Assembly: GCF_018882465.1 (NCBI RefSeq)
Contig: NZ_JACVOK010000002.1
Location: 496,001-560,000 of the forward strand
Direction of reading: 5' to 3'
Length of the DNA stretch: 64,000 bases
From: Polynucleobacter sp. 73C-SIWE
GTDB taxonomy: Bacteria; Pseudomonadota; Gammaproteobacteria; Burkholderiales; Burkholderiaceae
Below the pieces are notes generated by a model. That model was not told where the DNA came from. It ran no database searches and worked only from the letters and a program-made list of their open reading frames with translations. Made by a program: the position numbers and the translations under genes. The first letter of the stretch is position 1, and every line of letters begins with the position of its first letter. This document shows, in pieces, positions 1 through 64,000 of this stretch.

Positions 1-783
1 CCACTAGGGCTATCTGCACGCGCGTATGCTGTGAAGAATGACCTCCCCTTCTCTACTGCTTATCACACACGCTTTCCTGAGTATGTAAAAGCTCGTACTG
101 GCATTCCTCTCGGGATTACCTATGCATTTATACGTTGGTTTCATGGCCCATCAATGGCGGTAATGGCACCAACCATTGTCGTGAAAGATGATTTAGAAAA
201 GTATGGCCTGCGCAATGTAGTACTGTGGTCAAGAGGCGTAGATCTTGATGTATTTAAGATGCAAGAATCAAAGGCTCTCAATACTGCCCATCCAATTTTT
301 TTATATGTCGGTCGAGTTGCCGTAGAAAAGAATATCAATGCATTTCTAGAAATCGACTTACCAGGCTCAAAGTGGGTAGTTGGTGATGGCCCTGCGATGG
401 CTGGCATCAAGGAAAAATATCCTGAGATTAACTATCTAGGCGTTTTGCAACAACATGAATTGGCTAAGGTTTATGCGGCTGCCGATGTCTTTGTGTTCCC
501 CAGCAAAACCGATACCTTTGGCTTAGTACTACTTGAAGCAATGGCCTGCGGCACTCCTGTGGCTGCCTATCCAGTAACTGGCCCTATTGATGTCTTGGGC
601 GACTCCCCAGCTGGTGCTATGCATGAAGATTTGCGGGAAGCTTGTATTGCAGCATTAAAGATTCCGCGTGAAGTAGCCCGTGCGCATGCTGAGAAATTCT
701 CATGGAAAGCTGCTTCTGAGCAATTCGTAAATCATCTCAAGCCAGTTCCATCACCTGAAGTACACGTGACAGCACTAGCTTAA
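1..783 (+). CDS. GT4-family glycosyltransferase, 5'-truncated by the window edge
   Basis: The reading frame is open from base 1, so the GTG at 31 is probably internal and the true start lies outside the window. About 260 residues are visible. They contain the tail of the acceptor domain (residues PFSTAYHTRFPEYV near the left edge) and a complete C-terminal GT-B nucleotide-sugar domain: FLYVGR at about 100-105, then DTFGLVLLEAMACGTPV near 171-187, where Asp replaces the first Glu of the usual EX7E motif. This is the style of the SqdX/MgtA group, which transfers sugars to diacylglycerol or lipid-linked acceptors. The next genes are diacylglycerol kinase (13 bases away) and an OlsB-like acyltransferase, which favours a membrane-lipid role. 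The exact sugar and acceptor cannot be read from the sequence. Confidence 0.85.
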   Translation, partial: PLGLSARAYAVKNDLPFSTAYHTRFPEYVKARTGIPLGITYAFIRWFHGPSMAVMAPTIVVKDDLEKYGLRNVVLWSRGVDLDVFKMQESKALNTAHPIFLYVGRVAVEKNINAFLEIDLPGSKWVVGDGPAMAGIKEKYPEINYLGVLQQHELAKVYAAADVFVFPSKTDTFGLVLLEAMACGTPVAAYPVTGPIDVLGDSPAGAMHEDLREACIAALKIPREVARAHAEKFSWKAASEQFVNHLKPVPSPEVHVTALA

Positions 784-796
784 AAGAAGGCATCAA

Positions 797-1201
797 TTGA
801 ATTCCAAATACCACATTAATCAAAATCCTCATAAAGGTAATCGAGGATTAACTAGGGCTTGGCACGCTGCTAAAAACTCTTGGTGTGGTTTGGTTTACGC
901 TTTTTTAGAGGAAAGCGCATTCAGGCAAGAGCTCACCCTATTTGCAATATTGACCCCAGTAGCTTTTTACCTACCAACTACCAACTTAGAAAAGGCTTTA
1001 CTTATTTCTTCCTTGATTATGGTGCTGGTTGTGGAATTATTAAATTCTAGCGTAGAGGCTGCTATTGATCGCATCTCCTTTGAACATCATGATTTATCCA
1101 AAAGAGCCAAAGATTTTGGCTCAGCAGCTGTGATGCTAGCCCTATTCATTGCCCTTTTAATGTGGTCTGCAGTATGCATTCCGCTTGTCTTAAAACTGTA
1201 A
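797..1201 (+). CDS. dgkA: diacylglycerol kinase (TTG start)
   Basis: A 134-residue integral membrane kinase that phosphorylates diacylglycerol to phosphatidic acid with ATP. Family marks are the N-terminal amphipathic part with AWHAAKNSWCGL, the catalytic stretch VVELLNSSVEAAIDR at about 78-92 (catalytic Glu in the ELLNSSVE motif), the DLSKRAKDFGSAAV segment, and three membrane helices. Length is close to the roughly 120 residues of E. coli DgkA. The TTG start is preceded by AGAAGG at the right distance. Only 13 bases separate it from the glycosyltransferase, so the two are probably co-transcribed. It would recycle the diacylglycerol released when phospholipids are turned over. Confidence 0.95.
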   Translation: MNSKYHINQNPHKGNRGLTRAWHAAKNSWCGLVYAFLEESAFRQELTLFAILTPVAFYLPTTNLEKALLISSLIMVLVVELLNSSVEAAIDRISFEHHDLSKRAKDFGSAAVMLALFIALLMWSAVCIPLVLKL

Positions 1202-1245
1202 TAAACGACCTCTACAGTCATACAAACATTCAATAAGGCTTACTT

Positions 1246-2172
1246 ATGTCAGATATTCCGAACCCAATTGGCGCCTTTGAAATTTTCTCCATCAGAAAAG
1301 AGAAAAAACTTGCTGCCCCAAAATCTAATCCATTTAAGAAGCTTTCTAAAAAGCTAGCCAAGAAGCTCTTTGGTAAGAAATTTGCTACTAAAGCACGTGC
1401 AGAGATTGCTGCAGTTGAAATAACACCTATAGTAAACCCAGTTACTAAAGCGAAAAAGCCATCATTTCAAATTGAATGGGCCAGTTCTACAAACGAAGTT
1501 AAAGAAGCCCAAAGATTACGTTACAAAGTATTTGCGGAAGAAATGGGTGCAAACCTCTCTCAAAATGCAGAAGGTCTAGATATTGATGAATTCGATGCAT
1601 ACTGTGATCATTTATTAATCCGCGACCAAGATACCTTAAAAGTAGTTGGCACCTATCGCGTATTGCCTCCACATAAAGCCCAAGAGATAGGTCGCTTATA
1701 TTCTGATGCGGAATTTGATCTATCCCGTTTAGATCATTTACGCCCAAAATTGGTTGAATTAGGTCGCTCATGTGTCCACCAAGACTATCGCTCTGGTGCG
1801 GTCATCATGGCCTTATGGAGTGGTTTAGCACAATACATGCAAAAAAATGGTTATGAAATCATGCTTGGCTGTGCCAGTATTCCGATGGCTGATGGTGGCC
1901 ACTTTGCAGCGAGCTTGTACAACTCTCTCAATGACGATCAAATGGCGCCAACGGAGTTTCATGCCTTCCCTCGCCTCCCACTGCCATTAGATAAGCTAAA
2001 CGGTGGATTAGAAGTTGACGCCCCTCCACTAATTAAAGGCTACCTCAAGCTTGGCGCTAAGATTTGCAGTTCACCAGCCTGGGATCCAGACTTTAATACA
2101 GCAGACTTGCTAACCATGTTGCGCTTATCGGATATCAATCCACGTTACGCAAAACACTTCTTAGGTTTGTAA
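1246..2172 (+). CDS. OlsB-like GNAT N-acyltransferase (ornithine-lipid type)
   Basis: A 308-residue protein. Residues about 85-260 form the GNAT fold of the OlsB/'hemolysin-like' family: AQRLRYKVFAEEMGA, a DIDEFDAYCDHLLI segment, VVGTYRVLPP, then LVELGRSCVHQDYRSGAVI. OlsB transfers a 3-hydroxyacyl group from ACP to ornithine, the first step of phosphorus-free ornithine lipids. No OlsA (the second acyltransferase) is visible here. The first 75 or so residues are a Lys/Ala-rich extension (KKLSKKLAKKLFGKK) that is not part of the fold and may bind anionic membrane. AAGG precedes the start. An acyl-homoserine-lactone-like or other N-acyl amino-acid product cannot be excluded. Confidence 0.75.
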   Translation: MSDIPNPIGAFEIFSIRKEKKLAAPKSNPFKKLSKKLAKKLFGKKFATKARAEIAAVEITPIVNPVTKAKKPSFQIEWASSTNEVKEAQRLRYKVFAEEMGANLSQNAEGLDIDEFDAYCDHLLIRDQDTLKVVGTYRVLPPHKAQEIGRLYSDAEFDLSRLDHLRPKLVELGRSCVHQDYRSGAVIMALWSGLAQYMQKNGYEIMLGCASIPMADGGHFAASLYNSLNDDQMAPTEFHAFPRLPLPLDKLNGGLEVDAPPLIKGYLKLGAKICSSPAWDPDFNTADLLTMLRLSDINPRYAKHFLGL

Positions 2173-2180
2173 TCTCGTTT

Positions 2181-3743
2181 TTACTTCAAACTGAGTTCGT
2201 AAGAGCGGCCGATACGAGACCATTCGGCCGCTTCTTTTAGTAGGCTGAACTCTGTTAAGGGGTGGGTTTGGGCCCATTCTTTAGAAATGCATACCTGGTA
2301 AGCACCATCATTTTCAGAAACTTTTACCTTCGGTAAGTCTTCATCACTTCTTCCACGACAAAGCACTTGGGCTAGTCGCAGGCAAAACAACATCCGCCAA
2401 TCATGAAAGCCAGCATTGTTTGCAAGCTTACCTAATTTGCCGGTATGACCAATCAAGAGTGCAGCTAAGCGGGCTTGATCGTTTTTGGAAAAGCCTGGCA
2501 TGTCAGCATTGCCTGCTATGTAGGCAGAATGTTTGTGATACCCATTATGAGAAATAGATAGACCAATCTCATGTAAATTAGCAGCCCATTGCAAAAGTGC
2601 AACATTATCTGCCCTGCTCTCTGCATCTGGTTTAGGTAATTGCTGCAAGAATTCAGAAGCTAACTTTCCAACGCGGGTTGCTTGTTCACGATCTGCGGAA
2701 TACCGCTGCATAAACTGCTCAACGGTTACATAACGCATGTCATGATGTTGAGAGCGTCCTAGAAGGTCATAGAGCACGCCAGTACGCAAAGCAGCATCGG
2801 TAACTTCCATCTCTTCGATACCGAGCTCATCAAATACAGCCAACATAATGGCTAAGCCACCAGGCCAGACAGCCCTTCGATCATCCTTCAGTCCTATTAA
2901 CTCAACTTGACTGATATGTTCGTATTTGAGTAGGTGCTTTTTCATGGCACGTAAGCTATCGCGCGTAATGAGACCACTAGAAGTATTCACACCCCCTAAA
3001 GTCAAACCATCACTATGGCCTTTGAAGTCATTGGCAGCAATTAATTCAGCAAGGGCTCTGGCGGTACCAGAGGAGCCAATCGCTTGTTTCCAGCCGCTCT
3101 TCAAATATGCCCCTGCAATAACCTGGATCTCTCGCCTAGCTGCTAATTCAGCTTCTTTAAAAGCATGAGAATCAATACTACCTTTAGGGAAAAAACGCAT
3201 GCTATGGGAAACGCAGCCGATATACAAACTTTCCATCAGTTTGGGCTCATAACCCTTGCCGATAATAAATTCGGTAGATCCCCCACCAATATCGACTACC
3301 AGACGATTGCCGTGAACTGCTGGAACCTCATGGGCTGCACCGATATAAATCAATCGTGCCTCTTCAACTCCTGCGATGACCTCAATCGGAAAACCTAAAG
3401 CCTCTTGCGCATCTTTTACAAATTGCGGGGCATTCTTAGCAACACGTAAGGTGTTCGTAGCTACTGCGCGGACGTTAGATGGGTCGAAGCCTCGAATGCG
3501 TTCGCCAAAGCGCCTGATCGATGTTAAGCCCCTTTGATAGGCATCATTACCTAAGAGTTTGTTTTCAGTAAGACCTGCTGCTAGTCGAACTGAATCACGC
3601 AAGGTATCTATAGGACGAAGTTGCATTCCCGATGGCGTATTAACAGCCTGAGCAACCAACATACGAAAACTGTTGGATCCCAAATCTACTGCTGCAACTA
3701 AGTCGCCAGAAGAAGATACGGAGTCGTCAGAATGAATTGCCAA
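2181..3743 (-). CDS. ppx: exopolyphosphatase (Ppx/GppA family; TTG start)
   Basis: A 520-residue member of the ASKHA-fold Ppx/GppA phosphatases, which release phosphate from the ends of polyphosphate (Ppx) or hydrolyse pppGpp (GppA). Visible motifs are the first phosphate loop DLGSNSFRMLV at 20-30, GVEEARLIYIGA at 125-136, and the second loop VVDIGGGSTEFI at 149-160. A C-terminal HD-like helical domain contains LHEIGLSISHNGYHKHSAYI. The length matches E. coli Ppx (about 513). The start is a TTG preceded by AGGG with good spacing. The gene ends 8 bases from the convergent acyltransferase gene. A Pho-box-like element lies about 45 bases upstream, which fits a phosphate-related role. Discrimination between Ppx and GppA activity rests on length and is inferred. 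Confidence 0.9.
   Translation of the reverse strand: MAIHSDDSVSSSGDLVAAVDLGSNSFRMLVAQAVNTPSGMQLRPIDTLRDSVRLAAGLTENKLLGNDAYQRGLTSIRRFGERIRGFDPSNVRAVATNTLRVAKNAPQFVKDAQEALGFPIEVIAGVEEARLIYIGAAHEVPAVHGNRLVVDIGGGSTEFIIGKGYEPKLMESLYIGCVSHSMRFFPKGSIDSHAFKEAELAARREIQVIAGAYLKSGWKQAIGSSGTARALAELIAANDFKGHSDGLTLGGVNTSSGLITRDSLRAMKKHLLKYEHISQVELIGLKDDRRAVWPGGLAIMLAVFDELGIEEMEVTDAALRTGVLYDLLGRSQHHDMRYVTVEQFMQRYSADREQATRVGKLASEFLQQLPKPDAESRADNVALLQWAANLHEIGLSISHNGYHKHSAYIAGNADMPGFSKNDQARLAALLIGHTGKLGKLANNAGFHDWRMLFCLRLAQVLCRGRSDEDLPKVKVSENDGAYQVCISKEWAQTHPLTEFSLLKEAAEWSRIGRSYELSLK
2205..2236 (+). terminator. Hairpin with T-rich tail inside the ppx 3' end
   Basis: GCGGCCGA at 2205-2212 pairs with TCGGCCGC at 2224-2231 across an 11-base loop, and TTCTTTT follows on the + strand. 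It lies about 33 bases after the stop of the acyltransferase gene but within the last codons of the convergent ppx gene, so the coding sequence appears to double as the terminator of the + strand lipid cluster. The T-tract is interrupted. Confidence 0.5.
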
Positions 3744-3786
3744 AATAGTCCCTAAAAATACATAATCTATCGAATATGTCTATTTT

Positions 3787-3804
3787 ATGAAATATCCATG
3801 ACAC
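3787..3804 (-). promoter_or_regulatory. candidate Pho box upstream of ppx
   Basis: On the - strand the bases read GTGTCAT-GGAT-ATTTCAT, matching 11 of 14 positions of the two CTGTCAT half-sites separated by four bases that PhoB recognises in E. coli. Ten bases further down lies TATTCG as a poor -10 element, the same spacing as in the better pstS promoter of this window. It sits 44 bases upstream of the ppx start. Confidence 0.4.
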
Positions 3805-3841
3805 ATTGATGAAATTACAGCTCAGTCTAATAGGGATAAGG

Positions 3842-4054
3842 CTATGCGGCTAGGTTTTGTTCTGCGCTAGAACAATCTAGGTCTCCAAAGCTACAAAAAA
3901 TACAGCAATCACCTGATTTGGGTTTCAAGATAGCGTTACAAGCGCGGCAACGATACAGATGCTGAGAGGATCCTCTTGGAATCTCCAGAGTCTCTGTCGC
4001 CTGGCAGTACGGACAAGTAATGGTCGAGTGTTGTTTTTCTAGGGACGTATTCAC
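3842..4054 (-). CDS. small GDCC-motif zinc-ribbon protein
   Basis: A 70-residue cysteine-rich protein. It has CPYC at 14-17 and CRAC at 36-39, which together look like a zinc ribbon, then GDCCIFC at 48-54 and a final Cys at 61. The GDCC-x-x-C signature is that of a small uncharacterised family (GDCCVxC domain), some members of which carry selenocysteine at one of the paired Cys positions. Here both are Cys (TGT/TGC codons). No signal peptide is evident, so it is probably cytoplasmic. The vicinal Cys pair could be redox-active or bind metal, but no function is known to me. It lies between ppx and the DUF2252 gene on the same strand. Confidence 0.75.
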   Translation of the reverse strand: MNTSLEKQHSTITCPYCQATETLEIPRGSSQHLYRCRACNAILKPKSGDCCIFCSFGDLDCSSAEQNLAA

Positions 4055-4129
4055 AAGACCATATTGAACCGTGGATATTTCAGGAATATGTCAGACCCCA
4101 TCCAGCTCAATGACAATACCTTTTCAACT

Positions 4130-5572
4130 TTAAAGAGCCGTTTTTTTGCTTGCCGCCTTCAATCTGCCACTCTTGACGGCCTTCGAAAATACCTCGAAAT
4201 CCTGTTGGTTCTGCTTTGCATAAGACCTAGCAAAAGAATATAAGGCCTCAGTCAGCTCCTTGGACTGGCCGCAATACCCTGCAATCATGGCAGCATCACC
4301 TGAGCGTGCGTGACCTAGGGCCAAGGCCCATCCAAAAAGCTTTGCATAGTCTGGGAAGTTCTTTAAAGATACTCCTCCTGTACCAATACCAATACCGCCC
4401 TTCATATCGCGTAATTGGCGCAAATAGAATCCCTGACTCTTGTTGATATCGTATTGAACTGAACCAAAGTTTAAGAAAATATCTGGCGCACCCTGAAGCA
4501 GTCGCTGACCCGCGACTACACGATGACCCATATCACGATAAATAGAATCACCTAAGTAAGGTGTGAGGACAGATTTTTGAGATTCTTTGTACTGCAAGAA
4601 TAATGGGTCGTGTTCGCTATCACCTTCAAAATACAAGACCATACAATTAGTACCAACACTGCCAACGCCGACAACTTTCCTAGCGTAATCTTTAAGCGAG
4701 TAGCGTTGAAATAAAATTTGTCGATCTACGAGCAAGGTGCTGGAATAATTTAATAGCGCTTTATCGATCAACGTTATCAAATGGACTCCATAAGCATCTT
4801 TCTTGAAATGCTCAACTAATGGAGGTCTATTAATAATCTTACGATTCTTACCAACTAATGTCGTGAGACTCTGAAGTACCTGAATATTGCCCTGCCCTTT
4901 TGTCTCTTTCAAGTAGGCATCAAGATTCCTCTGATGCTCCTTGCTAAAGTGCTTGCGGATATCCTTTTCGCCAATAAATACTTGGGCTAAATCTAAATAG
5001 GGCATTCTGGCGTATTCATCCATGCGCTTTTGGTATTCAAAAACGATGCGATAAACCAGCTTTTTACCTAATGCTTTATCGCCCCCCATGCTATCCGAGG
5101 CAATCACCGCACTTGCGACTAAACGTTTGATATCCCACTCCCAGCTACCAGGCAGCGTTTCATCAAAATCATTAATCCCAAATACCAACCGATGCTCAGC
5201 GGTACCGAATAAACCAAAGTTCGATACGTGCATATCGCCGCAAAGCTGAACAGTCACATTTGTTGTAGGCTGATTGGCTAAGTCCTGAGCCATGATGGCA
5301 GCACCACCTCGAAAAAAAGCAAATGGGGACTGCAGCATGCGCTCATAACGAATAGGAATCAAAGACGCAATACGTTGACTAGCCTGTGCCTCCAATATTG
5401 TTACTGGGTCGATTCGGTTCTTGGGAGGCGTGTATTTGCCCTGTTCAGCAAAGCTCACTGCCTTACGTAAAGCCTTGCCGTCAGCCATACGCTTTTTAAT
5501 ACTGGGGCGCGGGTCTTTGAATGACTCAACAGACCTCAGGACGGCAAATTGTGGTTTCTGCTCTAAAGACAT
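4130..5572 (-). CDS. DUF2252 family protein (kinase-like fold)
   Basis: A 480-residue cytoplasmic protein of the DUF2252 family. The region around residues 65-160 contains YERMLQSPFAFFRGGA, then LCGDMHVSNFGLFG and INDFDETLPGSWEWDIKRL. These resemble the catalytic loop (x-G-D-x-H-x-x-N) and metal-binding DFD motif of aminoglycoside-phosphotransferase-like kinases. A further conserved block near the C-terminus is LGHARSGDAAMIAGYCG. The family has no settled function. The neighbours (GDCC protein downstream, MgtC-like gene divergent) give no clear pathway. Length is complete for the family, and the ATG start is followed by a typical charged N-terminus. Confidence 0.85.
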   Translation of the reverse strand: MSLEQKPQFAVLRSVESFKDPRPSIKKRMADGKALRKAVSFAEQGKYTPPKNRIDPVTILEAQASQRIASLIPIRYERMLQSPFAFFRGGAAIMAQDLANQPTTNVTVQLCGDMHVSNFGLFGTAEHRLVFGINDFDETLPGSWEWDIKRLVASAVIASDSMGGDKALGKKLVYRIVFEYQKRMDEYARMPYLDLAQVFIGEKDIRKHFSKEHQRNLDAYLKETKGQGNIQVLQSLTTLVGKNRKIINRPPLVEHFKKDAYGVHLITLIDKALLNYSSTLLVDRQILFQRYSLKDYARKVVGVGSVGTNCMVLYFEGDSEHDPLFLQYKESQKSVLTPYLGDSIYRDMGHRVVAGQRLLQGAPDIFLNFGSVQYDINKSQGFYLRQLRDMKGGIGIGTGGVSLKNFPDYAKLFGWALALGHARSGDAAMIAGYCGQSKELTEALYSFARSYAKQNQQDFEVFSKAVKSGRLKAASKKTAL

Positions 5573-5670
5573 CGGGGGCTACCTAAGTATTCAACTGATC
5601 TACTTATGTTAATGCCTAAGAAAGAGCTGGGATACACTGAGCCAACAAATACTTTTCTACGGAAATAAGC

Positions 5671-6147
5671 ATGCAGGATTTCAATCTATACGGCACTATG
5701 GTCCTAAGACTAGCTTTTGCCCTGCTTGTTGGGACTATTCTTGGCCTCAATCGGTGGTTGCACCACAAGTCTGCCGGTATACGCACACACTCTTTGGTTG
5801 CAATTGGGTCTGCCACAGCGATTATGCTGATTAGCGACTTCGTACAGGATGATGCTCAGGCAGTCAGCCGTGTTTTGCAAGGATTGATTACTGGTCTCGG
5901 CTTTTTGGGTGCTGGGGTGATTATTCATGAGCAGCACTCCAGACGGGTTCATGGTCTCACTACTGCAGCCAGTCTTTGGGCTTGCGCCCTAATTGGGGCT
6001 GCCTTTGGTGCAGGGCAGTTTGTATTAGGAGGATTGGCTCTAGGAGCTATCCTACTTACCCTTGCCTTGGGAGGCCCCTTAGAAAGACTTTTTGCACGGC
6101 TGAATGGGGTTAAAAGGAGCTCTGAAATCTCAGGTGATCCAGACTAA
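5671..6147 (+). CDS. MgtC/SapB family inner-membrane protein
   Basis: A 158-residue hydrophobic protein with about four to five membrane helices. It shows the MgtC/SapB N-terminal core: RLAFALLVGTILGLNR at about 11-26, HKSAGIRTHSLVAIGSA, then VLQGLITGLGFLGAGVI and VHGLTTAASLWACALIGAAFG. It lacks the C-terminal ACT-like domain of Salmonella MgtC, so it is the short SapB-like type. MgtC proteins help growth at low magnesium and influence phosphate and ATP homeostasis in other bacteria. Proximity to the pho/pst operon is suggestive only. GGAAA lies just ahead of the ATG. Confidence 0.88.
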   Translation: MQDFNLYGTMVLRLAFALLVGTILGLNRWLHHKSAGIRTHSLVAIGSATAIMLISDFVQDDAQAVSRVLQGLITGLGFLGAGVIIHEQHSRRVHGLTTAASLWACALIGAAFGAGQFVLGGLALGAILLTLALGGPLERLFARLNGVKRSSEISGDPD

Positions 6148-6189
6148 ATCGGCCTTAAAACGCTAAAAAACGTGTTTTGTCATATTTCT

Positions 6190-6218
6190 TTGATAGGATT
6201 GCTTTTCCTAGAAATAAT
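6190..6218 (+). promoter_or_regulatory. sigma-70-like promoter for the Lys-tail small protein
   Basis: TTGATA at 6190-6195 (5/6 to TTGACA) and AATAAT at 6213-6218 (5/6 to TATAAT) are separated by 17 bases. The ATG of the following gene begins 11 bases after the -10 box, so the predicted transcript would have only a few leader bases. No Shine-Dalgarno sequence is seen. Confidence 0.6.
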
Positions 6219-6229
6219 AAGCTAAAGCC

Positions 6230-6430
6230 ATGAGTGAATATCGATACGAAGATGCAGTAAAACAGCTACAAGAAAGTGGCGCTATTGGCCTTGTTGACCT
6301 TAAAAGCCTCCCTCATGATGATCTTGTAGAGCTCCTTGAGGAAATTAAAGTTTGGTGCCTATACGCTGGCGGGAAAACGGAAAAACTCCCTAAAGAGTCC
6401 AAAAAGAAGAAAAAGAAGAAAAAGGATTAA
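6230..6430 (+). CDS. hypothetical 66-residue protein with oligo-lysine tail
   Basis: I do not recognise this family. The first 50 residues look like a small helical domain (SEYRYEDAVKQLQES, then a second helix LVELLEEIKVWCLYAGG). The last 12 residues are SKKKKKKKKD, encoded by an A/G-only run. A strong predicted promoter directly upstream and family-like amphipathic helices support a real gene. The stop codon overlaps the stop of convergent phoR by a few bases (6427-6430). A basic tail of this kind could bind RNA, DNA or anionic membrane, or slow ribosomes. None of this can be decided from the sequence. Confidence 0.6.
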   Translation: MSEYRYEDAVKQLQESGAIGLVDLKSLPHDDLVELLEEIKVWCLYAGGKTEKLPKESKKKKKKKKD

Positions 6431-7731
6431 GCCTCAGGGGTTAGGCGTTCCCTGGGAAAGCACAACTTAAAAGTACTCCCTTTTCCTGGCGTACTTTCAA
6501 TGGCTAATTGCGCTTGATGTCGACTAGCAATATGTTTGACGATTGCAAGACCAAGTCCCGTACCCCCCGTATCACGAGAACGACTTCTATCTACCCGGTA
6601 AAAACGCTCTGTAAGTCTTGATAGGTGCTCTGAGGCAATCCCTGGACCAGTATCAGTTACGGAGAACTCTCCCAGTCCGTCTGCATTAACGCTCCACTTA
6701 ACGTGAATGTCGCCAGCATCAGGCGTATAGCGGATGGCGTTCGATACCAAATTGCTAAATGCAGAAAGTATTTCACGTTCTTCGCCCAAGATATCTTGTT
6801 TGCTAAGGGCTTCAAAAGTAAAGCTATGATGGCCGTGAGACAAAGCTTCTGCATCGTTTTTAAGTAAAGCCATTGATGTTTCAATATTGACCTTATTTGT
6901 CGCCGCCGGCAATGAATTAGCTTCTAAATTGGCAAGCGTTAATAAGTCTTCCACCAAACTCTTCATGCGTTGCGCTTGAGACATCATCATCTCAAAATAC
7001 TGATCGCGCTGACCTTTTTCAAGTTCCAAAGATTGAACTGTTTCAAGAAATCCCATCAGGACCGTGATTGGAGTTCTCATTTCATGAGATACATTAGCAA
7101 CGAAATCGCGGCGCATGGCATCCGCCTTTTGGAGATCAGTTACGTTTTGTACCAACAGTAAATGGCGCCGGTTACCAAAAGGAAAGGCTTGTAACATCAA
7201 GCTAAGGCTACTGTCCGGACCCATTCGCTCAAGTAACAATGGCTCATCAAAGCTACGTTTATTGAGATATTGAATAAATTCTGGCCGACGAATTAAAAAA
7301 TTAATCCGCTGCATCACATCTCGCTTAAAAACCAATCCAAAGAATCGTTCAGCAATACTATTACACCATTCGATCTGATCATCCTGATCAAGCATCAAGA
7401 TTCCATTTGGTGATGCTTGAAACGCCTCTATAAAGTGATCATGCTGCTGCTCGATATTGCGCATTCTTTGCTTTAGAGTTTTAACTAAACGTTGAAGTTT
7501 AAAAAATATCTCTTCCCAAAGACCACTCGGCAGAGGCATGATCTCAACCGAATCAGATTGAATGTATTTACTTAATTTTGCTAGATTGATGTAGGAATAG
7601 ACTAAAGGAATAGATAAAAAGGCTACTCCAGTCAGAATGGCTAATTCAGCACCCCAGTTGTATAAGACAATAAATGCGCCTATAAGCGCAAGGCAAACTA
7701 GGAAAATGAAGCGAGATAAAGCAGAAATCAT
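6427..7731 (-). CDS. phoR: phosphate regulon sensor histidine kinase PhoR
   Basis: A 434-residue sensor kinase. Two adjacent N-terminal membrane helices (about 7-24 and 27-48) leave almost no periplasmic loop, as is typical of PhoR, which reads the state of the Pst transporter through PhoU. A PAS domain follows (about 100-200, with ASPNGILMLDQDDQIEWCN). The HisKA motif is VANVSHEMRTPITV, with phospho-acceptor His216. The ATP-binding boxes are SNLVSNAIRYTP (N), DTGPGIA (G1) and GGTGLGLAIV (G2). It is the last gene of pstSCAB-phoUBR, 64 bases after phoB. Its partner is PhoB. Confidence 0.97.
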   Translation of the reverse strand: MISALSRFIFLVCLALIGAFIVLYNWGAELAILTGVAFLSIPLVYSYINLAKLSKYIQSDSVEIMPLPSGLWEEIFFKLQRLVKTLKQRMRNIEQQHDHFIEAFQASPNGILMLDQDDQIEWCNSIAERFFGLVFKRDVMQRINFLIRRPEFIQYLNKRSFDEPLLLERMGPDSSLSLMLQAFPFGNRRHLLLVQNVTDLQKADAMRRDFVANVSHEMRTPITVLMGFLETVQSLELEKGQRDQYFEMMMSQAQRMKSLVEDLLTLANLEANSLPAATNKVNIETSMALLKNDAEALSHGHHSFTFEALSKQDILGEEREILSAFSNLVSNAIRYTPDAGDIHVKWSVNADGLGEFSVTDTGPGIASEHLSRLTERFYRVDRSRSRDTGGTGLGLAIVKHIASRHQAQLAIESTPGKGSTFKLCFPRERLTPEA

Positions 7732-7795
7732 GGTGCAATCTTAGACGATCTCTAAAAAGCTCCAAAAAATGGCCCAGAAACCTGGCTAGGTAGGC

Positions 7796-8509
7796 CTAGG
7801 TCTCAGTCGGCGTTTTGGTGATGCGGTAGCCACTACCCCTGACAGTCTCAATAAAGCGATCGCAATCAACGGGGGTCAATGCAGCCCTTAAGCGCTTAAT
7901 GTGGACGTCTACAGTGCGCTCTTCGATATAAACTTCATTACCCCATACCTTATCGAGTAAGTTGGTGCGGGAATGAACGCGCTCTGGGTTAGCCATAAAG
8001 AATTGCAGCAGGCGATACTCTGTAGGACCTAAAGCAACTGGCTTAGGCTCACAATTAGGCCAAACAGCCAAGACTCGATGGGAGCTGGGATCCAGTTTTA
8101 GGGGGCCAATAGAAAGTGGGCCGATATCATCTATAGGGGTCTGCCGACGCAGTAAAGCTTTGACCCGTGCGATTAATTCCTTCGGTGAAAAAGGCTTGGT
8201 GACATAGTCATCCGCACCAGAATCTAAGCCCATTACCTTATCTGCCTCTTCACTCTTTGCAGTTAACATCAAAATGGGTAAGCCTCTAGTGCGTTCGTTT
8301 GCCCGTAATTCTTTTGCAAACTGAACACCGGACTTACCGGGAAGCATCCAATCAAGGATAACCATACTAGGCAAGCGATCCTTCATCATTGCCACGGCAA
8401 GATCAGTTTGCATTGCCCTTTCTACTTCATAACCAGAATGGGTTAGATTAATTGCAATCAACTCTGCAATTGATGGCTCATCTTCAACTATTAGTATGCG
8501 GTGAGTCAT
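7796..8509 (-). CDS. phoB: phosphate regulon response regulator PhoB
   Basis: A 237-residue OmpR-family regulator. In the receiver domain, the acidic pocket is at VEDEP (9-11), the phospho-acceptor is Asp53 in VILDWMLPG, and the conserved Lys is 105 in VTKPFSPKE. The C-terminal winged helix ends in RTVDVHIKRLRAAL and VRGSGYRI, the recognition-helix and wing region. It would bind the Pho box found upstream of pstS. The gene lies 14 bases after phoU and 64 bases before phoR in one operon. Confidence 0.97.
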   Translation of the reverse strand: MTHRILIVEDEPSIAELIAINLTHSGYEVERAMQTDLAVAMMKDRLPSMVILDWMLPGKSGVQFAKELRANERTRGLPILMLTAKSEEADKVMGLDSGADDYVTKPFSPKELIARVKALLRRQTPIDDIGPLSIGPLKLDPSSHRVLAVWPNCEPKPVALGPTEYRLLQFFMANPERVHSRTNLLDKVWGNEVYIEERTVDVHIKRLRAALTPVDCDRFIETVRGSGYRITKTPTET

Positions 8510-8523
8510 AGTAGGTATTGTGA

Positions 8524-9231
8524 TTATTCTTTGTTAGCTTCGCGTACTAAATCTTCGTGCGGTATATGGCGAACATCTGAGCCCTTTGCAATATAAATTA
8601 CAAACTCAGCAATGTTTTTTGCATGATCGCCAATGCGCTCAATTGCCTTGGCAATTGTGAGCATATCTAAGCCAGTGCTAATAATGTGCGGATCTTCAGA
8701 CATATACGAAATGAGTTTTCGGACAAAGCCCCTAAACTCTTCATCAATCTGACGGTCCTCAGCCACAACCTCAGCAGCCGCAACGGTATCAAGTCGTGCA
8801 AATGCATCCAAACTACGACGTAATAGATTAATGGCCATTTGACCGGAGAGACGTATTTCGGCAACGTTGATGTTGTGTGGGGTACCGGCCTCAATCAGGC
8901 GTTTAGTACGCTTTGCAACACGTTCTGCTTCATCGCCTGCACGCTCAAGATTAGTAATCGCCTTTGATACAGCCATTACTAAGCGTAAGTCGCGAGCAGT
9001 TGGCTGACGTCTAGCAATGAGTTCAGTACAAGCTAGGTCAATTTGAACCTCAAGATCGTTTACCAGTTTTTCATTCTCGATAACAATATTACAAGTATCA
9101 ATATCCATTTGCGTGAATGCACGCATAGCAGTAGAAATCTGTGCTTCTACTAAGCCACCCATCTCTAATAAACGACTAGAAAGTGAATTTAAGTCCGCAT
9201 CAAATTGTGATGATAAGTGTTTATCTGGCAT
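8524..9231 (-). CDS. phoU: phosphate signalling and transport accessory protein PhoU
   Basis: A 235-residue protein of two repeated three-helix PhoU bundles. Metal-binding E/DxxxD motifs are visible in each: KAITNLERAGDEAERVAKRTKR in the first and KAIERIGDHAKNIAEFVIY in the second. PhoU links the Pst transporter to PhoR and represses the Pho regulon when phosphate is ample. It lies 13 bases after pstB and 14 before phoB, so it is translated from the same transcript. Confidence 0.97.
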   Translation of the reverse strand: MPDKHLSSQFDADLNSLSSRLLEMGGLVEAQISTAMRAFTQMDIDTCNIVIENEKLVNDLEVQIDLACTELIARRQPTARDLRLVMAVSKAITNLERAGDEAERVAKRTKRLIEAGTPHNINVAEIRLSGQMAINLLRRSLDAFARLDTVAAAEVVAEDRQIDEEFRGFVRKLISYMSEDPHIISTGLDMLTIAKAIERIGDHAKNIAEFVIYIAKGSDVRHIPHEDLVREANKE

Positions 9232-9244
9232 TTAGTGTCTCCAA

Positions 9245-10093
9245 TTAACCGAAGCGACCGGTAATATAGTCTTCTGTTTCTTTGCGCTTAGGCTTGATAA
9301 ATATTTCATCTGTTTTACCATACTCAACCATGCTTCCAAGATACATATAGGCAGTGTAATCAGATACTCGGGCAGCCTGCTGCATATTGTGGGTAACAAT
9401 CGCAATTGTGTACTCATGCTTGAGCTCATTAATCAATTCTTCAATTTTGCCGGTAGAAATCGGGTCCAATGCTGATGTAGGCTCATCGAGCAAAATCACA
9501 GATGGTTTCACTGCAACACCACGAGCGATACAAAGGCGCTGTTGTTGACCGCCTGATAGTGATAAGCCACTTTGGTTCAATTTGTCTTTAGCTTCATTCC
9601 ACAAGGCTGCCTTATTGAGGGCCCACTCAACACGCTCATCCATTTCTGAGCGGGAAAGCTTTTCATATAAACGCACACCAAAGGCAATGTTTTCATAGAT
9701 GGACATTGGAAATGGGGTTGGCTTTTGGAAAACCATACCAATACGTGAACGCAGTAAGTTCAAGTCTTGTCCTGGCTCCAGGATATTTTGGCCGTAGAAG
9801 TTGATTTCACCCTCGGCACGTTGACCAGGATAGAGGTCATACATGCGATTCAAGGTACGCAATAGCGTAGATTTACCGCAACCAGAGGGTCCAATAAATG
9901 CAGTTACCTTACCCTGCTCAATATCAAGATTGATGTCTTTGAGGCCCTGAAATGAACCATAAAAGAAATTGAGATTTCGAACTTCAAGCGCATTGATAAC
10001 AGCCTGCTCTGATTGTTGATTTATTGATTCCACATTACCCCCTTGACTATCAATCTTATTTAAGTCAAACATTGATTTCATATTACTCATCAT
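9245..10093 (-). CDS. pstB: phosphate ABC transporter ATP-binding protein PstB
   Basis: A 282-residue ABC ATPase. Walker A is GPSGCGKST at 68-76, the signature is LSGGQQQR, and Walker B is [12 protein letters not shown] with the H-loop in [23 protein letters not shown] and the phosphate-specific ending of PstB are present. The N-terminal 33 residues ahead of the ABC fold are slightly longer than in E. coli. Its ATG overlaps the pstA stop (ATGA), so the two are translationally coupled. It energises the PstC/PstA channel. Confidence 0.97.
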
Positions 10094-10956
10094 CCTTGGA
10101 CCTTCTCACGGAATACCACTCGTGCCAAAATATTTAAACCGAGTACGGCAAATGTGATCAATAAAGCTGCAGCCCAGGCTAAATCAACCCAGTTATCATA
10201 AGGGCTCATTGCAAACTGAAAAATGACCACTGGCAAGTTAGCCATTGGGGCATTCATATTGGTCGAGAAGAATTGGTTATTTAATGCTGTAAATAGCAAT
10301 GGCGCTGTTTCACCGCTCACGCGTGCAAGAGCCAACAAGATACCGGTTATCACGCCACTTTTCGCAGCGCGCAAAGTAATCATGAAAGCGACTTTCCATT
10401 TAGGCGTGCCTAAGGCATAGGCAGCTTCACGCAAACTTCCTGGAACTAAGCGCAGCATATTTTCTGTTGTTCTCACTACAACTGGAATCGCAATCAGAGC
10501 CAATGCAATCGTGCCAGCCCAACCCGAGAAGTGACGAACTTGTGCTACTACCAATGCATACACGAATAGACCAATCACAATTGAGGGGGCAGACAACATG
10601 ATGTCAGTAACGAAACGAGTGGTTGAGGCAACCTTACTTCTATCGCCATACTCTGATAGATATAAACCAGCCAACACGCCAACAGGAGTGCTGATTAACG
10701 TACAGCTAGCCACAATCATGAGACTGCCAACAATCGCATTAGCCAAACCACCGCCCTCTGATCCCGGTGCAGGTGTACTGTGCGTAAAGACATCTAAATT
10801 AATTGATGAAAAACCTTTGATAAATAAAACGCTCAAAATCCAGAGCAAAAAAACCATACCCAGGACCATGGCCATCATAGAGAGGACTAAGCCAATTTTG
10901 TTTGCACGCTTACGCTTGGCAAAAATTGCAGGATTAATATTTGAGAGGCCGTTCAT
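10090..10956 (-). CDS. pstA: phosphate ABC transporter permease PstA
   Basis: A 288-residue permease with six predicted membrane helices and the cytoplasmic EAA loop ([20 protein letters not shown]) that docks on PstB. I start it at the ATG at 10956 (MNGLSNIN) because this ATG overlaps the pstC stop in an ATGA arrangement. An upstream ATG at 10998 would add 14 residues inside pst[19 protein letters not shown], after the first helix, is typical of PstA. Confidence 0.95.
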
Positions 10957-11939
10957 GTTTTGAGTCCTTGCTTTTTCTCCATATTCATCAGCATCCACTT
11001 AGCAACAGCTAATACAATGAATGTGATAACAAATAGCGCAAGACCCAGGGCGAATAAGGAGGAATAATGCGCTCCAAGCTCAGCTTCGCCAAACTCGTTA
11101 GCTAAGGTCGATGCAATTGAGTTTCCAGGGGCAAATAATGAGGGGGATAAGCGGTGGGCATTACCAATAACGAAAGTCACTGCCATCGTCTCACCGAGCG
11201 CCCTACCCAATCCAAGCATGATGCCGCCAATCACACCAGCCTTGGTATAAGGAAGTACCACGTTCTTAACAACCTCCCAAGTTGTACATCCAATACCATA
11301 GGCAGATTCTTTCAGCACTGGCGGAACGATTTCGAATACGTCTCGCATCACTGAGGCGATGAACGGTAGGATCATCATCGCGAGTATCAAACCTGCGCAG
11401 AGAATACCGATACCGTTAAATGCGCCAGAGAAAAGAATGCCTAAACCAGGGATCTGACCAAGGGTTGCAGCTAATGCTGGCTGAATGTATTCACCAAACA
11501 GTGGTGCAAATATGAACAGACCAAACATACCATAAATAATCGAGGGTACAGCAGCAAGTAATTCGACTGCGGTACCTAAAGGTCTTTTGAGTGGAGCTGG
11601 GCATAGCTCAGTTAAAAATACTGCAATACCAAAACTTAAGGGTACTGCAATTAGTAAAGCAATTAGAGAGGTGACAATAGTTCCGTAGATAGCAATTAGG
11701 CCACCAAACTCACCGTTAATAATGTCCCACTCTTTAGTGAAGAAGAATCCAATTCCAAATTTATCAAGAGCTGGCCAAGCATTAATCACCAATGAAATAA
11801 TGATGCCCACCAAAGCAATCAGTACTGATACCGCAAAGAATTGTGTAATTGCGTGAAATAGAAAATCTTGAACACGCTGTAACTTAGCAATCCTAAGGGC
11901 CTGCTGTGTCGGAGCCGAGTGAGACTGAAGAATATCCAT
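10953..11939 (-). CDS. pstC: phosphate ABC transporter permease PstC
   Basis: A 328-residue inner-membrane permease with six main helices. Family marks are FFTKEWD after the first helix, [40 protein letters not shown] and the EAA loop [21 protein letters not shown]. It forms the phosphate channel with PstA. The gene follows pstS across an 89-base gap that holds a strong hairpin, and it couples to pstA by a 4-base overlap. Confidence 0.96.
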
Positions 11940-11967
11940 TATGAATTTGGCTTATTTAAATGATGAA

Positions 11968-11993
11968 ACAGCTCCACAATCTTGTGGAGCTGT
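11968..11993 (-). terminator. intercistronic hairpin between pstS and pstC
   Basis: The arms ACAGCTCCAC and GTGGAGCTGT are perfectly complementary and enclose the six bases AATCTT (AAGATT on the - strand). The two innermost pairs could also close. On the - strand it is followed by TTTCATCATTTAAAT, a weak U-tract. Placed 35 bases after the pstS stop, it probably acts as a partial terminator or as a 3'-end stabiliser, so that the binding protein is made in excess over the permeases. Confidence 0.7.
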
Positions 11994-12028
11994 ACATTAA
12001 CAAGTGACTTAAAGAGAACTATCAAACC

Positions 12029-13051
12029 TTACTTGGTTGCAACTTTAGTAAATACGTTCTTACGAATAAAGTCTGTTGTTGAATCAGGCATCGGAACATA
12101 ATCCAACTCTTCTGCCATTTTCTTGCCATCTTTAAATGCGAAGTCAAAGAATTTGATCACTTCAGCAGCATTTGCTTTGTTATCTGGATTCTTGTAAAGC
12201 AAGATAAAGGAAGCACCGCTAATTGGCCATGATTTAGCACCAGAAGCATTGGTGATAAAGGTGCCCATACCAGGGATCTTTGCCCAATCAGTTCCAGCAG
12301 CAGCTGCAGCAAAAGTTACATCATCAGGTGCAACAAAATTACCGTCTTTATTTTTCAAAGAGATATAGGTCATCTTGTTCTTCTTGGCATAAGCATATTC
12401 AACGTAGCCAACGGAGTTCTTAACACGAGACACGTTTGCAGCAAAACCTTCATTGCCTTTACCGCCAACTGAAGAAGCGGCCGGCCATTTCACTGCGGCG
12501 CCAGCACCAACAGCATCTTTCCACAAGGTGCTTACTTTTGCTAAATAGTCAGTAAAAATAGCGGTCGTACCAGATCCGTCTGCGCGATGAATGACAGTAA
12601 TTGGACCGGAAGGGATCTTCACGCCTGGGTTCATGATTGCAATACGCTTATCACCCCAGTCAGAGATAATGCCCTGGAAAATATCTGCTAAGGTTGGGCC
12701 GTCTAATTTGATCTCACCTGGCTTAACACCGTCAACGTTTATAACTGGAACTACTCCACCAATAATGGCTGGAAATTGAACCATGCCATCTTTTTCAAGA
12801 TCTTCAAATTTCACTGGATTATCAGTTGCACCGAAATCCACTGTTTTTGCTTTAATTTGCTTGATACCGCCAGAAGAACCAATTGACTGGTAGTTCAAAT
12901 TAGAGCCGGTTTTTGCCTTATAGGCTTCTGCCCATTTGGCATAAATTGGGTAAGGGAATGTTGCGCCCGCTCCTGTCATATCAGCAGCAAATGCAATTGG
13001 GGCCAATGAAATAGCGCTAATAACGAGTGCTTTTTTCAAAAAAGATTTCAT
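12029..13051 (-). CDS. pstS: periplasmic phosphate-binding protein PstS
   Basis: A 340-residue binding protein that delivers phosphate to PstCAB. A cleavable signal peptide (MKSFLKKALVISAISLAPIA, cut near FAA/D) is followed by the mature start MTGAGATFPYPIY. Ligand-site motifs are GAGATFP, IGSSGG, VHRADGSGTT and the serine-rich loop near KWPAASSVGGKGNEG. I use the ATG at 13051. An upstream ATG at 13084 would put 11 extra residues before the signal peptide. A Pho box and -10 element lie 45-80 bases upstream. It is the first gene of the operon. Confidence 0.97.
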   Translation of the reverse strand: MKSFLKKALVISAISLAPIAFAADMTGAGATFPYPIYAKWAEAYKAKTGSNLNYQSIGSSGGIKQIKAKTVDFGATDNPVKFEDLEKDGMVQFPAIIGGVVPVINVDGVKPGEIKLDGPTLADIFQGIISDWGDKRIAIMNPGVKIPSGPITVIHRADGSGTTAIFTDYLAKVSTLWKDAVGAGAAVKWPAASSVGGKGNEGFAANVSRVKNSVGYVEYAYAKKNKMTYISLKNKDGNFVAPDDVTFAAAAAGTDWAKIPGMGTFITNASGAKSWPISGASFILLYKNPDNKANAAEVIKFFDFAFKDGKKMAEELDYVPMPDSTTDFIRKNVFTKVATK

Positions 13052-13096
13052 GTGATTAGTCCTAATATAGAAATAACGCAACATTGCGATATAAGG

Positions 13097-13130
13097 ACGA
13101 TACGATTGGACTATGACGCTTTGATGACAG
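13097..13130 (-). promoter_or_regulatory. PhoB-dependent promoter of the pst-pho operon
   Basis: On the - strand CTGTCAT (13130-13124), four bases CAAA, then GCGTCAT (13119-13113) match 12 of 14 positions of the E. coli Pho box. Ten bases later TATCGT (13102-13097) is a plausible -10. The normal -35 is replaced by the box, as expected for PhoB activation. It lies about 60 bases upstream of pstS. Confidence 0.8.
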
Positions 13131-13142
13131 GATTGTCATCAA
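13121..13142. repeat. perfect 9-4-9 inverted repeat overlapping the Pho box
   Basis: TTGATGACA, four bases GGAT, then TGTCATCAA form a perfect palindrome. Its left arm contains the first half-site of the pstS Pho box read on the - strand, and its right arm lies immediately upstream of the box. This could place a second PhoB half-site in the opposite orientation, or be an operator for another dimeric regulator. Confidence 0.6.
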
Positions 13143-13215
13143 TAATAAAAATCAAATAAATCAATGGTTTAGATTGAAATTATGAGGTCAAAATTGAGAA
13201 ATAATCCCCTAGGAA

Positions 13216-14559
13216 TTATGCGATCGGCACTAAATCGGCGATACTTTTTGCAGCCGTCATGGCTACTTTGGCGTCTTTAGTCTCAACCATCACCCTGAGA
13301 AGGGGCTCTGTACCAGATGCCCTGATCAGCACCCTGCCAATATCTTTCAGATCAGCCTCTACTTTGGAGATCTGCTGTTTGAGTTTTTCATCTGACTTCC
13401 AATCGTAACCAGGCTTGAATTTCACATTCAAGAGCACCTGGGGAAAGATGCTTACCTTCTCCAATAACTGCGCCAGACTCTTTTTATTTTGACTCATGGC
13501 TGCTAGCACTTGGAGGGCCGCAATCGTGCCATCACCTGTGGAATGCTGATCTAAGCACAGTAAATGGCCTGAACCTTCTCCGCCAATAATCCAGCCCTTT
13601 TGTTTTAGGAGCTCAAGAACGTATCTATCGCCTACATTGGCACGCTCAAATCCAATCCCTAAATCCTTAATCGCGTTCTCAACTGCCAAGTTAGTCATGA
13701 GCGTACCAACTGCACCGCCAATCTTATATCCACGGTCCAATCGATCTTTAGCGAGCACATATAAAAGCTCATCGCCATTAAATAGTCTGCCTGTGGCATC
13801 GACCATTTGCAGACGGTCTGCATCACCATCTAAAGCAATGCCTAAATCCGCTTTTTCTGCCTTGACTTTAGCAATGAGTGCGTCAGGTGCAGTTGCGCCA
13901 CAGCCATCATTAATGTTTCTACCGTCTGGAGCAACCCCAATGGAAATTACTTCTGCACCCAGCTCATGAAAGACATTTGGTGCAGTGTGATAGGCGGCGC
14001 CATTAGCGCAATCGACTACCAGCTTTAATTTCTTCAGATTGAGATCACCTGGGAATGTCGATTTGCAGAATTCAATATAGCGTCCCGCTGCATCATCTAA
14101 GCGAAATGCTTTACCCAAATCTTGCGCACTCACACATCCCATGGGCTTTGCTAACTCAGCTTCAATTGCTAACTCAAAGTCATCATCGAGTTTGTCGCCA
14201 TTGGCCGAGAAAAACTTAATGCCGTTATCTTGATATGGATTATGTGATGCAGAAATCACCACGCCTGCTGATAAACGCAAGGCTTTAGTAAGGTAAGCTA
14301 CTCCAGGGGTTGGCATTGGTCCACACAACATAACATCGACGCCTGCGGCAGCAAAACCAGCTTCTAATGCTGCTTCGAGTAAATAACCTGAGATACGCGT
14401 ATCTTTACCAATCAATACTTTGCAACGTTGGCCTGGTTTGGCATCTCTGGATAAGACCATGCCTGCGGCATATCCAAGGCGAGTCATAAACTCAGGGACA
14501 ATTGGAAATTGCCCTACTTCACCACGAATGCCATCAGTTCCAAAGTATTGTTTTTTCAT
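13216..14559 (-). CDS. glmM: phosphoglucosamine mutase GlmM
   Basis: A 447-residue alpha-D-phosphohexomutase that converts glucosamine-6-phosphate to glucosamine-1-phosphate for peptidoglycan and LPS precursors. Visible features are the start [11 protein letters not shown], the phosphoserine loop VISASHNP (Ser105), the metal loop LDGDADR, the sugar-binding GGEGSGH and the phosphate-binding [12 protein letters not shown] near the C-terminus. Length equals that of E. coli GlmM. It follows folP by 44 bases in the conserved ftsH-folP-glmM order. A weak hairpin around its stop codon could end the transcript before the pst promoter. Confidence 0.97.
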
Positions 14560-14603
14560 AGGGTCATTATAAAACTGAGAAGCTTTGGCTCAGAGCTTAG
14601 GCT

Positions 14604-15467
14604 CTAGCAATCTATTGCTTCCCATAGCTTTAAAGCATCTACTGTTTCCGGAACATCATGAACCCTGACAATTTTGGCCCCACGATCAGCCGCCATAATG
14701 GCTGCTGCAATGCTAGGGGCTACTCGCTCACTGGTATCCTTACCAGTGAGCTTACCGATCATCGATTTACGAGATATGCCCGCTAAGACCGGATACCCCA
14801 AACTCGAGAAATCCTTGAAATGCGACAACATGCTCAGATTATGTTCAAGGCTTTTGCCAAATCCAAAGCCTGGATCAATAGCAATTCTGTTTTGGGTAAT
14901 GCCTTTTGATCTGAGTAACTCTGCACGTTCTTTATGAAATAGTGTGACGTCTGCTACTACATCTTGATACTGTGGATTAAATTGCATAGTCAATGGATCG
15001 CGTTGCATATGCATCAATACAATTCCACAATCTTGACTCTCTAGTACAGCATCCACGGCACCGTCTTGTCTCAATGCCCAGATGTCATTGACACAATCAA
15101 CGCCAGCATGAAGTGCCTGACGCATAGTTTCTGCTTTATAGGTATCAATTGAAAGAGGTACACCACAGTTTTTGAGTGCCTCAATCACCGGCAAAACACG
15201 ATCAAGCTCTTCTTGAAGTTCTACTGGCTCCGCTCCTGGCCTAGTTGACTCTCCACCGATATCGATGAGATCAACACCATTGGCAATCATGAACTCCGCT
15301 TGAGCGATGGCATCTTTCGGAGTTCTAAATTGACCGCCATCAGAAAATGAATCGGGTGTGGCATTCAGAATGCCCATAACCACGGGACGTTTACGTTTGG
15401 TGAAGTCAAAAAGAAAACGCCCACAACGCCATGTTGTGGGCATCTCTTGTATGCCTTGCTTGTCCAT
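14604..15467 (-). CDS. folP: dihydropteroate synthase FolP
   Basis: A 287-residue TIM-barrel enzyme of folate synthesis, joining p-aminobenzoate to dihydropterin pyrophosphate. It is the target of sulfonamides. Motifs are VMGILNATPDSFSDGG (about 30-45), DIGGESTRPGA, SIDTYKAE, IDPGFGFGKSLEHN and AGISRKSMIG. All are intact. It sits 15 bases after ftsH and 44 before glmM, as in E. coli. Confidence 0.97.
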   Translation of the reverse strand: MDKQGIQEMPTTWRCGRFLFDFTKRKRPVVMGILNATPDSFSDGGQFRTPKDAIAQAEFMIANGVDLIDIGGESTRPGAEPVELQEELDRVLPVIEALKNCGVPLSIDTYKAETMRQALHAGVDCVNDIWALRQDGAVDAVLESQDCGIVLMHMQRDPLTMQFNPQYQDVVADVTLFHKERAELLRSKGITQNRIAIDPGFGFGKSLEHNLSMLSHFKDFSSLGYPVLAGISRKSMIGKLTGKDTSERVAPSIAAAIMAADRGAKIVRVHDVPETVDALKLWEAIDC

Positions 15468-15482
15468 TCAGACGGCTAAGTT

Positions 15483-17363
15483 TTAAGCTGTTGCTGGGGC
15501 GCTACCAGCAGCCGGTCCAGGTGCTCCACCAGCAGAGTTACCAAACTGGGTTGCAGGAGGAGGAAGCGGTGCTCTTGGGGGACGACCTTCCATAATGTCA
15601 TTGATTTGCTCAGCATCGATGGTCTCCCATTCGAGCAAAGCAGCAACCATGGCTTCTACCTTATCGCGATTATTCTCAAGAATAGATCTCGCTAAGTTGT
15701 ATTGGCTGTCGATCAGCGTACGAATCTCAAAGTCTACTTTTTGTTGAGTTAACTCAGAAACGGTCTTAGTGCTGTTGCGACCAAAGATACTTTCTGATTC
15801 AGTATCAACATAAACCATCGTACCCAAGCTATCGCTCATGCCATAACGCGTCACCATATCGCGCGCCATTTTAGTAGCACGCTCAAAGTCATTCGATGCA
15901 CCGGTGCTCATCGAGTTTAAGAAAACTTCTTCTGCAGCACGACCACCAAACAAAATCGCCAACTCTTCCATCATGCGATCTTTGTACAGATTGACACGAT
16001 CAAACTCGGGCAACTGCCAAGTCACACCCAAAGCCATGCCACGCGGCATGATGGTGACCTTATGAACTGGATCAGCCTTAGGCAGAATCTTGGCTACAAC
16101 CGCATGCCCAGACTCGTGATAAGCCGTGTTACGACGCTCTTCTTCGCGCATCACTGCTGACTTACGCTCAGGACCCATATAGATCTTGTCCTTAGCGTCT
16201 TCAAAATCTCTCATATCTACTGAACGCTTATTACGACGTGCAGCAAATAAAGCAGCTTCGTTAACTAGATTCGCTAAATCCGCACCAGAAAATCCTGGTG
16301 TGCCACGTGCCAACACTGCAGCGTTGACATCCGGATCAATTGGAACTTTGCGCATATGCACTTGCAAGATCTGTTCGCGACCACGAATATCAGGCAAACC
16401 AACGTGAACCTGACGATCGAACCGGCCTGGACGTAACAGGGCTTTATCTAAAACATCGGAACGGTTGGTAGCAGCAACGACAATCACGCCGCTATTGCTT
16501 TCGAAGCCATCCATCTCAACGAGCATTTGATTCAAGGTTTGCTCACGCTCATCATTACCACCGCCCATACCAGCACCGCGATGGCGACCTACAGCATCAA
16601 TCTCATCAATAAAGATGATGCATGGTGAATTTTTCTTAGCGTTCTCAAACATATCGCGTACGCGAGATGCACCAACACCAACAAACATTTCTACGAAATC
16701 AGAACCCGAGATCGAGAAAAATGGAACTTTCGCCTCACCCGCAATAGCACGTGCCAGCAGGGTTTTACCGGTACCCGGAGGGCCCACCAGCAGAACACCA
16801 TGAGGAATACGACCACCAAGCTTTTGAAACTTCTGCGGATCTTTTAAGAAATCAACTAACTCATAGACTTCTTCTTTAGCTTCATCGCAACCAGCAACAT
16901 CAGCGAATGTCACGGTGTTACTATTTTCATCAATTAGGCGCGCTTTCGATTTACCAAAAGAGAATGCTCCGCCTTTACCGCCACCTTGCATTTGACGCAT
17001 CATGAAAAACCAAAAACCAATAATCAATAAAGTAGGTCCGAGATAGTACAAAGCAGAAACCAACATATTGGGTTCATCATCTGCTTTACCAGTAACCTGG
17101 ACGCCGTACTTCATTAAGTCCCCAACCATCCAAATATCGCCTGGAGAGATGATGGAGTATTTAGAACCGTCAGCAGGAGTAACTTGCAATGTACGGCCTT
17201 GTACATCCACACGCCTCACTTTGCCCGCTTTCGCGTCATCCATGAATTGGGAATACGTGACTTGAGTTTGGTCCTTGGGTTTATCAAACTGTTTAAAAAC
17301 AGTGAAAAGTACCAAGCCCACAATGAGCCACACACCGATTTTTTGGAACATATTGCTGTTCAA
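15483..17363 (-). CDS. ftsH: ATP-dependent zinc metalloprotease FtsH
   Basis: A 626-residue membrane AAA+ protease that degrades misfolded membrane proteins and regulators. There are two membrane helices (about 8-24 and 103-121) around a periplasmic domain. The AAA module has Walker A GPPGTGKT at 194-201, Walker [12 protein letters not shown] near 249-259 and the arginine-finger block RPGRFDR at 311-317. The protease site is HESGH at 416-420. The C-terminal tail is Pro/Ala/Gly-rich. It is followed closely by folP and glmM. The 167 bases between rlmE and ftsH probably carry its promoter. Confidence 0.98.
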
Positions 17364-17530
17364 ATTGTTTCCTTTTCTGGATCTACCCAGGATTTAAAGC
17401 CAATTGCTTTCTAAGTATTTGATTCTACTACCACCCTTTTTCAAGGGCCAATGGCTTATTTATTTAATAAACCCATCTATTTCGGGGGGTTATTGGGGTG
17501 CTTCTGTCGCCTCAATATCCTAAAGGGAGC

Positions 17531-18205
17531 TTATTTAGGGGGTTTTAAGTTACGACCCAGTAGAAAAATCTCTGAGGATCTAGCCCGGGAGGCCTTAGGC
17601 TTGCGGGAGGCAACCGTTTTAAAGACCTTTTTGAAGGATTCGACAATCTGGCTGTAACCGCTGCCGTTAAAGCATTTGATCAATAAAGCACCCCCAGGCT
17701 TGAGGTGGGCTACGGCAAAGTCTAGGGCAATTTCGGCTAAAAAGGCCATTCGAGCAGCGTCTGCAACGCCCACGCCTGAAAGGTTTGGCGCCATATCGGA
17801 TAAGACGAGATCAACCTTGCCTTCAGCGCTCTTAGGCAATAAGGCTTCTAAAGCCTGGAGCCCCTCTTCTTCACGAAAGTCACCCTGTATAAAGCTGACA
17901 TCTGCAATATCTTCCATTGGCAAAATATCGATAGCAATGATTTGACCATCAGGCTTGCCAGATTCAATCTTGGGATTGCTTTTGCCTAACTCGGTAAGAC
18001 GATTACGGGCGTACTGTGACCAGCTCCCGGGGGCGCTTCCAAGGTCGACAATGGTCATGCCCGCTTGTATGAGGTGATCTTGCTCATCAATTTCACTGAG
18101 TTTATAAACCGCTCTAGCGCGATAGCCCTCTTTCTGAGCCATCTTCACATAGGGATCGGTTAAATGATCCTGCAACCAACTTTTATTAAATTTATTCTTT
18201 GCCAC
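17531..18205 (-). CDS. rlmE: 23S rRNA 2'-O-ribose methyltransferase RlmE (FtsJ/RrmJ)
   Basis: A 224-residue Rossmann-fold methyltransferase that modifies U2552 of 23S rRNA, using S-adenosylmethionine. The SAM loop [13 protein letters not shown] is at 53-65. The catalytic tetrad K-D-K-E is readable as Lys35, Asp137 (LSDMAPN), Lys177 ([10 protein letters not shown]) and Glu212. The start codon is GTG. It is the first gene of rlmE-ftsH-folP-glmM and is divergent from yhbY, the same arrangement as in E. coli. Confidence 0.96.
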
Positions 18206-18318
18206 AACTTACCCACTTTCACCCTACATTTTCCTAGTTTTAGCCCTCTAAAGCAAAAGGAATCGTAGTCAAAGCTGTTAAAACCCTTCCAAATAGGCCT
18301 TTTAAGCTATCAATGCTC

Positions 18319-18324
18319 TATCAT
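18319..18324 (+). promoter_or_regulatory. candidate -10 element placed for leaderless yhbY
   Basis: TATCAT lies exactly seven bases before the yhbY ATG, and no Shine-Dalgarno sequence separates them. No good -35 is found at 16-18 bases. If used, transcription would begin at or next to the ATG. Confidence 0.35.
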
Positions 18325-18331
18325 CAAGTCC

Positions 18332-18958
18332 ATGACTGCTCTTACTATCACCCCCGCACAACGCAAATCCCTCAAAGCTGATGCCCACGACTTAAGTCCA
18401 GTGGTAATGGTTGGTGGTGATGGCTTAACGCCTGCTGTAATTAAAGAGGCCAAGCTTGCTATTAGTCATCATGGCCTCATTAAGGTTCGCGTGTTTGGCG
18501 ATGATCGTGAAGCGCGCGTGGCGATATACGAAGAACTCTGCGACAAACTCGATGCTGCACCAGTGCAGCATATTGGCAAGCTACTGGTTCTATGGAAACC
18601 CAAAGATGTAGTTGAGGAAGCGTTTTCAAATCTCAGTAGATCATCAAAGCAGACCAAGAAATCATTACAAGCTCCACGCACTAAACGTCAGCCAAATCGT
18701 GCTCCAACAAAATCTGGTGTTCGTACCAGCACCTCAGAACGATCAGATCGACGCTCTGCTTCGAATGCTGCACCATTTGCCAGAGCTGCAGCTGTGAAAT
18801 CTGCTACGCCAAAGAAACGTGTGCTGCGCTCTGAAGCAGCTGAATCAAAAATTGGCTGGTCATCACCAGGCTATCGTAAAGCTGCTGCTGCACTCGCTCC
18901 GATTAAGAAGCGTAAAGTACGCATGAGTAGTACTAAGAAAAAATCGCTTGGGTCTTAA
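18332..18958 (+). CDS. yhbY: YhbY family CRM-domain RNA-binding protein with long basic tail
   Basis: Residues 1-95 form the single CRM domain of YhbY, which associates with pre-50S ribosomal particles in E. coli: LTPAQRKSLKADAHDLSPVV, then VGGDGLTPAVIKEAK and KVRVFGDDREARVAIYEELC. The remaining 110 or so residues are a low-complexity Ser/Arg/Lys/Ala tail, so at 208 residues it is about twice the E. coli length. Such tails are known in some betaproteobacterial homologues and may add RNA affinity. It is divergent from rlmE, another 50S-maturation gene. Confidence 0.93.
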   Translation: MTALTITPAQRKSLKADAHDLSPVVMVGGDGLTPAVIKEAKLAISHHGLIKVRVFGDDREARVAIYEELCDKLDAAPVQHIGKLLVLWKPKDVVEEAFSNLSRSSKQTKKSLQAPRTKRQPNRAPTKSGVRTSTSERSDRRSASNAAPFARAAAVKSATPKKRVLRSEAAESKIGWSSPGYRKAAAALAPIKKRKVRMSSTKKKSLGS

Positions 18959-18974
18959 TCGACTGAGCTGATTT

Positions 18975-19001
18975 AAAAAACGCCGCTAGTCGGCGTTTTT
19001 T
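18975..19001. terminator. bidirectional terminator between yhbY and the DUF4149 gene
   Basis: AAAAAACGCCG and CGGCGTTTTTT enclose the loop CTAGT. The A-run and T-run on either side make it work in both directions, for yhbY (+) and for the convergent gene ending at 19020 (-). Confidence 0.92.
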
Positions 19002-19019
19002 ATTGCCTAAATTAAATAG

Positions 19020-19490
19020 TTATGGATTTGGCTTAGTGAGACGCCAAACCAGATAAAGGCCCAGTGCGCTCTGAATCATAAAGACGATACTAGAAGCGCC
19101 GTGGAGCTTTCCAAATAGATCCGCCGATGGCGAGAGCATGACAGGCATTCCATTAAGCAGAGCCTGATCTCTCAGGGTATTCATCCAGGGGATAAATACG
19201 AATGAAGCCACCATCGAGCAGAGCAACATGCCTAATAGGATTAGTCGAATGATTCTGTACTGAGTGAGGCCGCGCGTAACGAGCAGATTTGCAAGCACCA
19301 TCAGTGCAATACAAACTATCGTACTGAGATAAGCCTCTACTTTAAAGATGCTACCGGCAACCATGCCAGCGACTTGACGATCGGTAAGTGTGCCAAAGAT
19401 TGTTGGTGCAACCAAATATCCAACGGTAAGAATGCTACCAACCCAAAGACCAGCAACTAAGATAAAAAGGCGTTGTGCGCCAGCATGCAT
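19020..19490 (-). CDS. DUF4149 family integral membrane protein
   Basis: A 156-residue protein with four predicted membrane helices and conserved short motifs of the DUF4149 family: GLWVGSILTVGYLVAPTIFGTL in the first helix, VAGMVAGSIFKVEAY after it, and a loop FGKLHGASSIVFMIQ before the last helix. The function is unknown. It lies 26 bases downstream of greA on the same strand, an association seen in related bacteria, and ends at a bidirectional terminator. Confidence 0.85.
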   Translation of the reverse strand: MHAGAQRLFILVAGLWVGSILTVGYLVAPTIFGTLTDRQVAGMVAGSIFKVEAYLSTIVCIALMVLANLLVTRGLTQYRIIRLILLGMLLCSMVASFVFIPWMNTLRDQALLNGMPVMLSPSADLFGKLHGASSIVFMIQSALGLYLVWRLTKPNP

Positions 19491-19516
19491 AAGATTAGCT
19501 GCTCTTGATATTGCGC

Positions 19517-19993
19517 TTAGATATAGCGAACTGCCAAAATCTCAACTTCACGGTTACCACCTGGTGCTTGAACAGCAACCACATCACCCTCTTCCTTGCT
19601 AATCAGGGCGCGGGCAATTGGAGAACTAATCGAGATTTTGTTAGAGGCAATATCAGCTTCATCGTCACCGACAATTTGATAAGTAAATTTAGTACCGTCT
19701 TCAAGATCTTCCAAATCCACAGTAGCACCGAACACGATGCGACCAGAAACATCTAGTGAAGCAGGATCAATAATCTGAGCTGCAGAAAGCTTGCCCTCTA
19801 GCTCCTGAATACGGCCTTCAATGAAACCCTGCTTTTCTTTAGCAGCGTCATACTCGGCATTCTCAGAGAGATCGCCTTGGGCACGGGCCTCAGAAATAGA
19901 AATAATCACTGCTGGGCGCTCAACATGCTTAAGACGGTGCAGCTCCTCTTTCAAGAGTTCTGCACCGCGTTTGGTAAGGGGAATTGTGCTCAT
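19517..19993 (-). CDS. greA: transcription elongation factor GreA
   Basis: A 158-residue factor that enters the secondary channel of RNA polymerase and triggers cleavage of backtracked RNA. The N-terminal coiled coil ([20 protein letters not shown]) ends in the tip motif [16 protein letters not shown], with the acidic Asp and Glu needed for cleavage. The C-terminal FKBP-like domain includes [18 protein letters not shown]. Length is identical to E. coli GreA. It follows carB by 58 bases on the same strand. Confidence 0.97.
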
Positions 19994-20051
19994 ACTGCCA
20001 ACCTAACTTAAATTCTTGCGCTCAATTGCGCGAACAAAAGTTGATTTTAGA

Positions 20052-23314
<3,263 letters not shown>

Positions 23315-23315
<1 letters not shown>

Positions 23316-24517
23316 TATTTGCCCCCCTTATTACCAACAGCGGCAGCATTCATGAGCTCCACAAAACGATCGAATAAATAGGCAATGTCATGAGGTCCAG
23401 GCGATGCCTCAGGGTGACCTTGGAAGCAGAATGCCGGCCGGTCTTTCCAAGCCAAGCCTTGTAATGAGCCATCAAATAGAGAGACGTGCGTAACTCGAAT
23501 ATTATCTGGCAAGGTTTTGGCATCAACTGCAAAACCATGGTTCTGGGAGGTAATCGCTACACGTCCAGTATCTAGGTCTTTCACTGGATGATTGGCGCCG
23601 TGGTGACCGAACTTCATCTTCAAGGTTTTTGCACCAGCTGCTAAACCCATAATTTGATGGCCTAAACAGATACCAAAAGTTGGGACACCTTTTTCGATGA
23701 TTTCTTTTGCTGCTGCAATTGCATAGTCACAAGGCTCAGGATCTCCAGGGCCGTTAGAGAAGAAAACGCCGTCAGGATTCATGGCCAGCACTTCTGAGGC
23801 ACTCGTTTGTGCAGGTACTACAGTGAGCTCACAACCACGCTCTGTGAGCATGCGCAAAATATTGTGTTTAACACCAAAGTCATAAGCGACCACTTTTTTA
23901 GTCGGTTTGCTGGTATCTAAAGTTTTGTACGCAGGTTTATCTTCAGGGCCATGCAATTCCCATTCAGCTTCACGCCATGGGTAGGATTTTTTGGTAGACA
24001 CGACTTTAGCCAAATCTAAGCCAGACATTCCTGGGAAAGCTTTTGCCAACTCAAGTGCTTTCTTGCCCAAGACTTCATAGCTATCACCCAATTTGCCAGC
24101 CACAATCGCACCAGATTGAGCGCCTTGATCACGCAGAATACGAGTTAGCTTGCGGGTATCAATGCCAGCGATTCCAAGAATGCCTGCTTTGGTGAGATAG
24201 GCGTCAAGCGTTCCTTCAGAGCGAAAGCTAGAAACGCGCTTGGGTAAATCTTTAATGACTAGGCCTGCGGCATGAATCTGGTCAGACTCTGCATCTTGGG
24301 AATTCACGCCAACGTTGCCGATATGAGGATATGTGAGGGTCACAATCTGACGGCAGTAACTTGGATCGGTAATGATCTCTTGATAACCAGTTAAAGCGGT
24401 ATTGAAAACAACTTCGCCGGTAGTTTCGCCAGGGGCGCCAATGCTAAAACCGGGAAATATAGTGCCGTCGGCTAGGGCCAACACGGCGGGGGGAAAAGAA
24501 GGAAGCAAGGGTGACAA
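23315..24517 (-). CDS. carA: carbamoyl phosphate synthase small subunit CarA (TTG start)
   Basis: A 400-residue glutamine amidotransferase subunit. The N-terminal CarA domain shows [18 protein letters not shown]. The class I GATase domain has nucleophile Cys284 in [12 protein letters not shown] and the His368/Glu370 pair in [13 protein letters not shown]. The start is TTG with GGAG five bases upstream. It releases ammonia from glutamine for CarB. The 229 bases between prpE and carA should contain its promoter, but I could not identify one convincingly. Confidence 0.96.
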
Positions 24518-24704
24518 ACCATCTCCAGTCCCTGCTCCATCCGACGCTCAAAACCCCCAAAAAGACTAACCCCGGGGCTTGTTTATGCGGGAGGTGAGTG
24601 TCTTTAAGCGCTAGGGTATTTATTTAGTTTCGAACCTTGCAATGATACCAGTTTTGCTCGTAAACCCTTGAATACCCAGCCAATTGACACTTTGCTGGCC
24701 GTTT

Positions 24705-24741
24705 CCTCCCCTAACCCTTGGTTGGGGGAGGTTTTGCTTTT
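24705..24741. terminator. GC-rich hairpin after prpE
   Basis: CCTCCCCTAACC and GGTTGGGGGAGG pair over 12 positions (one G-T) with the loop CTT. The T-run TTTTGCTTTT follows on the + strand, while the - strand, which carries prpE and carA, has only GAAACGG after the stem. It lies 16 bases past the prpE stop. It may stop prpE transcripts inefficiently or protect their 3' end. Confidence 0.5.
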
Positions 24742-24746
24742 AATCC

Positions 24747-26636
24747 TTAGGCCTGCGCGCTTTGCTCAATGATGGTCTTAATTTGAGCCAAAACAGTCTG
24801 GTCTTCCATGGTGCTGATATCACCAGGGTCGCGCCCTTCTGCTACAGCCTGTAATGCACGACGTACAATCTTGCCGGAACGGGTTTTTGGTAATGCCGTT
24901 ACAACGTAAACACGTCCAGGACGAGCAATGGCGCCCAACTGACTATCCACAGTCTTCATGCATTCTTTTTCCAGGGTCTCTGTATTGGAAGAATTTTTAG
25001 GGATTACAAACGCAATCGCAGCCTGACCCTTGAGCTTGTCTTCAATACCAACCACAGCAACCTCAGAAACGTTTGGATGACTTGAAATACTCTCTTCAAT
25101 CTCACGAGTTCCAAGGCGATGCCCAGCAACGTTAATCACATCATCGGTGCGGCCCAAGATAAAGAAGTAGCCATCTTTATCCTTAATGCCCCAGTCAAAC
25201 GTGGAGTAGATCAACTTACCAGGAATGGTTTCCCAATAAGTACTGACGAAACGCTTGTCATCGCCCCAAACCGTTTGCATACAACCGGGAGGCAATGGGC
25301 CTTCAATGGCAATAACGCCTTTTTGATCAGGCCCTAATTCTGCTGAAGTAGCATCATCTAGCAACTTCATGTTGTAACCAAAGGATGGTACGCCTGGAGA
25401 ACCAAACTTATGTGGCATGACTTCAATGCCACGCTGGATTGCTAGCATTGGCCAACCTGTTTCTGTCTGCCAGTAGTTATCCACAATCGGTTTGTTGATT
25501 GCATCATGAATCCAACTTGCAGTTGGCTCATCCAGTGGCTCGCCTGCCAAGAACAAGGCGCGCAATGATGAGAGATCATATTTAGTCAAGAAAGCAGGAT
25601 CTTGTTTTTTGAGAACACGAACCGCTGTTGGCGCTGAGAACATCACTGACACTTTGTATTTCTCAACCAATTCCCACCAAATACCTGCATCTGGACGCAG
25701 TGGTGTGCCCTCATACATAATTGTTGCCATACCATTTAGCAATGGTCCATAGATGATGTAACTATGGCCTACAACCCAGCCGATATCTGAAGTGGTGAAC
25801 ATGGTTTCACCAGGCTTGCCACAAAAGATATGGTTCATAGTTGACATTAATGCAACCGCATATCCACCGGTATCACGCTGCACGCCCTTTGGTTTACCAG
25901 TTGTGCCTGAGGTATACAAAATATACGAAGGATGAGTTGCATCAACCCATTCAATGGGCACGATATCGCTCAGGTGCTTTTGACGCTCAGTAGCATAATC
26001 AAGGTCACGGCCAGCAACGGTGGTGAATTCAGTTAGGCCACGATTCACGATCAATACTTTTTCAGGCTTATAACTAGCCAGGGTAATTGCTTCATCAAGG
26101 AGAGGCTTGTATGGAACTGCTTTTCCACCTCGCATTCCAGCCTCTGATGTCACTACCATTTTTGGTTTTGCATCATCAATACGGGATGCCAGGCTATGGG
26201 ATGCAAAACCACCAAAGACTACTGAGTGAATGGCACCGATACGTGCACAAGCGAGCATTGCAAAACACGCTTCAGCAATCATCGGCATATAAATCAGGAC
26301 ACGATCGCCCTTGTTGATGCCATTTGCTTTGTAAATAGCAGCCATACGATTGACTTCTTCGTAGAGCTCTTGATAGGTATATGCCTTCTCGATATTAGTT
26401 TCGGTAGAAACTGCAACTAAGGCCGTTTGATTTGGTCGCTCTTTAGCGTGACGATCTACTGCGTTGTAACAAAGATTAGTAAGGCCACCCTCAAACCATT
26501 TGGCAAATGGGGGGTTATCGTAATTCAGTACCTTATTAAATGGTTTTTCCCAATGAATTAACTTTGCCTGCTCACCCCAGAAACCGTCTGGATCTTTTAC
26601 TGAGCGTTCATGATGTGCTTTATAGGACATGGTCAA
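24747..26636 (-). CDS. prpE: propionate--CoA ligase PrpE
   Basis: A 629-residue AMP-forming acyl-CoA synthetase of the acetyl/propionyl-CoA synthetase type. The opening segment DPDGFWGEQAKLIHWEKPFNKV, the AMP-binding loop LYTSGTTGKPKGVQRD, the substrate region DNYWQTETGWPML and the C-terminal acetylatable Lys in TRSGKIVRR are visible. Length and the N-terminal sequence fit PrpE (about 628) better than Acs (about 650). It activates propionate or acetate. No methylcitrate-cycle genes are nearby. It lies 23 bases after mltD on the same strand. Confidence 0.88.
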   Translation of the reverse strand: MTMSYKAHHERSVKDPDGFWGEQAKLIHWEKPFNKVLNYDNPPFAKWFEGGLTNLCYNAVDRHAKERPNQTALVAVSTETNIEKAYTYQELYEEVNRMAAIYKANGINKGDRVLIYMPMIAEACFAMLACARIGAIHSVVFGGFASHSLASRIDDAKPKMVVTSEAGMRGGKAVPYKPLLDEAITLASYKPEKVLIVNRGLTEFTTVAGRDLDYATERQKHLSDIVPIEWVDATHPSYILYTSGTTGKPKGVQRDTGGYAVALMSTMNHIFCGKPGETMFTTSDIGWVVGHSYIIYGPLLNGMATIMYEGTPLRPDAGIWWELVEKYKVSVMFSAPTAVRVLKKQDPAFLTKYDLSSLRALFLAGEPLDEPTASWIHDAINKPIVDNYWQTETGWPMLAIQRGIEVMPHKFGSPGVPSFGYNMKLLDDATSAELGPDQKGVIAIEGPLPPGCMQTVWGDDKRFVSTYWETIPGKLIYSTFDWGIKDKDGYFFILGRTDDVINVAGHRLGTREIEESISSHPNVSEVAVVGIEDKLKGQAAIAFVIPKNSSNTETLEKECMKTVDSQLGAIARPGRVYVVTALPKTRSGKIVRRALQAVAEGRDPGDISTMEDQTVLAQIKTIIEQSAQA

Positions 26637-26659
26637 CCTAATTAAAAAATGACTGAAAT

Positions 26660-28057
26660 TTACGGATTTTTAGTGGCCGCTTTGCTGCTGGAGGAGGCCG
26701 AACTACCATTTTTCGCAGATTTTGCAAGTCCTGTCGATGCGGATTTATGCTGAGACGCAGCATTTTTTGCAGAAGAATTACCCTTAGAAGCAGATTTCGC
26801 TGTGGCGCACTTGGCATTTTTAGTGCCCTTGGCTGTTTTTGCACAATTTGAAGCTGGCGGTGGCGCAGGCTTTTCCAAACTCAAACTGGCATTTTCAGCC
26901 ATCGCTGATGAAACGTCGCCAGCACGAACACTGGTCTTTGGTATTAATACGGTGGACCCTGCCTTAATGCGCATACCCTTTGGAATTCCATTGACGGATC
27001 TCAAGGAATCCACATCCACACCTAAAGTTTTGGCAGCCTGATCAACACTTTCTGTTTTTGCAATCTTCACAGCCGTCCATGAGGATAGTGGCTTATTGTA
27101 GTTCTTCAGATTAGCCTGAAAAATTTCCGCATGGGCAAACGGCAATAGAATCTGCTGATTGGCGTTACTCAATATCACGGGCTTATTAAATGAAGGATTG
27201 AGATTTTGGAACTCTTGCTCAGGGATTTCAGCAAGCTTAATTGCTACTGCTACATCAATATCGTTATCAATATCGAGTGCCACAAAGTATGGGTGGTTTT
27301 CTAGTTCAGGCAAAACAATTCCATAGGCCTGTGGATCTAAAACAATTTGACGATAAGCCATGAGCTTTGGCACGTAATTGCGAGTTTCCTTTGGCATTGT
27401 TAGGCTCAGATAATCCGTAGGCAAACCGGCTGCAATATTACGTTTCTGGGCCTTCGAAATATTGCCGGCACCCCAGTTATACGCTGCCAGTGCCAGCTCC
27501 CAAGTGCCAAATTGATTGTATAAACGCTGTAAATAATCTAATGCAGCATCGGTTGATTGCACAACATCACGACGCTCATCTCTAAAGACGTTTTGAGTCA
27601 GACGAAAATCTTTTCCCGTTGCCGGCATGAATTGCCATAAACCAACTGCCTTTGCACTGGACTTGGCATGCGTGACGAAAGCACTCTCTACAAATGGTAG
27701 TAAAGCAATTTCTGTTGGCATATTACGAGCGTTCACTTCTTGCACTATATAAAACATATAACGCGAAGAGCGCGCCATGGAGCGATTTACATAATCTGGC
27801 CTTGCGCTAAGCCAGCGTACTTGCTCAATTTCAATTGGAGTATTCATAGGCTCCATTTGGAAGCCATCCCGAATTCGTATCCATAAATTATCGGAAGGTG
27901 CATACACCTTGCTGACCGATTGGTTCTTGAGGTTAACGCGCGTTGCTTTAGATGAATTCGGATTAGATTTAGTCGGCGTATCTGAAGACCAATCGCCAGT
28001 GCTCGCACATCCGGATAGAAAAGCGACAAGCAAAATTGTCGCAGCATACAAACGCAT
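26660..28057 (-). CDS. mltD: membrane-bound lytic murein transglycosylase D (lipoprotein)
   Basis: A 465-residue lipoprotein. The lipobox LSGC is at 14-17, so Cys17 is the lipidated residue. The SLT domain (about 105-260) has catalytic Glu124 in LLPFVESAF, followed by AVGLWQFMPATG and AYNWGAGN. A LysM-like peptidoglycan-binding repeat lies near 345-385 (TESVDQAAKTLGVDVDSLRSVNGI). The last 70 residues are Ser/Lys/Ala low complexity. It cleaves glycan strands to 1,6-anhydro ends. Its ATG overlaps the gloB stop by one base (TGATG). The mltD-gloB pair is also adjacent in E. coli. Confidence 0.92.
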   Translation of the reverse strand: MRLYAATILLVAFLSGCASTGDWSSDTPTKSNPNSSKATRVNLKNQSVSKVYAPSDNLWIRIRDGFQMEPMNTPIEIEQVRWLSARPDYVNRSMARSSRYMFYIVQEVNARNMPTEIALLPFVESAFVTHAKSSAKAVGLWQFMPATGKDFRLTQNVFRDERRDVVQSTDAALDYLQRLYNQFGTWELALAAYNWGAGNISKAQKRNIAAGLPTDYLSLTMPKETRNYVPKLMAYRQIVLDPQAYGIVLPELENHPYFVALDIDNDIDVAVAIKLAEIPEQEFQNLNPSFNKPVILSNANQQILLPFAHAEIFQANLKNYNKPLSSWTAVKIAKTESVDQAAKTLGVDVDSLRSVNGIPKGMRIKAGSTVLIPKTSVRAGDVSSAMAENASLSLEKPAPPPASNCAKTAKGTKNAKCATAKSASKGNSSAKNAASQHKSASTGLAKSAKNGSSASSSSKAATKNP

Positions 28058-28866
28058 CAGAATCGATCTTTCCAGGCTCGAATTACTGCTAGGACGTGTG
28101 CTGGAGTTGGCAAGGATTGCTGGCTAGAGACCTCTTTCGCCATAGCAATGACCTCTGCTTGATCACAACGCATAAATGGATTGACCTGTAATTCTTGACC
28201 AATAGTCGTTGGCAATGTCGGGAGATTTTGCGACCTCAAGGCTTTGGCTTTTTCTGACCAAGAGATCAAATTCAAATTATTAGGCTCCACAGCTAAAGCA
28301 AAACGAATATTGGATAAGGTATATTCATGAGTGCAGTACACCAAGGTATTTTTCGGCAACGAAGCAAACTTGGCCAATGACTGAGTCATCTGGGTTGGCG
28401 TGCCTTCAAATAGACGCCCGCATCCTGATGCAAATAACGTGTCTCCACAAAACAGTATTGGTTCTACAACATTGGCCTGCATATTGGCGAAATAGGCAAT
28501 ATGAGTCAAGGTATGCCCAGGAACCTCAAACGCCTTAAAACTCATTCTGGGCAAAGCAATTTCTACCTTGTCATCTTCTTTAACAATCACTGTCCTACCT
28601 GGAATATCCTCGCCAACCGGTCCATAAACAGGAATATTGCTACCAAAACTTCTTAATAAATTGAGGATTCCACCGGTATGGTCGGCGTGATGGTGAGTAA
28701 TCAAAATGCCAGTGAGGGCCAGGTCATTTTGCAAGAGATAGTCTTCTACGGGCACAGAATCGCCTGGATCGACCACTAAAGCCGACTTCCCATCGTGGAT
28801 ACACCAGATGTAATTGTCGTCAAAGGCCGGAATAGGCCAAACTTGCAATAAAGTATTCTTATCCAT
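28057..28866 (-). CDS. gloB: hydroxyacylglutathione hydrolase (glyoxalase II)
   Basis: A 269-residue metallo-beta-lactamase-fold enzyme that hydrolyses S-lactoylglutathione, completing methylglyoxal detoxification. The metal motif THHHADH is at 57-63, followed by the metal ligands in VPGHTLTHIAY and FCGDTLFASGCGRLFEG, with the C-terminal HAVL-type end. I start at 28866 (MDKNTLLQVWPIPAFDDNY), the family start. The frame stays open to 29046 but that part lies antisense to the divergent methyltransferase. No Shine-Dalgarno is seen; TATCAT lies six bases before the ATG. Confidence 0.95.
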   Translation of the reverse strand: MDKNTLLQVWPIPAFDDNYIWCIHDGKSALVVDPGDSVPVEDYLLQNDLALTGILITHHHADHTGGILNLLRSFGSNIPVYGPVGEDIPGRTVIVKEDDKVEIALPRMSFKAFEVPGHTLTHIAYFANMQANVVEPILFCGDTLFASGCGRLFEGTPTQMTQSLAKFASLPKNTLVYCTHEYTLSNIRFALAVEPNNLNLISWSEKAKALRSQNLPTLPTTIGQELQVNPFMRCDQAEVIAMAKEVSSQQSLPTPAHVLAVIRAWKDRF

Positions 28867-28872
28867 AGAACG

Positions 28873-29685
28873 ATGATACCAACCCCACCCATCCCCTCCC
28901 AGATGCCCGCACCCCCATGGAGTTCGTGGGAAAAATGGCTCCAATCCCCACCAGGACGCTATGTTTTGGGTTGGGAGCAAAAGTGCTGCAACCAAATTGT
29001 TGCGGATGTATTTGGATTTCATGCAGTACAGATCGGTTTGCCACAAATCAATACCTTGGCTGAAAACCGCATGCCCTTGCAGGCACTCTTGTTACATTCG
29101 AGTGACAGTCGCGAATACGCTTCTCGCTTTAACTGGCATCTGGTTGAGGGAAATTACTCTGAGTTGCCATTTGCAAATGAAAGTCTGGATTTAGTAGTGT
29201 TACCCCACGTACTCGAATTTGCTGCTGACCCACATCAAATTTTGCGCGAAGTAGATCGCGTCTTACGCCCTGAAGGTCGACTCATCATTTCAGGGTTTAA
29301 TCCTGCAAGCTTATGGGGTGCGCGACAGTACCTCAGTAGATTAATTGGTAATCCTTACTTACCGCGTGATGGTCAGTTTATTAGTCTTATACGAGTAAAG
29401 GACTGGTTGCAATTATTGAACTTTTCATTAGATCGTGGGCACTTTGGCTGTTATAAGTTTCCCCTGCAAGGTCAGTCCTCTATGGGTCGCATGGATTTCT
29501 TAGAATCTATGGGCAATCGCTGGTGGCCTATTTTTGGCGCAGTATTTTTAGTTTCAGCAATCAAGCGGCAAAAAGGGATGCGCCTCATTGGTCAAATTGC
29601 ACCAGCACGTATTCCCGCATTACAGCAACTTACCCCGGCTGCAGAACGCAATCAACTTCAAGAAGTTCAAGAGAACGTAAATTAG
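28873..29685 (+). CDS. SAM-dependent methyltransferase, YafS-like
   Basis: A 270-residue class I methyltransferase. The N-terminal part [28 protein letters not shown] matches the general style of E. coli YafS. SAM-fold motifs include [19 protein letters not shown] and [24 protein letters not shown]. The substrate is unknown. The ATG at 28873 is only six bases from the gloB start. An ATG at 28903 (MPAPPWSSW) is equally likely, since a TTGCAA-17-TAGAAC promoter at 28843-28871 would start transcription just after the first ATG. The position between gloB and rnhA copies the E. coli order. Confidence 0.82.
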
Positions 29686-29689
29686 AGCA

Positions 29690-30154
29690 ATGTCACACCA
29701 CAAATCAACGCCATCCGCACCGCATATCGTTATCTATACCGATGGTGCTTGTAAAGGCAACCCTGGCCCTGGAGGTTGGGGTGCTGTATTGCGCTCGGGC
29801 GGTCATGAAAAACATATTCATGGCGGTGAAAAACTCACCACCAACAATCGCATGGAAATTAGTGCGGTGATTTTTGCACTGCGTGCTCTGAAACAAAGAA
29901 GTAGCGTTGAACTATGGACAGACTCCCAATACGTCCAAAAAGGTGTGACTGAATGGCTTGAAGGCTGGAAAAAACGGGGTTGGAAGACGGCCAGCAAGGA
30001 TCCGGTCAAAAATGCCGATCTCTGGCAGGAATTAGATGCCCTTTTGCCAGATCATGAGATTTCTTGGCATTGGGTCAGAGGCCATAACGGCCATCCCGGC
30101 AATGAACTAGCTGATCAACTGGCAAACAAGGGTGTCGAGGAGTTTTTGCCCTAG
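29690..30154 (+). CDS. rnhA: ribonuclease HI
   Basis: A 154-residue endonuclease that cuts RNA in RNA-DNA hybrids. The catalytic carboxylates are Asp18 ([17 protein letters not shown]), Glu56 (NNRMEISAV), Asp78 (LWTDSQYV) and Asp142 (GNELADQLA), with the conserved His in WVRGHNGH. Length equals E. coli RNase HI (155). It starts 4 bases after the methyltransferase stop, so the two are one transcript. Confidence 0.97.
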
Positions 30155-30265
30155 AGTCAATATCGCCCCAAAAGCACTATTTAGACCGTCTTATGAGAGA
30201 ATGGCTCTGACTCAAAAAGCGCCAAAACCGCATTGGAACCCTATTAAAACCAAGAAAACGAGACT

Positions 30266-31576
30266 GTGTCAAAAATAGAATCTTCTCTCGATCAATTGTT
30301 TGCCAAATTAGTGCAAATCAAGGATACGGGTAAAGCGCGTCTTTGCGCCTTGTGGCAGAAATTGTCGCCTCACATGCATCCGCTCAAGAAAATGAATTAC
30401 GCTGACACTAAAGTATTTGTCATCCGCTTTAAGTGGCGCATATTGTTGCTGTTGATTGTTCTTTACGCTGGCTCAAAAGCCTACGAATATTACTTCCCAG
30501 CGGCAGCTAAAAAAGGTGGTGGCCCTCAAACAATTACTAGCATCGTTGTTGAGAAAAAAGATATCCCACTCATTATTGAAGCGACTGGCACCACTGTCTC
30601 CAATAGCATTGTTGATATCCGACCCATGGTGACAAACACTGTTGCCAAAATTCATATTAAAGATGGTCAAGAAGTGAAAGAAGGACAACTTTTATTTACA
30701 CTGGATGATCGCAATGACAAGGCAAATTACGAACGACTGAAAGCATTGGCCGATGATGCCCAGAAACAATACTTACGTGCCAAAGAATTAGTAGAGAAAA
30801 ACTTTATTTCTAAGGCCGGCTTAGAGACATCCTTTGCTAATGCCAAGTCTGCAGCATCAGCAGCACGTTCTGCCGAGGTTCAGCTCTCCTTTGACTCTAT
30901 TCGCTCACCGATTAACGGTAGAGCTGGCATCATTAACGTCTTCCCTGGCTCTTTGGTGCAGGCAAGCAATATCGTATCTACTGCAACAAACTCCACCGCT
31001 ACTTCAAGCGTGGGCTCGATGGTGACCATCACGCAACTAAACCCAATCAATGTTCAGTTTGTGATCCCAGAAAAAGACATTCCCATCATTCTAGAAAATA
31101 GACAAGGTGATGCGCCATTGAATGTCAAGGTCACGATTGGCAATACTGGAAAAAATACCTATGAGGGTCAAGTTCTGGTGATTGATAACCAAGTCGACCC
31201 TCTAATTGCCGCAGTTCGCGTCAAGGCACAAATTCCAAATGAAAAGCTAGAAATACTTCCTGGGCAATTTGCACGGGTTTCGCTATTTGCAAATACCCTG
31301 AAAGATGTGATTGCCGTTCCCACGCAGGCAGTTGTGATTGGCCCCAATGGACGACTAGTGTATGTGGTTGACAAGGACGATAAGGTCACCGCAAAACCAG
31401 TGAAAGTGTCCTATGAATACCAGGGAATCTCAGTTATCACTGATATTAATTCTGGCGATCGCATCGTAGTTGAAGGCAAACAGAATTTGCGCAACGGCAG
31501 TAAGGTGCGCGAAGCAAAATCCTCCAAATCGGAAGCCGCCCCTGCTGATAAAACTCCTTCTACTGAGCAAAAATGA
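30266..31576 (+). CDS. RND efflux periplasmic adaptor (membrane fusion protein; GTG start)
   Basis: A 436-residue adaptor of the MdtA/MexE/AcrA type. The organisation is unusual at the start: about 55 cytoplasmic residues precede the membrane anchor at 56-70. Then come a barrel/lipoyl region (EATGTTVSNSIVDIRPMVTNTVAKIHIKDGQEVKEGQLLF), a hairpin (about 150-200, KALADDAQKQYLRAKELVEK), the second lipoyl half (FDSIRSPINGRAGI) and the barrel with LPGQFARV. The C-terminus is Ser/Lys-rich. GTG is the start; ACGAGA is the only candidate ribosome site. It overlaps the pump gene by four bases. Confidence 0.93.
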   Translation: MSKIESSLDQLFAKLVQIKDTGKARLCALWQKLSPHMHPLKKMNYADTKVFVIRFKWRILLLLIVLYAGSKAYEYYFPAAAKKGGGPQTITSIVVEKKDIPLIIEATGTTVSNSIVDIRPMVTNTVAKIHIKDGQEVKEGQLLFTLDDRNDKANYERLKALADDAQKQYLRAKELVEKNFISKAGLETSFANAKSAASAARSAEVQLSFDSIRSPINGRAGIINVFPGSLVQASNIVSTATNSTATSSVGSMVTITQLNPINVQFVIPEKDIPIILENRQGDAPLNVKVTIGNTGKNTYEGQVLVIDNQVDPLIAAVRVKAQIPNEKLEILPGQFARVSLFANTLKDVIAVPTQAVVIGPNGRLVYVVDKDDKVTAKPVKVSYEYQGISVITDINSGDRIVVEGKQNLRNGSKVREAKSSKSEAAPADKTPSTEQK

Positions 31577-34500
31577 CGCTTTCTGAGCTATGCATTAGAC
31601 GTCCCGTGATGACGGTATTACTGTCTATTGCAACCGTCATTGCTGGCAGCGTTGCGTATTTTAAGATTCCAGTAGCCGCGCTTCCAAGTTTTAATACGCC
31701 AATCATTTCTGTCTCGGCTAGCCTACCTGGCGCCTCACCAGAAATCATGGCTTCGGCTGTAGCGCTCCCACTTGAAAAAGAATTTTCTACGATTGATGGC
31801 ATCAAAGTCATTAGCTCCACCAACTCACTTGGTTCAACGAACGTTAGCCTGGAATTTACAAGCGATCGCGATATTGATAAAGCGGCAGTAGATGTCCAGG
31901 CCGCCCTCTTGCGGGCCCAACGACGTTTACCAATTGAAATGACAGTGCCACCTTCGTATCGGAAGATTAATCCTGCTGACACCCCTGTATTAATTGTGCG
32001 CATGAGTTCTCCGTCTATCAGTCTCTCTGAGATGAATGCTTATGCAGAAAATCTCATGTCACCAAACTTGTCCACTATTACCGGGGTCTCACAGGTTACG
32101 GTTTATGGAGCTAAGCGGTATGCAGTTCGAGTAAGCGTTCGGCCAGATGCTTTGGGTAATCGCAATATCACCATGGATGAGATCGCTGCAGCAATTAATA
32201 AAGCCAACACCAATAGCCCTGTTGGAACGCTTGATGGCCCGCGTCAACTCATCACAATCTATGCCAATCCACAGCTTGTCAGAGCCGAAGAGTTTGGCAA
32301 CCTCATCGTTGCGCAGCGCAATGGTTACCCAATTTATCTCAAAGATGTTGCTGATGTTCAAGAGAGCTTTGAAGACGTTAAAACCTTTGCGTCGGCGAAG
32401 GGTGAGCGCTCTATAGCGATTGGTATTTTGCGCCAACCAAATGCCAATACTGTTGAGGTTGTTGACGCAATCAAAAAACTGCTGCCATCTCTAAAGGCGC
32501 AGATGCCGGAGTCGATTCAGCTAACACTGATTAACGACCGCTCCCTCTCAATTATTGAGTCTATTCATGATGTCAATGTAACGCTACTACTCACAATTGC
32601 GCTGGTTGTTTTAGTTATCTTTCTGTTTCTCAAGCATGCCTCTGCAACGATCATTCCCTCTATCAGCTTACCGATTTCCCTGATCGGCGCCTTCTTTGTT
32701 TTCTACTTTTTAGGCTATAGCCTCAATAACATTTCCTTATTGGGTATCACACTTGCTGTTGGCTTAGTGGTGGATGATGCAATCGTGGTACTTGAAAACA
32801 TCATGCGCTATGTTGAAGAAGGCATGGATCCCTTAAAGGCTGCCTTAAAGGGTAGCAAAGAAGTTGGTTTTACGATCGCATCCATCTCATTGTCATTAGT
32901 TGCGGTATTTATTCCACTATTTTTTATGTCAGGCCCAATTGGCCTTTTATTTAGAGAGTTTGCTGTTGTTGTGACGCTGTCGATATTAGTCTCAGCCGTT
33001 GTCTCACTAACTGTAGTACCGATGCTATGCAGCCGCTTTTTACCCAAGCCAGGCGCTCATCAAAAAGAATACAAAATCACAAAGCAATTTGATCGTGCTT
33101 ATGAATGGACTTTAAAAAGATATGTCCACTATCTAGATTTAGCCTTAGCAAACAGAAAAATGGTATTGATTGGGGCATTGGCTAGCTTTGTCATTACCAT
33201 TGCCCTCTTTGTTTACAGCCCAAAAGGGTTCTTCCCAGAAGAAGATATCGGCCAATTACGTGTCACCGTAGAAGCCTCCGAAGACGTTTCTTTCAAAACA
33301 ATGATGGCTTTACAAGATCAGGCAGCGAAAGTTGTTGATAGTGATCCCAACGTAGCAACATCTATATCTATTCTTGGTGGCAATCAAAGCTCAGGCCGTA
33401 ACACCGGCAGATTCTTCATCATTCTGAAGCCTAAGGATGAGCGCCAGAAAATGAGCAAGGTCATGGAAGGTCTGAGGACTAAATTTCGGGAAATCCCCGG
33501 CATTCAGGTTTACATGAGCCCAGTACAAAATTTACAGTTGGGTGGCCGTAGTAGTAAAAGCCGCTATCAGTTCACACTGCAAAGCGTCGGCTTTGAGGGC
33601 GTGAATGAATGGGCAGATAAATTGTTGCAGAAAATGCGCGCAGATCCATTGTTTAGAGATGTTACTAGTGACTCGCAACTCAAGGGCTTGAATGTCAAGA
33701 TCGAAATTGATCGAGAAAAAGCTGCTAGCGCTGGTGTATCTATCGCAGACATCCGTACCGCCCTCTACTCTTCATTTGGCGAGCGGCAAGTCTCCACAAT
33801 CTATACCCCCGTCAACACCTATTACGTCATTTTAGAAACCGCAGAAAATGATCGTCAATTTGAAACCGATTTGAACAAGGTCTATGTGCGCGGTAGAGCT
33901 ACAGATAAGTTGATCCCACTATCAAGTCTGGCGAGCTTTGTCAGAACCATAGGCCCGACGGCAGTAAATCATCAAGGACAGATTCCGGCGGTAACAATTT
34001 CTTTTAACTTAGCACCTGATGTTTTCTTGGGGGACGCAACTAAAGCAATTGATGGCTTTGTGAAGCAGGTTAATCTCCCGCCATCCATCATTACTAGTTA
34101 TGGTGGTGATGCGGCTGTATTTAAAGATAACCAATCTGGTCAAGTGATCTTATTATTAGCTGCCTTGGGCGTCATTTATATCCTGCTTGGCGTTCTATAC
34201 GAGAGCTATATTCATCCTCTCACTATTTTGGCAGGACTTCCATCAGCTGCTATTGGTGCAATTTTGGCTTTACGTATTTTTGGATTTGAGCTCACCATTG
34301 TTGCGTCGATTGGCATCCTATTGCTCATTGGTATTGTCAAAAAGAACGCCATTCTGATGATCGACTTCGCCTTAGAAGCTCAGCGCACTCAAGGCATGAC
34401 GCCCGAAAAGGCAATTAGAGAAGCCTGCATCTTGCGCTTTCGCCCTATCATGATGACTACCATCGCTGCTCTGATGGGCGCCCTCCCGATAGCATTGGGC

Positions 34501-34671
34501 TTAGGTGCTGGCGCTGAACTGCGTCAACCCCTTGGTATTAGCGTTGCTGGTGGCCTGATCTTCTCTCAATTTGTAACGCTGATCATTACCCCCGTGATTT
34601 ATCTTTACCTAGATAAATATGCGGGCAACGGTCCAATGCAGATTCCGCCATCCGTTCTTGAAGGAACCTAA
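31573..34671 (+). CDS. RND efflux pump inner-membrane transporter
   Basis: A 1032-residue proton-driven pump of the HAE-1 (AcrB/MdtB/MexF) class. It has twelve membrane helices in two halves with large periplasmic loops. The first-half signature GLVVDDAIVVLENIMRYVEEG carries the paired aspartates of the proton relay in helix 4. The N-terminus LCIRRPVMTVLLSIATVIAG and the second-half block GIVKKNAILMIDFALEAQ are typical. No outer-membrane channel gene lies beside it, so it must share one encoded elsewhere. The stop shares a base with the dnaQ start. Drug versus other substrates cannot be inferred. Confidence 0.94.
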   Translation: MTLSELCIRRPVMTVLLSIATVIAGSVAYFKIPVAALPSFNTPIISVSASLPGASPEIMASAVALPLEKEFSTIDGIKVISSTNSLGSTNVSLEFTSDRDIDKAAVDVQAALLRAQRRLPIEMTVPPSYRKINPADTPVLIVRMSSPSISLSEMNAYAENLMSPNLSTITGVSQVTVYGAKRYAVRVSVRPDALGNRNITMDEIAAAINKANTNSPVGTLDGPRQLITIYANPQLVRAEEFGNLIVAQRNGYPIYLKDVADVQESFEDVKTFASAKGERSIAIGILRQPNANTVEVVDAIKKLLPSLKAQMPESIQLTLINDRSLSIIESIHDVNVTLLLTIALVVLVIFLFLKHASATIIPSISLPISLIGAFFVFYFLGYSLNNISLLGITLAVGLVVDDAIVVLENIMRYVEEGMDPLKAALKGSKEVGFTIASISLSLVAVFIPLFFMSGPIGLLFREFAVVVTLSILVSAVVSLTVVPMLCSRFLPKPGAHQKEYKITKQFDRAYEWTLKRYVHYLDLALANRKMVLIGALASFVITIALFVYSPKGFFPEEDIGQLRVTVEASEDVSFKTMMALQDQAAKVVDSDPNVATSISILGGNQSSGRNTGRFFIILKPKDERQKMSKVMEGLRTKFREIPGIQVYMSPVQNLQLGGRSSKSRYQFTLQSVGFEGVNEWADKLLQKMRADPLFRDVTSDSQLKGLNVKIEIDREKAASAGVSIADIRTALYSSFGERQVSTIYTPVNTYYVILETAENDRQFETDLNKVYVRGRATDKLIPLSSLASFVRTIGPTAVNHQGQIPAVTISFNLAPDVFLGDATKAIDGFVKQVNLPPSIITSYGGDAAVFKDNQSGQVILLLAALGVIYILLGVLYESYIHPLTILAGLPSAAIGAILALRIFGFELTIVASIGILLLIGIVKKNAILMIDFALEAQRTQGMTPEKAIREACILRFRPIMMTTIAALMGALPIALGLGAGAELRQPLGISVAGGLIFSQFVTLIITPVIYLYLDKYAGNGPMQIPPSVLEGT

Positions 34672-35381
34672 TGCGTCAAGTCATACTCGATACCGAAACA
34701 ACTGGATTAAATCCGGCCACTGGTGACCGCATCATTGAAATTGGTTGCGTTGAGATGATTGGTCGTCGTTTAACGGATCGTACGTTTCACTATTACATCA
34801 ATCCAGAACGCGATATCGATGCTGGTGCTTTTGCTGTTCACGGCCTATCCCGTGAATTTCTCTCTGATAAGCCCATCTTTGCCAATATCGTTGAGCAGCT
34901 CATCGAATTTGTAGATGGTGCAGAAATCGTCATTCATAACGCAGCCTTTGACTTAGGCTTCCTTGATAATGAATTTGCCTTACTCAAGCGCCCACCATTT
35001 CGCAATCTGGCTGCCAAGATCACCGATACATTGCTAGATGCTCGTCAGATGTTCCCCGGTAAACGTAACTCTTTAGATGCGCTTTGTGAGCGTTTTTCTA
35101 TCAGCAACCAACATCGAACCTTGCACGGAGCGCTTTTGGATGCTCAGCTTTTAGCTGAAGTCTACGTTTCAATGACAAGAGGTCAAGAGGATCTCTCAAT
35201 CGATCTAATTGACTACACTGTTGGCACCGATGCCTCTGGACATACCAAAGCCTTACCGACGGATTTCAAGATACTGGCAGCCAGCGAGGATGATCTCGCG
35301 CAACACGAAAAGATTCTTGCAGAAATTGCGAAAGCAAGTAAAAAGGACTCCGTATGGAGCCCTTTAAATACCGCCTCTTAA
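34671..35381 (+). CDS. dnaQ: DNA polymerase III epsilon subunit (3'-5' proofreading exonuclease)
   Basis: A 236-residue DEDDh exonuclease. Exo I is VILDTETTGL (Asp7, Glu9), Exo II contains HNAAFDLGFLDNEF, and Exo III is HRTLHGALLDAQLLAEVY with the catalytic His and Asp. The C-terminal tail, which binds the alpha subunit, is present, so it is full length. The start overlaps the pump stop as TAATG. In E. coli dnaQ is next to rnhA; here the two efflux genes separate them. It ends 8 bases from a convergent dehydrogenase gene. Confidence 0.96.
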   Translation: MRQVILDTETTGLNPATGDRIIEIGCVEMIGRRLTDRTFHYYINPERDIDAGAFAVHGLSREFLSDKPIFANIVEQLIEFVDGAEIVIHNAAFDLGFLDNEFALLKRPPFRNLAAKITDTLLDARQMFPGKRNSLDALCERFSISNQHRTLHGALLDAQLLAEVYVSMTRGQEDLSIDLIDYTVGTDASGHTKALPTDFKILAASEDDLAQHEKILAEIAKASKKDSVWSPLNTAS

Positions 35382-35389
35382 AACCTTAT

Positions 35390-36481
35390 TTAAATAGCGG
35401 CGGCAATCGCCTTACCTAAATCATTGGTCTTTGCTGTACCACCAACATCTGGTGTTAATGGAGCATGACCGGGACCAGCGAGCAGAACCTTCTCAATTGC
35501 ATTGAAAATTGCTTTGCCTGCCTCCGGATAACCAAGGTGATCTAACATCATGGCCCCACTCCAAATTTGACCAATTGGATTAGCAATCATCTTGCCATAG
35601 ATATCAGGAGCTGAGCCATGAACCGGCTCAAATAATGATGGGAATTTACCTTCTGGGTTAATGCTTCCAGATGGTGCTACTGCAATCGTGCCAGTACATG
35701 CTGGGCCTAAGTCGGAGAGAATGTCTCCAAACAAATTACTTGCAACAACTACATCAAAGCGATCAGGATTCATCACAAAATGGGCTGACAATATATCAAT
35801 GTGATATTTGTCGGTACGCACATCTGTAAATTTCTTGGACATTGCCTCTACGCGCTCATCCCAATATGGCATGGTGATTGCAATACCATTGGATTTAGTG
35901 GCAGAAGTTAAATGCTTTTTAGGGCGACTCTGAGCTAAATCAAAGGCGTATTTCAAAATGCGATCTACGCCCTGTCTTGTGAATACAGATTCTTGAATCA
36001 CAAATTCACGATCGGTATCAGGGAACATCTTGCCGCCCACGCTGGAATACTCGCCTTCGGTGTTTTCACGAACAACGAAGAAATCAATATCGCCTGGCTT
36101 ACGATTAGCCAAAGGGCAAGGAATGCCGGGCAATAAGCGGACTGGACGTAAATTGACGTATTGATCAAAGCCACGACGGAACTGAATTAAGCTGCCCCAT
36201 AAAGAAACGTGGTCAGGAAGAATATCAGGCATGCCAACAGCGCCAAAAAAGATGGCGTCATATTTCATGAGAGTTTCAAACCAGTCGTCCGGCATCATCT
36301 TGCCGTGCTTGAGGTAGTAATCACAGCTAGCAAAATCAAAATGGTCAAACTGCATGCCTAGACCAAATTTACGATTTGCAGCCTCTAGTGCACGCACACC
36401 CTCAGGCATCACTTCTTTGCCAATTCCGTCACCAGGAATTACAGCGATTTTTGGGTTCTTGAAGATTTTTTTAGCGTTCAT
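35390..36481 (-). CDS. tartrate dehydrogenase / D-malate dehydrogenase family
   Basis: A 363-residue NAD-dependent beta-decarboxylating dehydrogenase. It starts KIAVIPGDGIGKEVMPEGVRAL and has the substrate region LRPVRLLPGIPCPLANR, the VVRENTEGEYSSVGG loop, the metal aspartates in VVASNLFGDILSDLGPA and the NAD site EPVHGSAPDIYGKMIANP. The combination with SLWGSLIQFRRGFDQYVNLRPV fits the tartrate/D-malate (TtuC/DmlA) branch rather than LeuB. It would oxidise and decarboxylate D-malate or tartrate. No regulator or transporter of that pathway is adjacent, although a Bug receptor lies 2 kb away. Confidence 0.85.
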   Translation of the reverse strand: MNAKKIFKNPKIAVIPGDGIGKEVMPEGVRALEAANRKFGLGMQFDHFDFASCDYYLKHGKMMPDDWFETLMKYDAIFFGAVGMPDILPDHVSLWGSLIQFRRGFDQYVNLRPVRLLPGIPCPLANRKPGDIDFFVVRENTEGEYSSVGGKMFPDTDREFVIQESVFTRQGVDRILKYAFDLAQSRPKKHLTSATKSNGIAITMPYWDERVEAMSKKFTDVRTDKYHIDILSAHFVMNPDRFDVVVASNLFGDILSDLGPACTGTIAVAPSGSINPEGKFPSLFEPVHGSAPDIYGKMIANPIGQIWSGAMMLDHLGYPEAGKAIFNAIEKVLLAGPGHAPLTPDVGGTAKTNDLGKAIAAAI

Positions 36482-36536
36482 GGTTTATGTCTCAATGATT
36501 AATAGTTCTATTTAATGCAATCGGATAATTTATACA

Positions 36537-37199
36537 CTAGCTGATGGCACGGCGGATTTGATCTGGAGCAGACTTACCGCCCTTAGTCACTGAATCACTA
36601 TCGTACTCAGTCGTATTTTCAATCGTTTCCGGAGCATCCTCAAGCATACGGATATTATCCTTCGGACAGATGGGCGCCCCATAACTAGCCCATTTTTTGA
36701 GCAAAGTGACCTCGTAGCCACATTGACCGCATTTAGCCTTGCTACGGCTCGCATTACTGGGTCTTGGTGGTGGGAAAACAATCGCCTGGTGCGGATATGG
36801 GCCAAGTTCTTGACTGATCATCATGAGCTTCACAGTCAACTCTTCGGTAGCATGTGCCATCCTAGCAGGACCTTCTAATCCTACTGTTTGAGCAATCCCC
36901 TTGAAGTCCTCTCCATGACCACTAAAACAGTCATCTACAGCATGACATAGCTCATGCACCAAGGTATCGAGCAGCTGTACTGGATCATCAATTTTGGGAG
37001 AGATAAAGATCTCGTTAACACCACCTCCAGAACGTTCTCTTGGCCAGCATTGGCCCAAGGTTGTTCGAGGGCTGCTGGAGGCTGGAAAGCCACAGGAAAC
37101 TCTTACTGGAGGAATGGCATAACCAGCCTTAGAAAATACAGGCTCAAGGTGTCTAACGGCATCTTCAAGCCATGCTTCACGGACAGAATGTTGCTTCAT
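36537..37199 (-). CDS. SprT-like zinc metallopeptidase
   Basis: A 220-residue protein with a gluzincin-type active site HELCHAVDDCFSGHGEDF (HExxH at 82-86, a further His at 95). A C-terminal zinc ribbon has CGQCGYE near 165 and ICPKDN near 188. This is the SprT/SPRTN-like layout. Eukaryotic relatives degrade DNA-crosslinked proteins, but bacterial function is mostly untested. It is divergent from the amidase gene; the 81 bases between the starts hold the amidase promoter. Confidence 0.85.
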   Translation of the reverse strand: MKQHSVREAWLEDAVRHLEPVFSKAGYAIPPVRVSCGFPASSSPRTTLGQCWPRERSGGGVNEIFISPKIDDPVQLLDTLVHELCHAVDDCFSGHGEDFKGIAQTVGLEGPARMAHATEELTVKLMMISQELGPYPHQAIVFPPPRPSNASRSKAKCGQCGYEVTLLKKWASYGAPICPKDNIRMLEDAPETIENTTEYDSDSVTKGGKSAPDQIRRAIS

Positions 37200-37244
37200 T
37201 GATCTACTTGCTTTGCGCTAATGAGGGGATTTTAAAACGGTAAA

Positions 37245-37273
37245 TTGCGATCATACGCCACCAACCGTAGAAT
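37245..37273 (+). promoter_or_regulatory. sigma-70-like promoter predicting a leaderless amidase mRNA
   Basis: TTGCGA at 37245-37250 and TAGAAT at 37268-37273 are exactly 17 bases apart. The ATG begins seven bases after the -10 box, the distance at which transcription normally starts. No Shine-Dalgarno sequence is present. Confidence 0.6.
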
Positions 37274-37280
37274 ATCGTCT

Positions 37281-38591
37281 ATGAAAGATCTAGAAAGCCT
37301 CAGCGCATCCCAAGCAGCAAAAGCCCTGTCCAAAAGAGAGATTAAGGCCACTGATTTACTCCTATCCTGTCTAGACCGTATTGGCCAGCGAGAAAGCATC
37401 GTCAAGGCTTGGGTAAGCCTTGGTAAGGAGAATGCCTTAACAAGAGCGAAAGAGCTCGATAAGGGGGCAATTCAGGGTCTGCTGCATGGCCTGCCAATTG
37501 GGGTTAAAGATTTATTTGACACCTACGACCTACCAACCGCCTATGGGTCACCTATTTATCAAAATAACTATCCTAGCTCGGATGCTGTTTCAGTCGCCCT
37601 GATGCGACAAGCTGGCGGAATTATTTTAGGCAAGACCGTCACAACAGAATTTGCTTCCTTCAAGGGTGGCATCACCACTAACCCTCATAACAAGAAACAC
37701 ACCCCCGGGGGTTCTTCTAGCGGCTCTGCAGCTGCAGTAGCCGACTTTATGGTGCCATTAGCTACTGGCAGTCAAACCGCCGGTTCAATTATTCGCCCTG
37801 CATCTTATTGTGGCGTAGTTGGCTTTAAACCGAGTCTTGGAAAAGTGAGTATCGCTGGTGCTAAAAGCTTATCGATATCCATGGATGTTTTAGGCTGCTT
37901 TGGCCGGAGTGTAGAAGATGTTGCCCTCGGGATTGCGGCTATGAGTGGTGATCATGAGCTTGCTACTGTTAATGATCTCCATAACAAACCCAAAATTGGT
38001 ATTTGCAAAACTGCTAATTGGGCTCATGCCCAAAAAGAAACTACTACTGCATTAGCAGTTGCAAGGCATGCTGCAGAATCTATTTGCAAAGGCACCGTTA
38101 GCGATCAAAAACTTCCTAAGGCATGTGATGGTTTAACGCAGGCTCAAACCAACATCATGATGTCAGAGATGTCTCGTAGCCTGCTTTTTGAACGCGTCCA
38201 CTTTCCTAAAAAAATTAATCCCTTAATCAGTAAATTACTAAACGATGGCGCGCTCATTAGCTATGAGCAATATGCCAAAGATCTATTGATGGTTGAGAGT
38301 GCTAAAGCCTCAGTAGCAGATCTCTTTAGTAATGAGATTGATATCTTGATTGCCCCAAGCGCCACAGGGGAAGCACCATTAATTAAAGATGGTACAGGCG
38401 ACCCTATTTTTTGCAGAGACTGGAGCATGCTTGGACTACCCTGCATCAATATCAATGTAGCCAGTGGACCCAATGGCTTACCAGTAGGCGTTCAACTGAT
38501 TGCCGGCCCAGGCAAAGACCATTTCTTATTAAGTGCAGCTAGAGCATTTGCACTAGCGTTGCCTGATCCCGTTTTGAGAGATCAGGCATAA
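37281..38591 (+). CDS. amidase-signature family hydrolase
   Basis: A 436-residue amidase with the Ser-cisSer-Lys triad: Lys76 in PIGVKDLFDT, the serine loop TPGGSSSGSAAAVAD at about 141-155, and the nucleophile Ser169 in GSQTAGSIIRPAS. The family includes amidases, GatA and allophanate hydrolase. The usual GGSIR is here AGSIIRP. GatB/C are absent nearby, so a catabolic amidase is more likely than GatA. I start at 37281 rather than the upstream TTG at 37245 because a promoter occupies that stretch. The substrate is unknown. Confidence 0.87.
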   Translation: MKDLESLSASQAAKALSKREIKATDLLLSCLDRIGQRESIVKAWVSLGKENALTRAKELDKGAIQGLLHGLPIGVKDLFDTYDLPTAYGSPIYQNNYPSSDAVSVALMRQAGGIILGKTVTTEFASFKGGITTNPHNKKHTPGGSSSGSAAAVADFMVPLATGSQTAGSIIRPASYCGVVGFKPSLGKVSIAGAKSLSISMDVLGCFGRSVEDVALGIAAMSGDHELATVNDLHNKPKIGICKTANWAHAQKETTTALAVARHAAESICKGTVSDQKLPKACDGLTQAQTNIMMSEMSRSLLFERVHFPKKINPLISKLLNDGALISYEQYAKDLLMVESAKASVADLFSNEIDILIAPSATGEAPLIKDGTGDPIFCRDWSMLGLPCININVASGPNGLPVGVQLIAGPGKDHFLLSAARAFALALPDPVLRDQA

Positions 38592-38598
38592 AGCATTC

Positions 38599-39576
38599 TT
38601 AATCTAGTGTGATGTTCGCTGTCTTAATTGCTTTACTCCAAAATGGCAACTCTTTTTTCAACAAAGTATCCATCTGGCCTGGGTTGAGGTAACGCACCTC
38701 AATACCAGCGGTATCAGCGCGCTCCTTAACTTCAGGTAAGGCCAAACTTTGTTTTACTGAATCCGTTAACTTGGTCACCACTGGAGCAGGTGTGCCAGCA
38801 GGCGCATATAGTGCGACCCAAGACTCTAATTGGAATGATGGTAGGCCAGCTTCTGCAGTTGTTGGAACATTTGGCATGCCAGGGTGGCGATTTTTACCTG
38901 TCACTGCCAAGCCTTTCAGCTTGCCACTCTGAACGTGCTGCATTAATGATGGTGGGGTACTAATAAAAACTTGTACCTGACCAGCCAATACATCCTGAAT
39001 AGCGGGACCAGATCCCTTATATGGCACATGAACCATATCAACGCCAGTGGTCTGCTTAAAAATTTCTGTACCAATATGGGAGACTGAACCGTTTCCTTGG
39101 GAAGCGTAATTTAACTTACCAGGATTGGCTTTAGCGTAAGCAATAAACTCTTTTAAGTTATTCACTGGAATCGAAGGATGAACAGCGATCACATTGGTGG
39201 AGATCGTTAGTAAGGCGATTGGTGTGAAGTCTTTTAATGGATCCCAGGATAGTTTTTCAAATAGCGCGGGATTGCCAACGTGATAACCAGAATAAGAAAT
39301 GAGCAATGTATAGCCATCCGGCTTGGCCTTAGCAACAAATTGATATGCGGTATTGCCACTAGCGCCCGGTTTGTTATCAACTACAACAGGTTGACCGATT
39401 ACGCGGGTCAAAGGCTCACTGAGAAGTCGTGCAGATGTATCTACAAGGCCACCTGGTGGATTAGGTACAACCAGGGTAATGGGTCGGTCTGGAAATGTCT
39501 GCGCACCAGCAAGCTGAGTTACTGTAGCGAAAGCCACAGTTAACAATAATTTATAGGTCATGTGTACTTTTCTCAT
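38599..39576 (-). CDS. tripartite tricarboxylate transporter receptor (Bug family)
   Basis: A 325-residue periplasmic binding protein with a signal peptide (cut near LAGA/QTFPDRPI). Family motifs are FPDRPITLVVPNPPGGLVDTSAR, VVDNKPGASGNTAY and GKLNYASQGNGSVSHIGTEIF, with a VPYKGSGPAIQD loop. Bug receptors are numerous in Burkholderiales and bind small carboxylates or amides. No TctA/TctB membrane genes are near, so it is an orphan receptor. The start at 39576 is supported by GGAG six bases upstream. It ends 7 bases from the convergent amidase gene. Confidence 0.93.
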   Translation of the reverse strand: MRKVHMTYKLLLTVAFATVTQLAGAQTFPDRPITLVVPNPPGGLVDTSARLLSEPLTRVIGQPVVVDNKPGASGNTAYQFVAKAKPDGYTLLISYSGYHVGNPALFEKLSWDPLKDFTPIALLTISTNVIAVHPSIPVNNLKEFIAYAKANPGKLNYASQGNGSVSHIGTEIFKQTTGVDMVHVPYKGSGPAIQDVLAGQVQVFISTPPSLMQHVQSGKLKGLAVTGKNRHPGMPNVPTTAEAGLPSFQLESWVALYAPAGTPAPVVTKLTDSVKQSLALPEVKERADTAGIEVRYLNPGQMDTLLKKELPFWSKAIKTANITLD

Positions 39577-39614
39577 AACGGTCTCCTAGAATTTTTCAAT
39601 ACTTTTTTAGTAGT

Positions 39615-40736
39615 TTATCGCTGCCCTACTTTAACGCTTCCGAAAACAGCCTGGGCCTCCCTTGGCAGGCAGCGCCAGTAACGCTCATTCGCAGTCACCG
39701 TAGCACCCAGGGCGGCGGCTGCCTCCCATCCCCAACGGGGCTTGTAAAGGAAGGCTCTGGCCAGAGCAATGAGGTCGGCATCATTGTCTTGCAAGATTGC
39801 CTCAGCCTCATGAGGATCAGTAATCAAACCCACTGTCATGGTTGGTAAGCCTGATTGCTCTTTCACAATCTTTGCAAATGGCACTTGGTATCTTGGCCCT
39901 AAAGCAATTTTTTGCTTGGGAGAAATTCCACCTGAAGAAATATGAACAAAATTGCAACCTAAGGGTTTTAATTGTTTTGCAAAATCAGCAGTCTGTTCTG
40001 GTGTCCAGCCACCTTCAATCCAATCGCTAGCCGAAATACGAATACCCAAAACGCCTTGATAAGCAGCTCTTACTGCAGCGAATAACTCTAATGGAAATCG
40101 AATACGGTTTTCAAATGAACCGCCGTATTCGTCATTACGTTGATTGGCGATTGGTGATAAGAATTGATGCAGCAAATAGCCATGAGCACCATGGAGCTCA
40201 ATGCCATCCACACCGATACGCTCTGCACGTTTTGCTGCAATGACAAAGTCTTCAATCAGTTGTTTGAGTTCGGCTTTGGATAATTCATGTGGAAGACGCT
40301 CTCCTTCAAGCTGAGGAATTGCAGAAGGTGCTAGGGTTTCCCAACCACCCTGATCAGTTGATAGCAGTTGGCCGCCATCCCAAGGAGTTGCACTCGAGGC
40401 TTTACGTCCGGCATGAGCAAGTTGAATAAATACCGGGATTGGTGGTGCTAACTTACGCGCACGACTTAATTTATCTTTTAGAGCAGCCTCAGTGCGGTCA
40501 TCCCACAAACCTAAACATGCGGGAGTAATTCGGCCTTCAGGAGTAACGCCCGTTGCCTCAATAATGAATAAAGAAGCGCCGCTATTTAATAAATTACCCC
40601 AATGCATTAAATGCCAGTCTGTTGACTCACCATTATTTGCCGAGTATTGGCACATTGGGGCAACCACAATGCGATTGGCTAATTCCAATGATCCACGCGG
40701 TGAATTCAGGGTGTAGCTAGAGAACAAAAGACTCAT
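39615..40736 (-). CDS. Old Yellow Enzyme family NADH:flavin oxidoreductase (YqjM/XenA-like)
   Basis: A 373-residue FMN-dependent ene-reductase. The start of the barrel RIVVAPMCQYSANNGES has the Cys typical of the YqjM/XenA class. GVDGIELHGAHGYLLHQFLSP gives the FMN/substrate His pair, then NQRNDEYGGSFENRIRF and the C-terminal DLIALARAFLYKPRWGW phosphate site. It reduces activated double bonds or nitro/ester compounds. It is 38 bases upstream of the Bug receptor gene on the same strand and could be co-transcribed. Confidence 0.93.
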   Translation of the reverse strand: MSLLFSSYTLNSPRGSLELANRIVVAPMCQYSANNGESTDWHLMHWGNLLNSGASLFIIEATGVTPEGRITPACLGLWDDRTEAALKDKLSRARKLAPPIPVFIQLAHAGRKASSATPWDGGQLLSTDQGGWETLAPSAIPQLEGERLPHELSKAELKQLIEDFVIAAKRAERIGVDGIELHGAHGYLLHQFLSPIANQRNDEYGGSFENRIRFPLELFAAVRAAYQGVLGIRISASDWIEGGWTPEQTADFAKQLKPLGCNFVHISSGGISPKQKIALGPRYQVPFAKIVKEQSGLPTMTVGLITDPHEAEAILQDNDADLIALARAFLYKPRWGWEAAAALGATVTANERYWRCLPREAQAVFGSVKVGQR

Positions 40737-40769
40737 GGGATACCTTAAAAAGCAGAAATTAGTCCAAAA

Positions 40770-40798
40770 TTACGAAAATGATGCTTAAGCGATAAAAT
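40770..40798 (+). promoter_or_regulatory. candidate promoter of mmsA
   Basis: TTACGA at 40770-40775 and TAAAAT at 40793-40798 are 17 bases apart. This would give a leader of roughly 95 bases before the ATG at 40901. No convincing operator is visible in the leader. Confidence 0.4.
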
Positions 40799-40900
40799 AC
40801 TCCAAAAGCAGAATAAACGAGACAAAGAAGTCTTGCTGACCCGGCGGTTAGTAGACCTCAGATGCCCAAAAACCCATATATGAAATAACCAGACGAGACT

Positions 40901-42421
40901 ATGAACGCACCCAAAGCCTTTGATTCAAATGCTGATATCGGCCACTATGTTGGCGGCAATGTAGTAAATCCTAAAGATGGTCGCTTTGCCGATGTCTATA
41001 ACCCCGCAAAGGGAGCTGTAGCACGCCGCGTAGCCCTCGCCAGCCGCAAGGAAGTAGATGCTGTAGTAGCAGTTGCTCAAAAGGCTTTTGAAAGCTGGGG
41101 GCAGACTAGCCCCTTAAGACGAGCCCGCATTCTTTTCAAATACTTGGAGTTGCTCAACGCCAATCGTGATGAATTAGCAGCCATCATTACTGCTGAACAT
41201 GGCAAAGTATTTACTGATGCTCAAGGAGAAGTTACTCGCGGCATTGAAATTCTAGAATTTGCTACTGGCATCCCTGAATTGCTCAAGGGTGACTACACCG
41301 AACAAGTTTCTACTGATATCGATAACTGGATCATGCGCCAACCATTAGGCGTGGTTGCTGGTGTTACCCCATTTAACTTCCCAGTCATGGTGCCAATGTG
41401 GATGTTCCCGGTTGCTATTGCCTGCGGTAACACCTTCATTCTAAAGCCAAGCCCAACTGATCCATCAGCCTCATTGTTTATGGCTAAACTTCTGAAGGAA
41501 GCTGGTTTACCAGACGGCGTATTTAACGTGGTTCAGGGCGATAAAGAAGCGGTAGATGCCTTGATTGAAAATCCCGACGTTAAAGCGGTGAGCTTTGTTG
41601 GCTCCACACCAATTGCTAATTATATTTATGAGCGTTGCGCTCACTTTGGCAAACGCTCACAGGCTTTAGGTGGTGCTAAGAACCACATGGTCATCATGCC
41701 TGACGCTGATATTGATAAGGCTATTGATGCGCTGATTGGTGCCGCATACGGCTCTGCAGGCGAACGCTGTATGGCGATTTCAGTAGCGGTACTGGTTGGT
41801 GATGTTGCAGATAGAATCATGCCAAAACTGATCGAGCGCACTAAAACTCTCAAAGTTAAGAATGGTATGGAGCTAGATGCCGAAATGGGCCCTATCGTTA
41901 CCAAGGCGGCCTTAGAGCGTATTACTGGCTATATCGAGAGCGGCGTTGCTTCTGGCGCCAAATTATTAGTGGATGGTCGCGGCTTAAAAGTGCCGGGCAA
42001 TGAAAACGGTTTCTTTATCGGCGGCACCCTCTTTGATAATGTAAAGCCAGATATGAAGATTTATCTTGAAGAAATCTTCGGACCAGTTCTCTCCTGCTTG
42101 CGAGTAGCAAACTTTACTGACGCTCTTAATCTAGTGAACTCGTGTGAATTTGGCAATGGCGTTGCTTGCTTTACCAGTGATGGCAATATCGCTCGTGAGT
42201 TTGCCCGTCGTGTTCAAGTTGGCATGGTTGGCATCAATGTGCCGATTCCAGTGCCGATGGCTTGGCATGGCTTTGGCGGTTGGAAGAAGTCCATCTTTGG
42301 TGATATGAATGCCTATGGCAAAGAAGGTGTTCGCTTCTATACCAAGCAAAAGAGTGTGATGCAGCGCTGGCCTGAGAGTATTGCTAAAGGCGCAGAGTTT
42401 GTGATGCCGACCTCAAAGTAA
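40901..42421 (+). CDS. mmsA: methylmalonate-semialdehyde dehydrogenase (CoA-acylating)
   Basis: A 506-residue aldehyde dehydrogenase. [24 protein letters not shown], the NAD-binding segment [12 protein letters not shown] and the active-site Cys290 in [12 protein letters not shown] identify the MmsA/IolA group, which converts methylmalonate or malonate semialdehyde plus CoA to propionyl-CoA or acetyl-CoA. It belongs to valine, myo-inositol or beta-alanine breakdown. Its partner MmsB is not in the window. The propionyl-CoA product links it conceptually to prpE, but the two are 14 kb apart. It ends at a strong terminator. Confidence 0.93.
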
Positions 42422-42435
42422 TACGACAGTTCAAT

Positions 42436-42467
42436 AAAAATAGCGATCTACGGATCGCTATTTTTTT
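42436..42467. terminator. bidirectional terminator between mmsA and the DUF1178 gene
   Basis: TAGCGATC (42441-42448) and GATCGCTA (42453-42460) enclose the tetraloop TACG. A-run before and seven T's after extend the stem and provide U-tracts in both directions. Confidence 0.93.
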
Positions 42468-42487
42468 GCTCTGAATGATTGGGCTTC

Positions 42488-42973
42488 TTATTGCAGTGTG
42501 TTTTTAAACGCTGGCATCAAGGGCATTGCTAAAACATCAATACCCTCTTCTCTTAAGGCCTCTGCCTCATCTAATGTAGTCTGACCACGAATACTACGCT
42601 CTGGAGATTCCTTGTAGTGAATCTTTCTAGCTTCTTCAGCAAATGAATTGCCAACATCCTCAGATCGGCCCATGAGTTCACGCATTCCCTTTAAAAAGGC
42701 AGCCTGAACTTGAGCTTCTAGATGAGAATGATCTGGGCCCGTCAACGCAACCACATCACCACTCAAACTGCCCGCATCTGTTTTAGAGACAGTCAAATCC
42801 GTCGAAGAAGATTTAGCGATATGGGGAGCAGAAGGCATACGAGAAATATCCGTGCTATCGCATACAGGGCAGGCAAGCATCCCCTTATCCTGTTGAGACA
42901 GGAAATCCTCCTCAGAGGCGAACCACCCTTCAAAGCGGTGTTCTAAGGGGCAAGCAAGGTTATAAACTTTCAT
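42488..42973 (-). CDS. DUF1178 family protein
   Basis: A 161-residue protein. The N-terminus MKVYNLACPLEHRFEGWFAS with LACPVCDSTDISRMPSAP looks like a small zinc-binding domain (Cys8, then CPVC at about 35-38). The C-terminal half is helical, with EEARKIHYKESPERSIRG, the strongest family motif. No function is known. It lies 65 bases downstream of the Nudix gene on the same strand and ends at a bidirectional terminator. Confidence 0.88.
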   Translation of the reverse strand: MKVYNLACPLEHRFEGWFASEEDFLSQQDKGMLACPVCDSTDISRMPSAPHIAKSSSTDLTVSKTDAGSLSGDVVALTGPDHSHLEAQVQAAFLKGMRELMGRSEDVGNSFAEEARKIHYKESPERSIRGQTTLDEAEALREEGIDVLAMPLMPAFKNTLQ

Positions 42974-43038
42974 AAAACCTATATAGGGGCAAAAGTACTA
43001 AATTCAATAGCACTATTTTAATCGGGTTTGCATAAACC

Positions 43039-43638
43039 CTATTTAGTCGGCTGGGGATGCACTAAACCTCGACGGTAACGATCTAGCCAGTAGGTAGAGA
43101 TGGTGGTTTTAACATCGGTAATCTCGCCTTCTTCAACCCAAGCAATGAGCTGCTCAAGGGGCGCTGCAAAAACATCCAAAAACTCTTCTTGGTCTAAATG
43201 ACTGGCCCCAGGCACTAAATCCTCAGCTAAATAGATGTCAATGAATTCGGTTGAATAAGAAATCACTGGATGTATGCGACGAATATAGCTCCATTTTTTT
43301 GCTGTATAGCCAGTTTCCTCTGCAAGCTCTCTTTGTGCACACACTAGCGGGCTCTCATTAAGATCTAATTTACCCGCCGGAATTTCAATACAAGCTTTGG
43401 CAATTGGATAACGATATTGACGCTCTAAGAGCACCCTACCATCTTCTAATAAAGCAACGATAGCAACAGCCCCAGGATGGGTTAAGTATTCCCTAACAGT
43501 CTCTTGTCCGTCAGGCAATGACACTTTATCTCGCTTCATCTTGAGGAAAATACCCCCATAGATATCTTCTCCAGAAATGCGGTCCTCTCGCAAATGCTGA
43601 TCGCCGCTGGGTAAATCTTTAAATGATTTCTCGGTCAT
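43039..43638 (-). CDS. Nudix hydrolase, ADP-ribose pyrophosphatase type
   Basis: A 199-residue Nudix protein. The Nudix box runs from Gly89 to Tyr111 (G-x5-E-x7-REL-x-EE-TGY) and holds the metal-binding glutamates. The upstream sequence REYLTHPGAVAIVALLEDGRVLLERQYRYPI, with a Gly-rich turn, fits the NudF/ADP-ribose pyrophosphatase branch. It would cleave ADP-ribose to AMP and ribose-5-phosphate. The next gene on the strand encodes the DUF1178 protein. Confidence 0.9.
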   Translation of the reverse strand: MTEKSFKDLPSGDQHLREDRISGEDIYGGIFLKMKRDKVSLPDGQETVREYLTHPGAVAIVALLEDGRVLLERQYRYPIAKACIEIPAGKLDLNESPLVCAQRELAEETGYTAKKWSYIRRIHPVISYSTEFIDIYLAEDLVPGASHLDQEEFLDVFAAPLEQLIAWVEEGEITDVKTTISTYWLDRYRRGLVHPQPTK

Positions 43639-43722
43639 AAATGATCGTTCTCGTCTTTGATTACCTGATGATACAAAACTTCAATGACACTGTAGTAATA
43701 CGTATCTAGTTATCCTAAAACA

Positions 43723-43749
43723 ATAAAGGCCCCTAATTGGAGCCTTTAT
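43723..43749 (-). terminator. terminator of the nuo operon
   Basis: ATAAAGGC and GCCTTTAT pair, and the stem can extend inwards by CC/GG past one mismatch. On the - strand TTTATTGTTTT follows. It lies 19 bases after the nuoN stop. Confidence 0.75.
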
Positions 43750-43768
43750 ATCTGGTTCAGAATCAGGA

Positions 43769-45268
43769 TTAAGAACCCAGTAAAGTGCGGCGCATAGCGT
43801 CAAGACAAAGACTCATTAAACCAGCAGGAACAATGCCAAGCGCCAACACTAAAATGCAATTGAGGCTCAGGATGCCCTTTGCATAGCCAGAGCCACTTAC
43901 AGCCATCTCATGTACTGGCTCATCGAAGTACATCACCTTCACTACGCGCAAGTAATAGAAAGCACCAATCAGAGAAGCCATGACAGCAATAATGGCCAAG
44001 AAGGTATGCTCTCCATCAACCAAAGCTTCTAGAACACCCAATTTAGCGGCAAAGCCAACGGTTGGCGGAATACCAGCTAAAGAGAACATCATCACCAGAC
44101 CAATAAAGGCAAACCAAGGATGCTTCTTATTGAGACCTTTGAGGCCATCCAAAGTTTCACAGTCATAGCCCTTGCGTGAGAGCACCATTAACAAACCGAA
44201 GGTACCTAGTGTAGTTAATACATAGGTAATGGCATAAAACATCGAGGCGCTAAATGCATGCTCATCAAAGACTGACAACATGCCCAATAGGACGAAGCCC
44301 ATTTGCGCAATCGCGGAATAGGCCAACATCCGTTTGACGTTAGTTTGGGCAATCGCAGTAACGTTACCAACAACCAATGAAAGCACTGCTAATACCACCA
44401 ACATTGGCTGCCAATCACCCATGAGCGGCAACAAAGTGTTGATCAATAAACGGAATAGCAAGGCAAATGCAGCGATCTTAGGTGCAGCGGCAATCATCAG
44501 CGTTACTGCTGTTGGTGCACCTTGATACACATCTGGCACCCACATGTGAAAAGGAACAACGCCGAGCTTAAATGCCAGGCCAGACACAATAAAGACCAAG
44601 CCAAAGGCCATTACCAAATGATTAATACGGGGATCAGCAACTGTTTTAAAGATCTCAATCAGATCAAGCGAGCCTGTTACGCCATAAAGCATGGACATGC
44701 CATACAGCAAAAATCCCGAGGCTAAGGCACCCAATATGAAGTACTTAATACCAGCTTCTACACTCTTCTCGCTGTTATGGCGCATCGCTACCAGTGCATA
44801 GGTAGGCAATGCCATTAACTCTAGACCGAGATATAAGGTCAAGAGATTTGCACCAGAGATCAATACCATTTGACCAAGCAATGCTAATAACGCCAGAACA
44901 ATAAAGTCTGGACGGAACAGTGCACGATCAGTGAGGTACTGCTTGGAGTAAATCAAACTAACTAGTACGGCGCCACATGAACAGGCTTTGAGTAAATTAG
45001 AGAATGGGTCTGATTGAAATAAGCCATTCATAGCTACAAGCGCTGGATCTCCCATGCGGCCCATGAATGCAAAAATCAGATAAACCAACAAGATGATGGT
45101 GAAGAAATATACAAAGCCTACTCCGCGTGGAGTATGGAAGATGTCCTGCTCTACAGCTGGAGTAGCAACGACTCTCTCGGGTACATAAACACTGGCAACC
45201 AATAACAAGCAGGTTGCTACAAGTAAAACGAGTTCCGGCAGGACGGCGTATAGATCAAATTCTTGCAT
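43769..45268 (-). CDS. nuoN: NADH-quinone oxidoreductase subunit N
   Basis: A 499-residue antiporter-like membrane subunit of complex I with about 14 helices. Family motifs are the helix-5 glutamate region [60 protein letters not shown] and [18 protein letters not shown] with its channel lysine. It is the last gene of the 14-gene operon, 10 bases after nuoM, and pumps protons together with NuoL and NuoM. Confidence 0.98.
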
Positions 45269-45278
45269 TTGCTTTTAC

Positions 45279-46745
45279 TCAGAGTTTGCTTACAGCAACA
45301 TGCTGCAGCAGATTAATGACGGCAGGATGGATGATGTCTGTAAATGGTTTTGGATATACGCCCATACCAATCACACAGATACTTAATACAGTCATCATGA
45401 AAAATTCGCGGGCATTGAGGTCCTTTAATTCCTCAACATGGGCATTGGTGATAGCACCGAAGAATACGCGCTTAACCATCCACAATGAATATGCCGCACC
45501 AAGAATCAAGGCTGTTGAAGCTAAGATACCGATCACAAAGTCGTAATCTACCGCTGCCAATATCACCATAAATTCACCAACGAATCCAGAGGTTGCTGGT
45601 AAACCGCAGTTGGCCATCGCCATCAATACTGCAAAAGCAGTGAATGCTGGCATGCGATGCACGACTCCGCCGTAATCAGCAATCTGACGGGTATGCATAC
45701 GATCATAGAGCACGCCAATCGAAAGGAACATCGCGCCGGCCACAAAACCATGGGAAATCATCTGAACAATACCGCCCTCAATACCTAATGGGCTAAAGAG
45801 GAAGAAGCCAAGGGTTACGAAGCCCATGTGCGCAACCGATGAATAGGCTACGAGCTTTTTCATATCCTTTTGTACCAAGGCTACTGCACCTACATAAATA
45901 ACGGCAACCAATGATAGGAAGATGATGAAAGGGCCGAGGTATTGGCTCGCATCTGGAGCGATTGGCAATGAGAAGCGCAAGAAACCATAAGCGCCAAGCT
46001 TCAACATGATCGCCGCCAAGACTACAGAACCGCCTGTAGGTGCTTCGACGTGCACGTCTGGTAACCAAGTATGCAACGGCCACATTGGTACCTTTACCGC
46101 AAAAGCCATGAAGAATGCAAAGAACAACAAGATTTGCTCAACGATATCGAGGCGGGCATTTTGCCAAACCAAGATATCAAAGCTATTGGTCACGTTATAC
46201 AAATACAGCATGGCAACCAAGGTCAACAAGGATCCAAGCAAGGTATACAAGAAGAATTTAAATGCTGCGTAGATACGGTTATGACCACCCCATACGCCAA
46301 TGATGATGTACATCGGTATTAAGGTTGCTTCAAAGAAGACATAGAACAACAAGGCATCAAGAGCACAAAATACGCCGATCATCAATCCAGAAAGGATCAT
46401 GAATGAGGCCATGTATTGCGATACTTTGGTATCAATCACTTCCCAGGCAGCAATCACCACAAAAATATTGATGAATGCTGTCAGCACAATGAACCAAACA
46501 GAAATACCGTCAATACCAAGGAAATAATTAATGTCGTAACGCGGTATCCAGCTAATCTTCTCTACAAACTGCATCCCTGGATTAGCAATATCAAACTGGA
46601 TAATCAAAGGTAGCGTTGCAATGAAGCCGATGATTGATCCAATGAGCGCTAACCAGCGAACACCAGCAGATGGCTTCTCAGACCCATAGAACAAAATAAT
46701 GAGTCCAAAAACAATCGGGGTCCAGATGGCGTAAGAAAGAATCAT
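45279..46745 (-). CDS. nuoM: NADH-quinone oxidoreductase subunit M
   Basis: A 488-residue membrane antiporter-like subunit. Visible are LLFYVFFEATLIPMYIIIGVWGG with the essential Glu of helix 5, AVKVPMWPLHTWLPDVHVEAPT with the helix-7 Lys, and KKLVAYSSVAHMGFVTLG. It also has an N-terminal GIDGISVWFIVLTAFINI segment. It lies 24 bases after nuoL and 10 before nuoN. Confidence 0.98.
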   Translation of the reverse strand: MILSYAIWTPIVFGLIILFYGSEKPSAGVRWLALIGSIIGFIATLPLIIQFDIANPGMQFVEKISWIPRYDINYFLGIDGISVWFIVLTAFINIFVVIAAWEVIDTKVSQYMASFMILSGLMIGVFCALDALLFYVFFEATLIPMYIIIGVWGGHNRIYAAFKFFLYTLLGSLLTLVAMLYLYNVTNSFDILVWQNARLDIVEQILLFFAFFMAFAVKVPMWPLHTWLPDVHVEAPTGGSVVLAAIMLKLGAYGFLRFSLPIAPDASQYLGPFIIFLSLVAVIYVGAVALVQKDMKKLVAYSSVAHMGFVTLGFFLFSPLGIEGGIVQMISHGFVAGAMFLSIGVLYDRMHTRQIADYGGVVHRMPAFTAFAVLMAMANCGLPATSGFVGEFMVILAAVDYDFVIGILASTALILGAAYSLWMVKRVFFGAITNAHVEELKDLNAREFFMMTVLSICVIGMGVYPKPFTDIIHPAVINLLQHVAVSKL

Positions 46746-46769
46746 AATGGCTACTTAAGTAACAAAGGC

Positions 46770-48827
46770 CTAGCGAACAAAAGGCAGGTAAGCATACAAA
46801 ACCCAAGCTAGCAATGCCGCTAAGCCTGCAATCATTGCAAAGGCATAGTGGTAGAGGTAACCGGATTGCAAATGGCGGATTACACCGGCAAAGCGACCTA
46901 CTGTGTAAGCGCTGCCGTTAACAAAGAAACCGTCAATGACCTTCTGGTCACCACGATGCCATAAGATCCCGCCGATCCAAATCAGACCTTTAGCAAAGAC
47001 TGCTTGATTCAAATCATCAAGATAGTATTTGTTATCAAATAATTTTTTGATTGGCGCAAAAGTTTCTGCAAATTTAGCAGGCAACTTCGGAGCCCAGAGA
47101 TAACCAATTGCAGCTGTTAACACGCCGAGCACAACTAAGAGCAATACTGGCGTACTAAAAGCATGGATTGCCATTGCAATAGGGCCATGGAACTCATCTT
47201 CGAGCTCTTTCATGATCGGATGACGTACCACATCAATAAAGATAGAGTCGCCAAAGAATGTGCCGAATAATAATGGCGTGATGGTGTAAAAACCAATAAT
47301 CACAGAAGGGATAGCCAAGAGAATCAATGGCACAGTGACCACCGCTGGAGACTCATGCGGTTTTTCGCCGGGAGCCAAACCATGATGTGCATGGTCGTCG
47401 CCCTGCTCTGCATGCTCATGATGATCATGTGCATGTGAATCAGCATGACCCCAGCGTGCTTTGCCGTGGAAGACCCAGAAATACAAACGGAATGAATACA
47501 AGGCTGTTACAAAGACGCTTGCCATCACAGCAAAATAAGCGAAGCCTGAGCCAGGAATATGGCTCGCAGCAACTGCTTCAATGATGGAATCTTTGGAATA
47601 AAAGCCGGAGAAGAATGGTGTGCCAATCAGGGCCAAGTTTCCTAGCAACATCATGAGGCAAGTAATAGGCATGTATTTCCAGAGACCGCCCATCTTGCGC
47701 ATATCTTGTTCGTGGTGCATACCCAAGATCACGCTACCGGCTGCAAGGAATAAAAGTGCCTTGAAGAATGCGTGTGTCATCAAGTGAAAGATTGCCACTG
47801 GATAGGCTGATACACCCAAAGCTACAGTCATGTAGCCCAATTGGGACAGGGTTGAATAAGCAACTACCCGTTTGATATCGTTTTGCACAATACCCAAGAA
47901 GCCCATGAAGAGCGCAGTAATAGAGCCAATGATTAAGATGAAACTCAGGGCCACATCCGATAGCTCAAATAATGGTGACATGCGTGACACCATGAAGATT
48001 CCTGCGGTAACCATCGTCGCCGCATGAATCAATGCCGAAATGGGAGTTGGGCCTTCCATCGAATCTGGCAGCCAAACGTGTAAGGGGAATTGTGCCGATT
48101 TACCCATAGCACCAATAAATAAGCAGATACAGGCAACCGTAAGCAAGCTCCAGTTGGTGCCAGGTAAGGTCTGTGCTGCTAAGGCAGCGTTTTGAGCAAA
48201 GATTACGTCATATTGCATTGAGCCAGTGCTTGCAAGCAATAAACCGATACCCAAAATGAAACCAAAGTCACCAACACGGTTTACCAAGAACGCTTTCATA
48301 TTGGCAAATACAGCAGACTGACGCTCAAAATAGAAGCCAATCAGAAGGTAGGAAACTACGCCCACTGCTTCCCAACCAAAGAAGAGTTGCAAAAGGTTAT
48401 TGCTCATCACCAACATCAACATGGCGAAGGTAAACAAAGAAATATAAGAGAAGAAACGGTTGTAGCCCTCTTCACCTTTCATGTAGCCAATGGTATAAAT
48501 GTGGACCATGAGGGATACAAAAGTCACTACACACATCATGGTGGCGGTCAATGGATCAATTAAGAATCCAATATCCAGATTCAACTCACCTAATTGCATC
48601 CAGCGGTACACAGTACCGTTGAAATAGAAACCATCCATTACCTGCACTAATACATTGCAAGAGAGTGCAAAGGCAATCGCTACCCCTAAGATCGTGACAA
48701 ATTGACAAGCGCCATGACCAATTCGGTTACCCCCCAATTTAGTGCCAAAGAAACCGGCAATCATGGAGCCAATCAATGGCGCCAGCGGAATTGCGCAGAG
48801 AACGGGAATATTTAAGGTCAATTGCAT
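46770..48827 (-). CDS. nuoL: NADH-quinone oxidoreductase subunit L, with a His-rich loop
   Basis: A 685-residue antiporter-like subunit bearing the long C-terminal lateral helix. Motifs are FFGWEAVGVVSYLLIGFYF (helix-5 Glu), GKSAQFPLHVWLPDSMEGPTP and KRVVAYSTLSQLGYMTVALG. Between about residues 458 and 493 a hydrophilic loop carries ten or so histidines (HADSHAHDHHEHAEQ). E. coli NuoL lacks this; it is known in related betaproteobacteria and looks capable of binding metal. It starts 2 bases after the nuoK stop. Confidence 0.98.
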   Translation of the reverse strand: MQLTLNIPVLCAIPLAPLIGSMIAGFFGTKLGGNRIGHGACQFVTILGVAIAFALSCNVLVQVMDGFYFNGTVYRWMQLGELNLDIGFLIDPLTATMMCVVTFVSLMVHIYTIGYMKGEEGYNRFFSYISLFTFAMLMLVMSNNLLQLFFGWEAVGVVSYLLIGFYFERQSAVFANMKAFLVNRVGDFGFILGIGLLLASTGSMQYDVIFAQNAALAAQTLPGTNWSLLTVACICLFIGAMGKSAQFPLHVWLPDSMEGPTPISALIHAATMVTAGIFMVSRMSPLFELSDVALSFILIIGSITALFMGFLGIVQNDIKRVVAYSTLSQLGYMTVALGVSAYPVAIFHLMTHAFFKALLFLAAGSVILGMHHEQDMRKMGGLWKYMPITCLMMLLGNLALIGTPFFSGFYSKDSIIEAVAASHIPGSGFAYFAVMASVFVTALYSFRLYFWVFHGKARWGHADSHAHDHHEHAEQGDDHAHHGLAPGEKPHESPAVVTVPLILLAIPSVIIGFYTITPLLFGTFFGDSIFIDVVRHPIMKELEDEFHGPIAMAIHAFSTPVLLLVVLGVLTAAIGYLWAPKLPAKFAETFAPIKKLFDNKYYLDDLNQAVFAKGLIWIGGILWHRGDQKVIDGFFVNGSAYTVGRFAGVIRHLQSGYLYHYAFAMIAGLAALLAWVLYAYLPFVR

Positions 48828-48829
48828 GA

Positions 48830-49138
48830 CTAGCCTTTTAGGTGGTCAAGATCATCGGCATTAATCGTGTCAACCTTACGGAAGAGCACAACCAAGATTG
48901 CCAAACCGATAGCTGCCTCAGCAGCTGCCACAGTCAAAATAAAGAATACGAATACTTGACCTGCCATATCACCCAAATAATGAGAGAAGGCAACAAAGTT
49001 CATATTGACCGCCAGAAGCATCAATTCGATTGCCATCAAGAGCACGATGACGTTCTTACGATTTAAGAAGATACCAATCACGCTGGTAGCAAATAGAATT
49101 GCGCCAAGCACTAAATAGTGAGCTAGAGTGATATTCAT
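48830..49138 (-). CDS. nuoK: NADH-quinone oxidoreductase subunit K
   Basis: A 102-residue membrane subunit with three helices. The two buried glutamates of the E-channel are in [17 protein letters not shown] and [17 protein letters not shown]. Its ATG overlaps the nuoJ stop by four bases, so the two are translationally coupled. Confidence 0.98.
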
Positions 49139-49782
49139 TTCTTCTCCCCTCTAGTATCTTGCTTGGCACCCATATCTGAGCCCATTTTTACAACGCGCAT
49201 CCGGTCAGCTGCAACCACATTAACTTGCTCATGAATATTCTGAGATTTGGAATCTTTGCGATTACGCAGTGTTAATGCCACGGCAGCAATAATTGCTACT
49301 AAAAGAATTACGCCAGCAACTTCAAAGGCATAAACGTAATCTACGAAAATCAATCTGCCCAGAGCCAAGGTATTGTTTGCAGCAATCTCTTCCGGCATCG
49401 GCTGCACAGGTGCATTTGTACCGATGAAGCTACGAATAATCACGATCGATAGTTCTAAAACGATAACAGCACCCATTAAGAATGCAACCGGGAGATATTT
49501 TCTAAAGTCACGACGTAAATGCTCTAAATCGAGATCCAACATCATGACCACGAATAGGAAAAGAACCATTACGGCACCAACATAAACCAAGATGAGCGCT
49601 AGACTCAAGAACTCAGCCTTCAGCAGCATCCAAAGACCGGAAGCACAGAAGAATGCAAGAACTAAAAACAGCGCAGCATGTACTGGGTTGCGCGCTGTAA
49701 TCACGCGTAATGCAGAAATAACTAGCAAGCCTGCAAACGCGTAAAAGAAAACCGCAAATAAAGTGGATGGATCAAATGTCAT
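49135..49782 (-). CDS. nuoJ: NADH-quinone oxidoreductase subunit J
   Basis: A 215-residue membrane subunit with five helices. [25 protein letters not shown] and [25 protein letters not shown] (the helix with the pi-bulge and conserved Tyr/Gly) are characteristic. The 45-residue C-terminal tail is polar and charged. It is 21 bases after nuoI and overlaps nuoK. Confidence 0.97.
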
Positions 49783-49803
49783 GGTGATGTGTGCTCTATC
49801 CGA

Positions 49804-50295
49804 TTAGCGATAAGGTGCATCAACTGCACGGTTAGCGGCAATGTCTTTCTCGTACTTATCGCCTACAGCCAAAAGCATGTCTTTTGTGAAATACAAGTCG
49901 CCGCGCTTATCGCCAAAATATTCAAAAATATTGGTTTCAACGATCGCATCAACTGGACAAGCTTCTTCACAGAAACCACAGAAGATGCATTTAGTCAAAT
50001 CAATGTCATAGCGGGTTGTACGACGTGTACCGTCATCACGCTGCGCAGTTTCGATCGTGATGGCGTATGCAGGACATACTGCTTCACACAACTTACAGCC
50101 AATACAACGCTCTTCACCGCTTTCATAGCGACGCAAAGCATGGAGTCCACGGAAACGTGGAGACAATGGTGTTTTCTCTTCTGGATACTGAACAGTAATT
50201 TTTGGTTTAAAGAGATAACGACCGGTAATCGACATACCAGTCAAAATATCTTTAAGCATCAAGCTATCGAGGAATTGGGAAATTTTCTTAAACAT
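49804..50295 (-). CDS. nuoI: NADH-quinone oxidoreductase subunit I
   Basis: A 163-residue peripheral-arm subunit carrying two 4Fe-4S clusters (N6a, N6b). The ligand sets are [12 protein letters not shown] (Cys64, 67, 70, 74) and [12 protein letters not shown] (Cys103, 106, 109, 113). It passes electrons towards NuoB. It is 11 bases after nuoH. Confidence 0.98.
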
Positions 50296-50306
50296 GATTG
50301 ATCAAC

Positions 50307-51380
50307 TTATTTCCAAATATTCCATGGAGACACTACCCATGCGCCAACGACAACCACCCAAAATACTGAGATGGGAATAAAGATCTTCCAGCCCAAACGC
50401 ATAATTTGGTCATAGCGATAGCGTGGCAAAGTGGCTCGCAACCAAATCACACAGGACAATAGGAAGAAGGTTTTACCAAATAGCCAGAAGAAACCTGGGA
50501 TATCTCGCAGAATCGGCAAATCAACAATAGGCAACCAACCACCGAGGAACATGATCGATGCCACTGCTGCAATCAAAATCATGTTGGCGTATTCAGCCAA
50601 GAAGAACATCGCAAAAGACATGCCTGAGTACTCAACCATGTGACCCGCAACAATTTCAGACTCACCCTCAACCACGTCAAATGGGTGACGATTGGTTTCA
50701 GCAACGCCAGAAATAAAGTAAATCAAGAACATTGGTAGCAATGGCAACCAGTTCCAAGAAAGGAAGTTCAGACCCATGTCTGCAAAGAAGCCTTGCTCTT
50801 GTGAAGCAACAATAGTGCTCAGATTCAAAGAGCCCGAGGTCAATAAGACGGTGACCAAAGCAAAGCCCATAGCAATCTCATAAGAGATCATTTGTGCTGA
50901 AGCACGCATTGCACCTAAGAATGGGTATTTAGAGTTAGAGGACCAACCAGCCAGAATGACACCATACACACCAATCGATGAAATCGCCATGATGTATAGC
51001 AAGCCAGCATTGACATCAGCAAGTACCATCTTGGCTTGAAATGGAATCACTGCCCAAGCTGCAAAAGCAGGCATGATGACCATGATTGGCGCAATAAAGT
51101 ACAAAACCTTAGAAGCCTGAGCAGGAGCAATAATCTCCTTCATCAAAAGCTTCAAGGCATCAGCAATCGGTTGTAACAACCCCAATGGACCAACGCGATT
51201 AGGCCCCAGACGGATATGCATCCAACCAATGAGCTTTCTTTCCCAGAGCGTTAAATACGCTACGCAGCCAAACATTGGCAATACGATGATGACAATACGC
51301 ACCAAAGCCCAAACTAGCGGCCACAAAGAACCGAAGATAGCTTCGCCTTGGGTTGTGATGAGGTTCAAGAAATTATCCAT
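50307..51380 (-). CDS. nuoH: NADH-quinone oxidoreductase subunit H
   Basis: A 357-residue membrane subunit that forms the quinone-binding site with NuoB and NuoD. It has eight helices, with [23 protein letters not shown] (loop 1), [18 protein letters not shown], and the acidic E-channel loop [27 protein letters not shown]. It follows nuoG by 8 bases. Confidence 0.98.
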
Positions 51381-51388
51381 CTCGTACC

Positions 51389-53704
51389 TTAGGCCTTACT
51401 CACAGTCAATGGACCAAACATCGATCCTAATTTAGCACTAGCCATGGTGCCTGCAGATACTCTGACTGTGCCTGACGCTAGATTTACCTCTAGTGTTGCT
51501 GGCATATCAACAGACTGACTTCCTTGGGATACACGGATTGCATCACCCTCTTTCAAGCCAAGTTCTGTAAAGAGTTTTTGATTTAAGCCAACCTGATTGC
51601 CGCGTTTTGCATCGCGTGTTAATTGCAAGGCTGGTGAGCGACGCACAATTGGGTCGCCAGCATAAATATTGACATCAGCCAAACGCTCAAGACCATCAAA
51701 TGGCGCAAGATTGCCATTGGTAATAGTGTTACTGATTGCTTTGTTATTTAAGTGAGTGCAATAGTTCTCATTCAGAGCCTCACCCAATACTTCTTCAGGC
51801 AAGTTAAATAAGAATCCATCAAGTCCTAAGAGACCGCCTAGTACACGCAGCACTTTCCATGCTGGACGGGAGTCACCCAAAGGCTTCACAGAAGGTTGAA
51901 TGGTCTGCGTCCTGCCTTCTGCATTAACAAACGTTGAAACGGTTTCTGTAAATGGAGAGATCGGTAGGATAACGTCAGCAAGCTCAAGCAAATCAGCGCT
52001 CTGATAAGCGCTCAATGCAATGACCGTATTTGCCTTGGCCAAGGCTGCACGAGCTTGAGCTGGATTTGGTAAATCACTATCTGGCTCGATATTCATTAAT
52101 ACCACCGCGCGACGGTCACCTGAGAGCACTGATTCAACGCCAGCACCATTTGCGTTGACCAAGGCGGCTCCAACAGCATTACCACCAACCGGTAGGAAAC
52201 CTAATGTAGAACCAGTTTGATCTGCAATAAATTGCGCCATCACATGTAAATCAGATGCATGGTGATGTGCAACTGCTGATGATCCAAGCAATACAGCCTT
52301 GCTTTCGCCAGAAATGAGGCTATCAGCAATCTTTTGTGCTGCTGGAGATACCGCTAAATTGAATGTTCCTGCTGGAGCAGAAACAGATTTTGCTTTTGCT
52401 ACTGCCAATGCTACTTCGCTCAAGGTATTGAGCCAAGCACTAGGTGCAGCTGAAATACCGCTACTTGGAATGAACCAGTCATCACCACCAGCATCAATGC
52501 GCATTACTTGCAAGCCACGCTTGGCAGCAGTACGGATGCGCGCAGCAATGATAGGTTGATCCTTGCGCAGGAAGCTACCAATGAACAGTACGCGATCTAG
52601 CTCGCTTAATTTAGCAACTGGCATACCTAACCAAGGCGCACCTGCAGCTGCCTTCACATCGGTTTGACGTAAACGTGTTTCAACTTGGCTAGAACCTAAG
52701 CCGCGGACTATCTTTTGTAAGAGATGCAATTCTTCGGTGCTAGAGATTGGATGGGCTAATGCGCCAATAGACTCCGGGCCACTTTCGGCAGCAATCGTCT
52801 TTAATGAGTGCGCAACATAATCGAGCGCTGATTGCCAGTCTGTTTCCAACCACTGACCGCCCTGCTTGACCATAGGCGTAGTCAGGCGATCACTGCTATT
52901 CAAACCTTCATAGGAGAAGCGATCACGGTCGCTAATCCAACATTCATTGATGGCTTCATTTTCTAAGGCCACAACACGCATCACTTTGTTGGCTTTTGTC
53001 TGTACTGTAGTGTTAGCACCCAAACTATCATGCGGACTTACAGAACGCTTACGACCCAATTCCCAAGTACGAGCTTCATAACGGAATGGTTTGCTGGTTA
53101 ATGCACCCACTGGACATAAGTCGATCATGTTTCCAGACAACTCTGAATCGACTGTTTGACCAACAAAGGTCGTAATTTCTGAATGCTCGCCACGATTGAT
53201 CATGCCCAACTCCATCACGCCGGCAACTTCTTGACCAAAACGGACGCAACGGGTGCAATGAATACATCGGGTCATCTCCTGCATAGAGATCAATGGACCA
53301 ACATTCTTATGGAATACAACACGCTTCTCTTCGTCGTAGCGTGAATTTGACTTGCCATAACCAACAGCCAAGTCTTGTAATTGGCACTCACCACCTTGGT
53401 CACAAATTGGGCAATCTAATGGGTGATTAATCAGCAAGAACTCCATCACAGAGCGTTGCGCCTCTACCGCTTTAGCAGAATGAGTAAATACCTTCATACC
53501 TTGAGTCACTGGTGTAGCGCAAGCAGGCAATGGTTTAGGAGCCTTCTCTACTTCCACTAAACACATACGGCAGTTAGCAGCAATAGACAGTTTCTTGTGA
53601 TAGCAGAAATGGGGAACGTAGGTGCCGAGCTTATTCGCGGCGTGCATCACCATCGAACCTTGCGGAACTTCTACCGTCTTACCATCCAATTCGATTTCTA
53701 CCAT
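51389..53704 (-). CDS. nuoG: NADH-quinone oxidoreductase subunit G
   Basis: A 771-residue iron-sulfur subunit. The N-terminal 2Fe-2S site uses Cys34, Cys45, Cys48 and Cys62. A His/Cys-ligated 4Fe-4S site follows in [19 protein letters not shown], then [11 protein letters not shown] and the molybdopterin-oxidoreductase-like remnant domain. I start at the ATG at 53704 (MVEIELDGK), which matches the usual N-terminus. An in-frame TTG at 53731 would add nine residues and is a real alternative, because neither has a strong Shine-Dalgarno sequence. It lies 31 bases after nuoF. Confidence 0.96.
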
Positions 53705-53735
53705 GCTCACTTTAAGATGTCCCGTACTCAATTAC

Positions 53736-55034
53736 TTATAAAGGTTGTGCAGAATCTAAGCAGCGCTTATGTTCTACGTGATACGCAAATTCATCCATGT
53801 AATGCTTCAACATGCCACGCACTGGCATTGCAGCAGCATCACCCAAGGCGCAAATCGTACGTCCTTGGATATTAGCTGCTACATCGTTGAGTAAATCCAA
53901 ATCTTCTGGACGTCCTTGACCATGTTCAATACGATGCACAATGCGCCATAGCCAGCCGGTACCTTCACGACATGGGGTGCATTGGCCACAAGACTCTTCG
54001 TGATAGAAATATGACAAGCGTTCCAATGCACGAACCATACAACGCGTTTCATTCATCACAATCACAGCACCTGAACCAAGCATCGAACCAGCTTTTGCAA
54101 TACTGTCGTAATCCATCGTCAGATCCATCATCTGAGCACCCGGAACTACTGGAGCAGATGAACCACCAGGAATAACTGCCTTCAATACTTTGCCATCACG
54201 CATACCACCAGCAAGTTTCAGCAACTCAGCAAACGGTGTGCCTAATGGAATCTCGTAGTTTCCTGGATGTACTACATCACCAGAGACGGAGAAAATCTTA
54301 GTTCCGCCATTGTTAGGCTTACCGAGGTCTAAATAGGCCTGACCACCAATTGCCAAAACAAATGGCACGGCAGCAAAAGTCTCCGTGTTATTAATCGTAG
54401 TTGGCTTGCCATATAGACCAAAACTTGCAGGAAATGGTGGCTTAAAGCGTGGTTGTCCTTTTTTACCTTCTAAAGACTCCAGCAATGCAGTTTCTTCACC
54501 GCAAATATATGCACCCCAACCTGGAGAGGCATGTAATTGGAAGGAGAAATCACTTCCTAGAATCTTGTTGCCCAAGTACCCAGCAGCACGAGCCTCTTCT
54601 AAGGCCTCTTCAAAGCGTGAATACACTTCCCAAATTTCACCGTGAATATAGTTATATCCAACCGAAATACCCATGGTGTAAGCACCAATGATCATCCCCT
54701 CAATCAAAGCATGAGGGTTGTACCGCATGATGTCGCGGTCTTTAAAAGTACCAGGCTCACCTTCGTCGCTATTACAAACTAAATATTTTTGCCCTGGGAA
54801 CTGACGTGGCATAAAACTCCACTTCAATCCCGTCGGGAAACCTGCGCCGCCGCGACCACGCAATGATGATGCTTTTAATTCTGTGATGATGGCATCAGGC
54901 GCAACTTTATCGTTAATTAAACGACGCAACTGTTGATAACCACCGCGACTCTCATAATCTTTTAAACGCCAGTTATCGCCATTTAATCCAGCAAGGATCA
55001 AGGGCTTAATGTGGCGATCGTGCAAGCTGGTCAT
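53736..55034 (-). CDS. nuoF: NADH-quinone oxidoreductase subunit F
   Basis: A 432-residue flavoprotein that oxidises NADH. The FMN/NADH glycine-rich motif is [15 protein letters not shown], followed by [17 protein letters not shown] and [17 protein letters not shown]. The N3 4Fe-4S ligands are in [12 protein letters not shown] plus a Cys near [11 protein letters not shown]. Its start overlaps the nuoE stop (ATGA). Confidence 0.98.
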
Positions 55035-55537
55035 GCTGCTTTCCCCTCTGCACGAAGTTCACTCAGCAGTGAATCAATTTTTTCTTTACTCATAAAGCTG
55101 CACATACGCTTGTCGTTCACGAGCATCACTGGTGAATCACCGCATGCACCCATGCACTCACCCTCTTTGAGAGTAAAGGTACCGCAAGACGTGGTTTCAT
55201 TAAAACCAATACCCAGAGTTTCTTTAAGATAATTTGCAGCTGTTTCACCATGAGTCAATTGGCAAGGTAAGTTTGTGCAGATCACTAACTTATATTTACC
55301 AATAGGCTTGATGTTGTACATATTGTAGAAAGTAGCCACTTCATCAACTGCAATGGTTGGCATTTCTAATATTTTCGCAACAGTTGCAATGACTTCAGGC
55401 GACACCCAACCTACCTCGGTTTGGGCAGCAATTAAAGCAGCCATTACAGCAGATTGCTTTTGCTCTGGAGGATACTTCGCCACATTGCGAGCAATGTCTG
55501 CAAGTGTTTTAGCGGATAGTTGAAGAGTTGTTGTCAT
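55031..55537 (-). CDS. nuoE: NADH-quinone oxidoreductase subunit E
   Basis: A 168-residue thioredoxin-fold protein holding the N1a 2Fe-2S cluster. The four ligands are in [10 protein letters not shown] and [18 protein letters not shown]. The N-terminal helical part [23 protein letters not shown] is typical. It lies 23 bases after nuoD and couples to nuoF. Confidence 0.98.
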
Positions 55538-55560
55538 TAAATAATCCTTGGCGCGCTTTA

Positions 55561-56814
55561 TTAGCGGTCAATCTCCCCGAACACAATATCCTGTGTGCCA
55601 ATAATCGTTACTGCATCAGCCAACATGTGGCCACGTGACATCTCATCCATTGCTGAAAGATGGACAAATCCTGGTGCGCGAATCTTCATACGATATGGCT
55701 TGTTAGCACCATCAGAAATTAAGTAAATACCGAACTCACCTTTTGGATGCTCAACCGCTGAGTAAGCCTCACCATCAGGAACGTGAATACCCTCAGTAAA
55801 GAGTTTGAAATGGTGAATCAGCTCTTCCATATTGGTCTTCATGTCCACACGCTTCGGTGGAGAAACCTTATGGTTGTCACTCATTACAGGACCTGGATTG
55901 GCTTTTAACCAAGCTACGCACTGTTTGATAATGCGATTCGATTGGCGCATTTCTTCCATACGGACTAAATAACGGTCGTAGGAGTCACCGTTTACGCCCA
56001 CCGGAATATCAAAATCGAGTTGGTCATAGACTTCATAGGGCTGCTTCTTACGCAAATCCCATTCGATACCAGAACCGCGCAACATCGGGCCAGTGAAACC
56101 AAGCTGTAATGCACGCTCAGGCGTCACGATGCCAATATTCACTAAGCGCTGCTTCCAAATACGGTTATCCGTTAAGAGATTGCAGTATTCGTCCACATTA
56201 GCATCGAAACCATTTGCAAACTGCTCAATGAAATCGAGTAAAGAGCCGCTACGATTCTCATTTAAACGTTTTACAGCCGATTCACTCCGAATCTTCGATT
56301 TACTGTATTGCGCCATTTGATCTGGCAAATCACGGTATACGCCGCCTGGGCGATAGTAAGCAGCATGCATACGAGCACCAGACACAGCTTCATACATATC
56401 AAAAATGTCTTCACGATCGCGGAAAGCATACAAGAACACTGCCATCGCACCAACGTCAAGACCATGACAGCCTATCCAAAGCAAATGATTGAGTAAACGA
56501 GTCAACTCGTCATACATCACACGAATATATTGCGCACGCAGAGGAACATCTACTTGAAGCAATTTTTCAATGGCCATCACGTAGGCGTGCTCATTGGACA
56601 TCATGGAAACATAATCCAAGCGATCCATATAAGGAACGTTTTGAATCCAAGTGCGAGTCTCTGCTAATTTTTCTGTAGCGCGATGCAATAAACCAATATG
56701 CGGATCAGCGCGCTGAATGACTTCACCATCAAGCTCCAACACCAAGCGCAATACTCCGTGAGCCGCAGGATGCTGAGGACCAAAATTGAGAGTGTAGTTC
56801 TTAATTTTTGTCAT
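55561..56814 (-). CDS. nuoD: NADH-quinone oxidoreductase subunit D
   Basis: A 417-residue subunit related to hydrogenase large subunits. It forms the quinone headgroup pocket. [22 protein letters not shown] at the N-terminus carries the quinone-binding His. [32 protein letters not shown] and the C-terminal DIVFGEIDR are conserved. It starts 3 bases after the nuoC stop. NuoC and NuoD are separate here, unlike the fused protein of E. coli. Confidence 0.98.
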
Positions 56815-56817
56815 GAC

Positions 56818-57417
56818 TTAAACCGGGCCTCCGTACTGCTCTTCGCGCACGATACGTGGAGTAATCTCACGAGCCTCAATCGTTACAGGTTGGTAAACAA
56901 CACGCTTTAACTCTGGGTCGTAACGCATCTCTACATTGCCACTAATTGGGAAATCTTTTCTAAATGGATGACCAATGAAACCATAATCAGTCAAGATACG
57001 ACGTAAGTCATCATGACCTTCAAACAAGATGCCATAGAGGTCAAATGCTTCACGCTCAAACCAATTGGCTGAGTTCCATACTGGAGTAATAGAGGCTAAC
57101 AATGGATAGCCATCATCGGCTGCAAAGACACGCAGACGCAGACGCCAGTTATGCTGGATGGACAATAAATGACTTACAACAGCAAAACGTTGGCCGCTCC
57201 AAGCACCATCTCGGAAGTCTTGGTAATCAACGCCACATAAATCGATTAACTGTTCAAATGCCAGTAAGGGATCATCGCGAAGCAACATAGCAGATTCAAA
57301 ATAAGTATCTGCATTAACAACTACCGTTACTTCACCTAAAGCAATCTGAACAGAGTGAATGCGCTTACCGAGTACTTTCTCGAGGTTGGCGGCTAATTGA
57401 ACTAAACGATCTGACAT
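56818..57417 (-). CDS. nuoC: NADH-quinone oxidoreductase subunit C
   Basis: A 199-residue peripheral-arm subunit. The 30-kDa-subunit signature is present: [40 protein letters not shown], reading across residues 120-160. It has no cofactor and holds NuoD, NuoB and NuoI together. It is 3 bases from both neighbours. Confidence 0.98.
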
Positions 57418-57420
57418 TGC

Positions 57421-57903
57421 TTAGCCCTTCCGCGCAATTGTGCTTGTGCGTGCGATCTTCGATTGCAACTGAATAATTCCGTAGATCAACGCTTCTGCTG
57501 TTGGAGGGCAGCCAGGGACATAAATATCCACTGGCACAATGCGATCACAACCGCGAACAACTGAATAGGAGTTATGGTAGTAACCACCGCCATTGGCACA
57601 AGAGCCCATGGAAATAACCCAGCGTGGCTCTGGCATTTGGTCATACACCTTGCGTAAGGCTGGGGCCATCTTGTTGCACAAAGTACCTGCAACAATCATT
57701 AAGTCAGATTGACGAGGGGATGGGCGGAAAACAACACCAAAACGGTCCAAGTCATAACGGGATGCGCCAGCGTGCATCATTTCAACCGCACAGCAAGCCA
57801 AACCAAAAGTCATTGGCCATAAAGAGCCATTACGCGTCCAGTTGATCAACTGATCCGCAGTAGTAGTAACAAATCCTTCTTTGAGAACGCCTTCTAATGC
57901 CAT
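57421..57903 (-). CDS. nuoB: NADH-quinone oxidoreductase subunit B
   Basis: A 160-residue subunit carrying cluster N2, which reduces quinone. The adjacent cysteines are Cys37 and Cys38 in [11 protein letters not shown], with other ligands in [15 protein letters not shown] and [11 protein letters not shown] start at 57903 ([11 protein letters not shown]), the family N-terminus. The frame extends upstream to 58002 but overlaps nuoA. It is 5 bases after nuoA. Confidence 0.98.
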
Positions 57904-57908
57904 ATCTA

Positions 57909-58268
57909 TCACTCCCAGTCGAGAGCGCCCTTTTTCCAGATATACACAAATCCCACGATGAACTCCAAAAGGAAGATCACCATAGAGGCGTAGCCAAACC
58001 AACCGATATCACGCAGAGCAACACCCCATGGAAATAGGAATGCTGTTTCTAGATCAAACAGGATGAAGAGAATGGCAATAAGGTAATAGCGCACGTCAAA
58101 TTTCATACGCGCATCTTCGAAAGCTTCAAAACCGCACTCATATGGAGAGAGTTTTTCAGCGTCAGGCTTCGAAGGAGCCAAAATCTTTCCGAGGAACATG
58201 GGGACTAATCCCACCCCAATACCTACGAGGATAAAAAGCAGAACAGGAAAGTAATTAGCGAGATTCAA
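57909..58268 (-). CDS. nuoA: NADH-quinone oxidoreductase subunit A (TTG start)
   Basis: A 119-residue membrane subunit with three helices. The conserved loop between helices 1 and 2 is [23 protein letters not shown], with the Cys exposed in the deactive form, and then [12 protein letters not shown]. It opens the nuo operon. The start is TTG with AGGA seven bases upstream; the sequence [12 protein letters not shown] is the usual family N-terminus. The 110 bases back to the tRNA gene should hold an operon promoter if it is not read through from upstream. Confidence 0.96.
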
Positions 58269-58378
58269 AAAATGGTCCTGATTTGTTCGTCTGGTAATTC
58301 TTTAAACAGCAAATTGTTCAATACTTCACTTTATAAAGCCTTGATTTAGAGCAAAAACCCCTACAAATTCTTCATTTT

Positions 58379-58463
58379 TGGTGCCGACGGCGAGACTCGA
58401 ACTCGCACAGCCTAAGCCACTACCCCCTCAAGATAGCGTGTCTACCAATTTCACCACGTCGGC
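58379..58463 (-). tRNA. tRNA-Leu (anticodon GAG)
   Basis: An 85-base class II tRNA. The acceptor arms GCCGACG and CGTCGGC pair fully, and the anticodon arm CTATC-TTGAGGG-GGTAG places GAG at the anticodon, for CUC/CUU codons. A long variable arm (TGGCTTAGGCTG region), a T-arm GCGAG-TTCGAGT-CTCGC and an encoded CCA are present. TAGAAT 18 bases before the 5' end could be its -10. It lies between secG and nuoA. In E. coli the same isoacceptor gene (leuU) also follows secG. Confidence 0.97.
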
Positions 58464-58549
58464 ATCTTGCAAAACCCGTCAATTCTACTGCATTGCACAA
58501 CTGAACTACCCACAATTAGGGGTAGATATATCTGTAAAAACCTACTCTT

Positions 58550-58894
58550 TTACTTAGGAACTGCGGGTTTAGTTGGGTCCTGAACGGGTGCCACAGGGGC
58601 AGCTGGCGCCACTACTGGCGCAACGGTTCCAGAAAGAACCCCAGGACTAACTTCCTTCTTATTACCAAGCCAGGTAATACCTAGAGTAGAAATAAAGAAG
58701 ACTGCAGCAAAAATAGCGGTTGCATGAGATAAAAAGTTGGCAGAACCACTGGCGCCAAACAAGCTACCAGAAGAACCAGAGCCAAAAGCAGCTCCCATAT
58801 CAGCACCCTTACCTTGCTGCAATAGAACCAGCAAAATCACAGCCAACGCTGAAATGATTTGCAATACGATCAATAAAGTCTTAAGCCATTCCAC
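58550..58894 (-). CDS. secG: preprotein translocase subunit SecG
   Basis: A 114-residue membrane protein with two helices (about 3-23 and 52-73). Between them is the family motif LLQQGKGADMGAAFGSGSSGSLFGASGSANFLSHATA. The C-terminal 30 residues are Pro/Ala/Val-rich. It assists SecYE-mediated protein export. It is 21 bases after tpiA and 86 bases before the tRNA. A CTACCC/GGGTAG hairpin lies in that gap without a U-tract. Confidence 0.95.
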   Translation of the reverse strand: MEWLKTLLIVLQIISALAVILLVLLQQGKGADMGAAFGSGSSGSLFGASGSANFLSHATAIFAAVFFISTLGITWLGNKKEVSPGVLSGTVAPVVAPAAPVAPVQDPTKPAVPK

Positions 58895-58915
58895 AATTTA
58901 TCTCCAAATAAAAAT

Positions 58916-59674
58916 CTATGCCTTACAGATGGCTAGAAAGTCCTGGGGGTCCAAAGAAGCCCCTCCAACTAAACCGCCATCAATATCTGGCATTGCAAAC
59001 AACTCAACGGCATTGTCAGGTTTGACACTGCCGCCATACAAAATTCCAACATGAGAGGCAACATCCTCATCAAATTCCGCTAACTGCAAACGAATAGCGC
59101 GATGCATATCCTGAGCTACTTGAGCAGTGGCAACCTTGCCCGTGCCGATAGCCCAGACTGGCTCATAAGCGATCAAACAATCTGCCAAGCGATCCTGAAG
59201 TACAGTCAGCTGTTTTGCAACCTGACCACGAACAACCTCAACTGCCCTACCAGAATTTCTTTCATCAGCCGTCTCGCCAACACAAATAATGGGCGTCATT
59301 CCACTATCCAGTACTTGCAAAGCTTTCGCAGCAACCAGCTCATCAACTTCATGATGGAGTTGGCGGCGCTCGGAGTGCCCAACAATCACGTAACTACAGC
59401 CCATTTCTTTTAGCGATGAAGCCGCAACTTCACCTGTGTAGGCACCAGCAATATCAGCAGATGCATCTTGAGCACCCAAACTAAGAAATGCTAAAGAATG
59501 TTCTTTTATCAATAACGCACATTGAGTGAGATAAGGAAACGGTGGGCACACTGCAAACTTGCGACCAGAGGGCATACCACTTTCCATCCCACGGGCAACG
59601 GTCTTAATCCAATCTTCATTGCTAGCAAGATTGCCATTCATTTTCCAGTTGCCGATAACGATGAGTGGTCGCAT
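58916..59674 (-). CDS. tpiA: triosephosphate isomerase
   Basis: A 252-residue TIM-barrel enzyme interconverting dihydroxyacetone phosphate and glyceraldehyde-3-phosphate. The catalytic residues are Lys11 in GNWKMNGN, His in IVGHSERR and Glu in AYEPVWAIGTGK, whose end is the flexible lid loop. The phosphate-binding GILYGGSVKPDN and LVGGASLD are intact. It lies 15 bases after the quinone oxidoreductase gene and 21 before secG. Confidence 0.97.
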   Translation of the reverse strand: MRPLIVIGNWKMNGNLASNEDWIKTVARGMESGMPSGRKFAVCPPFPYLTQCALLIKEHSLAFLSLGAQDASADIAGAYTGEVAASSLKEMGCSYVIVGHSERRQLHHEVDELVAAKALQVLDSGMTPIICVGETADERNSGRAVEVVRGQVAKQLTVLQDRLADCLIAYEPVWAIGTGKVATAQVAQDMHRAIRLQLAEFDEDVASHVGILYGGSVKPDNAVELFAMPDIDGGLVGGASLDPQDFLAICKA

Positions 59675-59689
59675 ATTCTGTAGCAGTTT

Positions 59690-60688
59690 CTAGACTGTCA
59701 AAACAATCTTGCCAACGTGTTCAGAAGATTCCATCAAGCGATGAGCATCCGCTGCCTGATCAAGTGTGAATGTTTTATAAATCACAGGCTTTAATTTGCC
59801 AGAATCTAACAACGGCCAAATACGAGCATGCAGTTGTTGAGTGATTTGCTTCTTAAATGACACTGGGCGTGGACGAAGAGTTGAGCCTGTAATGGTCAAG
59901 CGACGACGCAAAATTTGACCGGTATTCACCTCGGCCTTAGAGCCGCCCATAATCGCAATGATCACAATGCGGCCATCATCGGCCAAGCAATCAATTTCCT
60001 TCTGCACATAGGTGCCAGTGACCATATCCAGAATGACATTGACACCCTTGCCATCTGTTGCCTTCTTCACTTCTTCTACAAAATCTTGTGTTTTGTAATT
60101 GATGGCAACATCAGCACCTAGCTTGATACAAGCTGCACACTTTTCATCTGTACCTGCTGTCACAAATACTTTGTGACCGAGAGCCTTAGCAATCAAAATG
60201 GCTGTGACCCCAATGCCGCTAGAGCCACCCTGCACCAGAAGTGTTTCGCCTTCTGATAACTCACCACGCATGAAGACGTTACTCCATACGGTATAGAAAG
60301 TTTCAGGCAAGGAAGCTGCTTCTTGATCGGTGAACCCTTTTGGGTAAGGCAAACATTGCGCAATCGGGGCTGTGCAGAGCTCTGCATAACCACCGCCTTG
60401 CACTAAAGCGCAAACCTTATCGCCAACCTTCAGACCAAAAAGATTATCAGCATGATCTAGATCACCGCCAACAATCTCGCCGGCAACTTCAAGACCCGGA
60501 ATATCGGATGCACCTGCAGGCACGGGATAGTGACCCTTGCGCTGCAATACATCTGGCCGATTAATACCAGCAGCAATTACCTTAATCAAAATCTCGCCGG
60601 TACCAGCATTTGGTACCGCTGGATCCGGACGAGTGGCAGCAACCAACATTTCTGGTGCGCCAAATTCTTTGATTTCCATTACGCGCAT
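59690..60688 (-). CDS. NAD(P)H quinone oxidoreductase, PIG3 family (zinc-free MDR)
   Basis: A 332-residue medium-chain reductase. It starts MRVMEIKEFGAPEMLV and has AAGINRPDVLQRKGHYPVPAG, LETF-type substrate loop SLPETFYTVWSNVF, and the NADPH Rossmann motif VQGGSSGIGVTAILIAKALG. The zinc-binding cysteines of alcohol dehydrogenases are absent. It reduces quinones or enals using NADPH. It lies between pnp and tpiA on the same strand, 32 bases after pnp. Confidence 0.92.
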   Translation of the reverse strand: MRVMEIKEFGAPEMLVAATRPDPAVPNAGTGEILIKVIAAGINRPDVLQRKGHYPVPAGASDIPGLEVAGEIVGGDLDHADNLFGLKVGDKVCALVQGGGYAELCTAPIAQCLPYPKGFTDQEAASLPETFYTVWSNVFMRGELSEGETLLVQGGSSGIGVTAILIAKALGHKVFVTAGTDEKCAACIKLGADVAINYKTQDFVEEVKKATDGKGVNVILDMVTGTYVQKEIDCLADDGRIVIIAIMGGSKAEVNTGQILRRRLTITGSTLRPRPVSFKKQITQQLHARIWPLLDSGKLKPVIYKTFTLDQAADAHRLMESSEHVGKIVLTV

Positions 60689-60720
60689 AAGAGCTTCTCG
60701 CAGTAGTAGACGTAAATGAT

Positions 60721-62877
60721 TTAAGCTGTTTCGTCAGCTGCAGGAGCCGCTTCAGCAGCACCAGCTAAAGGAGCAATCGTGCCACCCTCATCTGCCATTG
60801 CGGCTTTAAGAGATAAACGCAAACGACCACGCTCATCAGCAGCAAGCAACTTCACGCGCACAACCTGACCTTCTTGCAAGTAATCTTTGACTTCTTTAAC
60901 GCGTTCGTTAGAGATTTCAGAGATGTGCAAGAGACCATCTTTACCTGGAAGAATGTTTACTAAGGCACCAAACTCGAGCAATTTCACAACTGGGCCTTCG
61001 TAGATCTTGCCTACTTCAGCTTCTGCAGTGATGCCTTCGATACGTGCTTTTGCTTCTGCCATGCCTTCAGCGCTGGTAGAAGCAATGGTCACTGTACCGT
61101 CATCTTTAATATCGATACTGCAACCAGTTTCTTTGGTCAAGGCCTGAATGGTTGCTCCACCCTTACCAATCACTTCACGAATCTTGTCTGGATGAATCTT
61201 GAATGAGACCATGCGTGGAGCATGTGCTGACAGCTCTGTACGAACTGAACCCATAGCTTCTTGCATTTTGCTCAAGATATGCAAGCGACCTTCTTTAGCT
61301 TGTGCCAACGCAACTTGCATAATTTCTTTAGTAATACCTTGAACTTTGATGTCCATCTGGAGCGCAGTAATACCGTTTGCAGTACCCGCTACTTTGAAGT
61401 CCATATCGCCTAAGTGATCTTCGTCACCCAAGATATCGGTCAATACAGCAAAACGATTGCCATCGAGAATCAAGCCCATTGCTACACCAGCAACGTGAGC
61501 TTTTACTGGAACACCCGCATCCATCATTGCCAAACAGCCACCGCAAACGGAAGCCATGGATGATGAGCCATTGGACTCAGTGATTTCTGAAACAACACGG
61601 ATGCTGTATGCAAAATCTTCTGGGCTTGGCAATACTGGAATCAATGCGCGCTTGGCCAAACGACCGTGACCAATTTCACGACGCTTAGGGCTACCTACAC
61701 GGCCAGTTTCGCCTGTAGCGAATGGAGGCATGTTGTAGTGGAACATGAAACGATCGCGGTATTCACCTTCGAGAGCATCAATAATTTGCTCGTCACGAGC
61801 AGTACCCAAGGTAGCAACTACCAAGGCTTGTGTTTCACCACGGGTAAACAATGCAGAACCGTGTGTACGTGGCAATACGCCATTACGAATTTCAATTGGG
61901 CGAACAGTACGTGTATCGCGACCATCAATACGTGGCTCACCGTTCAGAATCTGGCTACGAACAATCTTCGCTTCGATTTCAAACATGATGTCACTCACAG
62001 CAACAGCATCAACGTCGCCTTCTTCAGATAACTTCGCCAATACTTGTTTAGAGATTTCTTTCAGCTTGTCTGAACGTGCACCCTTTTGACGAATCTGATA
62101 AGCCTCGCGCAATGGAGCTTCAGCCAATGCAGTGACCTTAGCAATAAACGGCTCATCTTTAGGAGCTGCAGTCCAATCCCACTCTGGCTTACCAGCTTCA
62201 CGCACTAAATCATTGATTGCGTTGATCGCAGTTTGCATTTGATCATGGCCATAAACCACGGCACCCAACATCACATCTTCGGATAATTGGTTTGCTTCAG
62301 ACTCCACCATCAATACAGCAGCTTGTGTACCAGCAACGATCAAATCCAGTTCACTAGTAGCTTGCTCTGTACGAGTTGGGTTCAAAAGGTATTGGCCATT
62401 AGCGTAACCAACACGAGCTGCGCCAACTGGGCCAGCAAAAGGAATGCCTGAAACTGCCAAAGCTGCAGAAGCAGCGATCAAAGCAGGAATATCAGCAGGC
62501 ACGTCTGGGTTAATGGACAACACATGCACTACAACCTGAACTTCGTTTAAGAAACCTTCTGGGAACAAAGGACGTAATGGACGGTCAATCAAACGGGAGA
62601 TCAAAGTCTCACCTTCTGATGGACGACCTTCACGGCGAAAGAAGCCGCCAGGGATCTTGCCTGCTGCGTAAGTCTTTTCTAAATAATCTACTGTTAATGG
62701 GAAAAAGGATTGGCCTGGCTTTGCAGACTTAGAGGCAACTACTGTACCCATTACTACGGTGTCATCAACGTTAACAATAACGGCACCACCAGATTGGCGA
62801 GCAATCTCGCCTGTTTCCATTGTTACTTGATGATTACCCCATTGAAAACTCTTTACTGCTTTTTTAAACATAGTCAT
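60721..62877 (-). CDS. pnp: polyribonucleotide nucleotidyltransferase (PNPase)
   Basis: A 718-residue phosphorolytic 3'-5' exoribonuclease. It has two RNase PH-like domains (the second with [19 protein letters not shown] and the [20 protein letters not shown]-type metal site, here [16 protein letters not shown]), then a KH domain ([20 protein letters not shown]) and an S1 domain ([32 protein letters not shown]). I start at 62877 because GGAG stands nine bases before this ATG. ATGs at 62871 and 62901 are alternatives. The preceding 267 bases form a hairpin-rich leader. Confidence 0.97.
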
Positions 62878-62941
62878 TCTGATCTTCTCCAAATTGTTCA
62901 CGCAAAACTCACATGAGCATTACGCTTGTCGTGGGATAAAG

Positions 62942-62960
62942 CAGTGTCACGACAACACTG
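62942..62960 (-). promoter_or_regulatory. small hairpin in the pnp leader
   Basis: CAGTGT and ACACTG pair around a seven-base loop on the - strand, about 65 bases before the pnp start. With the larger hairpin upstream it forms a structured 5' leader. Confidence 0.45.
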
Positions 62961-62986
62961 GAGCGATTTAAGGTCACAAGGGATGC

Positions 62987-63031
62987 CATTCCAGGGAGAC
63001 TCTGATCGATATTCAGAAACCCATTGGAATG
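62987..63031 (-). promoter_or_regulatory. long imperfect hairpin in the pnp leader
   Basis: On the - strand CATTCCA pairs with TGGAATG, GGG with CCC, and TCTGA with TCAGA around the loop ATATCGA, giving 15 pairs with small internal loops. E. coli pnp has an RNase III-cleaved hairpin at the corresponding place, through which PNPase represses its own mRNA. The sequence itself is not conserved, so an equivalent role is inference. Confidence 0.5.
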
Positions 63032-63066
63032 ACACGATCCCCTACACAAATGAACTTGAAGCGCCC

Positions 63067-63128
63067 AAAAAACATGCCATCTGCTTAAGACTGAATCTGG
63101 AAAGAAACAACCCTAAGAAAGATGGCAT
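63067..63128 (-). terminator. terminator after rpsO
   Basis: ATGCCATCT and AGATGGCAT form a nine-pair stem, helped by CTTA/TAAG inside, around a long loop. TTTTTT follows directly on the - strand. It lies 17 bases after the rpsO stop and should separate rpsO from pnp or allow partial read-through. Confidence 0.75.
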
Positions 63129-63144
63129 TGCATACCGATAAGAA

Positions 63145-63414
63145 TTACTTACGGAGACCTAATTTGTCGATCAATGCGCGATAGCGATCCAAATCTTTGC
63201 CCTTGAGATAATCCAAGAGGCGACGGCGACGTGAAACCATCTTCAACAAACCACGACGGCTGTGATGATCTTTAGCGTTAGCCTTGAAATGGGGGGTTAA
63301 TTCATTGATGCGGGCTGTTAGCAATGAAACTTGAACTTCAGGGCTACCCGTATCGTTTGCGCTGCGCGCGTTTTCTTTGACGATTTCCGCCGTCTTAATA
63401 TCAGCAACTGCCAT
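63145..63414 (-). CDS. rpsO: 30S ribosomal protein S15
   Basis: An 89-residue primary rRNA-binding protein, the same length as in E. coli. Conserved blocks are [56 protein letters not shown] and the final [12 protein letters not shown]. It binds 16S rRNA at a three-way junction and initiates assembly of the 30S platform. AAGGAG precedes the start. It is upstream of pnp, the standard bacterial pair. Confidence 0.98.
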
Positions 63415-63516
63415 TTTTAATGCTCCTTACTTGCGAACACTTGAGCTTTCACCCAATTTGTGTCGTGCGTTATAAACAAAATAAAACAAAAAAGCTTTAT
63501 AAATCAAAGCCATCGA

Positions 63517-63547
63517 ATTGTAGCAGATAGGCCCTATAAAATGCCAA
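63517..63547 (-). promoter_or_regulatory. candidate rpsO promoter with extended -10
   Basis: On the - strand TTGGCA (63547-63542, 5/6) and TGC-TACAAT (-10 at 63522-63517, 5/6 with an extended TGn) are separated by 19 bases. The predicted leader is about 95 bases. A long spacer is tolerated when the extended -10 is present. Confidence 0.6.
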
Positions 63548-63630
63548 AAGACCCCCTACTATTGGTATGCTTTAGTAAGTAAAATCTCTCAAATAATAAA
63601 ATTATCTATATAAATCAATAACTTATCATA

Positions 63631-64000
63631 ATGAACCCATATTTACGCTCCCTATTAGCCATAGCAATATTGGGATTTAGTCTTAACCAAGCTGCTTTTG
63701 CGCAATTCTCAAATCCATTTGGCCCAAGCAAAACAGTTGCCCAGCAAAAAGATGACATTCTCAAAAAGAATGACGAAATCCTAAAGCATCTCTACCAGGT
63801 ACAACCAAAGGCAAAAGACCTCATTGATAAATCGATTGGGTATGCCACTTTTAGTAACTTCGGCATGAAAATTTTGATTGCTGGTGGCGGCACAGGCACA
63901 GGCGTAGTGATCAACAAATCATCTAAGAAACCGGTCTACATGGATATGGCAGAGGTGCAGGCAGGTCTTGGCCTGGGCATTAAATCATTTCAAAATATTT
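63631..64000 (+). CDS. SYLF-domain (YSC84-like) secreted protein, 3'-truncated by the window edge
   Basis: The frame is open from the ATG at 63631 to the end, giving 123 residues. A signal peptide is visible (MNPYLRSLLAIAILGFSLNQ, cut near AFA/QFSNPF). The mature part begins with a Lys/Asp-rich helix and enters the SYLF lipid-binding domain: IDKSIGYATFSNFGMKILIAGGGTGTGVVIN, then MDMAEVQAGLGLGIKSFQN. Bacterial SYLF proteins are periplasmic and of unknown function; the domain binds phosphoinositides in eukaryotes. It is divergent from rpsO. Confidence 0.88.
   Translation, partial: MNPYLRSLLAIAILGFSLNQAAFAQFSNPFGPSKTVAQQKDDILKKNDEILKHLYQVQPKAKDLIDKSIGYATFSNFGMKILIAGGGTGTGVVINKSSKKPVYMDMAEVQAGLGLGIKSFQNI

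Follow-up and report, generated by a model that had tools for sequence, protein, structure and literature searches.

The pst operon and its promoter

The window, that is, the whole stretch of 64,000 nucleotides of Polynucleobacter sp. 73C-SIWE analysed here, carries an operon with the gene order pstS-pstC-pstA-pstB-phoU-phoB-phoR, in which PstS, PhoU, PhoB and PhoR are backed by NCBIfam models and the three remaining genes are those that we take, from their translations, to be pstC, pstA and pstB (Table 1). The DNA-binding domain of the PhoB of the window aligns with the E. coli PhoB chains 3T72 and 1QQI, with 1GXP also listed (E 4e-32). The alignment with E. coli PhoB runs through the stretch RTVDVHI-RLR, which we take to be the recognition helix.

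Table 1. Genes and promoter elements of the pst locus, in coordinates of the window.
Feature	Position	Strand	Remarks
pstS (start MKSFLKK)	12029..13051	minus	NF008171 and TIGR00975 above cut-off
phoB, regulator expected to bind	7796..8509	minus	TIGR02154 318.3 bits, cut-off 296.2
phoR, sensor kinase	6427..7731	minus	TIGR02966 408.2 bits, cut-off 334.2
phoU	8524..9231	minus	TIGR02135 above cut-off
glmM, upstream of pstS on the same strand	13216..14559	minus	TIGR01455 above cut-off
Putative inverted third PhoB half-site (outer arm), TTGATGACA	13134..13142	minus	plus strand reads TGTCATCAA; PhoB binding presumed
Spacer ATCC, 4 bp, from inverted to first direct half-site	13130..13133		2-5 bp among 20 carriers
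Pho box CTGTCATCAAAGCGTCAT	13113..13130	minus	two direct half-sites, 11 bp apart
-10 hexamer TATCGT	13097..13102	minus	10 bp past the Pho box
Second, better conserved palindrome CGCAATGTTGCG	13077..13088	minus	about +2 to +14 of the predicted transcript

Read on the minus strand, the promoter runs from TTGATGACA through ATCC, CTGTCATCAAAGCGTCAT, 10 bp, TATCGT and CGCAATGTTGCG to pstS, whose start codon lies at 13051; base 13130 is shared, being both the last of the spacer and the first of the Pho box. Scored against two CTGTCAT heptamers with a 4-nt spacer, the consensus as quoted in the available part of one paper (PMC3131613), the half-sites of the box reach 7/7 and 5/7, giving 12/14, the second being GCGTCAT. 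The site combines what characterizes a Pho box, namely a direct TGTCA-type pair 11 bp apart, a -10 hexamer at about 10 bp and both PhoB and PhoR encoded. The binding of PhoB to Pho boxes of this type is established. The first half-site also forms the inner arm of an inverted repeat at 13121-13142, perfect and of 9-4-9 type, whose arms, 13121-13129 and 13134-13142, are 100% complementary across a gap of 4 nt. A sequence-only reading of the window had described both the 12/14 box at pstS and its first half-site as one arm of a perfect repeat, and both descriptions were confirmed, the box with its coordinates. Elsewhere in the same genome no match to the strict Pho-box pattern was found, that at pstS being the only one, and with up to two mismatches allowed there were 27 matches against 13 for the reversed control.

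A perfect repeat of such size is by itself not rare within 64 kb: counting arms of at least 9 around a loop of 0-10, we found seven in the window, where 10 dinucleotide shuffles had 2.5 on average. Next to a Pho box it is rare. A perfect repeat that begins at the box (gap 0-9) with arms no shorter than 9 is found in seven of 124 promoters of the genus; when the upstream 60 bases were shuffled 300 times, the mean was 0.02 and the maximum 1. The promoters are related and not independent. For arms of at least 5 beginning at the box, the figures in the same promoters are 14 and 0.85.

Conservation of the arm in the genus

The promoters of the genus were collected by a PstS search in 151 Polynucleobacter genomes, which gave a match in 139; one locus each was taken from 130 of them (L001-L130), and the nine matching genomes left out are G127 and eight in which the gene was partial or broken. 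L103, L121, L125, L126, L128 and L130 lie below the box cut-off and were excluded from all counts, so that 124 of the 130 promoters were kept; among the excluded ones, L126 and L128 have TGACA further upstream and L103 has a direct triple.

In an alignment of these 124 promoters anchored at the box, the information content is 1.16-2.00 bits at the GTCAY positions and 0.77-2.00 bits at the -10, the hexamers TATCGT (57), TATTGT (38) and TATCTT (16) together accounting for 111 of 124 at that offset; the outer-arm columns (-13 to -5) hold 0.04-0.55 bits and the spacer 0.02-0.15. Sought at spacers of 2-5, the arm was absent from 104 of the 124 promoters, and in L002, the nearest relative, ATGACA is retained but the outer bases are not. 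The column information of the outer arm rules out a conserved palindrome: because these columns are poorly conserved the palindrome as such fails the conservation test, and the outcome that the sequence-only reading had named as refuting, free variation of the outer arm in close relatives, was observed for the palindrome in the 104 arm-less promoters and the nearest relative.

Recurrence of the arm at a restricted place

Twenty of the 124 promoters nevertheless have an inverted TGAC near the box, starting at -9 in nine of them, at -8 in six, at -7 in four and at -10 in one, positions that correspond to spacers of 2-5 between TGACN and TGTCA. The adjoining columns contain far fewer such starts (none in the four upstream and two in the four downstream, against 20 at -10 to -7), and none of the 124 promoters has an inverted TGAC starting from -23 to -11. 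In L082 and L129 the inverted TGAC abuts or overlaps the box, so that 20 of the 22 inverted matches within 16 bp have spacers of 2-5, the restricted position to be expected of an accessory half-site. As for orientation, a third half-site in the direct sense, 11 bp upstream, is present in six other promoters of the 124; in the 20 carriers the extra half-site is inverted and does not share the orientation of the tandem pair.

A strict scan for the box, A, nine bases and TAT, which matches once each in 98 of the 186 genus genomes reached by the search and yields a set that overlaps the 124, gave a similar picture. Allowing TGAC upstream at any gap from 1 to 28, we obtained 26 matches in 24 genomes; 21 of the 98 promoters have gaps equal to spacers 2-5, and the remaining 24 gaps together hold five matches, with gap 1 occurring once and gaps 21-22 four times. 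Among the strict promoters from genomes beyond the first draw, counted by eye, the arm is present in four of 19, with 0.24 expected by chance under an assumed base composition. Three of those 19, in G276, G269 and G296 (the last being L222), were already known from other loci, and G276 and G296 carry the arm; among the promoters never seen before it is present in two of 16 (G289, G320).

Outside the genus, 54 boxes were compared, nearly all from Burkholderiales and with near-identical upstreams removed. The intervals -20 to -4, -40 to -21 and -60 to -41 hold 14, five and 20 starts of TGAC, and -10 to -7 holds two; this small and mixed sample shows nothing comparable to the peak in Polynucleobacter. 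In the samples studied, the inverted arm at this place is a trait of Polynucleobacter. Several non-genus pstS promoters bear extra direct TGTCA half-sites. Furthermore, in a group of Burkholderiaceae loci (L173-L187 except L183, and L288 and L289) a second TGTCA pair lies just downstream of the pstS -10, in direct orientation except in L173-L175, where it is inverted; a site of autorepression is possible there.

The distribution of the arm was followed on a rough, weakly supported tree of the end of glmM and the start of pstS (294 columns, 120 of the 124 rows, with four too-short rows dropped, including the carrier L107). The arm requires at least 15 changes on this tree, of which branches with support of at least 95 force at least five; shuffled labels require a mean of 17.9, and nine of 500 shuffles need as few as the arm does. 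From this distribution the arm would seem to be often gained or lost and weakly clustered on the tree.

Bases of the arm and covariation with the box

The arms were selected on TGAC alone, yet in 17 of the 20 carriers the bases beyond it, Y at position 5 and AA at 7-8, are also those of a PhoB half-site, against 0.98 expected from the 104 arm-less promoters at equal offsets; on the strand read, this extension is a purine, any base and TT. The binomial value that our script returned for 17 of 20 assumes independent promoters and is not to be taken literally, the promoters being related. The window's own arm, TGTCATCAA, fits the half-site bases beyond the GTCA core.

The outer and inner arms agree at positions 5, 9 and 10 in 14, 10 and 6 of the 20 carriers, not above permutation (13.1, 9.8 and 6.6), and positions 4, 7 and 8 hardly vary and are uninformative. 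At position 6 the two arms do covary: they agree in 15 of 20 carriers, where permutation gives 9.0 (p 0.002), and in 10 of 14, against 6.8 (p 0.05), after near relatives are collapsed by a grouping of our own. Four carriers (L025, L053, L065 and L107) have TGTCAC outside and TGTCAT inside, and perfect arms of 11-12 bp are found in L003, L021 and L060. The boxes of arm carriers are on average slightly better, with 13.6 of 14 matches against 12.9 in promoters without the arm.

What the arm may be

The explanation that we favour, and that we consider reasonably probable, is that the outer arm is an optional accessory third half-site for PhoB, inverted and placed 2-5 bp upstream of the direct pair. 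The sequence-only reading had proposed a third PhoB half-site in opposite orientation, and this part of it gained support by comparison, from the recurrence in 20 of 124 promoters (21 of 98 in the strict scan) and from the half-site bases in 17 of the 20 carriers. In such a promoter PhoB~P would occupy the direct pair and act as activator from the standard place, 10 bp before the -10, and a third PhoB on the outer half-site would raise occupancy or steady the activator at low PhoB~P. This half-site would be gained and lost over evolution, with a promoter that can do without it, and the perfect palindrome would be a by-product of two near-consensus half-site copies in opposite orientation. The arm cannot be essential, since 104 of 124 promoters are without it, nor does it compensate for a weak box, since arms sit on good boxes; moreover, a variation of 3 bp in the spacer rotates the site by about 100 degrees, which disfavours one rigid complex. 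As the arm lies upstream of the box, a positive or tuning role is the more likely. The covariation of position 6 is not predicted by an accessory half-site, and that inverted TGAC shows no clear enrichment outside the genus was counted against it. A more symmetric arrangement, rather unlikely in our view, is that PhoB binds TGACA-N2-5-TGTCA as a back-to-back dimer, its DNA-binding domains following the two-fold of the receiver, and competes with or nucleates the tandem complex, in which case the gain or loss of one half-site would tune the threshold or the steepness of pstS expression.

Other explanations do not involve a third PhoB. The arm could be a neutral by-product of template switching at the half-site, which makes inverted copies that later decay and have no function, and its scatter on the tree, with possibly decayed look-alikes such as L010 and L011, would agree with this; however, copying would also carry positions 5, 9 and 10, which match no better than permuted ones, and the four carriers with TGTCAC in the outer and TGTCAT in the inner arm depart from a copy. 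Because a few arms are perfect over 11-12 bp and position 6 covaries, such an origin keeps some weight, and we regard it as unlikely without dismissing it. A perfect 9-bp palindrome is also the usual shape of a dimer operator, and the sequence-only reading had offered an operator for a second dimeric regulator, which would overlap the Pho box and compete with PhoB. The motif ATGACA-N1-6-TGTCAT is present in 107 of the 151 genus genomes, by eye more commonly than the reversed control, 11 of 19 such sites inspected in eleven genomes lie outside ORFs of at least 80 aa (eight lie inside), and the covariation of position 6 would suit a dimer. On the other side, the outer arm is poorly conserved, where an operator of this type would conserve its symmetry, the spacer ranges over 2-5 bp and is not constant, three of the four variable positions do not covary, the extra bases of the arm are those of a PhoB half-site, and the genome of the window has one match to the motif, which the pstS site fits, against one for the reversed control. 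Moreover, ten flanking proteins that were scanned include no transcription-regulator family (peroxiredoxin, ferritin, transglycosylase twice, endonuclease, porin, antiporter subunit and PPK2, with Sel1 and HC2 below cut-off). With spacer and symmetry both varying a second regulator is not indicated, and the proposal, left unsupported, is improbable.

Chance resemblance in an A/T-rich promoter might be invoked on the grounds that shuffled windows yield repeats of such size and that most promoters of the relatives (104 of 124) lack the arm, but it would have to account for 20 arms in a restricted position and for seven perfect arms of at least 9 where shuffles give 0.02, numbers that come from related promoters and not from independent trials. 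Altogether we find it highly improbable; for the genus as a whole chance is very unlikely, and for the single promoter of the window it could still hold. Hardly credible, finally, is an RNA hairpin or weak terminator acting on read-through transcripts of glmM: the palindrome folds as RNA at -10.5 kcal/mol, and none of 200 shuffles folds as well, but it is not followed by the U-run of an intrinsic terminator, the terminator scan lists none at the site, the predicted pstS transcript begins downstream of it and the arm is absent from 104 of the 124 promoters. A search of Rfam gave no family, the single match having E 1.7 and 14.6 bits against 75 needed.

The recurrence of the half-site in inverted form at one promoter of one genus is a natural experiment on the assembly of PhoB and on the turnover of its sites, and it is directly testable with reporters, because related species with and without the arm can be contrasted.

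Other palindromes in the genus and in the window

Palindromes of related sequence were seen at other loci of the genus. At about 982-1009 of L200 (G026), TGTCATAAAAATGACATATAAGTGTCAT contains half-site-like repeats in both orientations, direct and inverted; it precedes a short ORF and a gene for PPK2 polyphosphate kinase, and may be another mixed-orientation Pho-like site. ATGACAATTTTGTCAT stands directly before the start codon of an ORF in three genus members (L188, L189 and L197, at 993-1008); in L188 this ORF has a Sel1 match below cut-off and the divergent ORF is a porin, and the element is possibly an unrelated palindromic operator. TATGACA-N4-TGTCAT occurs at 993-1008 of L191, L192, L194 and L195, from two genus members (G111 and G016); in L191 it lies between ferritin-like and peroxiredoxin genes, and in L192 and L194 it has transglycosylase genes as neighbours.

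Just past the -10 of the window's pstS promoter lies TATCGCAATGTTGCG (13077-13091, minus strand), which in its exact 15-base form has a single occurrence in the genome; from the -10, the pstS transcript is predicted to begin near 13090. An element CGC-N5-7-GCG is present at the predicted transcription start in 99 of the 124 pstS promoters of the genus; the pairing of its core in all 99 is by construction, since the count required three core pairs, and in two of them the outermost pair is T-A instead of C-G. In the flanks the second pair is formed in 60 of the 99 elements against 47.2 in shuffled columns and, more weakly, the fourth in 39 against 31.1 (p 0.03), and the first and third pairs outside the core show no excess over shuffled columns. 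Perfect stems of at least 4 are found at this element in 89 of 124 promoters against 38.7 in shuffles, and stems of at least 5 in 17, within the range of the shuffles (mean 10.5, maximum 19). The leader of the window, as RNA, folds little better than shuffles (z -0.7), and the element could be either a 5' hairpin or a DNA site.

Between pstS and pstC there is a strong hairpin (11968-11993, minus strand; arms of 12, -20.1 kcal/mol), which may set the expression of pstS above that of pstCAB; by eye, similar hairpins follow pstS in the 15 loci, out of 30, that were viewed in that orientation. A perfect inverted repeat with arms of 13 at 42436-42465 of the window, which on the plus strand ends in a T run, has the appearance of an ordinary intrinsic terminator.

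Comparison with known systems

Pho boxes are usually extended by further direct half-sites. The tandem Pho box of E. coli (1GXP) resembles that of the window in its TGTCA half-sites 11 bp apart and in the succession of box, 10 bp and -10, and the regulator is likewise at hand, since the gene for a PhoB of the equivalog family lies about 3.5 kb downstream of pstS and on its strand; unlike the E. coli site, that of the window is immediately preceded by an inverted third half-site. In the titles and abstracts of the open literature searched, we found none on an inverted PhoB half-site at pstS or on the regulation of pstS in Polynucleobacter. For the rosR promoter, Pho boxes and inverted repeats are named as separate elements in the available part of the paper (PMC3131613).

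The E. coli phoB promoter comes closer. According to the available part of its description, based on a half-site search with flexible spacing, it has a half-site adjoining the main box as well as antisense half-sites, two of which, with a 1-bp overlap, lie at the -10 and repress (PMC6194859). The extra half-site beside the box and the presence of antisense half-sites are shared with the window; on the other hand, the single inverted half-site of the window lies upstream of the box, where a blocking of RNA polymerase would be unlikely. Regulators of the OmpR/PhoB family are described, in the available part of another study, mostly as binding direct repeats, and the domains of PhoB are said there to lose their fixed mutual orientation (PMC3960148); an inverted third PhoB at a spacer of 2-5 bp would then be possible. 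HP1043, a member of the same family, is said in that text to bind inverted repeats (PMC3960148) and offers a case of inverted half-sites for a winged-helix response regulator; however, it is an atypical regulator, whereas PhoB is a tandem binder and the inverted site of the window adds to a direct repeat.
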